A stretch of DNA of 64,000 nt from Paenibacillus sp. W2I17. Lineage in GTDB: Bacteria > Bacillota > Bacilli > Paenibacillales > Paenibacillaceae. The stretch covers positions 496,001 through 560,000 of the forward strand of contig NZ_JAUSXM010000001.1 of NCBI RefSeq assembly GCF_030815985.1, read 5' to 3'. The position numbers and the translations under genes are program-made. The notes beneath the pieces were generated by a model. It ran no database searches, was not told the origin of the DNA, and saw only the letters and a program-made list of their open reading frames with translations. How positions within the stretch are numbered: position 1 is the stretch's first letter; each line of letters opens with the position of its first letter. Shown here piece after piece: positions 1 to 64,000 of this stretch.

Positions 1-2454
1 GAACAGGACAATCGCCCATATATGGTCGGAGAGCGTACGAATGTGCTGGGATCACGGAAATTCAAACGCCTCATTGTAGAAGGCAAATATGAAGAAGCTT
101 CCGAAATTGCTCGTGCTCAAGTGAAAAATGGAGCGCACATTGTTGACGTGTGTGTACAAGATCCGGACCGTGAAGAGTCTGAAGACATGGTGAAGTTCCT
201 TGAACTGGTTGTGAAAAAAGTTAAGGTTCCTCTGATGATCGATACGACAGATGCTTCAGTAATTGATCTGGCCCTTCAGTACTCACAAGGTAAAGCGATA
301 ATTAACTCCATTAACCTTGAGGATGGCGAAGAGAAATTTGAGCTGATTACGCCGTTGCTTCATAAATATGGTGGTGCGGTTGTTGTCGGAACGATTGACG
401 AACGGGGTCAGGCGATTAGTCGGGAAGACAAGCTTGACGTAGCTAAGCGCTCTTACGATTTGCTGGTGAACAAATATGGACTCAAACCAGAAGACCTGAT
501 TTTTGATACGTTGGTGTTCCCAGTTGGTACCGGAGATGAACAGTACATCGGTTCAGCCAAAGAAACCATTGAAGGTATAAGAGTTATTAAGGAAGCGATG
601 CCTGAATGTCATACGATACTCGGGATCAGTAACATTTCATTCGGACTGCCTGAAGCAGGTCGTGAAGTGCTGAACTCTGTATTTTTGTATGAGTGTACCA
701 AAGCAGGTCTCGATTATGCCATCGTGAACACTGAGAAACTGGAGCGTTATGCATCCATTCCGGAAGAAGAACGTAGACTCTCGGAAGAGCTTTTATACAA
801 CACAAATGATGAAACACTCGCGGCGTTCGTAGCGGCGTTCCGTAACAAGAAGGTTGAGAAGAAGGAAAAAATCTCAAACCTTTCATTAGAAGAGCGTCTC
901 GCTTCATATGTTGTGGAAGGAAGCAAAGAAGGATTGCTGCCGGATCTGGAGCAGGCACTTGCCAAATACACAGCACTTCAAGTGATTAACGGTCCACTGA
1001 TGCGGGGGATGGAGGAAGTGGGTCGTCTCTTTAACAACAATGAGTTGATTGTAGCTGAGGTGTTGCAGAGTGCGGAGGTTATGAAGGCTTCTGTAGCATA
1101 TCTGGAGCAATTCATGGAGAAGAACGAGACTTCGGTTAAAGGCAAGATCATTCTGGCCACTGTTAAAGGCGATGTGCATGACATCGGGAAGAACCTGGTT
1201 GAGATCATCCTGTCCAATAACGGTTACCAGATCATTAATTTGGGTATAAAAGTACCACCAGAACGTATCATTGAGGCATACCGAGAAGAAAAAGTCGATG
1301 CGATCGGTCTCTCGGGTCTATTGGTGAAATCAGCGCAACAGATGATTCTTACCGCTCAGGATTTGCGAACAGCAGGTATTGATGTGCCTATTATGGTTGG
1401 CGGAGCGGCGCTAACACGTAAATTCACCAAAAATCGTATCCGTCCTGAATATAACGGAATGGTTGTATATGCGAAAGATGCGATGGACGGTCTGGATTTG
1501 GCGAACAAATTGATGAATCCCGTTTCACGTGAAGTGATGCAACTGGAGATGGAAGCAGAAAAAGAAGCTGATGCTTCAGGTGCTGTAGCTGTTCAGACTC
1601 TTCCAGAGCTTACGCGTGTGGAACGTTCGGATATTGCTGTAGATAACCCGGTTCTTGTCCCGCCTGATCTGGAGCGTCATACGATGCGTAACTACCCATT
1701 ATCACATATCCTGCCATACGTGAACATGCAGATGTTACTTGGACATCATCTGGGGTTGCGCGGTTCAGTAGAACAACTGCTTGCTTCAGGTGATAAGAAG
1801 GCTACCGACCTCAAAGCAGTTGTAGATAATATCATGCAAGAAGCTGTTCGTGACGGGATTATTCAGGCACATGCCATGTATCGTTTCTTCCCTGCTCAGT
1901 CCAGTGGTAACAGCATCATCATCTATGATCCAAAGGACACCAGCAATATTTTGCATACATTTACGTTCCCACGTCAAAAAGTCGAGCCGTTCCTGTGCCT
2001 GTCCGACTTCCTGAAGCCTGTTGAATCCGGTCAGATGGATTACGTTGGTTTCATGGTTGTTACGGCCGGACACGGTGTACGTGAACTATCCACTGCGTGG
2101 AAAGATCAAGGGGATTACCTTCGCTCGCATGCTCTGCAATCCGTAGCGCTTGAAGTAGCAGAGGGATTAGCTGAACGTGTGCATCATATGATGAGAGATA
2201 TCTGGGGATTCCCGGATTCTGCCCAGATGACCATGAAGCAACGTCACGGTGCACGTTATCAAGGGATCAGGGTATCTTTTGGATATCCGGCTTGTCCGGA
2301 TCTGGAAGACCAGGGGCCGCTGTTCAAGTTGCTGCAGCCTGAGGATATCGGTGTAGAATTGACGGAAGGTTTCATGATGGAACCTGAAGCTTCCGTATCA
2401 GCGATGGTATTCAGCCATCCGCAAGCTAAGTATTTTAATGTAGAGAAGGCATAA
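1..2454 (+). CDS. metH: Cobalamin-dependent methionine synthase, 5'-truncated by window edge
   Basis: This enzyme transfers the methyl group of methyltetrahydrofolate to homocysteine through cob(I)alamin in the cytoplasm. The open frame runs in from base 1, so the homocysteine-binding domain and the true start lie upstream. The visible part opens with the pterin-binding domain (GERTNVLGS at residues 10-18 of the partial frame). A B12 cap region follows, then the cobalamin-binding domain with the DxHxxG motif at about residues 391-396, which supplies the histidine ligand of cobalt. The C-terminal AdoMet-dependent reactivation domain carries the typical RVSFGYPACPD stretch near residue 760. All MetH modules expected in this part are present and in the right order. 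A terminator follows immediately. Confidence 0.95.
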   Translation, partial: EQDNRPYMVGERTNVLGSRKFKRLIVEGKYEEASEIARAQVKNGAHIVDVCVQDPDREESEDMVKFLELVVKKVKVPLMIDTTDASVIDLALQYSQGKAIINSINLEDGEEKFELITPLLHKYGGAVVVGTIDERGQAISREDKLDVAKRSYDLLVNKYGLKPEDLIFDTLVFPVGTGDEQYIGSAKETIEGIRVIKEAMPECHTILGISNISFGLPEAGREVLNSVFLYECTKAGLDYAIVNTEKLERYASIPEEERRLSEELLYNTNDETLAAFVAAFRNKKVEKKEKISNLSLEERLASYVVEGSKEGLLPDLEQALAKYTALQVINGPLMRGMEEVGRLFNNNELIVAEVLQSAEVMKASVAYLEQFMEKNETSVKGKIILATVKGDVHDIGKNLVEIILSNNGYQIINLGIKVPPERIIEAYREEKVDAIGLSGLLVKSAQQMILTAQDLRTAGIDVPIMVGGAALTRKFTKNRIRPEYNGMVVYAKDAMDGLDLANKLMNPVSREVMQLEMEAEKEADASGAVAVQTLPELTRVERSDIAVDNPVLVPPDLERHTMRNYPLSHILPYVNMQMLLGHHLGLRGSVEQLLASGDKKATDLKAVVDNIMQEAVRDGIIQAHAMYRFFPAQSSGNSIIIYDPKDTSNILHTFTFPRQKVEPFLCLSDFLKPVESGQMDYVGFMVVTAGHGVRELSTAWKDQGDYLRSHALQSVALEVAEGLAERVHHMMRDIWGFPDSAQMTMKQRHGARYQGIRVSFGYPACPDLEDQGPLFKLLQPEDIGVELTEGFMMEPEASVSAMVFSHPQAKYFNVEKA

Positions 2455-2478
2455 ATTCAGTAGAGTGTCAGGCAAAGC

Positions 2479-2502
2479 CCTCCGCATTGTCGGAGGTTTT
2501 TT
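2479..2502 (+). terminator. Intrinsic terminator after metH
   Basis: CCTCCG pairs with CGGAGG over a 6-nt loop and six T follow. An alternative upstream start for rnz (2487) would lie inside this hairpin, which supports the later start at 2532. Confidence 0.85.
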
Positions 2503-2531
2503 GCTGGCAACAGAAAGAGGTGCGATCCAGA

Positions 2532-3470
2532 ATGGAACTATATTTCCTGGGAACTAATGCTGGTGTACCTACGCTTCAACGGAATGTAACTTCCATTGGG
2601 CTACGCATGTTGGATGAGCGCAGAGCTTTGTGGTTGTTTGACTGCGGGGAAGGAACGCAGCACCAGATTTTAAGTTCTCCGCTTAAACTGAGCAAATTGG
2701 AGAAAATATTCATTACTCACCTGCATGGGGATCATGTATTTGGACTTCCAGGACTGCTTTCGAGTAGAGCCTATCAAGGTGGCACCACATCATTAACCGT
2801 ATATGGTCCGCCAGGTACGGAACGAATGATCAGTACAACAATGGAGCTTAGCCAATCCCGGGTTAACTATGATTTGAATATCGTGGAACATACGGGCGGC
2901 GTCCTGTTCGAGGATGACAGTTTTATCGTGGAAGCGGCTTTGCTTGAGCATCGGATTGACAGCTATGGATACCGGATTACGGAAAAAGATCGTCCAGGAA
3001 GCCTGGACCCAGCCAAACTGGCGGAATACGGTTTGAAACCAGGCCCATTGTTCGGCCGGCTCAAACGTGGAGAAACCATTACGCTGGATAACGGTGATTC
3101 GCTTCGTCCAGAAGATGTATTGGGAGCGCCAAAACGAGGCATGGTGATCACCATATTAGGTGATACACGTCCATGTGACAACGTACAGCCACTTTCCATC
3201 AATGCAGATGTGCTTGTGCATGAAGCTACATTCATGCATGATCTGGCCGATACAGCGCATGAGTACTATCATAGTACTTCTAAGCAAGCGGCAGAAGCGG
3301 CTAGAGAAGCCAATGTAGGGCAACTAATCATGACTCACTTCAGTTCACGCTATAAGGATGAGGATCAACTTCAGCCACTTTTGGAAGAGGCGCAGTCCGT
3401 ATTCCCGAATACCAGACTTGCAAACGAACACCAGCTTATTCCTGTTGTGCATCGCAAGCAAGAATCTTAA
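2532..3470 (+). CDS. rnz: Ribonuclease Z (tRNA 3'-end endonuclease)
   Basis: RNase Z removes the 3' trailer of tRNA precursors that lack an encoded CCA. The protein (312 aa, the usual size of the bacterial short form) is a metallo-beta-lactamase fold. The zinc motif HLHGDH lies at residues 63-68, and later conserved stretches include GDTRPCDN and HEATF, followed by the C-terminal HFSSRY histidine. I chose the ATG at 2532 because an AGAGGTG ribosome site lies just upstream and because the reading starts with MELYFLGTNAG, a normal RNase Z N-terminus. It stands alone between two terminators. Confidence 0.93.
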   Translation: MELYFLGTNAGVPTLQRNVTSIGLRMLDERRALWLFDCGEGTQHQILSSPLKLSKLEKIFITHLHGDHVFGLPGLLSSRAYQGGTTSLTVYGPPGTERMISTTMELSQSRVNYDLNIVEHTGGVLFEDDSFIVEAALLEHRIDSYGYRITEKDRPGSLDPAKLAEYGLKPGPLFGRLKRGETITLDNGDSLRPEDVLGAPKRGMVITILGDTRPCDNVQPLSINADVLVHEATFMHDLADTAHEYYHSTSKQAAEAAREANVGQLIMTHFSSRYKDEDQLQPLLEEAQSVFPNTRLANEHQLIPVVHRKQES

Positions 3471-3529
3471 CCCTGATTGCGAACCAGTGGACGGCTAAAC
3501 ACGTCATATAAAGATCCGGGTAATTGCAC

Positions 3530-3564
3530 GGGACTGAGGGAGAGGAACTCCCGCGGTCCCTTTT
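3530..3564 (+). terminator. Intrinsic terminator after rnz
   Basis: GGGAC and GGGAG on the left arm pair with CTCCC and GTCCC on the right arm, with a small internal loop between the two helices, and TTTT follows. It lies 60 nt past the rnz stop. Confidence 0.8.
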
Positions 3565-3589
3565 GCAATCTGGTCAGAAAGCGTGTAGG

Positions 3590-3745
3590 ATGGGCAATAT
3601 GAAGAGGGAAATGATTCAAATTATTTTCCGGGAAAGCGCAGGAAATGACAAGCTTGTACAGAAGACGCGCGAGTTAAACCGTCGGTGTTCGATCCGGTTC
3701 GACTTGTTGCGTGCATATGCCAGCAAGCCATTATTTTTTGCCTGA
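3590..3745 (+). CDS. Possible small protein of unknown function (weak)
   Basis: An open frame of about 51 codons lies in the gap between rnz and the HAD phosphatase gene. The frame extends upstream to a TTG at 3524, but that start would lie across the rnz terminator. Several ATG codons (3590, 3599, 3611) are possible starts, and none has a well-spaced ribosome site. I do not recognise the product; it is basic and ends in a hydrophobic tail. It may be non-coding. The rest of the 3565-3826 gap shows nothing else I can name. Confidence 0.2.
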   Translation: MGNMKREMIQIIFRESAGNDKLVQKTRELNRRCSIRFDLLRAYASKPLFFA

Positions 3746-3826
3746 ATACATAGGTTCGCGGTCAAGTTCGAGGTAAATGATTAAGGACATGAAACGTTAA
3801 TGGAATGAAGAAAGGAAGTGCTGTGT

Positions 3827-4636
3827 GTGATTAAGGCCTATCTGATTGACTTGGATGGTACGCTCTATCATGGCAGACATCGTATCGAAGGAGCCGATCA
3901 GCTTATTCGAACACTGCAAGAGCTAGGAAAGCCGTATTTATTCGTAACAAATAATTCTTCCCGTACACCACAAGGTGTGGCAGATCATCTGAACGGGATG
4001 GGCATACCTACCGACGCGTCTCAAGTATGTACTTCTGCTGTGGCAGCTGCTGAATATGTTGCTGAAGAGTCCCCGGGTGCAAAAGTGGCATGTATTGGAG
4101 AAGCAGGACTGCTGGAAGCCATAGAAAAAGCAGGACTACAGCTGACGGAAGATGCACCAGATTACGTGATACAGGGGATTGATCGTGAATTTTCCTATCA
4201 TAAACTGACCAAGGCGCTAAGGTGGATTAATGCGGGATCAAAATTCATCATGACCAACCCGGATCTGCAGCTTCCTTCCGATGATGGACTGACACCTGGG
4301 GCGGGGACTATTGGAGCAGCAATTGAAGCAGCAACCGGAGTTCATCCTACAGTCATAGGCAAGCCATCGAGTGTTATAATGAAGTCGGCCATTAGCCGGC
4401 TAAACCTGGCGTCTCATGAAGTGGCAGTGATCGGAGATAATATGCGAACCGATATTGCAGCTGGAGTGGCAGCAGGGTGTGAGACGCTGTTGGTACTTAC
4501 CGGTGTGACAACACGGGATAATATGGATGGACACATTCAAGCAGCGAAGGCTCGACCTGATCATGTGTTTGAAGATTTGCATAAATTGATGGAGTGGCTG
4601 TCGCAAGAGGCAGACCAAGCTTCCAAAAAGGGGTAA
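3827..4636 (+). CDS. HAD-superfamily class IIA phosphatase (NagD-like)
   Basis: This is a cytoplasmic phosphatase of the HAD IIA branch, related to NagD and p-nitrophenyl phosphatases; the physiological substrate is unknown. Motif I is DLDGTLYHG near the N-terminus. Motif II is the FVTNNSSRTP stretch typical of class IIA. A C2 cap follows, and motif IV is GDNMRTDIAAG near residue 205. The length of 269 aa is normal. I chose the GTG at 3827 because the AAAGGAAG site (3811-3818) is then spaced by 8 nt. An in-frame GTG at 3818 overlaps that site. The gene ends 6 nt before the DNA glycosylase and probably shares its transcript. Confidence 0.85.
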   Translation: MIKAYLIDLDGTLYHGRHRIEGADQLIRTLQELGKPYLFVTNNSSRTPQGVADHLNGMGIPTDASQVCTSAVAAAEYVAEESPGAKVACIGEAGLLEAIEKAGLQLTEDAPDYVIQGIDREFSYHKLTKALRWINAGSKFIMTNPDLQLPSDDGLTPGAGTIGAAIEAATGVHPTVIGKPSSVIMKSAISRLNLASHEVAVIGDNMRTDIAAGVAAGCETLLVLTGVTTRDNMDGHIQAAKARPDHVFEDLHKLMEWLSQEADQASKKG

Positions 4637-4642
4637 TGTACG

Positions 4643-5464
4643 ATGCCGGAACTGCCGGAAATGGAAAATTACCGGACCTTGCTGTCCGAGGAAATACTTG
4701 ATCTACTGATTACAGGTGTTGTAATTAACCGCGATAAAACGATAAATACGGAGCCTGATCTGTTTATCAATGAACTTACAGGTAATCGCATCATATTTGT
4801 TGAGCGCCGAGCGAAGCATCTGATTTTCCACTTGGCTAATGGCAAACGCCTGGTGCTGCACCTCATGTTGGGCGGTATGATTTTCTGGGGCACGGAAGAA
4901 GAACGTCCTGATCGTTCCACACAAGTGGAAATTCAGTTTGGCGATCACATTTTATTCTTTATCGGACTGCGCTTGGGTTATTTACATCTGCTTACTTCGA
5001 AAGAAACCGAAGAGGCGATGTCTGATCTTGGACCTGAACCTTTGGATCGACGGATGAATGTGGAACGTTTTGCTTCTCTGTTGAAAGGTCGCCGGGGTAC
5101 GCTCAAGACAACGTTGGTAAACCAACATATTATTGCGGGGATTGGCAATTGTTATTCGGATGAGATTGCTTTTGCTGCCGGTCTGAGACCAAGCTCCAAA
5201 ACGCAGAACATCGCGGCTTCACCTGAGCTGACGGAGCGTTTGTTCCATTCGATGCAGTCCGTGTTGCGTGAAGCAGCTTCTGAGGGCGGTTATATGGAAA
5301 TGCCGCTGATGCAAGGGGATACGAAGACAGGAAGTTTTGACGAGCAATGTCGCGTGTACGATCGGGAAGGCGAGACTTGTCCGCGCTGCGGGGGAACGAT
5401 TGAACGAGTGGAAATTACGGGCAAGAAGGCGTTCTTCTGTCCGAAATGCCAGCATGAGGCCTAA
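4643..5464 (+). CDS. Fpg/Nei-family DNA glycosylase/AP lyase
   Basis: This enzyme excises oxidised bases and cuts the abasic site by beta/delta elimination. The protein begins MPELPE, so the catalytic proline 2 and glutamate 3 are present. A helix-two-turn-helix region with GIGNCYSDEIAF follows. The C-terminal zinc finger has cysteines 246, 249, 266 and 269 in two CxxC pairs. The second motif after PELPE is MEN rather than the classical VET, and the length is 273 aa. I therefore call it family-level only and do not decide between MutM and Nei. Its last 11 nt overlap the start of the endonuclease IV gene, so the enzyme that makes the cut abasic site and the one that trims it are translationally coupled. 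Confidence 0.88.
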   Translation: MPELPEMENYRTLLSEEILDLLITGVVINRDKTINTEPDLFINELTGNRIIFVERRAKHLIFHLANGKRLVLHLMLGGMIFWGTEEERPDRSTQVEIQFGDHILFFIGLRLGYLHLLTSKETEEAMSDLGPEPLDRRMNVERFASLLKGRRGTLKTTLVNQHIIAGIGNCYSDEIAFAAGLRPSSKTQNIAASPELTERLFHSMQSVLREAASEGGYMEMPLMQGDTKTGSFDEQCRVYDREGETCPRCGGTIERVEITGKKAFFCPKCQHEA

Positions 5465-6302
5465 AACCGGTATCGGGGCACATGTCAGCACCAGAGGCGG
5501 ATTTCTTCAGGCAGCCAAGAGAGCGTATGAGATGGGGGCAACGGCGTTTCAGTATTTTCCGAAGAACCCGCGTAGTCTCAGCCTGAAAAGTCTGGACCTC
5601 AAGGATGCTGAGCAGTGCAGGGATTGGTGTGAACAGCAGGGACTTGCTTCGATTGCACATTCACCCTATCCCACGAATCCGGCGTTGGGCATGACCCGTG
5701 GAGAGGCGGGCTTTCATGCTACAATAGCTTCTATTCGCAATGATCTTGAAATTTCGAATGCTTGCGGTTCTGTTGGGACGGTGGTCCATTTTGGACATAT
5801 CAAAACAAACGATCCGCTGGAGGGTTATCAGAACCTCATTCATTGTCTGGATACCGCCTTGGAGAATTGGAATGGACACTCAAAGGTGCTGATTGAAAAT
5901 CAGGCAGGTGATCATGGCCCGATGGGCACGACAATGGAAGAAATGATACAGATTCGCAAATTAAGCCGTTATCCGGAGCATATTGCTTTTTGTTTTGACA
6001 CATGCCATGCTTTTGCTTCAGGTTTGTGGTCGTCAGGCAACGAAGCGGCGATGCTCGATAAGGGCAGGATGCTCGGGTATTGGGATAATGTTGCTGCTGT
6101 CCATTTTAATGATTCCAAATATGCGTCTGGTTTGTGTAAGGATAGACATGCGAGGATCGGACAGGGATATATCGGCAATGAATCAATGAAAGCATTGTTA
6201 AAGGCGCCTGAGTTCCAAAATGCGGTTGTTGTGCTCGAGACAGAAACGGGCGAAGATGGAACGCACCGTGATGATATAGCGCTCATGCGTTCCTGGTTAT
6301 AA
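5454..6302 (+). CDS. nfo: Endonuclease IV (AP endonuclease)
   Basis: Endonuclease IV cleaves 5' of abasic sites and removes blocked 3' ends in base-excision repair. The 282-aa length is typical. Zinc-ligand motifs of the xylose-isomerase-like barrel are visible in order: GAHVS near the start, HSPY, a ENQAG stretch, CFDTCHAFASG, HFNDSK and LETETGE. The ATG at 5454 lies inside the last codons of the glycosylase gene. The open frame continues far upstream of this ATG, but those upstream codons read the glycosylase gene in a different frame. The pair is a compact repair cassette. Confidence 0.94.
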   Translation: MRPKTGIGAHVSTRGGFLQAAKRAYEMGATAFQYFPKNPRSLSLKSLDLKDAEQCRDWCEQQGLASIAHSPYPTNPALGMTRGEAGFHATIASIRNDLEISNACGSVGTVVHFGHIKTNDPLEGYQNLIHCLDTALENWNGHSKVLIENQAGDHGPMGTTMEEMIQIRKLSRYPEHIAFCFDTCHAFASGLWSSGNEAAMLDKGRMLGYWDNVAAVHFNDSKYASGLCKDRHARIGQGYIGNESMKALLKAPEFQNAVVVLETETGEDGTHRDDIALMRSWL

Positions 6303-6321
6303 TGGGGAGAGGAGCGATTGT

Positions 6322-6660
6322 ATGCATGTTTTTTTGGATGACTATCGGGCATGTCCGAAAGGATTTGTTCTGGCAACGAATGCAGAAGAGTGCCTGATGC
6401 TGCTAAGAGAAGGTGACGTGGACATTTTGTCTCTGGATTATGAGCTTGGTCCAGATTCGCCCAATGGCGGTGAGGTCGCGGCATCTATTGTACGAGAAGG
6501 TTTATTTCCGCGCGAGATCTATTTGCATACGTCCAGTATGTTTGGGAAACGCCAGATGTACGAGATGTTATATAGCAATAAACCGGATTCGGTAACCATT
6601 CATAATGGACCAATGACGGGTGAGGTCATGCTGCGTGTTGCCGCGGGAGAAGAAAGTTAA
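6322..6660 (+). CDS. Cyclic-phosphate processing receiver-domain (cREC-like) protein
   Basis: This is a 112-aa single-domain protein. It opens with LDDYRACPKGF (the acidic pair is D6 and D7) and continues with SLDYELG and a glycine-rich NGGEVA stretch. This pattern resembles the cREC family, a receiver-like fold proposed from comparative genomics to act on cyclic phosphate ends of RNA or nucleotides. The assignment rests on my recognition of the motif layout; no activity is established here. The stop codon overlaps the start of the thioredoxin-like gene by one base. An RNA methyltransferase-like gene lies further down the same row, so an RNA-related role is plausible but inferred. Confidence 0.6.
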   Translation: MHVFLDDYRACPKGFVLATNAEECLMLLREGDVDILSLDYELGPDSPNGGEVAASIVREGLFPREIYLHTSSMFGKRQMYEMLYSNKPDSVTIHNGPMTGEVMLRVAAGEES

Positions 6661-6977
6661 TGAAGCCAATTACATCAAAAATGTTAATGCGTAGTGTTTG
6701 GGAAGGCATGCCACAGGCTGTATTTATATATACCCCTTTATGTGGGACATGTGCGGCAGCACGGCGTATGTTAGAGGTCGTTGAGCACATGCTGCCAGAA
6801 GGTATTTTATTCGAAATGAACATTCATGACATTCCTGAACTTGTACAACAATTTAAAATTTCAAGCGTTCCAGCAGTGATGCTGTTTGATGGCCAGTTAG
6901 ATGTTCCAAAAATGGTTTATCGGATGAGCTCTGTGGAGCATTTGCTCTCGGAGATCCGGAAGGTGGTGCTGAAATGA
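6660..6977 (+). CDS. Thioredoxin-like protein with CGTC active site
   Basis: This is a small (105 aa) cytoplasmic thioredoxin-fold protein. The redox motif CGTC sits at residues 28-31 after a FIYTPL strand, and the cis-proline is in SVPAVMLF. It lacks the WCGPC signature of canonical thioredoxin, so it is a divergent reductase-type member and its target is unknown. The start ATG shares one base with the upstream stop, and the stop overlaps the next gene's ATG by 4 nt. These overlaps indicate a co-translated string. Confidence 0.8.
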   Translation: MKPITSKMLMRSVWEGMPQAVFIYTPLCGTCAAARRMLEVVEHMLPEGILFEMNIHDIPELVQQFKISSVPAVMLFDGQLDVPKMVYRMSSVEHLLSEIRKVVLK

Positions 6978-7753
6978 GTATAATCTCGATGGAACATGTC
7001 TCACTTAGACGAGAAGAGAATCAGATTTTGGATGACGTACATTTGCGCATCGAACAAGGCGAACATTGGGTTATTCTGGGCCGGAATGGTTCTGGCAAAA
7101 CAACGTTGTTGGAAATGATGAATGGATATATGTTTCCAAGCCAGGGGCGCATTGAAGTACTCGGTAATCTGTATGGACAATGTGACGTCAGGGAAGTTCG
7201 TAAGGAAATCGGTTATATCAGCCAAACGTTAATCGAGAAACTCACACCCAGAGATCCGGTATGGGAGGTCGTCGCTACAGGAGCTTATGCTTTTTTGCGT
7301 TTTTATCAGACAATTCCGGATGAAGTAAAAGCAAAGGCAATGAGTTTGCTGGATGACATGGGTTTTGCCAACTTGGCCAACAACCCGCTTGGAACGTTAT
7401 CCCAAGGGGAGCGCAAAAAAGTCATGCTCGCTCGTTCATTAATGGCTGAGCCAAAATTGCTGATTATGGACGAGCCTTGTGCCGGGCTAGACTTATATGA
7501 ACGTGAGAAAATGCTGGCTGAGATTGATCGTCTGCGCCAGCGTAACATTACAGTTGTGTATGTAACACATCATGTTGAAGAGATCGTACCTTTATTTACA
7601 CATGTGGCCTTGATCCGCGATGGACGTATTGCGGCAGCCGGCCCCAAACATGAAGTTTTGACACAAGATACAATTAAGCATACGTACGATGTTCCGGTCG
7701 ATATCCAGTGGGATAATGGTCGTCCGTGGATACGCGTACGTTCTGGAGGGTAA
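6974..7753 (+). CDS. ABC transporter ATP-binding protein without adjacent permease
   Basis: This is a 259-aa nucleotide-binding subunit. Walker A is GRNGSGKTT near residue 38, the signature is LSQGERKK near residue 142, and Walker B is LLIMDEPCAGLD with the catalytic glutamate. The H-loop histidine is in VTHHVEEI. No membrane subunit is encoded beside it, so the partner must be elsewhere or the protein works in another way. It resembles the YlmA-like group of orphan ATPases. Its ATG overlaps the end of the thioredoxin-like gene. Confidence 0.85.
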   Translation: MSIISMEHVSLRREENQILDDVHLRIEQGEHWVILGRNGSGKTTLLEMMNGYMFPSQGRIEVLGNLYGQCDVREVRKEIGYISQTLIEKLTPRDPVWEVVATGAYAFLRFYQTIPDEVKAKAMSLLDDMGFANLANNPLGTLSQGERKKVMLARSLMAEPKLLIMDEPCAGLDLYEREKMLAEIDRLRQRNITVVYVTHHVEEIVPLFTHVALIRDGRIAAAGPKHEVLTQDTIKHTYDVPVDIQWDNGRPWIRVRSGG

Positions 7754-7759
7754 CACAAT

Positions 7760-8809
7760 TTGAGTACACAATCGTCTTGGGAAGAAGGCAACTTCTCCCG
7801 TTTTATCTGCACGGCCAATCATGGCTTTGCCCCTTATGCTCAGGAAGAGTTGCGCCGTACGTTTGGTGCGGTGAAGAGCACGGTACTCGTACCAGGAGAA
7901 ATATTGCTTGCGGGTCTGCCTGTAGCGGAGGAAGAAGTTGCAGATAAGCTGTGGGCAGAGTATCCAACGTTTTTACGTCATATTCAACCTGTTCAGTTTC
8001 AGGAGAATACTGAAGATTCGGAGCAGTCTATTGAGAAATTGATTGCATTTGTGTTGAATCATAAGGAACTGACCGGTACCCCTGTCGTGCTGCAGGTACG
8101 GAAGACAGAAGGGGCCTTTTGGCAAGAAAATGCAGCCTCATTGAAGCAACTGCTAACTGAAAAGCTGGATGAGTTAGGCTGTGAATGGGTTGTACGTGAT
8201 GCTGAATATGTCATTTCTGTATTTGCTGCGAATGATATGTTGTATGCTGGCATATCCAGACCTGAACAGAACCTGTCAGACTGGAGCGGGGGAGCCGTAC
8301 GTTTTCAAAAAGAAGATGGGCAGATCTCGCGGGCCAAATTCAAATTGCTTGAAGCCGAGCTAACGTTTGGCATTGACTTTACTTCATTTCATAAAGCACT
8401 TGATATCGGGGCTGCACCAGGTGGATGGACCTCGTTCCTGCTTGAACGCGGGCTTGAAGTAACGGCGGTAGATCCGGCGAAGATGGATGCAACGCTGCTG
8501 GCATCACCCAAACTGACTTTCTTGAAAAAGAATGCAGGGGATGTGCGCTTCCGCGAAGGAGAATTCGACCTGCTCGTATGTGATATGAGTTGGAGTCCGA
8601 AGCTGATGAGCCGACTTGTATCGGATCTTCTATATAGCCTGCAACCCGGAGGAACAGCGATTGTTACCGTGAAGTTATTGCATAAAAAACCGCTAGCGCT
8701 CATTAAAGATGTGATTGATACGTTTGGGCGTTCGCGGATGCAGATTCAACGTTCCAAGCAGTTGTTCCATAACCGGGAAGAGATTACACTCTATATGGTC
8801 AAATATTAA
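7760..8809 (+). CDS. FtsJ/RlmM-like SAM-dependent RNA methyltransferase
   Basis: The C-terminal half (from about residue 190) has an FtsJ-type Rossmann methyltransferase domain. Motif I is DIGAAPGGWTSFLL, followed by TAVDPAKMD, VCDMSW and TVKLL, which hold the KDKE-like tetrad positions. The N-terminal half resembles the THUMP-like region of RlmM-type 2'-O-methyltransferases. I infer an rRNA substrate. The TTG start at 7760 is supported by a GGAGGG site 9 nt upstream. It is the last gene of the 3.8-8.8 kb row. Confidence 0.78.
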   Translation: MSTQSSWEEGNFSRFICTANHGFAPYAQEELRRTFGAVKSTVLVPGEILLAGLPVAEEEVADKLWAEYPTFLRHIQPVQFQENTEDSEQSIEKLIAFVLNHKELTGTPVVLQVRKTEGAFWQENAASLKQLLTEKLDELGCEWVVRDAEYVISVFAANDMLYAGISRPEQNLSDWSGGAVRFQKEDGQISRAKFKLLEAELTFGIDFTSFHKALDIGAAPGGWTSFLLERGLEVTAVDPAKMDATLLASPKLTFLKKNAGDVRFREGEFDLLVCDMSWSPKLMSRLVSDLLYSLQPGGTAIVTVKLLHKKPLALIKDVIDTFGRSRMQIQRSKQLFHNREEITLYMVKY

Positions 8810-8881
8810 GAGATCTAGCTTTGATTAAAGTAGCTAAAGGCATTATGAAATTGATTCGATTAAGCTCATTTTATTTTGTGC

Positions 8882-8911
8882 TTTACAATCTATTCCTGCC
8901 TGTACTATAAT
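8882..8911 (+). promoter_or_regulatory. Sigma-A-type promoter of the kinase/Tad-like locus
   Basis: TTTACA at 8882-8887 and a perfect TATAAT at 8906-8911 are separated by 18 nt. Transcription would begin near 8918, which places the hairpin at 8941-9011 inside the leader of the following gene. Confidence 0.65.
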
Positions 8912-8940
8912 GATACCAATATTAACCATAACAAATCTGA

Positions 8941-9011
8941 GGGAAAGCATCCCGAAGTGAACGAAACCGGATATCCGGTCTGTTCTTCTTCGGTGAAGCT
9001 TTCCCTTTTTT
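8941..9011 (+). terminator. Large terminator-like hairpin in the leader of the Tad-like locus
   Basis: GGGAAAGC (8941-8948) pairs with GCTTTCCC (8998-9005) and six T follow. Inside, CCGAAG pairs with CTTCGG, GAAC with GTTC, and ACCGG with CCGGT around an ATAT loop, giving one long interrupted stem. The element lies between a strong promoter and the kinase ribosome site. It could end readthrough from the methyltransferase gene, act as an attenuator for the downstream locus, or both. Confidence 0.75.
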
Positions 9012-9036
9012 GTTGTGTATTGAAGGAGGAATTGGT

Positions 9037-10515
9037 ATGAGACATCCGGCCAGGCTGGAACGCGGAAGCCTGCTGGGAGGTAGATATCGTATCGTATCCA
9101 TTCTGGGAACAGGCGGAATGAGCCATGTATACGAGGCGGAGGATCTGAAGTTGCCGGGAAAGATATGGGCAATTAAAGAAAGCGTAACGATTATGCCATA
9201 TGAAGGCAGTATGGAGACGGAAGCCGCCCTTCTGATATCACTTCGCCATCCAAGATTGCCGCAAATTGTTGATTTTTTTGTCCCGGATGAAGATGGGTAC
9301 ACGTACTTGGTGATGGAATACATCGATGGGTTAACGCTCAGTGAGTATTTCAAGCAGTGTCGTGGGAAGATCCCGATGGAGCAGTTGACGGAGCTTGTAC
9401 TTCAATTGCTGGATGTGTTGAGTTATTTGCATAATCTGAATCCACCTGTGATCTATAGAGATCTGAAACCATCAAACATCATGATCACGCCGGAACATGA
9501 AGTAAGATTAATTGATTTTGGCATCGCCAGAAGTTACAAACCGCAAAGTGCTGAAGATACCGTTAAGTTGGGAACCGCTGGTTTTGCCGCTCCAGAACAG
9601 TATGGTGCGGGTCAGACCGATGCGCGTTCAGATCTATATGGACTCGGAGCATTGCTCCTGTATCTTATGACAAGTGGTGCGTATACGGAATGGATTCAGG
9701 GTGTGGAAAGCTCTATCCGGAGTGATGTTCCGCGGACATACATCCCTGTGGCGAGAAGACTGTTAAGGTATAATGCCGAAGAGCGATTCCAATCTGCCGA
9801 TGAGGTGCGGAAGGAACTGCTCCGAATACCCGGTGGAATAACGCCTGGTGGAGATGCAACCATGACCTTGAATGGCGGAACAAGAGTTATTGCTTTGACT
9901 GGTGCTTCATCTGGTGTAGGGGTTACCCACACGGCTATAGCTATCAGTCATTATCTCGAAAGGCAAAACTTCAAAGTGGCTGTGATTGAAATGTCACCTC
10001 GCTCTCAATCCTTTGCAAGAATTCAACAAATCGCTCAAGCGGGTAAACCGGTGCCAGCAGGCAGACAGTTTGCAGTGGATGGTGTGCATTATTGGAAACA
10101 ATCCGGGCGAGCGGATATTTTGTCTTTGCTTGGGGGGAGTTATCAGTTCATCGTGATGGATCTCGGTAGTGGTCAGGACCAGAACCGGCTGGAAGAATTC
10201 CTGCGTGCAGATCTACCTATTGTTATAGGCTCAGGTGCCGAATGGAGACAGGCGGAGATTGGTGCTTTTGTTCGATCACATCATCGGTATCCACGAGAGA
10301 AATGGATATATTGTCTGCCCCTGGCAGCAAGTGAAGCAGTTCAGCGCATTCGTAAAGCTCTGGATACATCGAGTGTGTATGGGCTACCATTACATATTGA
10401 CCCTTTTGACAAGGACGCACAGATGGATAAAGTGTTTTCACATATTTTAATGCATATGATGGCACGACAACCCAAGAAACGTTCGTTCTTTTCACGAAGG
10501 AAAGTACATGATTAG
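9037..10515 (+). CDS. Ser/Thr protein kinase fused to a ParA/MinD-like domain
   Basis: The N-terminal part (about residues 15-270) is a Hanks-type kinase. It has the glycine loop GTGGMSHVY, lysine 47 in AIKES, the catalytic loop YRDLKPSN with aspartate 142, DFG with aspartate 160, and GTAGFAAPEQY in the activation segment. These residues predict an active kinase. From about residue 285 a ParA-like fold begins with GASSGVGVTHTA, which keeps the loop shape but lacks the Walker lysine. No membrane segment or PASTA domain is visible. The ATG at 9037 has an AAGGAGG site. It opens a ten-gene Tad-like locus, so it may phosphorylate components of that machine. Confidence 0.85.
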   Translation: MRHPARLERGSLLGGRYRIVSILGTGGMSHVYEAEDLKLPGKIWAIKESVTIMPYEGSMETEAALLISLRHPRLPQIVDFFVPDEDGYTYLVMEYIDGLTLSEYFKQCRGKIPMEQLTELVLQLLDVLSYLHNLNPPVIYRDLKPSNIMITPEHEVRLIDFGIARSYKPQSAEDTVKLGTAGFAAPEQYGAGQTDARSDLYGLGALLLYLMTSGAYTEWIQGVESSIRSDVPRTYIPVARRLLRYNAEERFQSADEVRKELLRIPGGITPGGDATMTLNGGTRVIALTGASSGVGVTHTAIAISHYLERQNFKVAVIEMSPRSQSFARIQQIAQAGKPVPAGRQFAVDGVHYWKQSGRADILSLLGGSYQFIVMDLGSGQDQNRLEEFLRADLPIVIGSGAEWRQAEIGAFVRSHHRYPREKWIYCLPLAASEAVQRIRKALDTSSVYGLPLHIDPFDKDAQMDKVFSHILMHMMARQPKKRSFFSRRKVHD

Positions 10516-10541
10516 AAGAGATTACGAAAGGAGAGCCTCTT

Positions 10542-11561
10542 TTGTCTAAATTAAGAAAACAAAGCCGTCAACTGATCTATGCCGGACTTATCGGAGCAGG
10601 AGCTGTAGGGTTGGTATTCGGAGGATATGTTATTTACAATGTCAAAACGATGGGGGATGTCAGGTCAGCTGTAGAAGCCCGTTATTTATCGGCATATGAG
10701 GAAAAGGAAGCTGAATTAAAGCAACAATGGGATTCGGGAGCACAAGGATGGGTTACGATTCGGGATATTGAAGCAGGTGAACCGATATTACCGGAGGATC
10801 TGAAGCTCATTGCTGTTCCGGATGCACAAGCACCGCGAAATCTCTGGTCCAGTACCAAGCAGATGGAAGGCCAAGTGGCCAAAATAGAGTTAAAAAAAGG
10901 AACAGCCATTACCACTGAGATGGTGTATGAGGATGTACCGGCACCGCCCGATTTAAGAAATCGAGAGCTGCAAGTTGTATTACTGCCGTCCTCACTTGTT
11001 AAGGGAGATATTATTGATGTTCGTATCCAATTCCCTACCGGACAAGACTATGTTCTCTTATCGAAGAAAAAAGTGGAACGACTCAATGCAGCTACCTTAT
11101 GGATTACGATGACGGAGGAAGAGATTCTGTCACTCTCAAGTGCAATTGTAGATGCCTATTTACATAAAGCTTCAATCTATGCCTTAACCTATGTAGAACC
11201 ACAGTTTCAGACACCTGCAATCGCGACGTATCCTGCCAATTCAGAAGTGTTAAAACTGCTGGAGAGTGATCCGAATATTGTTCGACGAGCCGAACAGGAA
11301 TTATCCAGACAGGTGCGAAGTTCGCTTGAAAGTTCACTGGCCGCTTCCATGACAGCACCGTCAAAAGGGGTTGAACAGGATGTGGCACAATCCTCAGTTA
11401 CATATAACAATCGTCCATCAGCCAATAATCCGGCAACGTCGGATGGAGTGATGTGGAATGATGGTTCAGGAAACGGAGCAGGAGCTAATTCTGGAAACGT
11501 AAATGATCCTGCTGAAGCTTTACAAACAGAACAGCAGAGCTTGCTAACGGATGGAGAATAG
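10542..11561 (+). CDS. SAF-domain, CpaB/RcpC-like membrane-anchored protein
   Basis: A single N-terminal membrane segment (about residues 11-33) is followed by a SAF-like domain (GWVTIRDIEAGEPILPEDL, then a second half with KKGTAITTEMV). This layout is that of CpaB/RcpC proteins, which accompany the outer or wall-facing part of Tad pili. The C-terminal third is Ser/Asn/Gly-rich and probably disordered. The TTG start at 10542 is supported by AAAGGAGAG at 10527-10535. It lies 26 nt after the kinase gene. Confidence 0.72.
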   Translation: MSKLRKQSRQLIYAGLIGAGAVGLVFGGYVIYNVKTMGDVRSAVEARYLSAYEEKEAELKQQWDSGAQGWVTIRDIEAGEPILPEDLKLIAVPDAQAPRNLWSSTKQMEGQVAKIELKKGTAITTEMVYEDVPAPPDLRNRELQVVLLPSSLVKGDIIDVRIQFPTGQDYVLLSKKKVERLNAATLWITMTEEEILSLSSAIVDAYLHKASIYALTYVEPQFQTPAIATYPANSEVLKLLESDPNIVRRAEQELSRQVRSSLESSLAASMTAPSKGVEQDVAQSSVTYNNRPSANNPATSDGVMWNDGSGNGAGANSGNVNDPAEALQTEQQSLLTDGE

Positions 11562-11637
11562 AGCAAAATCCGAGGTTTACTTTAGAATAATTCAGATAAC
11601 AGGGAGTTTATGAAAAAAGAAAGGAGTTGTAATATCT

Positions 11638-12351
11638 ATGCATACATGGATCTTTGCGGGTTTATGTGAGAAGAATGATCTGATGTTATATCTTTGCAAG
11701 ATATTGGCTTCGACAGGCAACAAGGTCTTGCTCGTAGATGGAACCTTACAACAGAAGTATGGGTACGGCGTAGGTGATAGTCAGCAGTCTTTGCGAATTA
11801 CGGAATTTGAAGGATTTGATATCGCTTGTCATTTTGTCACTTCAGCAGCTGTAGAGAATCATCTTGAAGTAAATGGAGAGCGATTGGACAGTTATGACTA
11901 TGTGTTATATGACATGGAGACCTCGCATTTTGCATCACGTAATCTCTGGCTAACCGCTGATGTAAGAGTCTGGGTGAGTGATTATGAGCGTTACAATCTG
12001 GAACGTGGCAAAGGATGGTTGAAGCGGTTGCTTGAAGAACAGTCATTACCTGGTGAGCTGTCATTTCAGCGGCTCTTAATTAACGGGGTTGACTGCAAGC
12101 TTGAAGCTCGTTATCTGTGGGCGTATCTGGAGGGCAGTCCGTTTGTGTGGACAGGAGAATCCTTAGTGCTTCCGTGGGATGAATTAACAGCTGCAGTTAA
12201 ACTTGAGAATGAGCATCATCGCCGAGTTCATCTTGGACCTTTGTCACGAAATTACAAAAAATCGTTGTGTCGCGTGGTCGAGCAGTTAACAGGTTGGGAA
12301 AGTGTTCGTAGTCGCCGTGCGATGAAAGAAGCAGAGAGGATGAGAGCATGA
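11638..12351 (+). CDS. ParA-like protein with lost P-loop (CpaE-like)
   Basis: The 237-aa product begins WIFAGLCEKNDLMLYLCKILASTG, followed by KVLLVDG. This is the strand-loop-helix-strand order of a MinD/ParA fold, but no GK(T/S) remains in the loop. Later DYVLYDMET occupies the Walker B position. It probably no longer hydrolyses ATP in the usual way and may be a structural partner of the next gene product. The fold assignment is inference from the pattern. A well-spaced AAAGGAG site precedes the ATG, and the stop overlaps the next start by 4 nt. Confidence 0.55.
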   Translation: MHTWIFAGLCEKNDLMLYLCKILASTGNKVLLVDGTLQQKYGYGVGDSQQSLRITEFEGFDIACHFVTSAAVENHLEVNGERLDSYDYVLYDMETSHFASRNLWLTADVRVWVSDYERYNLERGKGWLKRLLEEQSLPGELSFQRLLINGVDCKLEARYLWAYLEGSPFVWTGESLVLPWDELTAAVKLENEHHRRVHLGPLSRNYKKSLCRVVEQLTGWESVRSRRAMKEAERMRA

Positions 12352-13178
12352 GCACCATTACCTTTTGGAGCCCTTTTGCAGGAACAGGTTGCACTTCAAG
12401 CACATTAATTAGTGCTTATGCGATGGCGCTTCACTACAGGACAAGAGTGTTACTTGTTAATGCAGGCCTTGCCGGAACTGGAACAGAAGCTGCTCTACCG
12501 TCCAAAGATACGGATTCAGCGGATTTTATGCTCTCCTTCGAAGAGGGTGGCTGGGATGCGATTGAACGGCTGCATTCGAGCGGAAGTCTGAATAAGCACA
12601 ATCTCAGGGATTATACCAAGCCACTTCTGAAGGAAAGACTTGATTTCCTAACCGGAAGAACTGATGAGATGGAACGTTCCCCACAGGAACATGGTGAGAC
12701 TGTGAAAAAGCTGCTAAATGTAGCTAACGAGTATTATGATCTGGTTCTTCTGGATGCGGATCATGCTGGTGTTGATTCACAGCTCAAGCTGCAACAGGCG
12801 GACTATGTTGTAATTAATCTCGATCAAAATATGCGAAATCTGGAGTTGTTCTTTGAAGAGATCCTGCCAGAACGAATGAACAATATGAATATACATGTTG
12901 TAATTAACAAATACGATTCGCATGCCCGTGCAACGCTTTCCAATATTCGGCGTCAGTTCAGATACAAAGGCACGATATCTGCGATACCGTACACAACCGG
13001 ATACCTGGATGCAATGAATCGACGAGATGTCGCTAGATACTTGCAGTTGGAAAGTTTGACTGAGGATAAGGATATTCGTAAAGGGAGCTTTGCAGCAAGC
13101 ATGAGCGAACTCGCTCGCCTGATTATGGACGGTGCAGGTATGCGCACAGTTCTGAAGAGGCTGGAAAGGGGAGCCTGA
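12348..13178 (+). CDS. MinD/ParA-like ATPase of TadZ/CpaE type with atypical P-loop
   Basis: The product (276 aa) starts with SPFAGTGCTSSTL at residues 8-20, where a deviant Walker A motif would lie, but neither the signature lysine nor the GKT is present. VLLVNAG and DLVLLDADHAG follow as in MinD-like folds. TadZ/CpaE proteins direct pilus machinery to the cell pole or membrane, and some are known to have atypical P-loops. A role as localisation factor for the secretion ATPase is inferred. The ATG overlaps the previous stop. Confidence 0.68.
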   Translation: MSTITFWSPFAGTGCTSSTLISAYAMALHYRTRVLLVNAGLAGTGTEAALPSKDTDSADFMLSFEEGGWDAIERLHSSGSLNKHNLRDYTKPLLKERLDFLTGRTDEMERSPQEHGETVKKLLNVANEYYDLVLLDADHAGVDSQLKLQQADYVVINLDQNMRNLELFFEEILPERMNNMNIHVVINKYDSHARATLSNIRRQFRYKGTISAIPYTTGYLDAMNRRDVARYLQLESLTEDKDIRKGSFAASMSELARLIMDGAGMRTVLKRLERGA

Positions 13179-13185
13179 ACCTCCG

Positions 13186-15012
13186 ATGCTCTGGAATACC
13201 ATATGGATAAGTTTGATTTTGATTCTGTGCCTGACTTATATCTGGTTCAAGTATAGAACGTTTCTTCGTGAAAAGAATGCTCGTGTTCCTGAACAGGAAT
13301 CATTCACGATTGACATGTTGATTGAGAAGGTGAAGAACTCACTTCATGAGCTTAGTCATAGTCAGCTCGCGGATGCGGGTCTGCATGAAGAAGAATATCG
13401 TCGAAGAATTAATCAGCGTGCCGAGATGAGAAAAGCACTGAAGGGCTGTGTCTCAGGCAGTATCAGCGACAAAACGTATGTCAAAAATCTGATAGGGGAT
13501 CTCCTGACCCGAAGCATAGGGCTGAACAAATCAAATGTAGATGAAGTTATTTTGTTTGCAGAACCAGATTTGTTGACGATCCAGGACCGATTCGAAATTG
13601 TGTTTTATCTGTACCGACAGCAATTCGGTATGGATGCACTCTCCCGAATGATTGATACCTACGATCTTGGCAGACTGAGAATGGAAGAAGGTACGGACGA
13701 TGGAGGAAGTTATTATATCTCTGAGGAGGATATTCAGTATGTTTTTGAGTGCGAATATCGAGAGCTTGGATTCAGAGAAAAGACGGATATCATCGTGCAA
13801 CGTATCTACCAGCATTATAAAGGATTCTCGGTTGTTGATGAGATAAGGGACCAACGTATTGACGGCGTTAGTGGTGGTGTTAGCGGTATGCTTGATGCTG
13901 TTCATAATATGGGACTTCGAAAACCGGCATCATGGAATGATTTGCTGGATCAAGGACTGGAGGATGATACACATGTAGAACCGCTTAGCGGCATGGAAAG
14001 TGTCTGGATTTTCTATAAAGGTAAGTCCATTCATCTATCCTTTCTGTCCTTCGGCAGTATTCGTGAACTGAAAAGGGTATGCCAGAATATATACAAATAC
14101 AATTATCCCGGACAGTTGTCGGAAGCAAGTGGATACAAGGTGAACGAGATGAAAGACGGCTCCCGTGTCGTTGTTGTTAGACCTCCTTTTGCAGAATCGT
14201 GGGCGTTCTTCGTCCGGAAGTTCGATATTCCAAATGCTTCACTTGAACAATTGATTACGGGTAACAACGCAGATCTGCCAATTACATTGCTTCAATACCT
14301 GATGAAAGGAAGCCGGATCACAGCTGTAACCGGGGCCCAAGGTTCTGGTAAAACAACGTTGCTTATGGCTATGGTCAAACACATCTATGCATCGTACACC
14401 CTTCGGGTGCAGGAGATGGCGTTTGAACTTCAATTAAGACGGATCTATAGCCGACGTAATATTTTGAGTTTCCGAGAGACTGAACACATTTCAGGTCAAC
14501 AAGGGCTTGATTTGCAGAAAAAAACGGATGGTACCGTCAATATTCTCGGTGAGGTTGCGAGTGATGAGGTGGCCGCATGGATGATTCAAATGTCTCAGGT
14601 TGCCAGTCTGTTCACCCTGTTTACCCACCATGCCAAAACGTTTCGTGATCTGGTCTTCTCCCTTCGTAATTCCTTGCTCAAGACAGGTATGTTCCAGCAT
14701 GAGCATATTGCTGAGGAGCAGGTTGTGAGTGTAATCAATTTCGATGTTCATATGAAGAAAGATGCTGAGGGACGAAGATATATCGAACGAATTACGGAGT
14801 GTCTTCCTCGTGCGAATCAAGGTGATAGCGTGGAAGAGAGGGCAGGTTTTACATTTCATAATGTTGTGGAGTACAGAGATGGAGCGTATGTTGCAACAGC
14901 TCCAATCTCCTCTGGAAGCATGGTGGATATGCGAGAACAGATGACATTACAGGATGCCGAGAAGTTCGAACAGTTTATGAAGCAACACTGGGGTGATCAG
15001 CATGACAATTAA
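13186..15012 (+). CDS. CpaF/TadA-like type II/IV secretion ATPase with N-terminal membrane segment
   Basis: This is the motor ATPase of the locus. Residues 3-22 form a predicted transmembrane helix, which is unusual for this family. The middle part resembles the N-domain of CpaF/VirB11 ATPases. Walker A is GAQGSGKTT with lysine 389, followed by a VNILGEV Walker-B-like stretch and the histidine-box-like FTHHAKTFRDL. It is the only P-loop protein in the locus with an intact lysine, so it is the likely energy source. At 608 aa it is longer than typical TadA because of the N-terminal extension. The next gene starts inside its last codons. Confidence 0.82.
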   Translation: MLWNTIWISLILILCLTYIWFKYRTFLREKNARVPEQESFTIDMLIEKVKNSLHELSHSQLADAGLHEEEYRRRINQRAEMRKALKGCVSGSISDKTYVKNLIGDLLTRSIGLNKSNVDEVILFAEPDLLTIQDRFEIVFYLYRQQFGMDALSRMIDTYDLGRLRMEEGTDDGGSYYISEEDIQYVFECEYRELGFREKTDIIVQRIYQHYKGFSVVDEIRDQRIDGVSGGVSGMLDAVHNMGLRKPASWNDLLDQGLEDDTHVEPLSGMESVWIFYKGKSIHLSFLSFGSIRELKRVCQNIYKYNYPGQLSEASGYKVNEMKDGSRVVVVRPPFAESWAFFVRKFDIPNASLEQLITGNNADLPITLLQYLMKGSRITAVTGAQGSGKTTLLMAMVKHIYASYTLRVQEMAFELQLRRIYSRRNILSFRETEHISGQQGLDLQKKTDGTVNILGEVASDEVAAWMIQMSQVASLFTLFTHHAKTFRDLVFSLRNSLLKTGMFQHEHIAEEQVVSVINFDVHMKKDAEGRRYIERITECLPRANQGDSVEERAGFTFHNVVEYRDGAYVATAPISSGSMVDMREQMTLQDAEKFEQFMKQHWGDQHDN

Positions 15013-17068
15013 ATGGATTTTGCTCCTCGTATTAAGTATTTGTGCAGGAGGTTTGCTGATCACACTTCTGGTTTTAAGTATGTTACGTCACAGAGGAGGT
15101 GGTTCAGCAAGTCAATCCGGCGTTATTCTTGCTCCTAGCGGGAAGGGATTCAAGGGACTGGGATCAATCTTGTTGCAGTCCTACCGTCTTGGAATGAAAG
15201 TGCCACTGCTATCCGCTTATATTCTTCAGGTGCAGAAACGTATTTCATTCCGCCATGTTGGGGATGAGCCTTCACTTCGCAGGCTGACGATGACAGTGGT
15301 TCTGATTATTCTTGGAGGTTATGGAGGCATAAGTGTCATTCTGTTTCTTCTGCAGCCGGGTATCGCTTTTGTAATACTTTCCGTACTCTGTGCTGTGGTA
15401 CTAAACAGCTTGGTATTGGATATGTGCCTCAGTCGTATGGAAAAAAGGTTGCTGGTGCAGATGTTGGATCTCTTTGCAGATGTAAGGCATCGGTATCATC
15501 AGCATGGCATGGTTGAGGAAGCGCTCTATGAAGCCGCTGAAGCAGGTACAGGAGAAGCAGCAGAACAGGTAAGACTGATCTACGAAGCTCTGACTTCTCC
15601 AGATCCAAATGAAGCACTTGAGCGTTATTATGAAGTGGCTCCCAACCGTTTTCTCAAAGGATTCGCCGGCGTTTCCTACATGGTTATGGAGTTTGGGGAT
15701 AAGGACAGAGCACAAGGCTCTATTTATCTTAACGGACTTGGTAACCTGACTCAGGAGATCCATCTGGAGATTTTGCGGCGAGATAAATTGGATTACCTGC
15801 TCAAAGGACTTAATATCATCGCGCTAGCTCCGGTATTATTCACCGCTCCAATCGAACGCTGGGCCAGAGTCAGTTTCCCAACGATGGATGAATTTTATCG
15901 CAGCAAAATCGGTTTTGTTACCAAAATATCAATCTATGTCATCATTATCCTTGCTTATTTGCTTCTGCAAAGGCTCCAGCAATACGATGAGACACGTTAC
16001 CGGTCAGGGCATAAGCATTCATGGTTGGATCAGTTACTGTACAAGCAAATCTTCATACGGAAATTGGCGATGTTGTTTGCAGCAAAACCTGGCAGTGCAC
16101 AGTACAGTCAAACGATACGGCTCATGAGGGAGAGCAGCTCAGAATTGAAATACGAATGGCTTGCCATTCGACGAGTGATGTTATTCGCAGGTTGTTTGGT
16201 CCTTACAATGGGTTGCATCTTGTTGTTGCACCAGGTTGAACGTAACCACATCTTGTATGATCCAATCCGCGATGATCGAATGTTTGGTGCAATGGATGAA
16301 GCAGATCTCAGGAAAGCTGAGGAAAAAACAGCATTGGATCAATCCGTGCTGGAAAGTGTAGAAATGAACCGAGGAGCTACATACGAAGAAGTCGCCAACG
16401 CGTTACAGCAGTTATCTCCCGTTCAGATGGACCATGATATCCAGAATGAGACCATCACGCGCATTATGCAGAAACTTGAGGTGTATAACAAGCAATATGT
16501 ACGCTGGTGGGAAATGATTATAGCCATTCTTATGGGTGTAGTAGGGTATTACATGCCGGTATGGCTCATGTTATTTCAACGGAAAATGCGAAGGTTGGAT
16601 ATGCGACATGAAATCTATCAATTCCAGACAGTGATTTCCATTCTGCGTGAGATGGACCGAATGTCAGTCGAGGAGATATTGGAATGGCTTAATCGATTTG
16701 CCGTCATTTTCAAGCGTCCGCTACAAAAATGTTTGTTGCATTTTGAACATGGTCCAGAGCTTGCACTTGAACAATTAAAGGAAGAGGCGGGCTTGCCCGA
16801 GTTCCAGCGACTGGTTGATAAATTGCAGCTTGCCCTTGGCAAAATATCAATACGTGAAGCCTTCGATGATCTCGAGAGCATGATGGCATTTTATTTTGAA
16901 CAACGCAAGCAGGAGTACAGCAAAATGATAGATGTCAAAGCATCATGGGGGAGAACCATTGGATTTACACCTATGTACGCCCTTATCTTTTTGTATCTGG
17001 TTATTCCATTGGTCGGTATGAGTTTCTTACAGATGAACATTTATTATGAGCAAATTCAGAAACTGTAG
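15002..17068 (+). CDS. Fused TadB-TadC-like membrane platform protein
   Basis: The 688-aa product contains two type II secretion F-like units in one chain. The first has helices near the N-terminus, then a cytoplasmic part (RLLVQMLDLFADVRHRYHQ, and the VMEFGDKD region), then helices around residues 270-325. The second unit follows after about residue 500 (the ISILREMDRMSVEE region) and ends with a C-terminal helix. Classical Tad systems encode TadB and TadC separately, so this is a natural fusion or ancient duplication. I prefer ATG 15002 with GGTGAT upstream over the in-frame GTG at 14993. It overlaps the ATPase gene by 11 nt. Confidence 0.75.
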   Translation: MTIKWILLLVLSICAGGLLITLLVLSMLRHRGGGSASQSGVILAPSGKGFKGLGSILLQSYRLGMKVPLLSAYILQVQKRISFRHVGDEPSLRRLTMTVVLIILGGYGGISVILFLLQPGIAFVILSVLCAVVLNSLVLDMCLSRMEKRLLVQMLDLFADVRHRYHQHGMVEEALYEAAEAGTGEAAEQVRLIYEALTSPDPNEALERYYEVAPNRFLKGFAGVSYMVMEFGDKDRAQGSIYLNGLGNLTQEIHLEILRRDKLDYLLKGLNIIALAPVLFTAPIERWARVSFPTMDEFYRSKIGFVTKISIYVIIILAYLLLQRLQQYDETRYRSGHKHSWLDQLLYKQIFIRKLAMLFAAKPGSAQYSQTIRLMRESSSELKYEWLAIRRVMLFAGCLVLTMGCILLLHQVERNHILYDPIRDDRMFGAMDEADLRKAEEKTALDQSVLESVEMNRGATYEEVANALQQLSPVQMDHDIQNETITRIMQKLEVYNKQYVRWWEMIIAILMGVVGYYMPVWLMLFQRKMRRLDMRHEIYQFQTVISILREMDRMSVEEILEWLNRFAVIFKRPLQKCLLHFEHGPELALEQLKEEAGLPEFQRLVDKLQLALGKISIREAFDDLESMMAFYFEQRKQEYSKMIDVKASWGRTIGFTPMYALIFLYLVIPLVGMSFLQMNIYYEQIQKL

Positions 17069-17130
17069 CACAATTCATCTGTGTGACAGTCTGAAATAGT
17101 TTAATAACTTATAACTTGGGAGGATTTATC

Positions 17131-17616
17131 ATGAACAATGCATCAAGCGCTTTAAAGGTGGCAGCAGGGATATTCTTAACAATCGCTTTGATCACAATTG
17201 TAGTTCTGTTGTTTATTTCGGCTCAGGAGGCAACCAAGACGGCCCAGAACAATTTTGCTGATATCCAAACCGAGTTGTCCCAGGCTGCATTTACGGTATA
17301 TGACGGAACAACCATCAGTGGATCGCAGGTAACGAATGCGCTGCGTAAATATGCGGACAAGGATCAGTTCGGTATTCAAGTTATTACAGGTAAAAATAAA
17401 GCGGGGCAATGGTACGGCAATCAATTAAACATTTCACAGGATCTCAATAATGCGGACTACGGCTCGGTTATTGCACCTGACGATAAAGTGGGGATTATTA
17501 ACCAGACCATGAGTGAAAAAGACAATCAATATGTCAATCCAAGTGGTAAATTCAAAGCGATTATCGTAAAAGACCGATCCAACGTGGTAAGAGGGCTGAT
17601 CTTCCAGCAATCCTGA
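17131..17616 (+). CDS. Small membrane-anchored pilin-like protein
   Basis: The 161-aa product has one N-terminal hydrophobic helix (about residues 8-31) and then an extracellular-type domain with the stretch YDGTTISGSQVTNALRK. The helix starts after a GIFLTIAL stretch, but I see no textbook class III (Flp) or type IV prepilin cleavage site. Its place right after the platform gene and its strong GGGAGGA ribosome site fit a major structural subunit or pseudopilin. The function is inferred from context; the protein is not recognised with certainty. Confidence 0.6.
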   Translation: MNNASSALKVAAGIFLTIALITIVVLLFISAQEATKTAQNNFADIQTELSQAAFTVYDGTTISGSQVTNALRKYADKDQFGIQVITGKNKAGQWYGNQLNISQDLNNADYGSVIAPDDKVGIINQTMSEKDNQYVNPSGKFKAIIVKDRSNVVRGLIFQQS

Positions 17617-17632
17617 CAGGAGTTGGTTTAAC

Positions 17633-18031
17633 ATGTCCCGGAATACACAGCATCTCATGTTGTTTTGTACGGCGGTTGTCCTGTTTGTGACAGCCTGCCT
17701 GTACGGGCAACAGAATGTTAAGATTTTATCAGCGGCCTTGAACGACAGAGTACAGACAACTGCAGGCATGGAAGGTCGGCTGACAACAACACTGCATACC
17801 AGCAATTCCTATCAATATAGTGGTGCGGAAGTGTTGCATACCGTGAGGCAGATGACAGGCACTAGCATTCCTGTGGAGGTAGATGGGACTTCGTATGTAA
17901 TCGATCCACTTGTCAGCAAAACAGTGACGATTCCTGTCCAACTCGATGCCAGCTACAGACCAGAGTTTATACGAAACGAAACTGGAGAACTGCTCAAGAT
18001 TGTTTTTTGGAAGGAGAACAGTGTGAATTGA
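17633..18031 (+). CDS. Second small membrane-anchored protein of the Tad-like locus
   Basis: The 132-aa product has an N-terminal hydrophobic helix (about residues 7-24) and then a short extracytoplasmic domain. The stretch YSGAEVLHTVRQ resembles ISGSQVTNALRK of the preceding gene product, so the two look like distant relatives. No catalytic residues are visible. AGGAG precedes the ATG, and the stop overlaps the next start. I infer a minor pilin or pseudopilin role. Confidence 0.5.
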   Translation: MSRNTQHLMLFCTAVVLFVTACLYGQQNVKILSAALNDRVQTTAGMEGRLTTTLHTSNSYQYSGAEVLHTVRQMTGTSIPVEVDGTSYVIDPLVSKTVTIPVQLDASYRPEFIRNETGELLKIVFWKENSVN

Positions 18032-18579
18032 TTAATGCCGCATCCAAGCTGCTTGCCGTATTGCTCGCAGTCCTTCTGCTCTATGTGTACCCAGCTGCTG
18101 AAACAGCCGATCGGCAGGACGATATAACACGTATGACGGCTGTTCAGAATGTAACACATTTTGTTGATGCTGTCCGAACGAAAGGATATATTTCACCTCG
18201 AATGTTGGCTGAGTTTGAGGAGCAACTGGCCCAGACGGGCAATGTGTATGAGGTATCGATGGAACATTTACATAAGAAATATGTACCTCACTATACAGAC
18301 CCGATGGACAATAACAGTTTTACCGGGACCTATGAGGTAGTGCAGGATGGATATTATGCAGCTCAGATTCGAGAAAGACTATTCCCCTCCTCAGGTGTTA
18401 TACCGGTTGATGATCCTGGCCGAAGATATACGTTGACCACAGGGGATTTTTTTACCGTGATGCTCCAAAATACAAATCGTACACCTTCCATGCTCATTCG
18501 TGAATGGTTGAGTGGTACGGCTCAGGCTTCAGCGGTATTTGTAACATACGGAGGTATGGTCCTAAATGAAGATTACTGA
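18028..18579 (+). CDS. Membrane-anchored protein of unknown function in the Tad-like locus
   Basis: The product (183 aa from the TTG at 18028) has an N-terminal hydrophobic segment and then a soluble domain with FVDAVRTKGYISPRMLAEF and a GDFFTVMLQN stretch. I do not recognise the family. The TTG at 18028 overlaps the previous stop and has AAGGAG 11 nt upstream, which I prefer to the TTG at 18007. Its place suggests a surface component of the same machine. Confidence 0.55.
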   Translation: MINAASKLLAVLLAVLLLYVYPAAETADRQDDITRMTAVQNVTHFVDAVRTKGYISPRMLAEFEEQLAQTGNVYEVSMEHLHKKYVPHYTDPMDNNSFTGTYEVVQDGYYAAQIRERLFPSSGVIPVDDPGRRYTLTTGDFFTVMLQNTNRTPSMLIREWLSGTAQASAVFVTYGGMVLNEDY

Positions 18580-19549
18580 GCTATCCATTGTATTTGTGCT
18601 GATCTTCTTCCCGCTCTTCTGGATCGTCTCACTCCATACCCAAGATGCCGAAGAAGCTCAATATCTTGGCCAACGATACAGATCTGCACTTCAAACTGCA
18701 GTCATGGATGCAGGTGCAGTCATGCATCAGAATGAGAAACAAAATGATGAAGCGGGTTATGATTCAACCAAGTTTGTTAAAGCGGACAAAGAGCTTGCCT
18801 TGTTAACATTTACTCAGACGATGGCTTTGAATATAGGGATTCAGGATGATCCCGCAGCTATTCGAAACATGTTTAATTACATTCCTGCCGTGGTTATTCT
18901 GGATTATGATGGCTATTATATGTTGTCCACAGAAACAGAGATGACGGGTAACCGTGAAGATTCTTTCAGGCAAGTGTGGAGCCCCAAGAAACCTTATACA
19001 TATTCAGATTCTAATGGTAACAGTATCAACTTTACACTGGATGACTACGTATATGCCTTTGACGCAAGCGCAGGGAGATGGATTGAGGGATTCCAAAAAG
19101 AACTGGCTTCAAGCACACAGATTCCTTTACTTCAGAATACCAGCGTATTTGAGCAAGTTAGACAAAGCCGGATTGTGACTACGGTGCAGGATGATCTGGC
19201 TGATGTGATTAACCGCCATAATGAGTTTGCCAGAAATAACGGTATTTGCTATACGTTTACGATGCCCCTGATTGCGCAGGAAGATTGGTACAACACCATT
19301 AACGATACAGGGATTATGGCCTTTATCCAAGGCATAGGTGTGGGTGACCAGAAGATTAACAATTATGCAATTGGTGGAGGCAGACTTGTGAAGAAAACGG
19401 CCATCGTAGGTGGGGTAGATCCTTTAACGGGTATCAGGTACTATTACCCCTCCACATGTGGTAATGGTTACCGTGCTGAAGAGGTGTTCACAGACGCAAG
19501 ACAAGCAGCTGCACAAGGCTATTTCGAATATAAATGCTCTAATCGTTAG
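18566..19549 (+). CDS. Large membrane-anchored surface protein closing the Tad-like locus
   Basis: The 327-aa product has an N-terminal membrane helix (about residues 7-24) and a large extracytoplasmic part. Tyrosine- and aspartate-rich stretches such as AVVILDYDGYYMLS are visible. I do not recognise the family. The ATG at 18566 has a GGAGGT site and overlaps the previous gene by 14 nt. It is the last gene on this strand before a 140-nt gap with no clear terminator. A tip or adhesin-like role is conceivable but not shown. Confidence 0.55.
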   Translation: MKITELSIVFVLIFFPLFWIVSLHTQDAEEAQYLGQRYRSALQTAVMDAGAVMHQNEKQNDEAGYDSTKFVKADKELALLTFTQTMALNIGIQDDPAAIRNMFNYIPAVVILDYDGYYMLSTETEMTGNREDSFRQVWSPKKPYTYSDSNGNSINFTLDDYVYAFDASAGRWIEGFQKELASSTQIPLLQNTSVFEQVRQSRIVTTVQDDLADVINRHNEFARNNGICYTFTMPLIAQEDWYNTINDTGIMAFIQGIGVGDQKINNYAIGGGRLVKKTAIVGGVDPLTGIRYYYPSTCGNGYRAEEVFTDARQAAAQGYFEYKCSNR

Positions 19550-19689
19550 GTTAGCCTGTATGACAAAATCATGTAAGAGGTTCCTGAACTGTTTACATTA
19601 CTTTCAGAAAAGACTGGACCTGTGCTAGAATAGGGTTTCGGAACAATATAACAAAAGTAATGTCTAATAGATAGGAGCAACCTCATCTT

Positions 19690-21240
19690 ATGAGTTTATT
19701 GTCAGTAGAGAACGTAAGTCACAATTTTGGAGATCGCACGTTATTTAAAAATGTATCGTTTCGTTTACTTGCCGGAGAGCGCGTAGGACTTGTTGGTGCC
19801 AATGGTGTGGGTAAATCCACATTAATGAACATCCTTACCGGTAAATTGCTTAAAGATAGTGGAAAAGTGGAATGGACACCTAAGGTCCGTTATGGATATC
19901 TGGATCAGCACACGAAGCTTACGCCAGGCAAAACCATTCGTGACGTGCTTAAGGATGCATTCCTTCCGTTGCTTGAATTGGAAAAAGAAATGATGAATAT
20001 TACGGACCAGATGGCAGATGCAGATCCAGATAAGCTGGAGCAGTTGCTGGAAGAGATGGGCGATATTCAGGAACAACTGGAACAGGGCGATTTTTATCTG
20101 ATTGACGTAAAAGTGGAAGAGATGGCCAATGGTCTTGGTTTATCCGCAATTGGTCTGGATCGAGATGTCGCAGCTCTAAGTGGTGGACAACGTACCAAGG
20201 TGCTTCTTGCCAAGCTTCTGCTCGAGAAACCTACAGCTCTTTTACTGGATGAGCCGACCAACTATCTGGATGTAGAGCACATTGAATGGCTGTCACGTTA
20301 CCTGAAGGACTACCCACACGCGTTTCTCTTAATCTCCCATGACACGGAATTCATGAATGAAGTCGTAAATGTCATTTATCATTTGGAATTTGCCAAATTA
20401 ACGAGATATGCAGCGAACTATAACAAGTTCCTCGAGATGGCTGATATGAATAAAGCCCAGCATATTGATGCATACGAGAAGCAGCAAGAGTACATCAAGA
20501 AGCAGGAAGATTTCATTCAGCGTAACAAGGCACGTGCTTCAACTTCAGGTCGAGCGAAGAGCCGGGAGAAACAGCTGGACAGAATTGAACGTATTGATCG
20601 TCCAGATGAAGCAGCTAAACCAACGTTCAAATTCAAGGATGCCCGTGCGAGCAGCAAAACGGTCTTTGAGGGCATTGATTTTGAAATTGGATATACGTAT
20701 CCTTTGCTGCCTAAGATGACAATGACAATTGAACGTGGTGAGAAAATTGCCATCGTAGGTTGTAATGGTGTGGGTAAATCGACGCTGTTGAAAACCATCC
20801 TGGGAAAAATATCTCCACTCAGTGGAAAGACTTTCTTGGGAGATTATCTCGAAACGGCCTATTTTGAGCAGGAAGTCCGTGCTGGAAATATCACGCCGAT
20901 TGAGGATGTCTGGAATGAGTTTTCACATTTGACCCAGAATGAGGTCCGGGGTCATCTGGCACGCTGCGGGTTGAAAAATGAGCACATTACCCGTCCGCTT
21001 AACATGCTGAGTGGTGGAGAGCAAGCCAAGGTTCGTTTATGCAAACTCTTGATGCGTGAAAGCAACTGGATTTTATTCGATGAGCCGACAAACCATCTCG
21101 ATGTCACAGCCAAAGCGGAGTTGCAGCGTGCTTTGCAAGAATTCAAGGGAACGGTGTTACTTGTATCTCATGAACCTGATTTCTACGAGGGTTGGGTTAC
21201 CAAAACATGGAATGTCGAAGAATGGTCTGAGAAAAACTAG
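19690..21240 (+). CDS. ABC-F family ATPase (YkpA/YbiT-like)
   Basis: The 516-aa product has two ABC domains in one chain and no membrane segment. The first Walker A is GANGVGKST with signature LSGGQRTK; the second is GCNGVGKST with signature LSGGEQAK. Both Walker B motifs carry DEPTN. A charged linker of about 80 residues lies between the domains, as in ABC-F proteins that act on the ribosome. The sequence looks closest to the YkpA/YbiT group rather than the antibiotic-resistance members. A possible weak promoter (TTTCAG, 18 nt, TAGAAT at 19626) precedes it. No clear terminator follows. Confidence 0.88.
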   Translation: MSLLSVENVSHNFGDRTLFKNVSFRLLAGERVGLVGANGVGKSTLMNILTGKLLKDSGKVEWTPKVRYGYLDQHTKLTPGKTIRDVLKDAFLPLLELEKEMMNITDQMADADPDKLEQLLEEMGDIQEQLEQGDFYLIDVKVEEMANGLGLSAIGLDRDVAALSGGQRTKVLLAKLLLEKPTALLLDEPTNYLDVEHIEWLSRYLKDYPHAFLLISHDTEFMNEVVNVIYHLEFAKLTRYAANYNKFLEMADMNKAQHIDAYEKQQEYIKKQEDFIQRNKARASTSGRAKSREKQLDRIERIDRPDEAAKPTFKFKDARASSKTVFEGIDFEIGYTYPLLPKMTMTIERGEKIAIVGCNGVGKSTLLKTILGKISPLSGKTFLGDYLETAYFEQEVRAGNITPIEDVWNEFSHLTQNEVRGHLARCGLKNEHITRPLNMLSGGEQAKVRLCKLLMRESNWILFDEPTNHLDVTAKAELQRALQEFKGTVLLVSHEPDFYEGWVTKTWNVEEWSEKN

Positions 21241-21272
21241 ACGATTCAAGACAATGTTTAACAGAAATGACG

Positions 21273-21301
21273 GTGACAAAAAAATCCGTCTATGGTAATA
21301 T
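21273..21301 (+). promoter_or_regulatory. Promoter of the thiamine operon
   Basis: GTGACA (21273-21278) and TAATAT (21296-21301) are separated by 17 nt and lie just upstream of the TPP aptamer. Confidence 0.5.
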
Positions 21302-21321
21302 AGGCTACAACTTCATATGAA

Positions 21322-21412
21322 CACTAGGGGGGCCGCACGATGCGGCTGAGATGGAAGAATGCGATTCTGGACCCTTTGCACCTGATCTGGATCATACCAG
21401 CGTAGGGAAGTG
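21322..21412 (+). promoter_or_regulatory. TPP riboswitch (THI box)
   Basis: The conserved blocks GCGGCTGAGAT and ACCTGATCTGGAT are present, followed by ATACCAGCGTAGGGAA. CACT at 21322-21325 pairs with AGTG at 21409-21412 as P1. The expression platform is the terminator at 21592-21620, about 180 nt downstream and just before tenI. Thiamine pyrophosphate binding would lower expression of the thiazole operon. Confidence 0.95.
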
Positions 21413-21591
21413 GCGAGCGCGTTTCAGTGAATGACGTGAGCAAACGGCAACTGAAAAGGATTTCAACCGTCTGCTTAACGAATTGAAACATGCAGTTGCG
21501 TGTATAACGTTATGGCTATAAGGTCTATAGCTTTATTGCACGAAATGAACTGTATGTATCAGTCAGTCATCTGGTCCTATAATTAATACGC

Positions 21592-21620
21592 AGCCACTCC
21601 CCTACGGGAGTGGCTTTTTT
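21592..21620 (+). terminator. Riboswitch-controlled terminator before tenI
   Basis: AGCCACTCCC pairs perfectly with GGGAGTGGCT over a 4-nt loop and a T run follows. The hairpin ends 32 nt before the tenI start, so it is the likely off-state of the TPP switch. Confidence 0.85.
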
Positions 21621-21651
21621 GTGTTTTCATAGCATTCACGCCTGGAAGGAG

Positions 21652-22314
21652 ATGAACAGTACGGTAATTTCTCATGAACATGTTCACGAATCATTTGAAT
21701 TGCATGTTGTATCTACGGGTACGGGGGATCAAGGATCTTTTGTAAAAGCTGCAAAGGACGTTTGGCCATGGGTGAACTACATCCATATACGAGAGAAACA
21801 ACTCTCATGGCAAGACAAGATCGGTTGGGCTGAAAGTCTGCGTAGCGTTGGCGTTCCATCTTGTCGCATCGTTATCAATGGTTCAGAACTGCCACCACAG
21901 AATGACATCTATGGCGGTGTACATTGGGGGCAAGATGCGATACGTAACTATAACCCTGCTGTTAGAAGCAATGTGCAGCGACTTCGTCTGGGTGTATCTG
22001 TTCATTCAATCGATGAGGCAAAAATCGCTGAAGAACGGGGAGCCGATTACCTTTTCTTCGGGCATGTCTACTCAACCAACAGTAAGCCTGATCTTGAACC
22101 AAGAGGATTATATGCTCTGGCTGAAGTGTGCTCTGGTGTCTCCATTCCTGTCATTGCGATCGGGGGCATTGAGCCGGGAAACATTCATGCGATTCGCTCC
22201 GCAGGCGCACAGGGAGCCGCTGTGATCTCGAATGTATGGGCGAGCGATTCCCCGGATCGGTCGGCTGCATTATTAAGGCAGGCTATCGTTGCTACAAAAA
22301 GTCTGAGCCGCTGA
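21652..22314 (+). CDS. tenI: Thiazole tautomerase TenI
   Basis: TenI converts the ThiG product to the aromatic thiazole carboxylate tautomer. The ThiE/TenI barrel is clear: YIHIREKQLS, GVSVHS, DYLFFGHVYST, and IPVIAIGGIEPGN. The FGHV histidine context and the gene order tenI-thiO-thiS-thiG-thiF match Bacillus TenI rather than ThiE. The ATG at 21652 has AAGGAG directly adjoining it, which is too close for a good start, so initiation may be at a nearby non-standard codon. This is the first gene after the riboswitch terminator. Confidence 0.82.
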   Translation: MNSTVISHEHVHESFELHVVSTGTGDQGSFVKAAKDVWPWVNYIHIREKQLSWQDKIGWAESLRSVGVPSCRIVINGSELPPQNDIYGGVHWGQDAIRNYNPAVRSNVQRLRLGVSVHSIDEAKIAEERGADYLFFGHVYSTNSKPDLEPRGLYALAEVCSGVSIPVIAIGGIEPGNIHAIRSAGAQGAAVISNVWASDSPDRSAALLRQAIVATKSLSR

Positions 22315-22331
22315 ATCAAGGAGATGAGAGG

Positions 22332-23504
22332 ATGAAAAAAATCATTACTGATAGACCGGATAAGATTCATGCAGAAACGATTATTGTAGGCGGAGGCGTT
22401 GTTGGATGTGCCATTGCGTATGAGCTTGCTTCCCTTGGACAGGATGTACTGTTGGTAGAGCGTTCGGCGATTGCAGGAGGCACTTCTTGCGCAGCGGCTG
22501 GAATGCTGGCGGCAGATAGTGAGGATTTTGCTCATCCTTTGATGGCTAAGCTCGCCAGGCAGAGCAGGCAGTTACTTCATGAGCAAAAGGTACTAATGGC
22601 TACACTCAGCAAGGTAGAGGTTGGTCTGCAACGCCAGGGATTCCTAACTCCTTTTCGTTCATACAGTGAATTAAGTAGTTATAAGGACAATCGGAAGTCT
22701 GCTTTGTCTGCTTCTGCTGATGAGGTGTGGTGGGATAGTTCCGTTGTACAACATGAGGCATCATGGCTTAACAGAGATACGTATGGAGCCTATTACAGAC
22801 CTTACGAGAGTGAAATTCTTCCAGTCCGTCTAACGAAGGCATATGCTGAATCCGCTCAAGCATTGGGAGCACGGGTTATGGAGGACATACAGGATATACG
22901 TGTGCAAGCAAACGAACACGGCGTGCAGGGGATCACCACATCGATCGGTGAGATGAAATGCAAACATGTCATTATAGCGGCTGGATTACAGAGTGAAGAG
23001 TTGATGAGACATGTAAATCTGAGCTTGCCTGTGTGGTCGGTAAAAGGTGAAATAGCCGCCGTTCAGTTCTCAGATGAACATGCAGGGTACAGACCTGACA
23101 GAACGGTGTATGCAGAGGATATCTATATTGTTCCCAAAGCCAATGGCGAAGTTTGGCTCGGGGCAACCAGTTTGCCAGGCAGAACGGATCTGAACGTTTC
23201 TGTAAAGGGTGTTCAGAAGCTGCTAACAGCGGCTACCCACTGGGTGCCTGGGATGAAAGAAGCACAATTTATACGAGCGTGGGCAGGCGTAAGACCGGCA
23301 ACTCCAGATGGACTGCCTTATATAGGTGCTTGCAAGAGTATACCGGGCCTGTTCGCCGCCTTTGGACATTACCGCAACGGTATCTTGCTTAGTGCGATAA
23401 CAAGCAGGCTTATCGCTGAGTTGCTCGCTGGCAAAAGCTCAGAAGAACTCGGAATTGAGGCGCTGAGCCCTGAGCGATTGAACAGAAAGGGAGTGGTGCA
23501 GTGA
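22332..23504 (+). CDS. thiO: Glycine oxidase ThiO
   Basis: ThiO is an FAD enzyme that oxidises glycine to the imine used for thiazole formation. The N-terminal dinucleotide fold is IIVGGGVVGCAIAYEL, followed by LLVERSAIAGGTSCAAAGML. The C-terminal RAWAGVRPATPDGLPYIG and GHYRNGILL stretches are typical of the DAO family. I chose the ATG at 22332 with AAGGAG spaced by 8 nt; the frame is open further upstream inside tenI. The last 4 nt overlap thiS. Confidence 0.92.
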   Translation: MKKIITDRPDKIHAETIIVGGGVVGCAIAYELASLGQDVLLVERSAIAGGTSCAAAGMLAADSEDFAHPLMAKLARQSRQLLHEQKVLMATLSKVEVGLQRQGFLTPFRSYSELSSYKDNRKSALSASADEVWWDSSVVQHEASWLNRDTYGAYYRPYESEILPVRLTKAYAESAQALGARVMEDIQDIRVQANEHGVQGITTSIGEMKCKHVIIAAGLQSEELMRHVNLSLPVWSVKGEIAAVQFSDEHAGYRPDRTVYAEDIYIVPKANGEVWLGATSLPGRTDLNVSVKGVQKLLTAATHWVPGMKEAQFIRAWAGVRPATPDGLPYIGACKSIPGLFAAFGHYRNGILLSAITSRLIAELLAGKSSEELGIEALSPERLNRKGVVQ

Positions 23505-23704
23505 ATATCATCGTTAATGGTCAACGGATGGAGATTGAAGACAGATTGAATCGTGTGGATAAATTGCTCCAATCTTTTGACCTGCAAGTCAAGACTGTAG
23601 TTGTTGAGCTGAACAAGCATATCTTAACGCGTGAGTATCATGAGTCAACGGCATTAAGAGAAGGCGATCGAATTGAGATTGTACATTTTGTAGGAGGCGG
23701 TTGA
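23501..23704 (+). CDS. thiS: Sulfur carrier protein ThiS
   Basis: ThiS carries sulfur as a C-terminal thiocarboxylate. The 67-aa ubiquitin-like product begins [11 protein letters not shown] and ends in GG, the residues adenylated by ThiF. The GTG start overlaps the thiO stop (GTGCAGTGA), and the stop overlaps the thiG start, so translation is coupled. Confidence 0.93.
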
Positions 23705-24474
23705 TGATGTTGAACATTGGTAAATATACGTTTGAGTCCAGATTGTTGCTCGGAACAGGCAAGTTTACGGATCTGGAAGTGCAAAGTCAGGCTGTGGAAG
23801 CATCTGAAACGGAAGTTTTAACCTTTGCTGTTCGTCGTCTGAATCTGGAGGAACGTAATCAGAAGCATTTCCTGGATACGTTGGATTTGGACAAATACAC
23901 ACTTCTTCCGAATACGGCGGGGGCTTCCACTGCGGAAGAGGCGGTGCGGATTGCCGAGCTTTCACGGGCTTCAGGACTTTGTGATATGATAAAAGTCGAA
24001 GTCATTGGAGATGGAATGACGTTGCTCCCAGATCCGATTGAAACGTACAAGGCTTGCGAAATTTTGCTTGAAAAGGGCTTCACAGTATTGCCTTATATTT
24101 CAGATGATGTCATTCTGGCCAAAAGGCTACAATTGCTTGGCGTACATGCTGTAATGCCTGGCGCTTCTCCCATCGGAGCTGGCAGAGGCATCATCAATCC
24201 CTATAACCTTGAGATCATCATTGAGCAGGCTGTTGTACCTGTAATTGTGGATGCAGGATTACGCTCCCCAAAAGATGCTGCTTATGCGATGGAACTTGGT
24301 GCCGATGGCGTGTTGTTAAATACAGCCGTATCCGGATCAGGGGATCCAGTGAGCATGGCTAAAGCGATGCGATTGGGGGTAGAAGCGGGTAGATTGGCAT
24401 ATGAGGCAGGCATGATTCCCGTAAAGCGTTATGCAGCAGCCAGTAGTCCGGTGGAAGGAATGGTTCATACATGA
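23704..24474 (+). CDS. thiG: Thiazole synthase ThiG
   Basis: ThiG condenses deoxyxylulose phosphate, dehydroglycine and ThiS-bound sulfur into the thiazole phosphate. The TIM barrel has LLLGTGKF near the N-terminus, [16 protein letters not shown], the KVEVIGD stretch with the Schiff-base lysine, [13 protein letters not shown] and IVDAGL near the phosphate site. The ATG at 23704 lies 6 nt after a GGAGG site. The 256-aa length is normal. Confidence 0.94.
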
Positions 24475-25522
24475 CAGATCAATTAACATCCTCAGACAAC
24501 AGGCCGATCGTTATTCCAGACAGGAACGTTACGCGCCACTTGGCAAGGAAGGCCAGGCCAGATTAAAGGGCAGCAGAGTTTTAATTGTAGGCGCTGGTGC
24601 ACTCGGAACAGGAATTGCAGAAACGTTAGTTCGTTCAGGAGTCGGACACTTAACAATTGTGGATCGTGATTATGTGGAGTGGAGTAACCTGCAGCGACAG
24701 CAATTATATGTAGAACAGGACGCGCTTGAGCGGATGCCGAAGGCGATGGCAGCGGAAAAACGTTTATCTGCCATTAATTCCACGGTTCATGTGGAAGGGA
24801 AAGTGTTGGACGTCAGAGTAGATGAGTTGGAAGAACTCGTTCAGCATACAGACTTGATCATGGATGCAACGGATAATTTTGATACCCGACTACTTATTAA
24901 CGATATCGCACAGAAACACCGTATTCCCTGGATTTATGGTGGATGCGTAGGTAGTTACGGCATCACTTATACGTTTATGCCTGGAGAAACGCCATGTTTA
25001 AATTGTTTGCTGGGTGAAGTTCCTCTGGGTGGAGATACCTGTGATACGTCTGGCATCATACCTCAAGCGGTACAGATGGTAACGGCAAATCAGACAGCAG
25101 AAGCGATGAAGTTACTTAGCGGCAATGCAAATGCATTGAGACGTAAGTTATTGTCATTTGACGTGTGGAGGAACGAATACATATCCATCAATGTGGATGG
25201 TGCGAAAAAGCAAGACTGTCCTTCCTGTGGTACTTCGGCAACGTATCCATATCTTTCTGCGTCCAATCTGGAGAAAACCGATGTGTTGTGTGGCAGGGAC
25301 ACCGTTCAGATCCGGCCTGCACGGCTTATGAATCTGGATCTTCAACATACGGCGGAACGTCTGGATAGACTTCAAGAAGGAAAAGTGGAATCCAATCCGT
25401 TTCTGGTTTCTTTTACAACAGGAGTCCATAGAATGGTCATTTTCCAAGATGGACGTGTCCTTGTACACGGAACAAAAGACACAGCTGAAGCACGTACGCT
25501 CGTTCATCGCTACTTTGGTTAA
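24431..25522 (+). CDS. thiF: ThiF/MoeB-type ThiS adenylyltransferase; start disturbed
   Basis: ThiF adenylates the ThiS C-terminus. The E1-like fold is clear: [41 protein letters not shown] and DATDNFDTR. Two zinc CxxC pairs follow, CLNC and CPSC. The C-terminal part is the MoeB/ThiF-type tail, not a rhodanese domain. The start is odd. The only in-frame ATG (24431) lies inside thiG without a ribosome site. The ATG that overlaps the thiG stop (24471, preceded by GGAAGGA) is in another frame and ends at a stop after about 32 codons. One missing base near 24495-24505 would join that start to DRYSRQ. I list the open frame. Confidence 0.85.
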
Positions 25523-25536
25523 AGCAAGAAAGAAAC

Positions 25537-25568
25537 AAAGTCTGTTCCCTTGAGGGAATGGACTTTTT
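25537..25568 (+). terminator. Terminator of the thiamine operon
   Basis: AAAGTC and TTCCC pair with GGGAA and GACTTT around a TTGA loop, and T residues follow. Confidence 0.82.
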
Positions 25569-25641
25569 CATTTTACGGCATGCTATCTGTACCAACCATT
25601 GCTGCGAGCAGTGGGGATAGAGACAGGCCGGGTGAAAAAGA

Positions 25642-26346
25642 GTGAAAACAGCCATTTTGCTGATTGGAGCAGGAGAGCAGGTCAGCCTTATTCAGGATGT
25701 TTTATGTAGCGAAGGGTATGAGGTGAAACGAATGGAGTGGTCCGAACTAAACCAATCCGTCGAGCCTTCGTTGCTGCATATTAACCTAATCATCCTGGTA
25801 GACCGGGAAGAGGGGAAGAAGAATTGTGGTCAGGATCGAAAATTAGAGTTAAAACGATGGATAGATAAAGGTCAGGTTATACCTCTACTGGTTATTACTT
25901 CAAATGCATCTCCTCAGTTCATCGTGGAATGGCTGGATTACGGAGCTAATGACGTGATGGAGGAACCTATCCACTTGACCGTGATGCTTGCCAGAATACG
26001 AAATTTATTGCGTGTTTTTGCGAATGCAACACCAGAGGGTGAGGAAGTAATTGTAGTTCATGATCTTAAAGTAAATTTGCGTTCAAGACGGGTAAATCGT
26101 GCGGGTGAATACCTGACATTAACGCCAAAAGAGTACGAATTGCTGGAATTCTTGGCCCTGCATGTGAATGAAGCATGTACCCGGAGTGATATTTTGCGGG
26201 AAGTATGGGGATATGAGTATGCGATGGATACCAACGTTGTGGATGTGTATATCAAACATCTGAGGGTTAAGGTGGATAAGGGAAGAAGTGTGAAACTGAT
26301 TCATACTGTGCGTGGGATCGGTTATATGCTGCATGATAAAAATTAG
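25642..26346 (+). CDS. OmpR-family response regulator with degenerate receiver
   Basis: The C-terminal half (about residues 135-232) is a normal winged helix (TLTPKEYELLEFL, VWGYEYAMDTNVVDVYIKHLRVK, HTVRGIGYM). The N-terminal receiver-like half has lost the key residues. The acidic pair is replaced by GA in LLIGAGE, the phospho-acceptor position reads V in LIILVDRE, and the conserved lysine is E in VMEEPIH. It is probably not controlled by phosphorylation. No kinase is nearby. The start is a GTG at 25642 with GGTGA upstream. The target genes are unknown. Confidence 0.8.
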   Translation: MKTAILLIGAGEQVSLIQDVLCSEGYEVKRMEWSELNQSVEPSLLHINLIILVDREEGKKNCGQDRKLELKRWIDKGQVIPLLVITSNASPQFIVEWLDYGANDVMEEPIHLTVMLARIRNLLRVFANATPEGEEVIVVHDLKVNLRSRRVNRAGEYLTLTPKEYELLEFLALHVNEACTRSDILREVWGYEYAMDTNVVDVYIKHLRVKVDKGRSVKLIHTVRGIGYMLHDKN

Positions 26347-26400
26347 ATTACGAAGTTAGTTCCAAGAATCACCAGTTTAGAGTGTGGCAAAAAGAGGGTA

Positions 26401-26431
26401 AAAATAAAAGACCGGATAGTAACCTCCGGTC
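26401..26431 (-). terminator. Terminator of the NlpC/P60 gene
   Basis: On the minus strand GACCGG pairs with CCGGTC and a run of T with one A follows. It lies 26 nt past the stop. Confidence 0.75.
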
Positions 26432-26456
26432 CTTACTGATTAGCTATGATGTGATT

Positions 26457-26957
26457 CTAAAGTACACGACGAGCTTTAACATACGTTCTCTTCCAAGTAC
26501 CAGAGTCCAGATTAGAGAGGGTTACGCCTGGAGATCCATACGTATGCAGAATCTTACCATTTCCCGCATAAACGCCTACATGAGTGACATTGGAACCGGT
26601 AGAACGGCTACCACTGGAGAAGAATACCAGATCTCCAACACGCAGATTAGCTTTAGACACAGCTTTACCTTCTTTGGATTGTTTCACGGAAGTGCGCGGC
26701 AAATCTACACCATACTTTTTGAAAATATATTTCATAAAAGAAGAGCAGTCAAAAACCTTGGTTGTTGAAGTTGAAGCACCAAATTTATATGGAGTTCCAG
26801 TGAATTTTTTGCCATAATTAACAATTTGTTGACCTGTGGATACAGAAGCAGTTGCTGCCTGTGCAACAGGTGCGTTAGTCATTAGTACAGCTCCAAAACC
26901 TAGTGTAGCGCACAACCCGACGGTTACGGCCTTTTGGACAAAGATGTTTGTTTTCAT
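26457..26957 (-). CDS. Secreted NlpC/P60 cell-wall endopeptidase
   Basis: The enzyme is expected to cleave the stem peptide of peptidoglycan outside the cell. Residues 1-36 form a signal peptide ending in APVAQAA. The NlpC/P60 domain has the catalytic cysteine 71 in VFDCSSF, PRTSVKQ, VGDLVFFS and the histidine in THVGVYAGNGKILH. There is no separate binding domain, so it is a minimal 166-aa hydrolase. The ATG at 26957 is fixed by a GGAGGT site. Confidence 0.92.
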   Translation of the reverse strand: MKTNIFVQKAVTVGLCATLGFGAVLMTNAPVAQAATASVSTGQQIVNYGKKFTGTPYKFGASTSTTKVFDCSSFMKYIFKKYGVDLPRTSVKQSKEGKAVSKANLRVGDLVFFSSGSRSTGSNVTHVGVYAGNGKILHTYGSPGVTLSNLDSGTWKRTYVKARRVL

Positions 26958-27147
26958 GTTAGTTAGTACCTCCAAAATTCGTTTTCGTTAAGTTGCTAGA
27001 GCGAGTATAACAGCTTTGTAACAGCCTAGAAATTGGATAGGGGAGAGTAATCCCTTGCGCCACAATGGTTTGGGTATGTTTATTAAAATATGATTAAAAA
27101 TGTCAAAAAATTAATCATTGACGGATGAAGAATAATAATGAAACAAC

Positions 27148-27174
27148 AAAGACCCTTGAATATCAAGGGTCTTT
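27148..27174 (-). terminator. Terminator downstream of thiN
   Basis: A perfect 12-bp stem, AAAGACCCTTGA with TCAAGGGTCTTT, lies about 80 nt beyond the thiN stop and before the NlpC gene on the same strand. Because the stem ends are A and T runs it could work in both directions. Confidence 0.75.
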
Positions 27175-27253
27175 ATTATGTGTGAACCTATTTTCTTAAC
27201 GAAATCACTGGTTACAAAAACGTAATAAATAACTATGAAGCATACGCATAGAT

Positions 27254-27895
27254 TCAATCTTTGCTCTGAATAATCAGTAATAAGCCACTATCAATAGTGA
27301 CTGTACCGGAGGAGCCTAAAAGCTTGTTGCTTACACCCAAGGATTGTCCCATGCGAATGGTGGCTTGATCTAGCGGATACATAAAACCATCTAGAGTTAT
27401 TCCTGCAACTTCATGAGTCAAGGGCAGCAGAGAAACATATTTATAGTCACGGTGCTCAACCACAGCTTTGGATGTGGTCAGTGTCATGTAGTTGTGTTTG
27501 TCCTGAATGGCACAGGAGATATGATGTTGCATCGCGCGAACCATGATATGTACATTAGCGAGAGTGTGATCCATACGTGTACCTGTAGCACCTAACATTA
27601 AGATGTGAGAAGGTTCGTAATCTAGCGCTGTCTCAAAAGCCATTTCTGTATCAGTAAGATCCTTATGAACAGGGTCACATGTAATGAACCGAATGCTATT
27701 GTTGCTTACAATGATACGTTCCTCTTCAGTAATGGAGTCGAAGTCTCCAACTGCAATGTGAGGCTGGATGCCGTGTTCAATTAAAAATAATGCACCGCGA
27801 TCGGCCGCGATGATCATATCATCTTCTCGTATTTCCTGAAGTAATTCTACAGATAAGTTTCCGCCTGTAAAAATAATAATCCGTTTCGCCGTCAT
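27254..27895 (-). CDS. thiN: Thiamine pyrophosphokinase
   Basis: ThiN makes thiamine pyrophosphate from thiamine and ATP, the last step that supplies the ligand of the nearby TPP riboswitch. Typical motifs are IIAADRGALFLIEHGIQPHIAVGDFDS near the N-terminus, the KDLTDTEMA stretch and LGATGTRMDHTLAN. The 213-aa length is normal. It is transcribed separately from the thiazole operon. An AAGGATGA site precedes the ATG. Confidence 0.93.
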   Translation of the reverse strand: MTAKRIIIFTGGNLSVELLQEIREDDMIIAADRGALFLIEHGIQPHIAVGDFDSITEEERIIVSNNSIRFITCDPVHKDLTDTEMAFETALDYEPSHILMLGATGTRMDHTLANVHIMVRAMQHHISCAIQDKHNYMTLTTSKAVVEHRDYKYVSLLPLTHEVAGITLDGFMYPLDQATIRMGQSLGVSNKLLGSSGTVTIDSGLLLIIQSKD

Positions 27896-28077
27896 TTTAT
27901 TTCATCCTTCCTAATTCAGAGAAAAATAGTTCATAGTCCAAATATAATGTTGGAACCTGTACAAATATATTCACCAAACCAGTATAATCCACAAAATGTG
28001 GTTGCACAATTTAAGTGCTCGCGGATACAATGGGTAGAGCGACATGGAGATGACTTGAAAAGTGAGGTTTGAACAGG

Positions 28078-28779
28078 TTGGACTTACACATTTTTGAAGT
28101 ATTCAGCATTATAGGCACTATCGCATTTGCAATGTCCGGCGCTTTCGTGGCAATGGAAGAGGAGTATGACATTCTGGGTGTACTAGTGCTTGGACTTGTC
28201 ACGGCATTCGGAGGCGGGATTATCCGGAATGTACTTATAGGTATACCTGTAACGACACTGTGGAGTCAGGGATCACTTATTATGTTAGCCTTAGTATCTG
28301 TAGCGATTGCGTTTATATTACCTCTCAAGTGGATTAGTCACTGGAAGCGAACAGAGGCGTTGTTTGATGCAATCGGACTCGCAGCATTTGCAATTCAAGG
28401 GGCGCTATACGCGGCGAACATGGGACATCCTATTAGCGCAGTTATCGTTGCAGCAGTTATGACCGGTATTGGTGGAGGCGTTATTCGTGATGTACTTGCT
28501 GGACGTAAACCGCTTGTATTGCGTGACGAAATTTATGCTGTATGGGCAATGACAGCCGGTTTTGTCATAGGCATGGGTTGGTTAACAACGAATGCCGGAT
28601 TATTATTTTGTTTCGCGGCCGTTGTGTTCTTCCGGATGTGTTCTGTACATTATAAATGGAAACTGCCACGTCGTTCGTTGGTGCCATCTGAGACCGGGAA
28701 CGTCACTCCTCAGCCGGAGAGCATTGTGACACAGCCAACATCATCGGTACTTCAAGGTACGTTAAGCAAGGGGGATTAA
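28078..28779 (+). CDS. TRIC-type (UPF0126/YicG) membrane protein
   Basis: The 233-aa integral membrane protein has about seven hydrophobic helices arranged as two repeats. Each repeat carries a glycine-rich motif (FGGGIIRNVL and IGGGVIRDVL), the hallmark of TRIC cation-channel family proteins. A hydrophilic tail follows. I prefer the TTG at 28078, with AGTGAGGT 10 nt upstream, over the TTG at 28069, which adjoins that site. The stop lies 1 nt before the phosphatase gene. Confidence 0.85.
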   Translation: MDLHIFEVFSIIGTIAFAMSGAFVAMEEEYDILGVLVLGLVTAFGGGIIRNVLIGIPVTTLWSQGSLIMLALVSVAIAFILPLKWISHWKRTEALFDAIGLAAFAIQGALYAANMGHPISAVIVAAVMTGIGGGVIRDVLAGRKPLVLRDEIYAVWAMTAGFVIGMGWLTTNAGLLFCFAAVVFFRMCSVHYKWKLPRRSLVPSETGNVTPQPESIVTQPTSSVLQGTLSKGD

Positions 28780-28780
28780 T

Positions 28781-29251
28781 ATGATTAATGTTTTGTTTGT
28801 ATGTCTGGGCAATATATGTAGATCACCAATGGCCGAAGCCGTTTTGCGTCACAAAGTCCTGGAGATGGGGCTTGAACACCAGATTCGTGTGGACTCAGCG
28901 GGTACAGGGGACTGGCATGTTGGTAAACCTCCGCATGAAGGGACTCGAAAATTGCTGGATTCGTACCAGATTTCTTATGCCAACATGGCAGCGAGACAAT
29001 TCGCCAGCGAAGACTTTACTCAATTTGATTACATTGTGTGTATGGACAATTCTAATGCAGATAATGTGCGCAACATTCCAGGCGGAGCTGAGGCGAACAT
29101 CATCAAGTTCATGGACATGCTTCCCGAAGAAAAACTCAGAGAAGTACCTGACCCATATTACACAGGCAATTTTGAAGAGGTGTACGAGCTGGTTAACGCA
29201 GGCTGCGATGTTCTGTTGAGTAAGATTAAAGCGGAACATTCCTTAGCCTAG
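28781..29251 (+). CDS. Low-molecular-weight protein tyrosine phosphatase
   Basis: The catalytic loop CLGNICRS (cysteine 8, arginine 14) is at the N-terminus, and the general acid aspartate is in VPDPYY. The 156-aa length is typical. Such enzymes dephosphorylate tyrosine or arginine residues in Firmicutes; which of the two applies here cannot be decided by eye. It is co-transcribed with the membrane protein gene. Confidence 0.92.
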   Translation: MINVLFVCLGNICRSPMAEAVLRHKVLEMGLEHQIRVDSAGTGDWHVGKPPHEGTRKLLDSYQISYANMAARQFASEDFTQFDYIVCMDNSNADNVRNIPGGAEANIIKFMDMLPEEKLREVPDPYYTGNFEEVYELVNAGCDVLLSKIKAEHSLA

Positions 29252-29289
29252 TAAATAAACATGATCTGATATGTAACTTGTAATCGGAC

Positions 29290-29340
29290 AAAGAAGCAGG
29301 AGTAGGGTAATTAAGCAAGCAGGATATCCTGCTTCTTTTT
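29290..29340 (+). terminator. Terminator with two alternative left arms
   Basis: AAGCAGGA (29317-29324) pairs with TCCTGCTT (29327-29334) and T residues follow. A second copy, AAAGAAGCAGGA at 29290-29301, can pair with the same right arm over 12 bp. Confidence 0.7.
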
Positions 29341-29416
29341 CAGATTACAATTGTAAGCGGTATCATTAAAATGAAAAACAATAGCGGCATTTCAGCCGCC
29401 TGTTAATGTGGTCCTT

Positions 29417-30151
29417 TTATCTTTCCTGGAGAAAATAAAGTAATGCTTCGGGCAATTCCTTCTGCCAAAAACCCCATTGGTGTTTTCCATCTTTCTCCTG
29501 GTAGGAGACGAGGGCACCACGTTTTTCCAGCAGTTCTCGAGTATCCCGGTTTAATTGAACAAAATCATACGTACCTGTGTCTGCCTCGAAATCAGTCTCC
29601 TGCAAACCAACAATCATCCAGATCGAGAGCCAAGACAGATCTTCAGCTGCGGCATAGATTTCCTGTGAAGCAGAGTAGAAGGCGCCAGACATGCTGATCA
29701 CACGTGTGAACAGATCCGGATATAACAGAGCGAGATGAAGCGAAACACTGCCACCGAGCGAGTCTCCGGCAAGAATGCGTTCCTGCGGAGATGGACGCAC
29801 AGGATATTTCTCTTCTATATAGGGAATAATCTCTTCAGCGAAGCAAGCGGTATATGCCTTGAACCGATCTCCAAATGGAGCATATTCCTTCGTTCTCACA
29901 GACACATCGACCTGAACCCCTACAATAATGAAAGGTTCGGCTCCTTCGTCCAGAATAATTTGGTTAGCTGTTGTAGCAATTCGTCCGAAATTAAAAAATT
30001 CTTCGCCATCCTGACAATAAACGACAGGGTAGCTAAGCAATTCGTTATAGCCCGGAGGAAGGTAAATACGGAGCGTTCGCTTCTCTCCGAGATAGCGACT
30101 TTCAATCTCTTCCTTCACAATCGTGCGTTTCAAATAGCGGGAATCCGTCAT
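29417..30151 (-). CDS. Esterase-D/Fes-like alpha/beta hydrolase
   Basis: The 244-aa protein has the nucleophile motif GDSLGGSVSL near residue 135 and a C-terminal histidine in GKHQWGFW. The LRIYLPPGY stretch near the N-terminus is typical of the esterase-D family, which includes siderophore esterases. There is no signal peptide, so it is cytoplasmic. No iron-uptake gene is next to it, so the substrate is open. On the minus strand it diverges from pdhA. Confidence 0.82.
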   Translation of the reverse strand: MTDSRYLKRTIVKEEIESRYLGEKRTLRIYLPPGYNELLSYPVVYCQDGEEFFNFGRIATTANQIILDEGAEPFIIVGVQVDVSVRTKEYAPFGDRFKAYTACFAEEIIPYIEEKYPVRPSPQERILAGDSLGGSVSLHLALLYPDLFTRVISMSGAFYSASQEIYAAAEDLSWLSIWMIVGLQETDFEADTGTYDFVQLNRDTRELLEKRGALVSYQEKDGKHQWGFWQKELPEALLYFLQER

Positions 30152-30322
30152 AAAACGTCACCTTTCTCGGTTAATTTTTTGCATTCGACCGCGCAATACG
30201 GTAAGATTACCCTTGTGCGGGGTTAGGTCAAACACGCAATCATGTATTATGCTGTTATACCAATATTAATCCCCTGTTATACATACAATCCGGCAGGAAA
30301 CATAAAAAAATTACGGATTTCT

Positions 30323-30352
30323 TTGACGTATGGAGTGAAACAGGTGTATAAT
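30323..30352 (+). promoter_or_regulatory. Sigma-A promoter of the pdh operon
   Basis: TTGACG (30323-30328) and a perfect TATAAT (30347-30352) are separated by 18 nt and lie 56 nt before pdhA. Confidence 0.75.
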
Positions 30353-30407
30353 AATATTATAACAGCGGAACTTGATATTCAAATTTTTTGTTGAGGTGAA
30401 GAAAAAA

Positions 30408-31475
30408 ATGAGCAAGGTTCCTTATGAAGTGTATACAGAGGATGTAGAAGCTCTGTCCGTGCTGTCTCCTGACGGCGAAATTGTTAACAAAGACATGATG
30501 CCTACACTTTCCGATGATCAATTAAAAGAAATTATGTACCGCATGGTATTTACCCGTACTTGGGATGACCGTGCAGTAAACCTGGGCCGTCAAGGTCGTC
30601 TTGGTTTCTATGCTCCAGTATCTGGTCAAGAAGCTACAATGGTTGGTAGTGAATTTGCAATTGAAAAAGAAGACTTTGTATGTCCTGGCTATCGTGACAT
30701 TCCGCAACTCGTATGGCATGGACTTCCTCTTTATCAAGCATTCTTGTACTCCCGTGGACACCAACATGGTGGACAGATTCCAGATGGCGTTAATGTATTG
30801 ATGCCACAAATCATCATTGGTGCACAAATTCTGCATGCAATGGGTATCGCTATGGGTTACAAATTGAAGAAACAAAAACAAGTTGTTATCACGTACACAG
30901 GTGATGGCGGTTCTTCTGAAGGTGACTTCTATGAAGGTCTGAACTACGCTGGTGTATACAAACTGCCTGTTATCTTCTTCGTACAAAACAATGGTTATGC
31001 CATTACAACTCCTTTTGCTAAACAAACAGCAGCTCTGTCCATCGCTCACAAAGCGGTTGCAGCAGGTATCAAAGGTGTTAAAGTTGACGGTATGGACATC
31101 TTCGCTGTTATCAAAGCTGTTCAGGAAGCTGCTGAGCGCGGACGTAACGGAGAAGGCGCAACATTGATCGAAGCAGTAACATACCGTTTCCGTCCTCACT
31201 CCCTTTCGGATGATGCTTCCAAGTATCGTACAAAAGAAGAAGAGGCAGAATGGTCTGCTAAAGATCCTATCGCACGTTTCGCTAAATATCTGGAGAAAAA
31301 AGGTCTTTGGACTGAAGAAGATACAGCACGTGTGAAAGAAGAAGCAAAAGCTAAAGTAAATGAAGAGATCAAAAAAGCGGAAAAAACCGAGAAAATGACG
31401 ATTTCAGGCTTGATCGACAGCATGTTCGAACAAACGCCTAAGCACTTGGAAGAGCAAAAAGCTGATTTCCAATAA
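30408..31475 (+). CDS. pdhA: Pyruvate dehydrogenase E1 alpha subunit
   Basis: E1 decarboxylates pyruvate with thiamine pyrophosphate and loads the acetyl group on the lipoyl domain of E2. The ThDP motif GDGGSSEGDFYEGLNYA and the following FFVQNNGYAI are clear, and YRFRPHSLSDD matches the phosphorylation-loop region of the family. The 355-aa length is typical for Bacillus PdhA. The ATG at 30408 has GAGGTGAAG upstream. It leads the operon pdhABCD. Confidence 0.94.
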   Translation: MSKVPYEVYTEDVEALSVLSPDGEIVNKDMMPTLSDDQLKEIMYRMVFTRTWDDRAVNLGRQGRLGFYAPVSGQEATMVGSEFAIEKEDFVCPGYRDIPQLVWHGLPLYQAFLYSRGHQHGGQIPDGVNVLMPQIIIGAQILHAMGIAMGYKLKKQKQVVITYTGDGGSSEGDFYEGLNYAGVYKLPVIFFVQNNGYAITTPFAKQTAALSIAHKAVAAGIKGVKVDGMDIFAVIKAVQEAAERGRNGEGATLIEAVTYRFRPHSLSDDASKYRTKEEEAEWSAKDPIARFAKYLEKKGLWTEEDTARVKEEAKAKVNEEIKKAEKTEKMTISGLIDSMFEQTPKHLEEQKADFQ

Positions 31476-31576
31476 GTTTTTTCCGATAAAGCATAAACAT
31501 CCGTGACTTTAATGTCCCGGTATACATGTACGAATTCAAATGTGAACTGTCAATGTTTAAGGAGGAAATGAAGCAA

Positions 31577-32554
31577 ATGGCACAAATGAACATGAAAGAA
31601 GCAATCCGTGATGCGCTTCGCGTGGAGTTGAAACGTGATCCTAACGTTCTGCTTTTCGGTGAAGACGTAGGTAATGTAGGCGGCGTTTTCCGTGTAACGG
31701 AAGGTCTGCAAAAAGAGTTTGGCGAAGAGCGTGTATTTGATACACCACTGGCTGAGTCCGCTATTGGTGGTCTGGCTGTAGGTCTGGGTGTACAAGGCTT
31801 CCGTCCGGTTGCTGAGATCCAATTCGTTGGTTTTATCTTCGAAGCCCTTGACCAAATGGTAGTGCAAGCTGCTCGTATGCGTTTCCGCTCCGGTGGAAAA
31901 TACAATTCTCCAATCGTATTCCGTACACCATTCGGTGGCGGCGTAAAAGCGGCAGAATTGCATACAGATTCCCTGGAAGGTCTGCTCACGCAAACACCAG
32001 GTATCAAAGTCGTTGTTCCTTCTAACCCTTACGATGCAAAAGGTCTGATGATCGCTTCTATTCGCGATAACGATCCTGTATTCTTCATGGAGCACTTGAA
32101 CTTGTACCATGCTTTCCGTGCTGAAGTGCCTGAAGAAGATTATGTTGTTGAGTTGGGTAAAGCGAACGTTGTTCGTGAAGGTTCTGATGTAACAATCATT
32201 ACTTACGGTATGATGGTTCACACTTCTGTGAAAGCAGCAGATGAACTCGAAAAACAAGGAATCAAAGTTGAAGTTATCGACCTTCGTACGGTTAGCCCGA
32301 TCGACATCGATACTATCGTTGCTTCCGTTAAGAAAACAAACCGTGCAATTGTTGTACAGGAAGCTCAAAAGAGCGCAGGTGTTGCAGCTGAAGTCATTGC
32401 CCAAATCAATGAAAAAGCAATCCTGCACTTGGAAGCACCGGTTCTGCGTGTAGCTGGCCCGGACACTGTATATCCATTTGCACAAATCGAAGATACATGG
32501 CTGCCTAACCCGGCGCGTATCGTTGCTGCGGTTAACAAAGTCGTAAATTTCTAA
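31577..32554 (+). CDS. pdhB: Pyruvate dehydrogenase E1 beta subunit
   Basis: The beta chain completes the E1 heterotetramer. It shows [19 protein letters not shown], the [14 protein letters not shown] stretch with the ThDP glutamate, and the C-terminal [15 protein letters not shown]. The length is 325 aa. GGAGG at 31561-31565 leaves only 2 nt to the ATG at 31568 but 11 nt to the ATG at 31577, so I chose the latter. Codon use is strongly biased, as expected for a highly expressed gene. Confidence 0.94.
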
Positions 32555-32730
32555 TTTAATCATCTGACATGCCGCAAGGCGCAGTATGGTGATTCACACC
32601 GCAGCGCAAGCTGCACTGTAAACAGCCATTAGCCCCTTGAGTAACAGTTATTTGCATTAGCAGTAACAGTTGTTTCTTGGAGTTAAGGGTTGTTTTCAGG
32701 ATTGAGCACATAATCAAGGAGGTTTTTCAG

Positions 32731-34053
32731 TTGGCTAAATTTGAATATAAATTCCCTGAATTGGGCGAAGGCCTGCACGAAGGCGAAATCATCAAGATGC
32801 ACATCAAAGTCGGTGACAAAGTAACTGACGACGACATCATCATGGAAGTACAGAACGACAAAGCGGTTGTAGAAGTACCTTGTCCGGTTAACGGAACAGT
32901 TACAGAAGTATTCGCTAAAGACGGTCAAGTCTGCCACGTTGGTGAAGTTGTAGCGATCATCGATGCAGAAGGCGAACTCCCTGAGCAAGACGACGCTCCT
33001 GCTGGCGATCAAGGCGAGCAAGAGAAAGATGCAGCTCAAGGCGGAGCTGACACAAGTGGTTCTTCTGCAGCAGCTTCCAGCTCGGATGCAGCTAAAGAAG
33101 GCGGCAACAACAGCGTTCCGGCAGTACCTGCCAAAGACGTTCTGGCAACACCAAGCGTGCGTAAATTTGCTCGCGAACAAGGTGTAGACATCGCTCAGGT
33201 TAACGGCACTGGCAACAACGGTAAAGTAACCAAAGAAGATGTTGAATCCTTCAAAAACGGTGGCGGTTCTTCCGCAGCGGCATCTTCCGAAGCTCCGGCT
33301 CAAGAAGAGAAAAAATCCGCAGCACCAGCAGCGGCTGCAGCTGATCAATACCTTGAAGAAGAGCGCGTACCATTCAAAGGTATCCGTAAAGCGATCTCTA
33401 ACGCAATGGTTAAATCTGCTTACACAGCACCTCACGTTACAATCATGGACGAAGTGGACGTAACTGAATTGGTTGCTTTCCGTACTCGCATGAAACCAAT
33501 TGCAGAGAAAAAAGGAACAAAAGTTACTTATCTGCCATTCATCGTTAAAGCACTGGTTGCGGCTTCCCGCCAATTCCCGGCTCTGAACGCTATGATTGAT
33601 GAAGAAGCTAACGAAATTGTTTACAAAAAATACTACAACATCGGTATCGCTACAGATACAGACAACGGTTTGATCGTTCCTGTTATCAAAGATGCTGATC
33701 GTAAATCCATCTGGATGATTGCTGATTCTATCCGTGATCTGGCTGCTCGTGGTCGTGAGGGCAAATTGAGCGCGAATGAAATGAGAGGAAGCACAATCTC
33801 CATCAGTAACATCGGTTCTGCTGGCGGTATGTTCTTCACACCAATCATCAACTTCCCTGAAGTTGCTATTCTCGGAACAGGACGCATCAGCGAAAAAGCA
33901 GTGATCAAAAACGGCGAAGTAGTTGCAGCACCTGTAATGGCTCTTTCCCTGAGCTTTGACCACCGTATCATCGATGGCGCAACAGCACAAAACTTTATGA
34001 ATTACATTAAACAGCTGCTCGCTAACCCTGAGCTGCTTGTTATGGAGGTGTAA
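32731..34053 (+). CDS. pdhC: Dihydrolipoamide acetyltransferase (E2)
   Basis: E2 forms the core of the complex and transfers acetyl groups to CoA. In order there is one lipoyl domain with lysine 44 in [10 protein letters not shown], an Ala/Ser/Gln-rich linker, a peripheral-subunit-binding domain ([15 protein letters not shown]), a second Ala-rich linker and the catalytic domain ending with DHRIIDGA. The TTG start at 32731 has a strong AAGGAGG site. At 440 aa with one lipoyl domain it is a normal Gram-positive E2. Confidence 0.94.
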
Positions 34054-34056
34054 GAT

Positions 34057-35472
34057 ATGGTAGTAGGCGACGCTTCTCTCAATATCGACACATTAGTAAT
34101 TGGTGCGGGTCCTGGCGGCTATGTAGCTGCCATCCGCGCTGCTCAACTGGGCCAAAGCGTATTGATCGTAGACAAATCCGAACTGGGCGGTGTTTGTTTG
34201 AACCGTGGATGTATTCCATCCAAAGCCCTGATCTCTGCTGCACACCAATATGAGTCTGCACTTCACGGTGAAGCTTTTGGTATCTCTGCTGAGAACGTAA
34301 AAGTGGACTTCAGCAAAACTCAAGAGTTCAAAAACGGCGTTGTTAAGAAAATGACTGGCGGCGTAGCAGGTTTGCTCAAAGGCAACAAAGTTGAAGTTTT
34401 CAACGGTGAGTGCATGTTCATCAACGAAAACGAAGCTCGTGTATTCAATGACCACGAGTCTCCACGTTACAAATTTAAAAATGCAATTATTGCAACAGGT
34501 TCCCGTCCAATCGAACTGAAACCTTTCCCGTTTGGCGGACGCATTCTGTCTTCGACAGAAGCTCTGAACTTGCCTGAAGTACCAAAAAGCATGATCGTTA
34601 TCGGTGGCGGATATATCGGTGCTGAGCTTGGTCAAATGTACTCCAAATTCGGTGCAAAAGTAACAATCATCGAAGGTTTGGATACAGTACTGCCAGGTTT
34701 CGATAAAGACATGACTAGCCTGGTGGCTAAAAACATGAAGAAAACAGGCATCGAAATCGTAACGGGTGCAAAAGCTGAAAGTGCTGAGCAAACGGATAAA
34801 GATGTAACTGTTAAGTACTCTGTAAATGGTGAGTCCAAAGAAGTAACTGCAGATTACCTGCTGGTAACTGTTGGACGTCGTCCAAACACAGATGGAGAAC
34901 TTGGTCTCGACATGATTGGTGTTGACGTTGACGAGCGTGGATTTGTCAAAGTTGACCACCAAGGTCGTACCAGCATTCCTCACATCTTTGCTATCGGTGA
35001 CATCGTATCTGGCTTGGCTCTGGCACACAAAGCTTCTTATGAAGGTAAAGTGGCTGCTGAAGCAATCGCAGGACAACCATCTGTAGTTGACTACAAATGT
35101 ATGCCAGCTGTTGTGTTTACAGATCCAGAGTGTTCCAGCGTAGGTTACACTGAAAAAGAAGCAAAAGAAAAAGGTTACAAAGTAAAAGCAGGCAAGTTCC
35201 CTTATGCGGGTAACGGCCGTGCTGTATCTTTGAACCACGCTGAAGGCTTCGTGAAAATCGTAGCTGACGAAGAAAGCGGCCTTGTATTGGGTTGCCAAAT
35301 CGTAGGTCTGGAAGCTTCCAACCTGATTGCTGAGCTTGGTTTGGCAATTGAGATGGGCGCTACTTTGGAAGATCTGGCTCTCACAATTCACGCTCACCCA
35401 ACTTTGGGCGAAATCGTGATGGAAGCTGCGGAATTGGTTATGGGTCACCCGATCCACATCATCTCCCGTTAA
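34057..35472 (+). CDS. pdhD: Dihydrolipoamide dehydrogenase (E3)
   Basis: E3 re-oxidises the lipoyl group with FAD and NAD. The FAD fold is [17 protein letters not shown], the redox cysteines 47 and 52 are in CLNRGC, the NAD fold is [13 protein letters not shown], and the C-terminal HAHPTLGE carries the catalytic histidine-glutamate pair. The 471-aa length is typical. It starts 3 nt after pdhC and ends the operon. Confidence 0.95.
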
Positions 35473-35516
35473 GATCATCTAAGCTTCGGATCCGTCCGGC
35501 ATTATACGTAAATCAG

Positions 35517-35556
35517 AAGAGACGAGTGACGCTAACGCGTTATTCGTCTCTTTTTT
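35517..35556 (+). terminator. Terminator of the pdh operon
   Basis: AAGAGACGA pairs with TTCGTCTCTT, with weaker pairing inside, and a T run follows. It lies 45 nt past pdhD. Confidence 0.85.
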
Positions 35557-35761
35557 CTGAGCAAGAGCCGAGAAATTTAAGATACTCGTGTATGTATATG
35601 ATGAAAAGTTACACGCTTATAAGTTTCAGTGAATTGATTTTATCCAACAACTTAATTGTGGTACACTGTAGTAATGATCAGTTATGATGTGGCTCCAAGC
35701 CAATCACGGTCTATGTATTTAGTATTTAAGTTAAATTAATCTTTTACACGAGAACGTAGAG

Positions 35762-35872
35762 GACAGAAAGAACCTGAAGAAGCGGAGTGTTCGCCTTTAT
35801 CCCCGGATTTTACCTTTGGAAAAGGAAATCAAAAAAATCTGGGGATAACAGCGATCGGAAGGTTGTTCTGTC
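35762..35872 (+). other. Candidate structured RNA or repeat element upstream of thyA
   Basis: A 111-nt segment folds by eye into a closed multi-stem structure. The ends GACAGAA and AACCT (35762-35775) pair with AGGTT and TTCTGTC (35860-35872). A small stem, GCG with CGC, lies at 35782-35794. The main hairpin pairs TTATCCCC plus GATTT (35797-35810) with AAATC plus GGGGATAA (35835-35848), capped by CCTTT with AAAGG. There is no T run, so it is not a simple terminator. It ends 65 nt before thyA. I believe similar segments recur between genes in Paenibacillus, but this is from memory and was not checked. The other parts of the 35557-35937 gap show no clear promoter to me. Confidence 0.6.
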
Positions 35873-35937
35873 ATCGCAGTGGTAAGTGTAAATATTCTTT
35901 GGTTTAGTATGAAATAAAAGTGCGAGGGGATATCAAC

Positions 35938-36732
35938 ATGAAAAACTATCTCGATTTATTGCAGGATATTCTGAACAACGGCGTGCATAAAGGAGACCGT
36001 ACAGGAACAGGAACACAATCTGTATTCGGCAGACAGCTCCGTTATGATCTCTCCGAAGGATTTCCGCTGGTAACAACCAAACGAATTCATCTCAAATCGG
36101 TTATTCATGAACTGTTGTGGTTTTTGAGTGGCGATACCAATATATCTTATCTAAAAGAAAATGGTGTGAAGATCTGGGACGACTGGGCAGATGAAAATGG
36201 GGATCTCGGTCCGGTATACGGCTCGCAGTGGCGTACATGGGAAGCTCCAAACGGAGAAAAGATTGATCAGATCGCCGCAGTCATTGATTCGATTAAAAAT
36301 AATCCGGATTCACGTCGTCACCTTGTCAGCGCATGGAATGTGGCTGAGATCAATAATATGAAGCTTCCGCCTTGTCATTTTGCGTTTCAGTTTTACGTTG
36401 CAGAGGGTAAATTATCATGTATGCTTACGATGCGTTCCGTGGATACGTTCCTCGGATTGCCGTTTAACATCGCGAGTTATGCGCTTTTGACTCATATGAT
36501 CGCCCAGCAATGTGATCTTGAGGTGGGTGATTTCATCTGGTCTGGAGGGGATGTTCACATCTACTCTAACCATGTTGATCAGGTTAAAACTCAGCTGGAG
36601 CGTGAACCTTATGCTTTACCTAAGCTGGTAATCAAGCGTAAGCCGGATTCTATTTTTGATTATAAGTTTGAAGATTTCGAGTTTGAGAACTACCAGCATC
36701 ATCCGGGCATTAAAGCTCCAATTGCAGTCTAA
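35938..36732 (+). CDS. thyA: Thymidylate synthase
   Basis: ThyA methylates dUMP with methylene-tetrahydrofolate, making dihydrofolate that the next gene product recycles. The 264-aa product shows [17 protein letters not shown], the catalytic cysteine in [12 protein letters not shown], and the dUMP-binding [11 protein letters not shown] stretch. The ATG at 35938 follows a GAGGGG site. It lies 50 nt before folA. Confidence 0.96.
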
Positions 36733-36782
36733 TTATGTGTTCAATCTCGATAAGAGACTTGGATTGAAGGAGTGTATTACCC

Positions 36783-37271
36783 TTGAGTATTGAATTGGTA
36801 TGGGCAATGGGGGAAAACGGTGTGATCGGATTGAATAATTCGATTCCATGGCGGTTACCCAAAGATATGGCCTTTTTCAAACAACGTACGCTGAACAAAA
36901 CAATTATCATGGGACGTAACACATGGGAATCTTTTGGTGGTAAGCCGCTTCCTCAGCGCCGTAATATCGTAGTGACAAGAGATCTGAACTACAAGGTGGA
37001 ACAGGCTGAAATCGTACATACGATTGAGGAGGGTCTGAGTGTAACCAAAGGTGAGGAACTGTGCGTAATTGGGGGTTCCCAAGTGTATCGTGAGTTCCTG
37101 CCACTTGCAGATCGTCTTGTGGTGACCAAAATTCATGAGAATTTTGAGGGAGATACGTTTTTCCCTGAAGTGGATTGGTCCGAATGGGAACTGATTGAAC
37201 AGATTGAAGGCGAACAGGATGAAAAAAATGTTCATGCGTATACATTCGAATTTTACGAACGTAAACGGTAA
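36783..37271 (+). CDS. folA: Dihydrofolate reductase
   Basis: DHFR reduces dihydrofolate with NADPH. The 162-aa product has NGVIGLNNSIPWRLPKDM with the catalytic acidic residue, IIMGRNTWESFGG, RRNIVVTR and VIGGSQVYREFL. The start is the TTG at 36783 with GAAGGAG upstream. It shares the transcript of thyA, the usual functional pair. Confidence 0.95.
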   Translation: MSIELVWAMGENGVIGLNNSIPWRLPKDMAFFKQRTLNKTIIMGRNTWESFGGKPLPQRRNIVVTRDLNYKVEQAEIVHTIEEGLSVTKGEELCVIGGSQVYREFLPLADRLVVTKIHENFEGDTFFPEVDWSEWELIEQIEGEQDEKNVHAYTFEFYERKR

Positions 37272-37315
37272 ATATGGCATAAGAAATTCCTGACTTCGGT
37301 CGTATTTGTATGATG

Positions 37316-37358
37316 AGAGGCGCTGATTGCGAAATATTCGTGAACAGCGTCTTTTCTT
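37316..37358 (+). terminator. Terminator after folA
   Basis: AGGCGCTG and GCGAA pair with TTCGTGA and CAGCGTCT, with small mismatches, and TTTTCTTT follows. Confidence 0.75.
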
Positions 37359-37770
37359 TATAAAAAAAATGAGTCACTTGTTTAAATTGGAATACATATA
37401 ACATTAATATAACATGATTAATTGGTATTTATGTATAATATACATATGACCAAGTATTAAACAGTAAAAAAGTGTAAAATTTTTGAGGTTTTAACGTTGT
37501 GAAGCCCTAAAACGAGTCTGATATTCGGAATTGAGAACGATTTATAGCAAAATATGTTGGATTTTATGACAAATTATCTGACATTCACTTAACGTTTCGA
37601 CCTTTTATTTCTTTAACACACACCAGATTTCGCAGTTCAAAACCACATTTAACACCAAAATAAGGGTATTGACCATGGGTAGACTTGAAAGATATGATGT
37701 ATAAAATACAAATAATTATGCGGATAATCCATTTAATATTCAGCACAGTAAATGCTACTATAATTGAAAT
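37359..37770. other. AT-rich intergenic region upstream of gltD
   Basis: No gene is convincing here; a minus-strand open frame through it looks like chance. The inverted repeat ATGTAT-AAT-ATACAT lies at 37431-37445. Two overlapping GlnR/TnrA-like sites lie at 37555-37583 and are listed separately. Confidence 0.5.
37555..37583. promoter_or_regulatory. Two overlapping GlnR/TnrA-like sites
   Basis: The GlnR/TnrA consensus is TGTNA-N7-TNACA. Bases 37555-37571 match it with one mismatch at position 5, and bases 37567-37583 match it with one mismatch at position 3. They share TGACA. They lie about 210-240 nt upstream of the proposed gltD promoter, so a regulatory role is possible but unproven. Confidence 0.35.
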
Positions 37771-37797
37771 ATCTTCGAGAAGATTTTGTGATACAAT
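37771..37797 (+). promoter_or_regulatory. Extended -10 promoter of gltD with inverted repeat
   Basis: TGA followed by TACAAT (37789-37797) forms an extended -10 element. The interrupted inverted repeat ATCTTC-GA-GAAGAT (37771-37784) covers the -35 position, a usual place for an operator or activator site. Confidence 0.5.
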
Positions 37798-37887
37798 AGA
37801 CAAAAACTCAAGTAATGAGTAATCCATTTCATATAGAACCATGCACATGAAGGGATTAAGACAAGAACGGATGGGGGAAAACGTAAG

Positions 37888-39375
37888 ATGTCTACACCTA
37901 CTGGATTTATGGAATACAAACGTCAACTGCCAGCAGATCGTGAGCCAGCGGAGCGGATCAAGGATTGGGAAGAGTTTCATAAACACATGGCTGAAGAAGA
38001 GCTCAGAACACAAGGTGCACGATGCATGGATTGTGGTACCCCGTATTGCCATACAGGTATAGATATGATTGGCGGCACGTCAGGTTGCCCCGTGCATAAC
38101 CTGATTCCGGAATGGAATAATCTTGTATATCGCGGACTGTGGAGAGAAGCACTAGAGCGCCTTCACAAAACGAATAATTTCCCGGAGTTTACAGGTCGCG
38201 TCTGTCCAGCTCCTTGCGAAGGATCATGTACAGTTGGCTTAATTGGTCAGCCTGTAACCATCAAAACGATTGAAGAAGCAATTATTGAAAAAGGTTTCGA
38301 AGAAGGATGGGTTGTTCCCCAACCTCCTGAAAAACGTACGGGTAAACGTGTAGCTGTTGTAGGTTCAGGTCCAGCGGGATTAGCTACTGCGGCTCAGTTG
38401 AATAAAGCAGGACACTCGGTAACGGTATATGAGCGTTCGGACCGTGTCGGCGGATTGCTGATGTACGGTATCCCAACGATGAAATTGGATAAAAACGTAG
38501 TTCAACGTCGTGTTGATCTGCTCGAAGCAGAAGGCATTCAATTCATTACGAACACCGAGATTGGTAAAGATATCGCAGCACAACAACTAGTGGATGAATA
38601 TGACGCTGTTGTATTGTGCGGTGGTGCAACGAAGCCGCGTGAATTCAATATTGAAGGCAGCGACTTGAAAGGCGTTCATTACGCGATGGATTTCCTGAAT
38701 GGCAGTATTAAGAGTTATCTGGACTCCAACCTGGAAGATGGTCAATATCTGTCCGCTAAAGATAAAGATATTATCGTCATTGGTGGCGGTGATACAGGAT
38801 CTGACTGTGTAGCTACATCGCTGCGTCATGGTTGTCGTACGATCACTCAATTCGGTACGCATACACAAGCGCCTATGGAGCGTGATCGCATTAACAATCC
38901 TTGGCCGCAATTCCCGAACGTATACACACTTGATTATGCGCAAGAGGAAGCCAAAGCGTTGTTTGGTCAAGATCCGCGTGAGTTCTCCATCATGACAACA
39001 AAATTTGTTGGAGACGATGAGGGGAACCTCAAAGAATTGCATACAGTACAGATCGAGCGTATTGTGGATGAGACTGGTCGCAAGATTTATCAGCCGATTC
39101 CAGGTACGGAGCGTGTATTCCCGGCTCAGATGGCCATGATTGCCATTGGTTTTGATGGACCGGAACAAACGTTGGTAGAGCAACTGGGACTTGCAACAGA
39201 TCGTCGCACAAACGTTAAGGCACGTTATGGCAAATACAACACCAATGTGGATAAAGTATTTGCAGCAGGAGACATGCGTCGTGGTCAAAGCTTGGTTGTA
39301 TGGGCAATTAATGAAGGCCGTGAGGCTGCTCGTGAAGTGGACAAATACTTGATGGGTGCTTCGGTTCTGGTGTAA
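37888..39375 (+). CDS. gltD: Glutamate synthase small subunit (GltD-like)
   Basis: This NADPH-dependent flavoprotein feeds electrons to the large GltB subunit for glutamate formation from glutamine and oxoglutarate. Cysteine motifs CMDCGTPYC, GCPVHN and CPAPCEGSC near the N-terminus hold the two 4Fe-4S clusters. The FAD fold is VAVVGSGPAGLATAAQL and the NADPH fold is IIVIGGGDTGSDC. The 495-aa length is normal. No gltB is adjacent, so the large subunit must lie elsewhere, or this copy serves another partner. Confidence 0.93.
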   Translation: MSTPTGFMEYKRQLPADREPAERIKDWEEFHKHMAEEELRTQGARCMDCGTPYCHTGIDMIGGTSGCPVHNLIPEWNNLVYRGLWREALERLHKTNNFPEFTGRVCPAPCEGSCTVGLIGQPVTIKTIEEAIIEKGFEEGWVVPQPPEKRTGKRVAVVGSGPAGLATAAQLNKAGHSVTVYERSDRVGGLLMYGIPTMKLDKNVVQRRVDLLEAEGIQFITNTEIGKDIAAQQLVDEYDAVVLCGGATKPREFNIEGSDLKGVHYAMDFLNGSIKSYLDSNLEDGQYLSAKDKDIIVIGGGDTGSDCVATSLRHGCRTITQFGTHTQAPMERDRINNPWPQFPNVYTLDYAQEEAKALFGQDPREFSIMTTKFVGDDEGNLKELHTVQIERIVDETGRKIYQPIPGTERVFPAQMAMIAIGFDGPEQTLVEQLGLATDRRTNVKARYGKYNTNVDKVFAAGDMRRGQSLVVWAINEGREAAREVDKYLMGASVLV

Positions 39376-39398
39376 AAGTATAGAACAAGATATCAATG

Positions 39399-39427
39399 AC
39401 AACCTTCGCGATCAGCGAGGGTTGTTT
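39399..39427 (+). terminator. Terminator after gltD
   Basis: ACAACCTTCGC pairs with GCGAGGGTTGT with one wobble around a 5-nt loop, and TTT follows. Confidence 0.75.
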
Positions 39428-39492
39428 GCTGTTATTTTAACCAATTTGACTACATATTTCATGTAAGTGTGAGCAATATCATTGCTTTTTAA

Positions 39493-39529
39493 GTGATAAA
39501 GATTTATTATTATATTATAATGATTATAA
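39493..39529 (+). promoter_or_regulatory. fur promoter overlapped by a perfect PerR box
   Basis: TTATAATGATTATAA at 39515-39529 matches the 15-bp Bacillus PerR-box consensus (TTATAATNATTATAA) at every fixed position. It covers the -10 hexamer TATAAT (39516-39521); a weak -35, GTGATA, lies 17 nt upstream. In Bacillus subtilis fur is a PerR target, so peroxide control of fur is predicted. Fur-type autoregulation through the same 7-1-7 site is the alternative. Confidence 0.75.
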
Positions 39530-39606
39530 ATAAGGATTACCTGAAACCATGAATCCCTACGATAAAAGTAAATTTCAATGAATATAAATCGGAGGTGCGA
39601 CCTGCT

Positions 39607-40098
39607 ATGGCAAGTAACCGGGACAAGTCCATTTCAGAACAGATCTTTCACATTAAAAATCAATTGGTTGAAAAAGGATATAAGTTAACACAACAACGGG
39701 AAGTTACTGTACGTGTATTGCTTGAACATGAAAAGGATCATTTTAGCGCAGAGGAAGTATTTCTCCTGGTTAAGGAGCAGTTCCCTGAGATTGGATTGGC
39801 TACCGTATACCGCACTCTCGAACTGTTGAGTGACCTTCAGGTCGTTGAAAAGATTAACTTTGGTGACGGGGCTGCGCGCTTTGATCTGCGAAGTACAGAC
39901 GGTTCCCATCACCACCATCATTTGATCTGTACAGAATGTGGTAAAGTGGAAGAGATTATGGAAGATGGTCTGCTTCGTTTGGAACAACAAATCGAGCGTC
40001 AGTATGGCTTTGCTGTTACGGATCATCGTCTGGATTTCCAGGGTGTATGCAAAGAGTGCAGACAAAAACATGTATTAAAGGAACAGGCAGCAGGATAA
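39607..40098 (+). CDS. fur: Ferric uptake regulator Fur
   Basis: Fur represses iron-uptake genes when loaded with iron. The DNA-binding part has YKLTQQREVTVRVLLEHEKDH and PEIGLATVYRTLELL. The metal region has the histidine cluster HHHHH, and two zinc CxxC pairs are in CTEC and CKEC. The phrase VEKINFGDGAARFDLR matches Bacillus Fur rather than PerR or Zur. The ATG at 39607 follows a GGAGGTG site by 9 nt; the frame upstream of it is open by chance. Confidence 0.9.
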   Translation: MASNRDKSISEQIFHIKNQLVEKGYKLTQQREVTVRVLLEHEKDHFSAEEVFLLVKEQFPEIGLATVYRTLELLSDLQVVEKINFGDGAARFDLRSTDGSHHHHHLICTECGKVEEIMEDGLLRLEQQIERQYGFAVTDHRLDFQGVCKECRQKHVLKEQAAG

Positions 40099-40156
40099 TT
40101 CATTTCGGGAAGGTGCTCCCGAATCCAAAATCTGATATAATGAGTTTCAGAAGCAA

Positions 40157-40186
40157 GGGGCTTCCGTCGGCGGAATGCCCCTTTTT
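40157..40186 (+). terminator. Terminator after fur
   Basis: GGGGC and CCG pair with CGG and GCCCC, separated by small internal loops, and five T follow. Confidence 0.85.
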
Positions 40187-40223
40187 GCCGTCATGCGGAC
40201 GGTGAAGGAGGAGAGATGGACGG

Positions 40224-42563
40224 ATGAAGACACTGGTTATAGCGGAAAAACCCGACATGGGTCGAACCATTGCCGCCGTCATAGAACCAAAGGCCAAGAA
40301 CAATCGCACGTATCTGGAAGGTGAACATTACATCATCACTTGGGCGATTGGGCATTTGCTTGGACTGGCCGAACCGGATGCCTATGATACAAAGTACAAA
40401 CGCTGGAATATAGCGGACCTGCCGATCATACCCGATCAGTTCAAGATTGTACCCAATCCGAGAACAAAAGATCAGCTCAAAATGATTGGAGAACTGGCAA
40501 AACGGGCTTCAGCGATCGTTAATGCTTGCGATGCAGGGAGAGAAGGTCAGTACATCTTCGCCCTCATACAACAGCAATTGAAGCTGCGTCAGCCTGTAAA
40601 GCGTTTATGGATATCGGATTTGACGGCAGAGAGCATTAGACGTGGTTTTGATGGTCTGAAGGATGCCTCGGAATTTGAAAATTTGACCCATGCTGCTCGC
40701 GCAAGAAGTGAAGCCGATTGGCTGATCGGCATGAATGCCTCACGAGCGTTTACAACCCGCCATAATGCATTGTTGTCTGTAGGCCGTGTTCAGACGCCGG
40801 TACTCGCGCTAATCTACGATCGGGAAATAGAGATTGAAGCGTTCCAATCACAGACCTTTTATGAAGTAGCCGCCTGGTTTCGGCAGGAAGGTGTCGAGTA
40901 CCGGGGACTGCGTCAGGGAGATAAGTTGACCGATGCGGAGGCAGCAGAGACCATTGCAGCCAGTGTGAAGGGCAAGACAGGGCAGATTACCAAATACGAA
41001 GCAAAGCAGACGAAGGAGTATCCGTATCGTTTGTATGATCTGACCCTTTTACAGCGTGAAGCCAATGCCAAGTTCGGATATGGTGCCAAAAAAACACTGG
41101 ATATCGCACAGGCCTTGTATGAAAAACACAAGGTGATTTCGTATCCGCGGACAAACTCCAACTATGTTACAGAACAGAATATTGAAGGTATGCACAAAAC
41201 ACTAAACCTGCTTAAAAATGGTACCTATAGTGAGCTTGCGCAAGGGGCCAAGCCAGAGCTTGTTCATAAGAATAATAAAGGGGTATGTAATCCGAGCAGG
41301 GTTGAAGATCACCATGCAATTTTGCCTACATTAAAGCGACCAGGTACCTTATCCAAGGACGAACAGAACATCTATGATTTGATTGTCAGACGTTTCTTGT
41401 CTCACTTTTATCCTCCGGCGGAGTATAAGCAACATACCGTGCTCACCGAAGTGGAGAAACATCAGTTTAAGACATCTGTCAAAGAGCTGTTGTCCCTCGG
41501 ATGGAAAGTGGTTCTCGGTTCTGGAGATCAGGAACAGGGCGGTGCAGGCAAGAAAAAGACCAAGAAAAACAACAATGAGGAAGAGGAAGCTGAAGAGTGG
41601 ACGGACAAGGCTTTTGCTGTACAACCCGAATTGCCTGTTCAATGTACGAAGAGTGAGTTCAAGGAGAAGGCGACCCAGCCTCCCAAAAGTTATACCGAGG
41701 GAACATTGCTGAAAGCGATGGAGAGTGCAGGCAAGCAGATCGAGAATGAAGAGCTGCGAGATGCGATGAAAGATAGTGGTCTGGGTACTCCGGCTACACG
41801 TGCGGCTACAATTGAACGCCTCAAAAACGTGGGTTACATTACACTGCAAGGGAAGAAAATGCAGTTAACGCTCAAAGGCAGAACAGCTATTGAGTTGATT
41901 CGCCGTGCGGGTGTAGATCTGTTAACTTCACCTGAGATGACCGGGCAATGGGAAAGAAGATTATATCAGATTTCCAAAGGTGAGGCGGGTCAGGACAAGT
42001 TCATGGAGAACGTTAAGAAATTCACCTTGTCCATCATTGAGAAAGTGCGTGTACAAGCCCCGGCACCAGCAGATGCTTTTGGGGAAGATTCGCGTGGAGG
42101 TAGGGGAAAAGGCAAGGGAGCAAGAACCCAGGCCGGCAATACAAGGACACCTGCCAAGACAGCTAGTAGCGGTTCAACTGTAAAAACGTCCCGTCAGACT
42201 TCGACATCTTCATCGAGAGCCGGCAGTGGGAAAAGTGCGGCCACCAAGGCGCCGTCTTCTAGTGCGAGTCCATCCGGAGTAAGAGAGTTACTGGCACCTT
42301 GTCCTTCTCCCGGCTGCACGGGTCAGATTATAGAGGGCAAGAAGGGTTATGGATGCTCACGTTTCAAGGAAGGCTGCTCGTTTGTAGTTTGGAAAGAGTA
42401 TGCGGGAAAAAAAATCACCAGTACGATGTTAAAATCGCTGATTGAGAAGGGCAGTACACAAGTACTGTCTTTCAAAAGGAAAGACGGAAGTACGGTGAAA
42501 GCACGTATTATTTTGCAGGACGTGGTAACAGGCAAGTTATCTGGTGAGAAGCAGGATGCGTGA
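40224..42563 (+). CDS. topB: DNA topoisomerase III
   Basis: TopB is a type IA topoisomerase that resolves intermediates of replication and recombination. The Toprim domain holds IAEKPDMGR at the N-terminus and DAGREG near residues 103-108. The catalytic tyrosine 307 is in SYPRTNSNYVT. An acidic/basic insertion (KKKTKKNNNEEEEAEE) lies near residue 440. A Ser/Thr/Ala/Gly-rich linker of about 75 residues separates the core from a C-terminal zinc-finger-like domain (CPSPGCTGQI and the GYGCSRF stretch). The 779-aa length is at the long end for the family because of this tail. Confidence 0.94.
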   Translation: MKTLVIAEKPDMGRTIAAVIEPKAKNNRTYLEGEHYIITWAIGHLLGLAEPDAYDTKYKRWNIADLPIIPDQFKIVPNPRTKDQLKMIGELAKRASAIVNACDAGREGQYIFALIQQQLKLRQPVKRLWISDLTAESIRRGFDGLKDASEFENLTHAARARSEADWLIGMNASRAFTTRHNALLSVGRVQTPVLALIYDREIEIEAFQSQTFYEVAAWFRQEGVEYRGLRQGDKLTDAEAAETIAASVKGKTGQITKYEAKQTKEYPYRLYDLTLLQREANAKFGYGAKKTLDIAQALYEKHKVISYPRTNSNYVTEQNIEGMHKTLNLLKNGTYSELAQGAKPELVHKNNKGVCNPSRVEDHHAILPTLKRPGTLSKDEQNIYDLIVRRFLSHFYPPAEYKQHTVLTEVEKHQFKTSVKELLSLGWKVVLGSGDQEQGGAGKKKTKKNNNEEEEAEEWTDKAFAVQPELPVQCTKSEFKEKATQPPKSYTEGTLLKAMESAGKQIENEELRDAMKDSGLGTPATRAATIERLKNVGYITLQGKKMQLTLKGRTAIELIRRAGVDLLTSPEMTGQWERRLYQISKGEAGQDKFMENVKKFTLSIIEKVRVQAPAPADAFGEDSRGGRGKGKGARTQAGNTRTPAKTASSGSTVKTSRQTSTSSSRAGSGKSAATKAPSSSASPSGVRELLAPCPSPGCTGQIIEGKKGYGCSRFKEGCSFVVWKEYAGKKITSTMLKSLIEKGSTQVLSFKRKDGSTVKARIILQDVVTGKLSGEKQDA

Positions 42564-42565
42564 TC

Positions 42566-42585
42566 TATGTTAACATGTTAACATA
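42566..42585. repeat. 20-bp perfect palindrome after topB
   Basis: TATGTTAACATGTTAACATA is self-complementary over its full length and consists of two tandem copies of the palindromic octamer TGTTAACA. It starts 3 nt after the topB stop and ends just before the shared terminator. Confidence 0.8.
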
Positions 42586-42589
42586 AAGC

Positions 42590-42617
42590 AAAAGGACCCT
42601 TAACCAAGGGTCCTTTT
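42590..42617. terminator. Bidirectional terminator between topB and the HAD gene
   Basis: AAAAGGACCCTT pairs perfectly with AAGGGTCCTTTT over a 4-nt loop. A and T runs on the two sides let it serve both convergent genes. Confidence 0.9.
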
Positions 42618-43364
42618 TTGTTGCTGCTGTTGTATATTTTCGTGTATGACTTTTGGTACCTCTTCCAGTGCAGTGATGGTATACATCGATGTTTCCGGAT
42701 TAGGTTGAAGTTCTACGATGTTGTATTGCCATTCATTCGGTTGTTTGATATATATGCTGTGAATTCCGGCTTTTACAGCCGGCATAATATCTGTTCGCAG
42801 TGAGTTACCGATCATCCATGTTGCACGACGATCAAACGGACCGTTAGACAGAATGCCTTCCAGTGCCTCGACGTTTTTGTGTTGTCGGATATAGATCCGA
42901 TCATCAAAATAAGCCGAGAGTTTCATCTGATCAATCTTGCGCTGCTGAATCACGGTTTCGCCGCCGGTATATAAGTAGAGGGAATGTCCAGCACCTTTGA
43001 GGTTCTCAAGCGTTTCAACCATATGAGGGTAGGGTTCAACCTCCTGATCGTACACACTCATGCCCAACTTGCTCAGATAGGACTCTTCTCTGGGAGAAGT
43101 TAATCTGTTGAACTTTCCGGAGAAGTAACGATAGGTATCAATCAGGGATTGCGGGAAATGATGACTTGCAAAACCAAGCTTGTTCACTCCGGTTACATCG
43201 ATCTCCAGCTGTTTTTCCCGAATCTCTTGTGTTGTCAGAGAATGTCCATCAAACCACTCTTGCATATTCTCAAAGAATTCTCCCAAAATCAGGTTGAAGT
43301 ACTTGTTGCAATATACGAGTGTATCATCAAGGTCAAACAAAATATGTTGTTTCATTATTTTCAT
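42600..43364 (-). CDS. HAD-family hydrolase
   Basis: This is a cytoplasmic phosphatase-like protein of 254 aa. Motif I is LFDLDDTLVY, motif II is LYTGGE, and motif IV is MIGNSLRTDI. The substrate is unknown. The C-terminus is odd. It ends in a glutamine run, and the last codons and the stop are read from the shared terminator hairpin, so the tail was probably gained by drift of the stop codon. The ATG at 43364 has AAGGAGTGAG upstream. It follows the ArsR-like gene by 49 nt and probably shares its transcript. Confidence 0.85.
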   Translation of the reverse strand: MKIMKQHILFDLDDTLVYCNKYFNLILGEFFENMQEWFDGHSLTTQEIREKQLEIDVTGVNKLGFASHHFPQSLIDTYRYFSGKFNRLTSPREESYLSKLGMSVYDQEVEPYPHMVETLENLKGAGHSLYLYTGGETVIQQRKIDQMKLSAYFDDRIYIRQHKNVEALEGILSNGPFDRRATWMIGNSLRTDIMPAVKAGIHSIYIKQPNEWQYNIVELQPNPETSMYTITALEEVPKVIHENIQQQQQKRTLG

Positions 43365-43413
43365 GATCTAACTCACTCCTTGTAGCCAGTAACTCCACAA
43401 TGGTTCAACTAAA

Positions 43414-44334
43414 TTAAATGCGAATGTAGGATTCCAGGAACATATTCAATTCAGATACGCCATCCGGCCGAATACTGTATTTCTCTTTGCGGTTACTTCC
43501 GAGCAGATGGGTCCGTAGCAGACCTGCGATGCGCAGCGCCATCACCTGGTCTTTGACCGTGTCTTCGTCTTTACCCAATTCTTCACACATCTCAGCGAGG
43601 GATTTGGGTTCATCCGATACGTAACGAAGCAGGCGAAGTCTTTCGGGATCAGCCAGTGCATGGGTAAAACGTAAAAGGCATGTTGGCGGCTGGTCTTCGT
43701 TCTCTTCAGGTGCATCTACGGGATACTGCATAATCATCATCCCCTCATAGAAGCAGTACATATTAATAGGGCGATTGTGCACCGTTGGAAACAGAATAAC
43801 TTCGTTCAATCCAGGCATCGGTTCAACAAGAACGCCTGCCGTAGCATATTCAATAAGCAGTTCAGGGCCCATTTTATCAAGCAAAATGCGTTTTTCTTCG
43901 GCATCTTCTTCCAGCCACACACGCTGATCTTCGCTCATATTCTGACAGTAGTGTTCATCCCATAGTCGCAATAATGGGACATAACTGTTCCGAATGCGCG
44001 TAGATTCTTCTATTGTAAGAGCGGGCAGAAGAGGAGACACACGTGCAAACAGGTCTTCCGCTGTCATTCCGGCAAGCATGTCCAGAAATTCACGATTTTC
44101 CTTCGTATCATTTTGATACGCAGCCCATGCAAACAGGACATCAAAATCATCAAAAGGCCAAGTGGCAGCAGGTGCGAGCGCAGCTCGTACATTGGAACTT
44201 AGTTTGCCTTCCACTTCCAGAATCCATTCAGGACCTATATCCAGATGCTGAATCCATTTTTTCGTAACATAAACCAGAAAGCTGTTGAGCATTTCATATA
44301 TCGGTGAAACATCAATTTTAACATGATAAGCCAT
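43414..44334 (-). CDS. ArsR-like winged-helix transcription regulator with long N-terminal domain
   Basis: The last 90 residues form an ArsR-type winged helix (LLRFTHALADPERLRLLRYV, SLAEMCEELGKDEDTVKDQV, LLRTHLLGSNRKEKY). The first 200 residues are an uncharacterised acidic domain, so at 306 aa it is far longer than simple metal-sensing ArsR proteins, and no metal-site cysteines are visible. The ATG at 44334 has GGGAGGA upstream. It is divergent from the MFS transporter gene, which it may control. Confidence 0.75.
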   Translation of the reverse strand: MAYHVKIDVSPIYEMLNSFLVYVTKKWIQHLDIGPEWILEVEGKLSSNVRAALAPAATWPFDDFDVLFAWAAYQNDTKENREFLDMLAGMTAEDLFARVSPLLPALTIEESTRIRNSYVPLLRLWDEHYCQNMSEDQRVWLEEDAEEKRILLDKMGPELLIEYATAGVLVEPMPGLNEVILFPTVHNRPINMYCFYEGMMIMQYPVDAPEENEDQPPTCLLRFTHALADPERLRLLRYVSDEPKSLAEMCEELGKDEDTVKDQVMALRIAGLLRTHLLGSNRKEKYSIRPDGVSELNMFLESYIRI

Positions 44335-44395
44335 ATTGTTGCAGAATCCTCCCGTCACATCTAAGTGTACGCAGCGACTTAAGTACTATTATGGC

Positions 44396-44448
44396 TTGTT
44401 TTGCAGGGCGTTGTCCACTATAATGTTCAAGTCCGGGGCAAAGCCCCG
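44396..44448 (+). promoter_or_regulatory. Promoter and leader hairpin of the MFS gene
   Basis: TTGTTT (44396-44401) and a perfect TATAAT (44419-44424) are separated by 17 nt. The leader then carries the hairpin CGGGGC-AAA-GCCCCG at 44434-44448. A weaker hairpin followed by TTTTT lies near 44488-44515, before the ribosome site. Confidence 0.6.
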
Positions 44449-44542
44449 ATCTTTGAATAGCAGTTTAAAACCATATGTATAACATACAAAAGTCGTCAGC
44501 GATGGCGATTTTTCTTTGTGTGCTCGCAGGAGGAATGAATTC

Positions 44543-45733
44543 GTGTCATCGATTACTCGTCCCAAACTATCACACTCGACAGCCAACTATCTCATTTTGA
44601 TTACGGTTATTGTGGTGGCGGGAATAAGTCAGGGGCTTTTGCTGCCTGTGCTTTCGATTTTTTTGGAGCAAAAAGGGGTTTCACCAGGTTTAAACGGATT
44701 AAACGCCGCCGCGTTGTACATTGGCTCTTTTGCCATGACTCTAGTTGCGGAACGACTATTAGGAGCACTCGGGTTCAAAAAACTGATTGGGGGTGGCCTG
44801 ATATTGGTCATGGTCCCATTAATATTATTTCCGTATTTACCAGATATTAAAATATGGTTCATCTTGCGCCTGATCGTTGGAATAGGAGACAGCGCACTTC
44901 ATTATGCGGCCCAGCTCTGGGTACTGCTTGTCACTGCACCTGAAAAACGTGGACGCTACATATCACTCTATGGCATGTCCTACGGTCTGGGATTCAGTAT
45001 TGGTCCGCTGGGAATTAAGCTGCTTGGCTTCGGTGATGCTGTCCCTTTCTGGGTTTTGTTCATCTGTATAGCAGTAGTGCTTATACTGGTATTAATGAAG
45101 CTTCCGAATACGAAGCCGGAAAAAGCAGAGCATGGCCAGCTCCCTGAACGGCGCTTCCGTCGTAGTCTGGCATGGGCTTGGTACGCACTGTTACCTGCTC
45201 TTTTATACGGATATATGGAGGCTGGCATGAATAGTAACTTCCCCGTGTATGGCCTGCGTATTGGGTTCGACACCGATCAGATTTCGTCGTTGCTTCCCTT
45301 TATCGGGATTGGAGGTTTGTTCCTTCAATTGCCTCTCGGAATGTTGAGTGACCGATATGGGCGGAAGAAGATATTGATGTTTGCGGGTATCAGCGGGGGA
45401 ATCATCTTCATGCTGGTTCCAGTCGCGGGTACGCATTTCTGGTGGACGCTTGTATTGTTAACAATCGCAGGTGGCCTGGTCGGTTCCTTTTTCTCACTGG
45501 GCCTGGCCTATGCCGCAGACATTTTGCCTAAAGTGTTGCTGCCTGCAGCCAACGTTGTGGCATCCTTTCATTTCACGATTGGAAGTATTATTGGACCGAA
45601 TCTGGGTGGTCAGATGATCAACTGGATTTCACCCGGAAGCATGTTCACCTTGCTCGGAATCATGTACCTTCTTTTCGGCGTGGCAGGTATATTATTTCGT
45701 CGTAAACCTGAGTTCGAATCTGTGTTAAAATAG
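44543..45733 (+). CDS. MFS transporter (drug-efflux type)
   Basis: The 396-aa membrane protein has about twelve hydrophobic helices in two halves. The second-half loop motif GMLSDRYGRKKIL matches the MFS signature between helices. The substrate cannot be read from the sequence; sugar or drug efflux are both possible. The start is a GTG at 44543, 8 nt after AGGAGG. It is divergent from the ArsR-like gene. Confidence 0.88.
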   Translation: MSSITRPKLSHSTANYLILITVIVVAGISQGLLLPVLSIFLEQKGVSPGLNGLNAAALYIGSFAMTLVAERLLGALGFKKLIGGGLILVMVPLILFPYLPDIKIWFILRLIVGIGDSALHYAAQLWVLLVTAPEKRGRYISLYGMSYGLGFSIGPLGIKLLGFGDAVPFWVLFICIAVVLILVLMKLPNTKPEKAEHGQLPERRFRRSLAWAWYALLPALLYGYMEAGMNSNFPVYGLRIGFDTDQISSLLPFIGIGGLFLQLPLGMLSDRYGRKKILMFAGISGGIIFMLVPVAGTHFWWTLVLLTIAGGLVGSFFSLGLAYAADILPKVLLPAANVVASFHFTIGSIIGPNLGGQMINWISPGSMFTLLGIMYLLFGVAGILFRRKPEFESVLK

Positions 45734-45816
45734 AAGCTGGTGTTCGCATGGAAATTGATGTCCATTTCCGAGTACACTAGTGGTAGGGAAAAACATGGAC
45801 AAGAGGAGACATCGCG

Positions 45817-46542
45817 ATGATCAGAGTAGAGAACTTGAGTAAATCCGTTGGCGTGGACCGCGTTCCCGTTCTACGGGATATTCGTTTTGATATGCAACAG
45901 GGTGAAATGATAGCTGTAGTTGGCTCAAGCGGTAGCGGTAAGAGCATGTTGCTTAAATGTTTGGCCATGATGGAAAAATGGGATTCCGGGCGGTTTACGG
46001 TGGACGGTGCCGAGATTTTGAAAGAAGGCTGGTCCGGAAAACGGAAAATCAAACGGGAATGGGCATACTTGGAACAGAATCCAGAACTATTTCCCAGACG
46101 TACGGCTCTTAAAAATGTGTTAATCGGACGATCGGGTCAGACTCCTGTATGGAGAATGGTAACCGGTATGGTTCGTTCCGATGATTATATGGGTGCTATG
46201 GATTATCTCGAAGGATTGGGATTACTTGATAAAGCACATCAAATAGCAGAGAAGCTCAGTGGTGGCGAGAAGCAACGTGTTGCTATTGCAAGAGCACTTG
46301 CTCATGGTGCCAAAGTGGTTTTGGCCGATGAACCAGTGATTGGTCTTGACCCTCACACAGCAGATTCAGTGCTGGAAACGCTGCGCAAATTATGTGAAGA
46401 AGAACGTGCAACAGTCATTGCAGTACTGCCTATTGAACTTGCTGAGAAACATGCCACACGGATCTGGGGATTGGCAGAAGGCAAGATTGCTTTTGATATT
46501 CGTGGACGAAGACTCACACAGCAAGAAAAAAACCAGATTTAA
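45817..46542 (+). CDS. ABC transporter ATP-binding protein without permease
   Basis: The 241-aa subunit has Walker A GSSGSGKS, signature LSGGEKQR and Walker B VVLADEPVIGLD. The usual histidine of the H-loop is replaced in VIAVLPIELAE, which is unusual and may lower ATPase activity. It resembles phosphonate or amino-acid importer ATPases. No membrane subunit is encoded nearby. The next gene, for a lipoprotein, begins 16 nt later. Confidence 0.8.
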   Translation: MIRVENLSKSVGVDRVPVLRDIRFDMQQGEMIAVVGSSGSGKSMLLKCLAMMEKWDSGRFTVDGAEILKEGWSGKRKIKREWAYLEQNPELFPRRTALKNVLIGRSGQTPVWRMVTGMVRSDDYMGAMDYLEGLGLLDKAHQIAEKLSGGEKQRVAIARALAHGAKVVLADEPVIGLDPHTADSVLETLRKLCEEERATVIAVLPIELAEKHATRIWGLAEGKIAFDIRGRRLTQQEKNQI

Positions 46543-46558
46543 ACTATTGAAAAGAGTG

Positions 46559-47884
46559 ATGAGATTGTTTAATTCACGGTGGGGACGCTTTGTAGCAGCA
46601 GGAACTATGGCGATTATGCTTGGTTCTGTTCTAAGCGGATGCACAGTCATAAGTGACCCCAAGGGTTTGATGAGAAAACCAATGATGTCCACCGATAAGG
46701 AGAAATTGTACAACGTGGTTCAGGTTAAACTGCCGCCAGAGAGCACGTTGATTCGTCCCAAGGATATGAATAATACCAGCATGATTCGGGTGGAAGACCT
46801 GAACGGGGATGGAACACGGGAAGCGATTGTTTTTTATGAGACACCAAATGAGAATGTGCGAATCCATGGCATGATTTTGGAAGAGCAGGGAGGCACATGG
46901 GTTAAAAAACTTACATTTGATGTGCCGGGAAATGAGTTGCAATCCTTTAAAGTATTGGATATTACGAATGACGGAAATCCGGATATTATTCTTGGTGTAA
47001 GTCTGCAGGAGCAGAAGGCCCTGACTGCATATTCCTACAAGGGCGGGGCACTGGAGCAGGTCTTGGGTGGAGTTCCGTATAATCAATATATCATTGATGA
47101 TGCGCAGGGGAACACGCTGGATTTGAGCGGAGATGGTAAAAGTGATTTTGTTATCATTTCGCTGAACAACAGCGGTTTTGCAACGATTGCGTTATATCAG
47201 TACGAAGATGGCAGCTTCAAGGAAGTTGATCGGGTGCAGACCGATTATACCGTTAAAGAAGTTTATAATGCTCTGGGCGGAGAGATCGCCAAAGGACAGA
47301 TGGGCATTGTACTGGATGCCGAGCTGGATGATCGGAGTTCCTTCTCGCAAATTATGTATGTTAAAGATAACAAGTTAGTCAATGCTTTCAAATCACCGGA
47401 TCAAACGTATAGAGATGACAAAATTTTAAGCGGTGATGTTGATAATGATGGTATTATTGAGTTTGGGCTCAAAGAGACTCCAAAAGGTTGGGAGCATTAC
47501 GTATTTGACTCTCGGTTGTGGTTTTATACTTATTATCAGTGGGATGGTAAAGACAGCAAGAAATTTGTCTCATTCCAATTCCGGGATGATGCTGATTTAT
47601 TTCACCTAAACCTCAAGCCAGAGTGGTACGGTAAGATCACTATTGATACCAAATCGGAAAAGGAAAAATATATTCGATTTAAAATGATTGATACGGACGA
47701 AACCGTAGCAGAGATCAAATATTTCACCCTTTCCAAGTGGGAACAGGAGAAGGGTAAAAGCTGGAAGGAAATTACGCGTACCAAAGATCGAGTTATTGCT
47801 TCACGAGTAGCACAATCAGAGGCGGGTAAAGATGCACTGAGCAATACTTCTCAGCTGAATAGAAAGGGAGAACTTAATGAGTAA
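46559..47884 (+). CDS. Lipoprotein with FG-GAP/VCBS-like calcium loops
   Basis: The signal peptide ends in the lipobox LSGC with cysteine 28, so the protein is anchored on the outer face of the membrane. The body carries at least four DxDxDG-like loops: DLNGDGTRE, DITNDGNPD, DLSGDGKSD and DVDNDGIIE. They are spaced as in beta-propeller FG-GAP or VCBS repeats, which often bind calcium. No enzyme motif is visible. The gene's stop overlaps the start of a response regulator gene, so it may sense an external condition for that two-component system. This role is inferred. Confidence 0.78.
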   Translation: MRLFNSRWGRFVAAGTMAIMLGSVLSGCTVISDPKGLMRKPMMSTDKEKLYNVVQVKLPPESTLIRPKDMNNTSMIRVEDLNGDGTREAIVFYETPNENVRIHGMILEEQGGTWVKKLTFDVPGNELQSFKVLDITNDGNPDIILGVSLQEQKALTAYSYKGGALEQVLGGVPYNQYIIDDAQGNTLDLSGDGKSDFVIISLNNSGFATIALYQYEDGSFKEVDRVQTDYTVKEVYNALGGEIAKGQMGIVLDAELDDRSSFSQIMYVKDNKLVNAFKSPDQTYRDDKILSGDVDNDGIIEFGLKETPKGWEHYVFDSRLWFYTYYQWDGKDSKKFVSFQFRDDADLFHLNLKPEWYGKITIDTKSEKEKYIRFKMIDTDETVAEIKYFTLSKWEQEKGKSWKEITRTKDRVIASRVAQSEAGKDALSNTSQLNRKGELNE

Positions 47885-48575
47885 AGTACTTATTCTTGAG
47901 GATGAAGAATCCATCCGCAGTTTTATAGTGATTAATTTAAAGAGAAACGGATTCGAAGTGCTTGAAGCGGGTGACGGTCATGAAGCGCTTCGCATACTGC
48001 AGACAGTACCAGATATTGATCTGGCTCTGCTGGATGTCATGGTACCAGGTATTGATGGATTCGAGGTGTGTCGACGGATCCGTGAAACCAATGAACGTCT
48101 GGGCATCATCTTTTTGACCGCGAAAGTTCAGGAACAGGATAAAGTGTACGCACTCTCCGTTGGTGCAGATGATCACGTCAGCAAGCCTTTCAGCCCAACA
48201 GAGTTGATTGCACGTATTCAGTCATTGTTACGCCGCGTGAACGTGCATCGGGAAACTGCGGCAAAGGTTACGTTCCAGTCCGGGCCATTTTCACTGGACC
48301 TGATCTCGAAGCAATTCAAAAAACAGAATGAAGCGATTGAGTTGACTCCAACGGAGTTTTCCTTGATTCAGTTTTTTCTGGAAAAAGAAAATACACCGCT
48401 CAGCCGCGATGTATTGTTAGATCACGTATGGGGAAAAGAGTACATGGGTGATCCCAAAATTGTGGATGTCAACATTCGTCGTCTGCGTCAGAAAATTGAG
48501 AACAATCCTTCCGAGCCCGAATACCTGCAGACAGTATGGGGTCACGGGTACAAATGGAAGGGCCGGGAGCAATGA
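47877..48575 (+). CDS. OmpR/PhoB-family response regulator
   Basis: The receiver is intact, with the acidic pair in LEDEES, phospho-acceptor aspartate 53 in LLDVM and the lysine in VSKPF. The winged helix follows (LTPTEFSLIQFFL, VWGKEYMGDPKIVDVNIRRLRQK, TVWGHGYKW). It overlaps the lipoprotein gene by 8 nt and the kinase gene by 4 nt. The regulon is unknown. Confidence 0.92.
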   Translation: MSKVLILEDEESIRSFIVINLKRNGFEVLEAGDGHEALRILQTVPDIDLALLDVMVPGIDGFEVCRRIRETNERLGIIFLTAKVQEQDKVYALSVGADDHVSKPFSPTELIARIQSLLRRVNVHRETAAKVTFQSGPFSLDLISKQFKKQNEAIELTPTEFSLIQFFLEKENTPLSRDVLLDHVWGKEYMGDPKIVDVNIRRLRQKIENNPSEPEYLQTVWGHGYKWKGREQ

Positions 48576-50071
48576 TTAAAAAAGGCATTACTCGGCAGAT
48601 CGTACTACATTATTTCTTTGTAGTTTTTCTCGCTCTGCTGTTGGTCGAATTCGTATTTATGTTGGCAGTTCAAAGGTATTATTATGAGAGTATCTACAAT
48701 ACGATTAGTACCCACATTTCTAATTCAAAGGACTTTTTCGAGCCAATCGCTCGTGAGAATACTACGGAGGATGCCAATAATCTGTCTAGACTCCTTGTGA
48801 ACTTGGCATTGTCCAATACTGAATTGGAAATTTTGGATCTGAACGGGCGCGTATTGGCGAGTTCGACTGCTTTTGAATCTGACCGTGCTGTGCTGCAAAC
48901 CAGTGATATTATGCAGGCTCTGAATGGGGATATGGGACGCTGGATTGGAAGACAACCAGGTACTGGAGAATCCGTCATGGCCGTTTCACACAAGTTTGAT
49001 CTGGGCGGCGAAAATACTTATGTTATTCGATATCTGACATCACTTGAAGATGTGAATTCAAAGCTGTTGAATATGGGACTACTCGCCGCTGCCGTTGGTG
49101 TTGGCGTGCTTGCTATAGTGTTGATCATTAGTATTGGTATGGCAAATTCCATTGTACGTCCAATTAACAACATCACCGCAGTATCTGCCCAAATGGCTAG
49201 AGGACGGCTGGATGTCAGGGTTAAGGGGAATTATAAGCACGAACTGGGCGAATTGGCATCAACACTTAACTTCATGGCACATGAAATCGTGCGCAGTAAT
49301 CAGATCAAGGATGATTTTATCTCCTCGATCTCACATGAATTAAGAACACCTTTGACCAGTATCAAAGGCTGGAGCGAGACACTGGATTCAGGCGGTTATG
49401 ATCCGGAAGAAACTCGTATCGGTATGGGTATTATCTCCAAGGAAACCGAACGACTGATTGGACTTGTTGAAGAGATGCTGGATTTCTCCAAATTGCAGCA
49501 GAATCAAATGAAGCTGGTCAAAGGAACCGTCAACATTCGTGAAATTGTACAGGAAACGATGTTGAATGTTTGGGCCAAAGCGGAACAAAAACAGGTCCAT
49601 CTCAAGTTGGAAACGGACGAGACTCGTGCTTATAATGTCCATGGAGACGGTAACAGACTGAAACAAGTCTTCCTGAATGTTGTGGATAATGCGATCAAAT
49701 TTTCACATGAGAATTCCTGGATCTTCTTGTCGGTCAAAGAGGAGAATGGTCAGATCATTGCAGCTGTTCAGGACACCGGTATCGGAATTAGTGAAGAACA
49801 CCTAATCAAAGTACGGGACCGTTTCTTCCAGGTGAATCATCAAAATGGGGGAACGGGACTGGGTCTTGCGATTACGCAAGAACTGGTAGAACTGCATGAG
49901 GGAACGATCACGATGCAAAGTGAACTCGGATCTGGGACAACCGTTACGGTTACGTTACCGGCTGTGGCTGAGGAGATGGGTCCAGAAGAATCTGTAACAC
50001 AATCTGGTGTTACGGCAGTCCCTGAAGAACGAGCAGCAAGCGATACAAAATCGGATATAGAAAAGTCTTAA
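48572..50071 (+). CDS. Membrane sensor histidine kinase
   Basis: The 499-aa kinase has two membrane helices (about residues 12-34 and 165-190) around an extracytoplasmic domain of about 130 residues, then a HAMP domain. The H-box SSISHELRTP has histidine 255. The N-box VVDNAIKFS, G1 DTGIGIS and G2 GTGLGLAI follow. A short acidic tail ends the protein. It is the cognate partner of the response regulator just before it. Confidence 0.93.
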   Translation: MIKKGITRQIVLHYFFVVFLALLLVEFVFMLAVQRYYYESIYNTISTHISNSKDFFEPIARENTTEDANNLSRLLVNLALSNTELEILDLNGRVLASSTAFESDRAVLQTSDIMQALNGDMGRWIGRQPGTGESVMAVSHKFDLGGENTYVIRYLTSLEDVNSKLLNMGLLAAAVGVGVLAIVLIISIGMANSIVRPINNITAVSAQMARGRLDVRVKGNYKHELGELASTLNFMAHEIVRSNQIKDDFISSISHELRTPLTSIKGWSETLDSGGYDPEETRIGMGIISKETERLIGLVEEMLDFSKLQQNQMKLVKGTVNIREIVQETMLNVWAKAEQKQVHLKLETDETRAYNVHGDGNRLKQVFLNVVDNAIKFSHENSWIFLSVKEENGQIIAAVQDTGIGISEEHLIKVRDRFFQVNHQNGGTGLGLAITQELVELHEGTITMQSELGSGTTVTVTLPAVAEEMGPEESVTQSGVTAVPEERAASDTKSDIEKS

Positions 50072-50145
50072 GGTTTTAAAAGATAAGAGATTTTTCTACC
50101 TGATGATCGAGCATGTACGCTTTATAACTTCCATATCAACACCAA

Positions 50146-50177
50146 AAAAAGGCGAGCCATCTGAGGCTCGCCTTTTT
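50146..50177. terminator. Bidirectional terminator between the kinase gene and glgC
   Basis: AAAAAGGCGAGCC pairs perfectly with GGCTCGCCTTTTT over a 6-nt loop and serves both convergent genes. Confidence 0.9.
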
Positions 50178-50196
50178 CATATTATGTTTACTTAAT

Positions 50197-51423
50197 TTAT
50201 GAAGAAAGTTCACCAGTGCGCAGGCGTCCACTTTTCTCATATACTTCTTTCAACATACGAACAGGTTGCGTACGGACAGCCGGTTTGGCAGAGACGATCT
50301 CGTTAGGTCCAACGACCACAATTTCATCCGCCGTACCTTTAACGATTGCACCGTCCTTGATTATTGCACCTTCACCGATGATCGCGCGTTCGATGTGAAC
50401 CCCACGGCCTATACGTGCGTTAGGCATAACGACACTGTCTTTAACCTCAGAGCCTTTACCCACTTCTGCACCGCAGAAGATAACGGAACGTTCCGAACGA
50501 CCTTCGATTGCACAAGAGTCGTGAATCATGGAAGTAACATGTTCGATTTTTGTATGTCTTGCTTTGTAAGCACTTGGCTTGGAGCGCCAGTCGCGAGTAA
50601 ACATCGGCCAGTTTTCTTTTTGCAGACTCCAGTCTTCCTCGTTGTGTAACAGATCCATATGTGCATCCCAAAGGCTCTTAACCGTTCCTACATCTTTCCA
50701 ATAACCATTAAAGTTATAGACAAAGAGGGGGTTATTTTCATTCAACATTTGAGGAATAACATCTTTACCGAAGTCATGGCTGGATTCAGGGTTAGCTGCA
50801 TCTTCCAAGAGATGGCGTTTCAGATAATCCCATTTGAACATGTAAATGCCCATTGAAGCCAGATTACTTTTTGGTTCAGCCGGTTTCTCGGCAAACTCGG
50901 TTACACGCAAATCTTCATCGGCAGCCATGATCCCAAAGCGATGTGCTTCATCCCATGGAACTTCCATAACTGAAATCGTTGCTGCGGCATTATTGGCTTG
51001 ATGAGCCTCCAACATATCACGATAATTCATATGATAAATATGGTCACCCGACAAAATTAGAACATTTTCGGGGTTTTGTTGATCAATATAGTCGATATTT
51101 TTATAAATAGCATCCGCCGTTCCCAAGTATTCGTCATTTCCTGTATGATAAGATGGAAGCAAGGATATTCCTGCCTCACTTGAGTTACCATGTCCCCATG
51201 GTTCTCCTCCACCGATGTGATCGTGTAAAGATTCCGCTTGGTACTGCGTCAGTACACCTACAGTGTCAATTCCTGAATTAACGCAGTTACTGAGAGGAAA
51301 ATCGATGATCCGGTAGTGCCCGCCAAACGGTACAGCGGGTTTTGCGAGACTTGAGGTTAAAGGGGCTAATCGCTTCCCTTCTCCTCCCGCCAACAGCATA
51401 GCGATGCAATCTTTATTAAACAT
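50197..51423 (-). CDS. glgC: Glucose-1-phosphate adenylyltransferase
   Basis: GlgC makes ADP-glucose, the donor for glycogen synthesis. The nucleotide site is [15 protein letters not shown], followed by KPAVPFGG, the IDFPLSNC stretch, DHIYHMNY and [10 protein letters not shown]-terminal left-handed helix region holds hexapeptide repeats. The 408-aa length is normal. The ATG at 51423 has GGGAGGG upstream. It is divergent from glgB-glgA, and no glgD is present here. Confidence 0.93.
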
Positions 51424-51616
51424 AATCGTTTCCCTCCCAAAATATTGTGCATTGTAGTACATCATTAACGCAAAGTAGAGCAGATGAAACGATTGTTACT
51501 GTAAAAATTCTGAAAATGAACAACATTTTCTAATTCACCGCATTTTTCTTTTCAACTTGGCTAGAATGGGGTAATGGTTACTGTTATATCTATTTTCTTG
51601 AGAAGAAGGTGATCTC

Positions 51617-53623
51617 TTGGCCATTCAACCGTTAGCACACCCGGACATATTGCCGGAGCATATTTATTTATTTCATGAAGGTAACCTTCATCACAGTTAT
51701 CGAATGTTGGGCGCACAGCCTGAGACTTGCGATGGCCTTCAGGGGTATCGCTTTACCGTGTGGGCACCAAACGCCGTAGAAGTAGGACTGGCTATGGACC
51801 GCAATGAATGGAAAGGCGAAAAGGAACCTTTATATAAGATACCCGAATCAGGATTTTGGAGTCGTTTTTTTCCGGAAATTAGCGAAGGAACTTTATACAA
51901 GTTCCGTATATTAACGGAAGATGGAACAGAATTGCTCAAAGCGGACCCATATGCGTTTCAAGCAGAGGTTCGACCTCAGACAGCCTCTGTCACCAGTTCA
52001 ATCGAAGGGTACAAATGGAATGATGGAGCCTGGAGACGCAAACAACGTGCAATGTATAACAAACCTCTACATATTTACGAAATGCACATGGGAACCTGGA
52101 AGCGCAAAGAAGACGGAAGCCTCTATAGTTATCGCGAGATGGCTGATTTGCTTGTTCCTTACTTATTAGAAATGAAATATACACATGTTGAAATGATGCC
52201 CCTCAGTGAGCATCCATATGACCTTTCGTGGGGCTACCAAAACACAGGGTTTTATGCGCCAACCAGCCGTTATGGGCATCCAAAAGATCTGATGTATCTA
52301 GTGGATACGCTACATCAGGCTGGGATTGGCGTATTGCTGGATTGGGTACCTGCACATTTTGCCAAAGACGCTCATGGGTTGCGTATGTTTGATGGTACGC
52401 CTTTGTATGAGTATGCAGATCCGATGTTAGCAGAGAAGCCGGGCTGGGGCACACTTAGCTTTGACTACTCGAAACCTGAGATTCGTTCATTTCTGATCTC
52501 CAATGCATTATATTGGATGGAGATGTATCATTTTGACGGACTCCGTGTTGATGCGGTTACGAGTATGCTTCGGCTTGATTTTGAGAAGCAGCCAGGACAA
52601 TATCGTACCAATGATGAAGGTGGTCTTGAGAACAAGGAAGCTGTAGCCTTTTTGCAGCAGCTGAATGAGACGGTGTTCAAGTATTTCCCTTATGCGTTGA
52701 TGATGGCTGAAGAATCCAGTGCATGGCCAATGGTGACTTTACCTGTAGATGAAGGTGGTCTGGGTTTTAACTACAAATGGAACATGGGCTGGATGAACGA
52801 TACGCTTGATTACATGGAATCTGATTTTCATGAGCGTCCTTCCAAACATCATTTGCTGACTTTCCCGGTCGTATACTCCTTTGCTGAAAATTATGTGCTA
52901 CCTCTGTCACATGACGAGGTTGTTCATGGCAAAAAGTCGCTCCTCGACAAGATGCCAGGAACCTATGAGCAGAAATTTGCCGGCATGCGTGCTTTTCTGG
53001 GCTATTTTATGACTTTCCCAGGGAAAAAGCTGTTGTTTATGGGCGGAGACTTTGGCCAGTTCATCGAATGGAAAGATGAGGATCAACTGGATTGGTTCTT
53101 GCTGGATTATGACAGTCACCGCAATTTGCATAAGTTTGAGCGTGAGCTGTCTAACCTGTACTTGAGTGAAAAAGCTTTGTGGGAGCTTGATCATTCCTTG
53201 GACGGTTATGAATGGATCACTCCGGATGATCAGGACCAGAGTGTCATTTCATACGTACGCAAAGGAAAAAAACCTGCGGATACACTCCTTGTGCTCATTA
53301 ACTTTCAGCCGGTCAAGCGGGAGCGTTACCGGATTGGTGTCATGCGTCCCGGTATGTATACCGAAGTACTGAACAGTGACCATTCCGTTTACGGCGGTTC
53401 AGGCATTACTAATGATATGCAACTGCCTACCGAAAAGATTCCTTTTCATGGGCATCCGCATAGTCTCGAATTGGTATTGCCTCCGCTGAGCATCGTGATT
53501 CTAAAAAAGAACACACGTCGGAAAACGGATGAATCACCTGCGAGTATAACTTCCGTCAGTTCAAAAACGAAGAATAAAAATGAAAGTAACACGCTCAAAC
53601 CGAAGAGGAGGACAAAGGCATGA
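51617..53623 (+). CDS. glgB: 1,4-alpha-glucan branching enzyme
   Basis: GlgB creates the alpha-1,6 branches of glycogen. An N-terminal CBM48-like domain (FTVWAPNAVEVGL) precedes the GH13 barrel with DWVPAHF, the nucleophile in DGLRVDAV, the acid/base glutamate in MMAEESSAWP and LSHDEVVHGK. A basic Ser/Thr/Lys-rich tail of about 35 residues follows the C-domain. The start is TTG 51617 with GAAGGTGATC upstream. It overlaps glgA by 4 nt. Confidence 0.94.
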   Translation: MAIQPLAHPDILPEHIYLFHEGNLHHSYRMLGAQPETCDGLQGYRFTVWAPNAVEVGLAMDRNEWKGEKEPLYKIPESGFWSRFFPEISEGTLYKFRILTEDGTELLKADPYAFQAEVRPQTASVTSSIEGYKWNDGAWRRKQRAMYNKPLHIYEMHMGTWKRKEDGSLYSYREMADLLVPYLLEMKYTHVEMMPLSEHPYDLSWGYQNTGFYAPTSRYGHPKDLMYLVDTLHQAGIGVLLDWVPAHFAKDAHGLRMFDGTPLYEYADPMLAEKPGWGTLSFDYSKPEIRSFLISNALYWMEMYHFDGLRVDAVTSMLRLDFEKQPGQYRTNDEGGLENKEAVAFLQQLNETVFKYFPYALMMAEESSAWPMVTLPVDEGGLGFNYKWNMGWMNDTLDYMESDFHERPSKHHLLTFPVVYSFAENYVLPLSHDEVVHGKKSLLDKMPGTYEQKFAGMRAFLGYFMTFPGKKLLFMGGDFGQFIEWKDEDQLDWFLLDYDSHRNLHKFERELSNLYLSEKALWELDHSLDGYEWITPDDQDQSVISYVRKGKKPADTLLVLINFQPVKRERYRIGVMRPGMYTEVLNSDHSVYGGSGITNDMQLPTEKIPFHGHPHSLELVLPPLSIVILKKNTRRKTDESPASITSVSSKTKNKNESNTLKPKRRTKA

Positions 53624-55062
53624 ATATTCTATTTGCTGCTGCTGAAGTACATCCATTTATCAAAACAGGAGGCCTTGCTGACGTAATCGGTGCTCTCCCG
53701 TTTGCATTGAAGAAGAGCGGGGCAGATGTGCGGGTGATTATGCCTAAGTACAAGGGGATTCCCGCTGAGTATAAAGACGCGTTACAGCCCGTAATTACAA
53801 CGGATGTGCCTCTTGGCTGGCGCAGACCCTATTGTGGAATAGAAATGCTGGTTCATGATGGGATTCCAGTATATTTTGTAGATAATGAGTATTATTTTGG
53901 GCGTGATGGAGTGTACGGTTATATGGATGATGGCGAGCGTTTCGCCTTCTTCAACCGTGCAGTTCTCGAAGTGTTGCCACAGATTGAGTTCAAGCCTGAC
54001 GTGCTGCACAGTCATGACTGGCATGCAGGAATGATTCCTTTGGTGCTTGAAGCACACTACAGACACGATCCATTCTACAGTGATATTCGTACGGTATTCA
54101 CCATACATAACTTGTTGTATCAAGGGGTATTCCCGCATCAGTTATTCAGTGAAATCCTGGAGCTTGACGATCGATATTTCACCGTGGATGGAGCCGAGTA
54201 TTACGGTAATGTCAACTTCCTGAAGGCTGGAATTGTCTACGCTGACCATGTAACAACCGTCAGTCCAACTTACGCACAGGAAGTGAAAACATCTTATTAC
54301 GGATACGGTCTGGACGGACTGCTCAGTTCACTTGGAGATCGATTCAGCGGGATTGTAAATGGTATTGATACCAAGAGCTACAACCCGGCTACAGACACCA
54401 AGATCCCGGTGAAATATAGAACAAGTCTGTCCAAGAAAACGGAAAACAAAATTGAGCTGCAAAAGGAACTTGGACTTCCTGTTCGTCCTGATGTACCTCT
54501 TATGGTCATGGTCACAAGGCTTGTGGATTCCAAAGGACTTGATCTTGTCTGCCGTATCCTGGATGAATTGTTGTATTATGATGATATTCAATTCGCTGTA
54601 CTTGGAACAGGGGAGCAGTCCTATGAACACTGGTTCCGTGAAGCCGCGAATCGTTATCCACTTAAAATGTCTGCCCAGATCAAGTTTAACGATGGGTTAT
54701 CCCGCCGTTTCTATGCAGGCAGTGATATCTTCCTGATGCCATCCAGGTTCGAGCCGTGTGGCATTAGTCAGTTACTGGCTCTGCGGTACGGTAGTGTGCC
54801 TCTCGTAAGGGAAACAGGCGGTCTGAACGATACTGTGCAGGCATATAACGAGTTTACTGGAGAAGGGAATGGTTTCTCATTCACAAGCTTTAACGCACAT
54901 GACATGATGAATACCATTCGGCGTGCCGAGGAGATCTACAAACAGCCAGAACACTGGAAGAAAATTGTGAAAAATGCAATGGGCGGAGAATACAGCTGGA
55001 ATGTCTCAGCTGAAGAATATATGGACATTTATCGTCGGATCACACTTGATCCAGTAAACTGA
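53620..55062 (+). CDS. glgA: Glycogen synthase (ADP-glucose dependent)
   Basis: GlgA is a GT5 glycosyltransferase. The N-terminal ADP-glucose motif KTGGLADV is at residues 15-22. HSHDWHAGMIPL and TVSPTYAQEV follow. The C-terminal domain has FEPCGISQLLALRYGSVPLVRETGGL. The 480-aa length is standard. It is the last gene of the glgBA operon. Confidence 0.95.
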   Translation: MNILFAAAEVHPFIKTGGLADVIGALPFALKKSGADVRVIMPKYKGIPAEYKDALQPVITTDVPLGWRRPYCGIEMLVHDGIPVYFVDNEYYFGRDGVYGYMDDGERFAFFNRAVLEVLPQIEFKPDVLHSHDWHAGMIPLVLEAHYRHDPFYSDIRTVFTIHNLLYQGVFPHQLFSEILELDDRYFTVDGAEYYGNVNFLKAGIVYADHVTTVSPTYAQEVKTSYYGYGLDGLLSSLGDRFSGIVNGIDTKSYNPATDTKIPVKYRTSLSKKTENKIELQKELGLPVRPDVPLMVMVTRLVDSKGLDLVCRILDELLYYDDIQFAVLGTGEQSYEHWFREAANRYPLKMSAQIKFNDGLSRRFYAGSDIFLMPSRFEPCGISQLLALRYGSVPLVRETGGLNDTVQAYNEFTGEGNGFSFTSFNAHDMMNTIRRAEEIYKQPEHWKKIVKNAMGGEYSWNVSAEEYMDIYRRITLDPVN

Positions 55063-55077
55063 TGCAATCCTGAATGA

Positions 55078-55105
55078 GTCACAGCATTCCTGCTGTGGCT
55101 TTTTT
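55078..55105 (+). terminator. Terminator after glgA
   Basis: GTCACAGCA pairs with TGCTGTGGC with one wobble over a 4-nt loop, and six T follow. Confidence 0.87.
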
Positions 55106-55211
55106 AATCAAATAAACAAAACACTTCCAAAGTTCAGAATGAAGTATCATCTGAGACGGTGGAAGTGCTTTTCTTTTCTTTTCTTTTATATGACTGTTCA
55201 GAATTTAAATC

Positions 55212-56979
55212 TCAGTAGTGTTGGATGGTTGTCGGATCAAGCTGTCTGTACAAAATGCGGTACCCATAGGGATCAAGCTTAATATTCATCATTCCATCGG
55301 TTGGCAACACAGGCTCTTCAGTTAATGCATCCTTCCAGTCTTTTGTTTCCATAGGATGAGAAAGCGTTCGATCTTGAGGTGTATTGTTCATCCATATGGT
55401 AAAGTGAAGGTTGTCATCCACACGCTCGTACACGATACAGGGATCATTGTGATCCGCCTTGAGGAATCGGAAGCGTCCTTTGCGCAGGGCTTCATTGGCT
55501 TTTGCGTAAATCGATCATCAGGCGATAGAAATCATACAATTCTCTGTCTTGCTTGGCCGGGTCCCATTCCATACATTTTCGACAATCCGGGTCAGCATCA
55601 CCACTAATTCCCACCTCATCGCCGTAGAAAATACAAGGTGTACCGATATAGGTGAAAAGAAATACAACCGACAATTTTAAACGGCGTTTGTCTTCTCCTA
55701 ATCGGGTGAGCAGTCGTGGGGTATCGTGGCTGCACAGCATATTAAAGATCACTTCGTTGGTTTGTTGCGGATAGCGCATAATCAGTGAACCCATCTCGTT
55801 GGCAAAGTTATACCCATCCATTGAACCGCAGAAGAACTGAAGTACTTTGTCGGCAAATGGATAATTCATGACGGAATCGAATTGATCCCCCATGAGCCAT
55901 GTCAGGGAGTCGCTCCATACTTCACCAACAATATAGGCTTCAGGATTAGCTGCCTTAACAACCTTGCGAAAATCACGCCAGAAATGGTTGTCCACCTCAT
56001 TTGCTACATCCAGACGCCACCCATCCAGCTTAATTTCCTTGATCCAGTACTCAGCGACATCGAGTAGATATGCCTTAACCTCAGGGTTGGCTGTATTGAA
56101 CTTGGGCATGTTGCCATAGAACCCAAATGTATCGTAGGTTGGTATACCATCCTTGATCTGAACTGGGTATTCATTGATGTGGAACCAGTCGGCATACTTA
56201 GAGTTTTTTCCATTCTGGAGAACGTCTTGAAAAGGAGGGAAGTCTTCGCTGCAATGGTTAAACACCGCGTCAAGCATGACACGTATACCCAGGCGATGAC
56301 ATTCTTCTGTCAATTGTTTAAGCAGGGCATTATCACCGAAATGGGGGTCGACTTTTTTATAATCAATCGTGTCGTATTTGTGGTAGGAATTGGCCTGGAA
56401 TAACGGGGTAAAGTAAATGGCGTTCACGCCAAGTTCAGTTAAGTCATACAGATGATCCAGCACACCTTGCAGATCTCCACCAAAATAATTGTTCAACTCA
56501 GGTTTGCCACCCCAGTCATGGGTTTCTTTTGGATTCAGCTTGGGATCTCCATTAGCAAACCGTTCCGTCATGATCTGATAAAAGACAGCTTCTTTGGCCC
56601 ACTCGGGCACCTTAAACACATCAATTTCATGTATATACGAGAACTCATAATATCCTCCGGTGGGATAGGGGGTCTCATAATGAATTCCATTATCCGCTAG
56701 AAACACATCTTCTGAACCGGCAGTTATCCGAAATATATAGGTGAGACGTTTGAATTGTGGCTTGACAGCAGCCTCCCAATAATCAAACATGTTATCTGAA
56801 GCAGCCTTCTCCAATTGAATTTCCTTGTACGTTCCATTCCAATCGTACTTATCTCCGGTCAGTGCGGTCACGTATTGCACATCATTACGTTTGGTACGTA
56901 CGCGCAGATGTATGGTAGACGAATTATAGGCATAAGCCCACTTGTCACGAGGAACATGATACATGGCTTCGAGCAGCAT
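55212..56979 (-). pseudogene. Neopullulanase/cyclomaltodextrinase-like glucanase, frameshifted
   Basis: The first 495 codons encode a GH13 glucanase with an N-terminal starch-binding-like domain, FYQIMTERFANGD, DAVFNHCS, the nucleophile in GWRLDVANEV, the glutamate in IVGEVWSD and LCSHDTPRLL. After RLMIDLRK the frame stops at once. The next frame continues the C-terminal beta domain (ANEALRKGRFRFLKAD and onward) to a stop at 55212. One extra A in the A4 run (T4 at 55500-55503 on the plus strand) explains the break. Joined, the protein is about 590 aa, the normal size. The start at 56979 has a GGAGGTG site. Its place beside the glg genes fits glycogen or maltodextrin use. Confidence 0.85.
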
Positions 56980-57141
56980 GACAGCACCTCCTGAATATAG
57001 GATAAGTTATAGTTATAATTAACCAAGTTAGCCAGCAAAGAATCACATTTACTGTAATAAAATGTATTATTTTCATCGTTTTCAAAGGTTTCTTTCACAG
57101 CATTTCCAGCTTTGTGCTGAATATACTTACAGCTAATTTAG

Positions 57142-57190
57142 AAAAAGGGTGCCCTGAACAGCTTGGAATTCAAGATTGTTCAGGGCACCC
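57142..57190 (-). terminator. Terminator of the M20 amidohydrolase gene
   Basis: GGGTGCCCTGAACA pairs perfectly over 14 bp with TGTTCAGGGCACCC. On the minus strand five T follow. Confidence 0.88.
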
Positions 57191-57215
57191 CTATATAACA
57201 TGTTGAAAGTAAATT

Positions 57216-58391
57216 TTAGCGAATAGCTTGCTCAAACTCCGTGCGGATGGTTTGAAGCAGCTCTGGCTGGCTCAGTACGTCATAGGCTGTTGTAGCAAGT
57301 GCCTTTGCTCCCAGAATCATGCCATCCAGCGCGCGCTCCTGAAGTGCAAGGTCACGGAAGGCTATGGAGTGCAGTGTATGCACCTCGTCTACAACACGAA
57401 TGTAGGGATGGATGGCAGGACATTTCAGGGAAACGTTACCGATGTCCATAGAGCCGTGATCATTACCACTCACAATCTCTTCTTGCGGAATACCAAGTTC
57501 CATCAGATTTTGACTAAACGCAGCTGAGAATGCTTCATTGGTAACCATCTCGTCATAGGACGTTTCATAGTTGGATGTCACCAGCTTGCAACCTGTCTGG
57601 AGAGCAGAACCTTCAGCGATCTGAATCACACGTTCTGTGAGAATATTCAGTTCTTTGCGAGTTGCTGCCCGTACATAAAATTGCGCAGAAGCATAGTCAG
57701 GAATGATATTTGCTGCCTGACCTCCGTTGTTGATCACACCATGAATGCGCACGGTGCTTTTCACTTGTTGCCGGAATGCATTGATTCCGTTGAACGTTTG
57801 AATGACGGCATCAAGAGCATTAATACCTTCGTGCGGACTTGCAGCAGCATGTGAAGATCGGCCATGGAATTCAAATTGCACAGCATCAATAGCCAGCGAG
57901 CTGCCTGACTTCTCGTAGGCATAATATGGATGCGCCATGAGAGCGACATCACAGTCATCGAACAAACCTGCTTCAGCCATCGGAACTTTGGCACCACGTG
58001 TCTCTTCAGCGGGGGTACCAAACACTTTAATGGTTCCACCTACTTCATCCAGAATAGATTTTAGCCCAACAGCGGCCCCAAGACTCATCATACAGATCAG
58101 ATGGTGACCACAAGCGTGACCGATCTCCGGCAAGGCGTCATATTCGCACAATAAAGCAATGGTAGGGCCTGGTTTGGCGGCTGAATAGGTTCCGATAAAG
58201 GCTGTCTCCAAACCGAGGATTGGAGCCTCTACAGTGAAACCGTGGAAGACCAGTTCTTCTTTCAAACGGGCAGAAGCGAGATACTCTTCATTTCCCAATT
58301 CGGGGTTGGCACCGATATATGATGAAATGGCTTTAAAACGGGAAGCATATTGATCAATAACCGTCAGAATTTGTGATTTGTTAGCTGTCAT
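57216..58391 (-). CDS. M20-family amidohydrolase (aminobenzoyl-glutamate hydrolase-like)
   Basis: This metal-dependent amidase acts on N-acylated amino acids or small peptides; the exact substrate is unknown. Metal ligands appear in EYDALPEIGHACGHH and PAEETRGAKV, with a dimerisation domain in the middle (EFHGRSSHAAASPHEG). The 391-aa length is typical. The ATG at 58391 has AAGGAG spaced by 8 nt. It is divergent from an amino-acid ABC transporter, which may import its substrate or take up a related compound. Confidence 0.87.
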   Translation of the reverse strand: MTANKSQILTVIDQYASRFKAISSYIGANPELGNEEYLASARLKEELVFHGFTVEAPILGLETAFIGTYSAAKPGPTIALLCEYDALPEIGHACGHHLICMMSLGAAVGLKSILDEVGGTIKVFGTPAEETRGAKVPMAEAGLFDDCDVALMAHPYYAYEKSGSSLAIDAVQFEFHGRSSHAAASPHEGINALDAVIQTFNGINAFRQQVKSTVRIHGVINNGGQAANIIPDYASAQFYVRAATRKELNILTERVIQIAEGSALQTGCKLVTSNYETSYDEMVTNEAFSAAFSQNLMELGIPQEEIVSGNDHGSMDIGNVSLKCPAIHPYIRVVDEVHTLHSIAFRDLALQERALDGMILGAKALATTAYDVLSQPELLQTIRTEFEQAIR

Positions 58392-58429
58392 TAGTAAACT
58401 CCTTATGCAAAAATGAAAATAATTCATTG

Positions 58430-58438
58430 ATTATATCA
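58430..58438 (-). promoter_or_regulatory. Extended -10 promoter of the M20 gene
   Basis: On the minus strand TGA is followed by a perfect TATAAT, about 39 nt before the start codon. No good -35 is visible. Confidence 0.5.
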
Positions 58439-58490
58439 TGTTTGCTTCATTTTTTCAGAAACAAGTCAAGATTTGTAATGTCAAAATGCA

Positions 58491-58530
58491 TTGCATAATC
58501 ATGCATTGTACTTTATAATGACTCAGTCAT
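58491..58530 (+). promoter_or_regulatory. Promoter and operator-like palindrome of the amino-acid transporter
   Basis: TTGCAT (58491-58496) and a perfect TATAAT (58514-58519) are separated by 17 nt. ATGACT-C-AGTCAT (58518-58530) is a perfect 6-1-6 palindrome across the start-point region, and ATGCATTG occurs twice (58487-58494 and 58502-58509, each within one base). These are candidate repressor sites. Confidence 0.6.
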
Positions 58531-58574
58531 CAACATGAGAAGCATACAAAGTATTGTAAGGGGAGAGAACAAGG

Positions 58575-60038
58575 TTGAAATTAATAAGTCGTTACACCAT
58601 GATGCTGTTGACCTTTGTTGTTCTACTGACAACTGCCGTTCCTGTGGCATTTGCAAGTGGGACTACAGACAATTCAAGCAGTAAAAAGCTGGTGCTCGGT
58701 ACAAGTGCTGATTTTGCACCATACGAATTCCATAAAGTGATTAATGGCAAAGATGAAATCGTCGGCTTCGATATTGAGATCGCCAAAGAGATTGCCAAAG
58801 ATCTTGGCGCTGAGCTTGTGATTGAGGATATGGGCTTCGACGGTCTTCTGCCTTCATTGCAGAGCGGGCGTGTTGATCTGGTGATTTCAGGTATGACGCC
58901 GACGGATGAGCGGAAGAAAAGTATCGATTTTTCCGACACCTATTATAAATCAAAACAAGTGATTATGGTTCGCAATGTGGATAAAGACAAATATCCAACC
59001 ATGGCAGAACTTGAAAATGCGAAGATTGGCGTTCAGAAAGGCTCCATTCAGGAAACGATCGGACAGAGTATTCCAGGAGCGAAGCTTACTGCGCTGGATA
59101 AAATCTCGGATATCGTGCTTCAACTGCAAACAAAACGCATTGACGCGGCAATCGTTGAAGATACCGTTGCTGCAGGTTATCTGGACGATATCATTGGACT
59201 TGCTGCTGCTGTTCCGGACGAAGAGCAAGCAGAAGCGGCAATCGGGATTCGTAAAGGTAATACCGAGCTGCTAGCTGCAGTAAATGGAACACTGGAGCGA
59301 CTGAAAAGCGAAGATAAAATCAATCAAATGGTGACGGATGCCAGCCTCTTGATGGCGGATAAAGCGAACAAATCACAAAATATTTTCCAAGTATTCTGGG
59401 AGTACAAAAGTTTCTATGCTACAGGTGTAGGATACACACTTCTGTTGTCTGCACTTGGGGTTATCTTCGGGGTAATTATAGGATTGATCATCTGTTTGTT
59501 CCGTTTGCATGACGCTGCAATCTTGCGCTGGATCGGTACTGCTTACGTTGAAGTGATCCGTGGCACACCGATGCTGGTACAATTGATGATTATTTACTAT
59601 GGTTTTTCCCTGAGCTTTGGCATTAACTTCACTGCACTTCAGGCAGGTATCATTACACTTTCAATCAATAGTGGTGCCTATCTGGCGGAGATTTTCCGTG
59701 CAGGTATTCAAGGGGTGGATCGTGGCCAGTTGGAAGCAGCTCGCTCCCTCGGAATGGGCAGAGGTGCAGCAATGCGTTACATCATATTGCCACAGGCTTT
59801 CAAGGCCGTATTGCCGGCAATTGGTAATGAATTCATAACGATCATCAAGGAATCCTCCATTATCTCTGTTATCGGTATGGTGGACATTATGTATCAGGCA
59901 AGTGTGGTCAAAAACATTACGTATCAAGGCTTGAGTCCATTTTTGATTGCAGCAGCCATCTACTTTGTATTAACGTTTATTTTGTCCAAGCTGCTTGGAC
60001 GACTGGAAAGGAAGTTGAGTGCAAGTGATAGACGTTAG
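58575..60038 (+). CDS. Amino-acid ABC transporter: substrate-binding protein fused to permease
   Basis: Residues 1-28 form a signal peptide. Residues 38-265 form a family 3 solute-binding domain ([40 protein letters not shown]). From about 275 a HisM/GlnP-type permease domain follows, with [17 protein letters not shown] and the EAA loop [28 protein letters not shown] region. Such fusions are known in Firmicutes glutamine-type importers. The start is TTG 58575 after a GGGGAGAG site. The ATPase gene begins 20 nt inside the 3' end. Confidence 0.9.
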
Positions 60039-60747
60039 ACAATTACACAAATCTTATGGTAATAACGATGTGCTTAAGGGCATTAACGTGACGATTGGCA
60101 AAGGTGAGGTTGTCGTAGTCATCGGCCCTTCCGGTTCAGGTAAAAGTACTTTCTTACGTTGTCTGAACCTGTTGGAACAGCCTACCTCGGGTGAGATTGA
60201 TTTTGAAGGTGTGTCAATCACCGATCCGAAGCACAACATTAATGCAACTCGGGAAAAAATGGGCATGGTGTTCCAGCATTTCAACCTGTTCCCACACAAA
60301 ACGGTACAGCAAAACATTACGATTGCTCCGATTAAAGTGAAAAAACAATCCACTCAGGAAGCGGAGAAAATTGCTGCTGATCTGCTTAACACCGTGGGCT
60401 TGTACGATAAAAAAGATACATTCCCGAATCAGCTGTCCGGTGGACAGAAGCAGCGGATCGCCATTGCAAGAGCATTGGCCATGCAGCCGCATGTCATGCT
60501 GTTTGACGAGCCTACTTCGGCACTGGACCCCGAGATGGTCGGTGAAGTGTTGGATGTCATGAAACGTCTTGCAGAAGGCGGGATGACTATGGTCATTGTA
60601 ACGCATGAAATGGGTTTTGCACGTGAAGTAGGAGACCGGATCCTGTTCATGGATGGCGGGGTTATTGTAGAAGAGGGAACACCTGATGAGGTGTTTGGAG
60701 CACCGAAAAATTCACGTACACGTGATTTTCTTGCCAAAGTACTCTAA
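60019..60747 (+). CDS. Amino-acid ABC transporter ATP-binding protein (GlnQ-like)
   Basis: The 242-aa subunit has Walker [11 protein letters not shown]-loop [11 protein letters not shown], signature LSGGQKQR, Walker [16 protein letters not shown] and the H-loop VTHEMGFA, all typical of polar amino-acid importers. The start is GTG 60019 with AAAGGAAG upstream; an in-frame GTG at 60025 is the alternative. It completes the transporter with the fused gene before it. Confidence 0.92.
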
Positions 60748-60759
60748 ATGAAAGTGATC

Positions 60760-60799
60760 AATAGCGTTACTGACTTCGAGTCGGTGACGCTATTTTTTT
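60760..60799 (+). terminator. Terminator of the amino-acid transporter operon
   Basis: AATAGCG, AC and GACT pair with AGTC, GT and CGCTATT around a TCG loop, and seven T follow. Confidence 0.87.
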
Positions 60800-60969
60800 A
60801 TGGTTAATAATCACGTATGGATTCGGAAAAGTAACTATTCTGTTACCAAATGTAAAGGAATCGGGTCGTCCAATATTTCTAAAGTATCCAGTACTCTTAC
60901 ATATGCTTACATGCTAAAAAACCATTTGGTAAGAATTACTACAAGTTCAGGTTACAAAATTGTGATATA

Positions 60970-61160
60970 TTGAACTCTGCCGAAACTTCCGGACAGGGAG
61001 TGCGGGGGATGTAACGATGCAGATTGTGCAGGGGGAAGATCTACAGCACACTGCTTGGGGTGAATTAGGGGTACATAACGTTTCAAATGTAATGAAGAAC
61101 CTATAGGGTGGGCTCCTCATCCGAATCCGACAACTAACTTCGCAGGCACAATGAGGGAGG
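60970..61160 (+). promoter_or_regulatory. c-di-AMP riboswitch (ydaO/yuaA type)
   Basis: Conserved blocks of the ydaO aptamer are visible in order: a GAACTCTGCCGAAAC start, GTGCGGGGGA (61000s), TTGGGGTGAATTA, AGGGTGGGCTCCTCA and CCGAATCCGACAACTAAC with TCGCAGGC. CTCCTCAT (61113-61120) can pair with the ATGAGGGAG that contains the ribosome site (61151-61159). The start codon lies 7 nt further and there is no terminator between, so control of translation is likely. The 60800-60969 stretch shows no gene. Confidence 0.88.
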
Positions 61161-61166
61161 AAGACC

Positions 61167-61838
61167 ATGATTAACAAGAAACGTATAGCCAAAACAGCAG
61201 TAGCATTAATGACAACAGCAATGCTCATTCAAGCCGTTCCGGCTCACGCCGATTCAGTTCATGTGGCCAAAGAAGGGGATACCTTCTACACCTTATCAAA
61301 ACAATATGGAGTAGCAATGAACACGTTGGTTAAAGCAAACAACGACATTTCACCTTACAACATTTATGGTGGTTTGAAAATTACGATTCCCGGTAAGGCA
61401 AACAATGTTGCTGCCGCGGCGACGGAGAGCAAGACCCAAGCCAAAACGGTTACCACAGCAAGCTTGGACGTTAACGCAGATAACAAAGTGGTTCAGGCCT
61501 GGGGTAAAACATTCGATTACAGCAAAGCTGTGAACGTAAAAGCAACGGCATACTCTGCTGATCCGTCTGAAAATGGAGGCTGGGGTGCAGTCGATTATTT
61601 CGGAAATGACCTTGAACTGGGCACGATTGCAGTTGATCCAAGTGTGATTCCACTCGGAACCAAAGTACTGGTAACTGGTCACAGCCATCCAGGATTGCCA
61701 AAACAGGCTTTTGTAGCCACAGCGCGTGATGTGGGCGGTGCAATCAAGGGTCATCGGATTGATATCTTTATCCCGGGTAGCAAACAGTCCGTAAGCACAT
61801 TTGGTTTTCAGGATATCGAGCTGTACATTCTGAAATAG
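61167..61838 (+). CDS. Secreted LysM plus 3D-domain cell-wall protein
   Basis: Residues 1-28 form a signal peptide ending in PAHADS. A LysM domain (HVAKEGDTFYTLSKQYGV to LKITIPG) binds peptidoglycan. A linker leads to a C-terminal 3D domain (ATAYSADPSENGGWG, GTIAVDPSVIPLGTKV, ARDVGGAIKGHRIDIF) with the three conserved aspartates. It is similar in plan to YocH of Bacillus, a wall hydrolase. A c-di-AMP riboswitch in front is the known arrangement for such enzymes. Confidence 0.92.
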   Translation: MINKKRIAKTAVALMTTAMLIQAVPAHADSVHVAKEGDTFYTLSKQYGVAMNTLVKANNDISPYNIYGGLKITIPGKANNVAAAATESKTQAKTVTTASLDVNADNKVVQAWGKTFDYSKAVNVKATAYSADPSENGGWGAVDYFGNDLELGTIAVDPSVIPLGTKVLVTGHSHPGLPKQAFVATARDVGGAIKGHRIDIFIPGSKQSVSTFGFQDIELYILK

Positions 61839-61870
61839 AGAGTAAATTACATTTAAAATGAATTCAAACA

Positions 61871-61915
61871 GGGTGTCTGCCAGTCGCTAATTTGCGATTG
61901 AACAGCACCCTTTTA
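61871..61915 (+). terminator. Terminator after the LysM/3D gene
   Basis: AGGGTG and CTG pair with CAG and CACCCT, with an inner TCGC-GCGA stem, and TTTT follows. Confidence 0.7.
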
Positions 61916-61945
61916 TGTTCTCATTTATTTGCTATCACGGTCATC

Positions 61946-62740
61946 CTAATTTTTGGCCTTTGGCAATCCCAACATCTCGTCCAAGGTGACCAGTTCATAC
62001 CCTCGATTACGAAGTTCCTCAATGATTTCAGGCAAAGCCTCAATCGTGCCGTTCAGGTTTGATCCTACACCGCCTCCAGCATGTTGCAGAACGATGGATC
62101 CGGGTTTTACGGCAGACAGGATGTTATCTTTCACCTGTTCCTTTGAAAGGCCTTTCCAGTCCAGGGAGTCTACGTTCCAGTTCACAATGCTATAGTGTTG
62201 TTTGGCAGCCCATCTCAGCTGTTCTTCATTAATGTCTCCATAAGGCGGCCGAATCATCTTCGGCGTGTATCCCGCCAATCGTCGAATAATATCCCCGGTA
62301 TGTAAAATTTGTTTGCGAAAGGCATTCATCGACAGCTTACTGAATTCAGGATGATTGTAGCTGTGATTACCAACCATATGCCCTTCCTTAACGATGCGTT
62401 TCACCAGATCCGGATGTTTCTCAGCACGACTACCCACGATGAAGAATGTAGCTCTGACATTGTATTTCTTCAATACATCCAGCACTTGTGGAGTAAACCG
62501 TGGATCAGGTACATCATCAAAAGTCAGTGCAACCTTCTTTGTTGAAGGACCATTGGTTTTGAACGTATCGGCATATTTTTGACGTAACTGTCCCAATGTC
62601 AGTTGTTCTTCTTCTGCAGAATCCGAACCTGATACTGATTCACTTGACGGGCTTGAAACATCACGCGATGAAACTGGAGCATGATATCCCCCTAGAAAAA
62701 TAACGATAACCATCAGCATAATGAGGCGTACGCGCATCAT
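61946..62740 (-). CDS. Secreted polysaccharide deacetylase (NodB family)
   Basis: The enzyme probably deacetylates peptidoglycan or another wall glycan. A signal peptide or N-terminal anchor covers about residues 1-25 and a Ser-rich linker follows. The NodB domain has TFDDVPDPRF with the catalytic aspartates, HSYNHPE with the zinc histidines, RPPYGDINE, and VLQHAGGG near the C-terminus. The ATG at 62740 has AAGGAGG upstream; a second ATG at 62737 is equally possible. Confidence 0.9.
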   Translation of the reverse strand: MMRVRLIMLMVIVIFLGGYHAPVSSRDVSSPSSESVSGSDSAEEEQLTLGQLRQKYADTFKTNGPSTKKVALTFDDVPDPRFTPQVLDVLKKYNVRATFFIVGSRAEKHPDLVKRIVKEGHMVGNHSYNHPEFSKLSMNAFRKQILHTGDIIRRLAGYTPKMIRPPYGDINEEQLRWAAKQHYSIVNWNVDSLDWKGLSKEQVKDNILSAVKPGSIVLQHAGGGVGSNLNGTIEALPEIIEELRNRGYELVTLDEMLGLPKAKN

Positions 62741-62891
62741 AACGGCCTCCTTTTCCAAAATGACGTTCTCCTTGGTATGCCCGGGGGTTCCATAAAATAT
62801 GCGCAGTGTGAGAAGTTTCATTGCGGATTTAGCTCATGACAGCCATAATTCCTCCATATATAACATATAGAAAAGGGTAGGTGGATAGGAT

Positions 62892-63233
62892 ATGAGTACA
62901 TATGATTTGAAATCCATACGTTTACAGGTGATTGAAGCAGGAGAGGATAAGGTTTTTCTCGTTACCGGAGGAAAGGCGCATATTGGCGCTGTAGCTACGT
63001 TCTACGTGGATCATGAGCGCGTAAGCGGGACGACGGTACATATTCCCGGGCATAAAGAACAAGAGCTGTGTGAGCGGCTTGCCCGAAAGGCTGCCCTGCA
63101 GCTGAAAGTAACCGTTACGGTGATCATGGGTATTCATTTTGATTCCATCACACGGATGCAGATCGACGAAATCGTGCAGACTGCAGAGAGGTTGATGGAG
63201 GATCATCTGAACAAAGATAAACGATCTTCCTGA
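62892..63233 (+). CDS. LpdD-like small protein (possible prenylated-flavin chaperone family)
   Basis: The 113-aa product has GGKAHIGAVATFYVD near residue 27 and HIPGHKEQELCERLARKAA followed by VIMGIHFDSITRMQIDEI. This pattern resembles the small LpdD-like family linked to prenylated flavin enzymes in some bacteria. No UbiD or UbiX gene is nearby, so the function here is open. A GGTGGATAGGAT stretch precedes the ATG. Confidence 0.5.
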   Translation: MSTYDLKSIRLQVIEAGEDKVFLVTGGKAHIGAVATFYVDHERVSGTTVHIPGHKEQELCERLARKAALQLKVTVTVIMGIHFDSITRMQIDEIVQTAERLMEDHLNKDKRSS

Positions 63234-63273
63234 CATAAGAACCATCGAATGTTTTGATTTTATTTGCTAAAAT

Positions 63274-63299
63274 TGAAACGAGTTGTAGATTGTTACGTA
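63274..63299 (+). promoter_or_regulatory. Sigma-W-type ECF promoter of pspA
   Basis: TGAAAC (63274-63279) and CGTA (63296-63299) are separated by exactly 16 nt, matching the Bacillus sigma-W consensus TGAAAC-N16-CGTA. The start codon of pspA lies 46 nt further on. In Bacillus subtilis the pspA homologue is a sigma-W target. Confidence 0.75.
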
Positions 63300-63344
63300 T
63301 GTATGTTTATATACGATGTAATATCGACTAGGAGGAATAACATA

Positions 63345-64000
63345 ATGTCCATTTTCAAACGTTTGCGTGATCTAACCATGTCTAACATCAACGCCATTAT
63401 TGACAAGGCGGAAGATCCAATCAAGATGACGGACCAATATATCCGTGACATGCAAGAGGATCTGGAAGATGCGGAGAAAGCAGTAGCTCAACAGATCGCC
63501 CATTGAGAAGAAATTCAAGCAGTTATTCGAAGAGCAGGAAGCTCTTGTGAAGAAACGTGAAGAGCAGGCGCATACGGCGGCACGTGCTCAGAATCTGGAT
63601 TTGGCTCGACGTGCTCTGGAAGAGAAAAAGGCTGCTGAAGAGAAGATGGCTGAGTACAAAACCAGCTATGACCAAAACAAGGCTTCTGCAGATAACCTGC
63701 GTGGCAAGCTCGACGAGATGCGTAAGCAACTGACTCAAATGAAGAACAAACGCGAAACACTGGTAGCACGTTACAATGCAGCAAAAGCCCAAACGGAAAT
63801 CAACAAAGCGTTGAATGGGTTTGGCTCTGATACTGCAAGTGCTGGTATGAAGCGTATGGAAGAGAAAATGATGCAGATGGAAGCACAGGCAGAAGCAAGT
63901 AACGAAATGTCTTCCAAAGGCAAGTCTTTGGATGAAGAGTTCGAGAAGTTGGGTAAAGATCAGGCTGTTGAAGACGAACTCGCAGCTTTGATGAAACAAT
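63345..64000 (+). pseudogene. pspA: Phage-shock protein A (PspA/IM30) gene, frameshifted and cut by window edge
   Basis: PspA coats and protects stressed membranes. The frame from ATG 63345 (AGGAGG 9 nt upstream) reads a typical N-terminus, FKRLRDLTMSNINAIIDKAED and onward, to QQIAH and then stops. The next frame continues at once with EKKFKQLFEEQEALVKKREE and runs to the window end as an acidic and basic coiled coil. One extra C in GCCC (63498-63501) explains the break; without it the protein reads QQIAIEKKF, the family norm. This is probably a sequencing indel, because the downstream frame is well kept. The 3' end lies outside the window. Confidence 0.85.

Follow-up and report, generated by a model that had tools for sequence, protein, structure and literature searches.

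The locus studied lies at positions 9037-19549 of the window, the 64,000-nucleotide stretch of DNA from the soil bacterium Paenibacillus sp. W2I17 that was analysed, and consists of ten genes, g1-g10. An ORF check of this interval found all ten reading frames on the + strand and overlapping or closely spaced, which bears out the arrangement proposed in an earlier reading made from the letters alone (the sequence-only reading). The gap between g1 and g2 is 26 bp, and the start of g7 was placed by alignment at the ATG at 17131. The features are the following.

8882..8911, + strand: promoter-like site before g1, 11/12 matches (motif scan, weak)
9037..10515, + strand: g1, Ser/Thr kinase domain fused to a ParA-like domain, 492 aa (Pkinase 123.7 bits)
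10542..11561, + strand: g2, SAF/CpaB-like membrane-anchored protein (SAF 34.8 bits; TIGR03177 39.6 of 71)
11638..12351, + strand: g3, weakly ParA/CpaE-like (AAA_31 16.0 bits, below cut-off; order kept)
12348..13178, + strand: g4, weakly ParA/CpaE-like (CbiA 22.0 bits, below cut-off; order kept)
13186..15012, + strand: g5, CpaF-type ATPase with hydrophobic N-terminus, 608 aa (PDB CpaF match; hydropathy)
14993..17068, + strand: g6, fused platform protein with TadB-like N-terminal half, 691 aa (profile comparison)
17131..17616, + strand: g7 (s1), pilin-like single-pass protein (alignment; AlphaFold2 model, pLDDT 85.4)
17633..18031, + strand: g8 (s2), single-pass protein, s1 homologue (hhalign probability 95.5, E 1.4e-8)
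18007..18579, + strand: g9 (s3), single-pass protein (conserved family, alignment)
18566..19549, + strand: g10 (s4), single-pass protein, 327 aa (conserved family, alignment)

The promoter-like site is regarded as weak because such sites are rarer in the region than in shuffled sequence (14 versus 22.1). Terminators were rejected as a guide to the operon limits, their count being at chance level (8 versus 8.2).

Conservation was assessed over eight core families (SAF, CpaE1, CpaE2, CpaF, TadBC, s1, s3 and s4) in 123 related loci, at least four of which are the same contig counted twice (L046/L183, L049/L179, L145/L170 and L120/L176); L128, a canonical Tad locus, was left out of the counts. The related loci range from Paenibacillus to Clostridia. 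All eight families are present in 105 loci, and 103 of these keep one order on one strand, so that the comparison of gene order suggested by the sequence-only reading came out in its favour. The order in L119 and L175 differs only because the best s1 match there is a second s1 copy after s3. The other 18 loci miss at least one core family, several of them on short contigs.

The ATPase and the platform protein were examined by profile methods. Against the PDB, positions 262-535 of the g5 profile matched CpaF structures with E values of 4e-10 to 5e-10, and by this match g5 is, at the level of sequence, a CpaF relative, as the sequence-only reading had proposed. T2SSE scored about at its cut-off (24.4 by hmmscan and 24.9 in another run, cut-off 24.9), and TIGR03819 reached 39.6 bits against a cut-off of 373. 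Residues of what we take to be the Walker A motif and the His-box are invariant in 20 of 20 family sequences, the ATPase of L042, which is split into two ORFs, having been left out of the alignment and tree. Simple hydropathy identifies a hydrophobic N-terminus at residues 1-19. For g6, comparison of its profile with single canonical TadB and TadC sequences gave no match, so deeper profiles were needed, that of g6 being built from 113 sequences. The N-terminal half of g6 then matched the TadB profile with probabilities of 94 and 89 in two comparisons, whereas the reversed-profile controls stayed at or below 1.8 and other profiles reached no more than 7.3. The C-terminal half matched no profile compared, TadC included. 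Of the proposed TadB-TadC fusion, the TadB half is supported and the TadC half is not established. Domain profile searches of g6 gave no T2SSF match, and profile searches against the PDB gave no usable match. Two ORFs take the place of g6 in nine of the 80 named loci, with their junction near residues 430-444.

Among the remaining large proteins, g2 matched SAF at 34.8 bits (cut-off 21) and the CpaB profile TIGR03177 below its cut-off, in agreement with its description as a CpaB-like SAF protein. The proposal that g3 and g4 are two CpaE-like proteins fared less well, as all of their AAA_31/CbiA matches (11.8-22 bits) fall below the cut-offs. For g1, proposed as a kinase-ParA fusion, the kinase part is well above its cut-off of 31.7 and the ParA-like part is below (CbiA 18.8 bits, cut-off 25.4). 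In the alignment of the g1 family, from which L054 was left out, all 13 sequences keep the catalytic residues of the kinase unchanged, and none of the 13 has a lysine where the Walker A lysine is expected. A kinase is found in the lead gene of only 18 of the 123 related loci (a non-random sample, with one contig counted twice); elsewhere its place is taken by a domain that is receiver-like, as judged by eye, or weakly YukD-like. The YukD-like domain is fused to the ParA-type protein of the machine in two loci and scores 20.7-20.9 bits against the Pfam YukD cut-off of 27; its comparison with free ubiquitin-like proteins gave no support for a relationship (hhalign probability 0.9). Across 295 genomes, with close kin retained, 142 carry both the ParA-like domain and g6, 31 the domain only, 28 g6 only and 94 neither. 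Direct phospho-control of assembly, as suggested earlier from the kinase in first position, is weakened by this exchange of domains, and also because in 31 of the 295 genomes the ParA-like domain is retained while no machine was detected.

Each of g7-g10 has one hydrophobic stretch near its N-terminus by simple hydropathy, which agrees with their earlier description as small membrane-anchored proteins, and domain searches with them gave chance-level matches only, with no match for s3 or s4. The proteins s1 and s2 are homologous; s3 and s4 came out as unrelated on comparison. The AlphaFold2 model of s1 has a helix at residues 2-55 and a small alpha/beta domain. The N-terminus of s1 is short, contains a lysine in the window's copy, and is followed by Gly13, which is invariant in the 22 sequences aligned. 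Judged by the pilin signal of Gly(-1) and Glu5, s1 lacks Glu5: all 22 sequences have Ile or Leu as the fifth residue after Gly13. PDB profile searches with s1 and s4 likewise gave no usable match, and the weak hits to viral glycoproteins and receptors among the searches with g6, s1 and s4 were taken as noise. Neither Flp, TadE nor secretin families were matched among the ten proteins, as the sequence-only reading had noted for a textbook Flp pilin and a secretin, and the helical segment of s1 differs from that of Flp.

Domain searches matched no prepilin peptidase among the ten proteins, and phmmer with two A24 queries found none in the 123 related loci. The earlier statement that a peptidase is missing therefore stands for the locus and not for the genome, whose sole A24 peptidase is encoded at a separate locus, approximately 4 kb from canonical TadB/TadC genes. 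With that peptidase present, processing of s1 in trans is possible. A peptidase is found in 293 of the 295 genomes and the other two also lack g6, so that co-occurrence is uninformative on dependence on the peptidase.

Relatives in several other lineages show a recurrent association with type VII secretion. In at least 28 of the 295 family genomes EssC is no more than 20 kb from genes of the machine, in several arrangements. By raw count, 19 of the 166 g6 places among the matches listed have EssC no farther than 15 kb away, and additional loci retrieved gave nine further genomes; the machine-linked EssC proteins fall in separate EssC clades. A second copy in the window's genus forms the run s4-EssC-WXG100, in which neighbouring genes are 31 and 85 bp apart, EssC and WXG100 close the gene run in some genomes, EssC comes first in P. 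monticola and P. helianthi, another linked arrangement has an FHA-bearing EssC, and in L283-L285 the machine lies on the other side of EssC. In L124 and L144-L148 the lead protein has a C-terminal hydrophobic helix and the neighbours are EssC, a WXG100-like gene, and ubiquitin-like and EspG-like genes assigned by eye and by position (with no Pfam match in L144-L148). In L147, EssC scores 1266 bits to TIGR03928 with no FHA match, and WXG100 is matched. A prediction that each long EssC of the L249-L259 clade adjoins the machine failed in three of 11 (L249-L251). At the window locus, domain searches found neither EssC nor WXG100 among the ten proteins.

By sequence, the locus belongs to the Tad superfamily as a divergent branch, departing from Tad in its pilin Glu5 and its locus peptidase, and the earlier assignment to a Tad/T2SS-superfamily machine is supported by the CpaF-type g5, the TadB-like half of g6, the SAF protein and the kept order. 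Gene content and order, homology of the ATPase and TadB half, and repeated EssC linkage in relatives are observed directly, and we favour, as rather probable, a divergent Bacillota form of the Tad (type IVc) envelope machine. The CpaF-type ATPase g5 would drive the fused platform protein g6, which would extrude or pump the pilin-like s1 and s2 across membrane and cell wall. The SAF protein g2, s3 and s4 may be accessory or tip parts; the ParA-like g1, g3 and g4 may place or gate the machine, the Ser/Thr kinase being the putative input module of the window's lead protein. In several relatives the machine appears to be wired to EssC/WXG100 export. Extrusion, a short filament or pseudopilus, and phospho-gating are what we infer.

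Other readings have been weighed against this one. An ordinary Tad-type adhesion pilus, its pilins processed by the one A24 peptidase that lies with the canonical Tad locus, is unlikely: the presence of that peptidase, the short N-terminus with invariant Gly13 and the statement, in a passage of PMC6668835, that systems without their own peptidase may borrow one all suit it, but s1 has neither Glu5 nor a Flp-like helix, no Flp/TadE match was obtained and the genome already owns a canonical Tad locus. It is a little more tenable, but still doubtful, that the kinase-ParA gene is a resident between methyltransferase and ABC-F genes with a role of its own, the nine genes behind it being mere neighbours. 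L287 has a kinase-ParA gene at that spot without the machine, L288 and L289 have a kinase protein there, the 31 domain-only genomes fit this picture, and machine copies elsewhere lack the kinase-ParA gene. However, lead proteins of machine copies elsewhere, among them T7-linked copies, are homologous to the ParA-like domain, this domain co-occurs with g6, and only the short gap separates g1 from g2.

That the machine belongs mainly to type VII secretion, the window's copy included, which would then serve a system 1.5 Mb away, seems improbable. The linked places, the tight s4-EssC-WXG100 run, the separate clades and an above-cut-off EssC in all 44 genomes from the genus of the window argue for it; EssC within 10 kb in only five of 80 named loci, its absence above cut-off from 62 of 170 genomes with g6, the three linked-clade loci without the machine and the unlinked window copy (EssC at C1:2012703) argue against it. 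A transfer machine of mobile elements is very improbable: some copies, nearly identical across families, have ParB-like, DNA methyltransferase and intron genes as neighbours, but the window's copy and its kinase-led relatives sit in a stable chromosomal setting, and the genes listed near the window's copy include neither a relaxase nor a coupling protein.

Returning to the divergent Tad machine, its linkage points to a pairing of pilus-type motor and type VII exporter in some Gram-positive bacteria. A broader model, which we offer tentatively and with more doubt than belief, is that a Bacillota-wide Tad-type motor was recruited by several lineages into type VII secretion, where it builds a pseudopilus through the wall that serves EssC-dependent export, and that the kinase, receiver-like and YukD-like domains are a swappable input module on a ParA-type lead protein; TshM of T7SSh, rather than being a kinase, would be this lead protein. 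Type VII export in these variants would seem to have no known wall-crossing part, and if the model is true such export would be aided by a pilus-type motor. In culturable Paenibacillus, deletions of single genes can now put the machine-EssC link to the test.

Compared with known systems, the locus shares with Tad (type IVc) a CpaF-type ATPase, a TadB-like platform half, a SAF protein, proteins with ParA-like matches below cut-off and single-locus organisation. It differs in the fused platform with its unmatched C-terminal half, in a pilin-like family of its own without Glu5, in a locus without a peptidase, in the hydrophobic N-terminus of the ATPase and in the kinase on the lead protein. TadZ/CpaE consists of a receiver-like domain and a ParA-like ATPase. 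This description draws in part on PMC11217815, and the lead proteins of L054, L125, L144, L147 and L149 agree with it, having an N-terminal receiver-like domain (by eye) and the ParA-like domain of g1, whereas the window's lead protein has a Ser/Thr kinase there and no lysine at the Walker A position. The layout, thought by the sequence-only reading to be uncharacterised, is not wholly so: in the part of PMC11217815 on T7SSg and T7SSh, Tad genes adjoin both, and that part leaves undecided whether they are linked or coincidental. The occurrence of a single divergent Tad-type family next to EssC proteins from separate clades bears on the question as posed there. The gene set, as assigned partly by eye, and C-terminal helix of L124 and L144-L148 tentatively fit the T7SSh description in that part, and their Tad genes, likened to the published loci by description, belong to the window's machine family. 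The window locus differs from T7SSg/T7SSh in having no EssC, ubiquitin-like, EspG-like or WXG100-like genes, and the s4-EssC-WXG100 and FHA-bearing EssC arrangements are further ones described here.

The locus that we examined is a real, conserved and divergent member of the Tad family of machines. It lies in a genome of 7.0 Mb assembled as one contig, of which the window spans G000:C1:496001-560000, and two riboswitches share the window with it:

9037-19549, + strand: ten genes, overlapping or nearly abutting (lead gene g1, platform gene g6, small-protein genes s1 to s4 last)
21316-21425: TPP riboswitch preceding a gene judged ThiE-like by eye
60968-61164: c-di-AMP riboswitch

We compared 123 loci, a non-random sample picked for diversity or similarity that includes 80 named loci and counts at least four contigs twice. 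All eight core families (SAF, CpaE1, CpaE2, CpaF, TadBC, s1, s3 and s4) occur in 105 of them, and 103 of these share one order and strand, so that gene order, whose loss in relatives would have told against the sequence-only reading, is kept; the other 18 lack one or more core families. Platform gene g6 was detected in 170 of 295 genomes of the Paenibacillaceae. The ATPase subfamily is far from universal: at E 1e-60 only 35 of the 398 genomes in the class carry it, and these represent 7 of 145 genera. A scan with the ATPase alignment gave at least 570 relatives among at least 582 pattern matches, and the best 80 comprised 54 from Clostridia or related MAGs (by title) and 26 from Paenibacillus, Cohnella and Tumebacillus. 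The kinase-led copies compared mostly have a methyltransferase-like gene on one side and an ABC-F gene on the other. No kinase leads the copies L048, L049, L050, L056, L118, L121 and L122, some of which have genes for ParB-like proteins, DNA methyltransferases or group II introns nearby. ATPases are nearly identical across different families (L118 and L048; also L121, L122 and L050), so that the machine seems to move horizontally. Downstream of the machine, 36 of the 80 named loci carry an ORF family whose representative (L230:15765-16640) is a SpoIVB S55 peptidase (TIGR02860, 349 bits); like loci occur in Clostridia, and this may be plain synteny.

Profile searches identify g2 as SAF/CpaB-like and g3 and g4 as weakly ParA-like, and profile comparison identifies g5 as a CpaF relative, nearest among named ATPases to those of Paenibacillus xylanexedens and P. 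amylolyticus. Residues 1-19 of g5 are hydrophobic, an N-terminus unusual for CpaF. At one locus (L042:7081-9072) the ATPase gene is broken into two ORFs, which may reflect a pseudogene or an error in sequencing. The 691-residue g6 protein matched no family over cut-off. Its N-terminal half (113 relatives) matched a profile of 30 canonical TadB proteins at probability 94 (E 2e-8), or 89 (E 2e-6) under shifted settings, against at most 1.8 for reversed profiles, 7.3 for TadC, 5.8 for the SAF family and 96.8 for the positive control, canonical TadB with TadC. The C-terminal half gave nothing above the noise of those controls. Searching Tad families therefore bears out the components recognised earlier for g2, g5 and the N-terminal half of g6, but yields no TadC match for the C-terminal half of the supposed fusion. 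In 9 of the 80 named loci g6 is split into two ORFs that meet near residues 430-444, the pattern expected of two joined proteins; TadB and TadC derived by fission, according to the accessible part of PMC6668835. Homology thus gives good support to the view that the machine works like a Tad motor. Minimal Tad machines are described in monoderms (accessible part of PMC6916266).

As a Tad pilus, the locus fails on its pilin and peptidase features. The s1 protein, 44-81% identical to that of the window in 21 other copies, is modelled (pLDDT 85.4, pTM 0.65) with residues 2-55 as a helix and a small alpha/beta domain after it, a predicted fold that is pilin-like in outline, and s2 is homologous to it (probability 95.5, E 1.4e-8). 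Several named records label s1 'ABC transporter permease', which no family match here supports. Gly13 of s1 is invariant in the window and the 21 copies. All 22 s1 proteins have Ile or Leu as the fifth residue after Gly13, so that the Glu5 of type IV pilins is missing. Two query sequences found no A24 prepilin peptidase in the 123 loci. The earlier statement that the locus has no prepilin peptidase and no textbook Flp pilin stands, but the genome does encode one A24 peptidase, its only one. This lies ~4 kb from the two genes that match T2SSF and 6 kb from the other T2SSE gene; these form a separate, canonical Tad locus (G000:C1:2980000-2999999). Canonical TadB is present in 58 of 59 searched genomes of the family, and systems without their own peptidase are noted in the accessible part of PMC6668835. 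The machine of L052 immediately precedes CpaE-like and CpaF genes resembling the canonical Tad locus of that genome. In L154 an M23 peptidase gene (Pfam; 15985-16935) directly follows s4, a possible wall-opening partner, and L155 and L156 hold ORFs similar to it by eye.

The lead protein g1 matches Pkinase (123.7 bits), with its joined ParA-like domain only below cut-off. Across 13 g1 proteins K47, E62, R141, D142, N147 and D160, which we take to be the kinase catalytic set, are invariant, and none of the 13 has a lysine where the Walker A lysine would stand in the P-loop-like stretch (consensus GxxSGVGTTH). The kinase had been proposed to control assembly directly. This is weakened by the small number of lead genes that include it, that of the window and only 18 among the 123 loci (one contig counted twice), and by L287, where no machine accompanies a full-length kinase-ParA gene (569 bits) that stands between window-type neighbours. 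At that spot L288 and L289 encode a kinase protein in which Pfam matches the kinase only. In 31 genomes, 27 of them of one genus, the ParA-like domain is detected at E 1e-5 but g6 is not at E 1e-3 with the window's protein as query, a search that could miss a diverged g6; of the 31, the genome of L287 was inspected. Such genomes may have lost the machine and kept the gene, or else the gene has a role of its own. Elsewhere (L054, L125, L144, L147, L149) lead proteins align to the g1 profile only over the ParA-like part (285-496, E 4e-17 to 9e-56), with an N-terminal domain that is receiver-like by eye and a hydrophobic helix at the end. In L281 and L282 (the latter taken to be the record of L173, P. 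anaericanus, as its protein is identical) EssC directly follows the lead gene, whose N-terminal domain is YukD-like at 20.7-20.9 bits, below the cut-off of 27; hhalign gave this likeness no support. The g1 kinase domain scores 199-217 bits against kinases of four type VII secretion (T7SS) loci and 96-106 bits against the 715-798-residue kinases of the same five genomes, the window's own included. Its kinship is not exclusive to T7SS loci, since three more kinases (L288-L290) score 188-201 bits and no EssC lies within the 10-11 kb examined around them.

A possible link of the machine to type VII secretion in relatives is the most interesting lead. In L144-L148 the run is EssC, EspG-like, ubiquitin-like (both assigned by eye), lead protein, WXG100-like, SAF and onward to s4; L124 shows this run too, with EssC truncated where the locus ends. 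EssC of L147 matches TIGR03928 at 1266 bits (cut-off 778), with no FHA match. In L260, of the window's genus, EssC (1170 bits) starts 31 bp past s4, with a WXG100-like gene 85 bp further; L263 resembles it, the small gene being a WXG100 match over cut-off. A longer EssC lies 2.6-10.5 kb from s4 in L252-L259, with an FHA domain (53.7 bits) in L259. No machine was found on the flanks examined of L249-L251, whose EssC belongs to that clade. Between s4 and EssC, L261 encodes a protein that combines pre-toxin TG and nuclease domains, as expected of T7SS cargo. In G007 (C10:6962-11579) a ParA-like lead domain lies 137 bp upstream of EssC in the same orientation.

Of the 166 g6 places listed, 19 have EssC no more than 15 kb away, beside which 30 kb of a 6 Mb genome is ~0.5%, a rough figure and not a formal null. 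Nine more linked genomes (G040, G152, G171, G235, G237, G260, G267, G271, G291) came from regions chosen for holding EssC, with only part of the machine in the G235, G260 and G152 stretches. EssC over cut-off occurs in 97 of 142 genomes with both ParA-like domain and g6, in 10 of the 31 that have the domain alone, in 11 of the 28 that have g6 alone, and in 7 of 94 with neither, counts that kinship confounds. In a FastTree tree of 38 EssC proteins the linked ones are spread over three groups. One unites L144-L148 and L277-L280 (support 1.0; sister L264, linked as L281), and another is L249-L259 (support 1.0; 8 of 11 linked). The third contains L260-L263 (support 0.7; 1.0 with L266) and also L267 and L274; the neighbourhoods examined in it are those of members other than L266, L267 and L274. 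The linked loci also form three supported groups in the ATPase tree, whose largely weak backbone (21 of 43 inner branches starred) does not fix the number of gains or losses. Among the 80 named loci only five have EssC within 10 kb, and those rank first by similarity to a query that was itself T7-linked. The window's machine lies 1.5 Mb from the EssC of its genome, and a T7 role for this copy would be an extrapolation.

Among the papers listed by a literature search on kinase, Paenibacillus and T7SS with Tad, which covered few subscription papers, none dealt with such a kinase-led locus, in agreement with the earlier statement that no characterised system of this layout is known. The genome's own T7SS (G000:C1:2001000-2020900), with EssC, WXG100-like genes and, by eye, kinase-, vWA- and phosphatase-like genes, resembles T7SSc by eye. 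The accessible part of PMC11217815 places T7SSg and T7SSh always beside Tad genes, leaving the link open; TshM of T7SSh is described there as a possibly kinase-like protein that bears a TM helix at its C-terminus. The L144-L148 lead protein is ParA-like and fits TshM by place and topology, from which we infer that the two may be the same protein.
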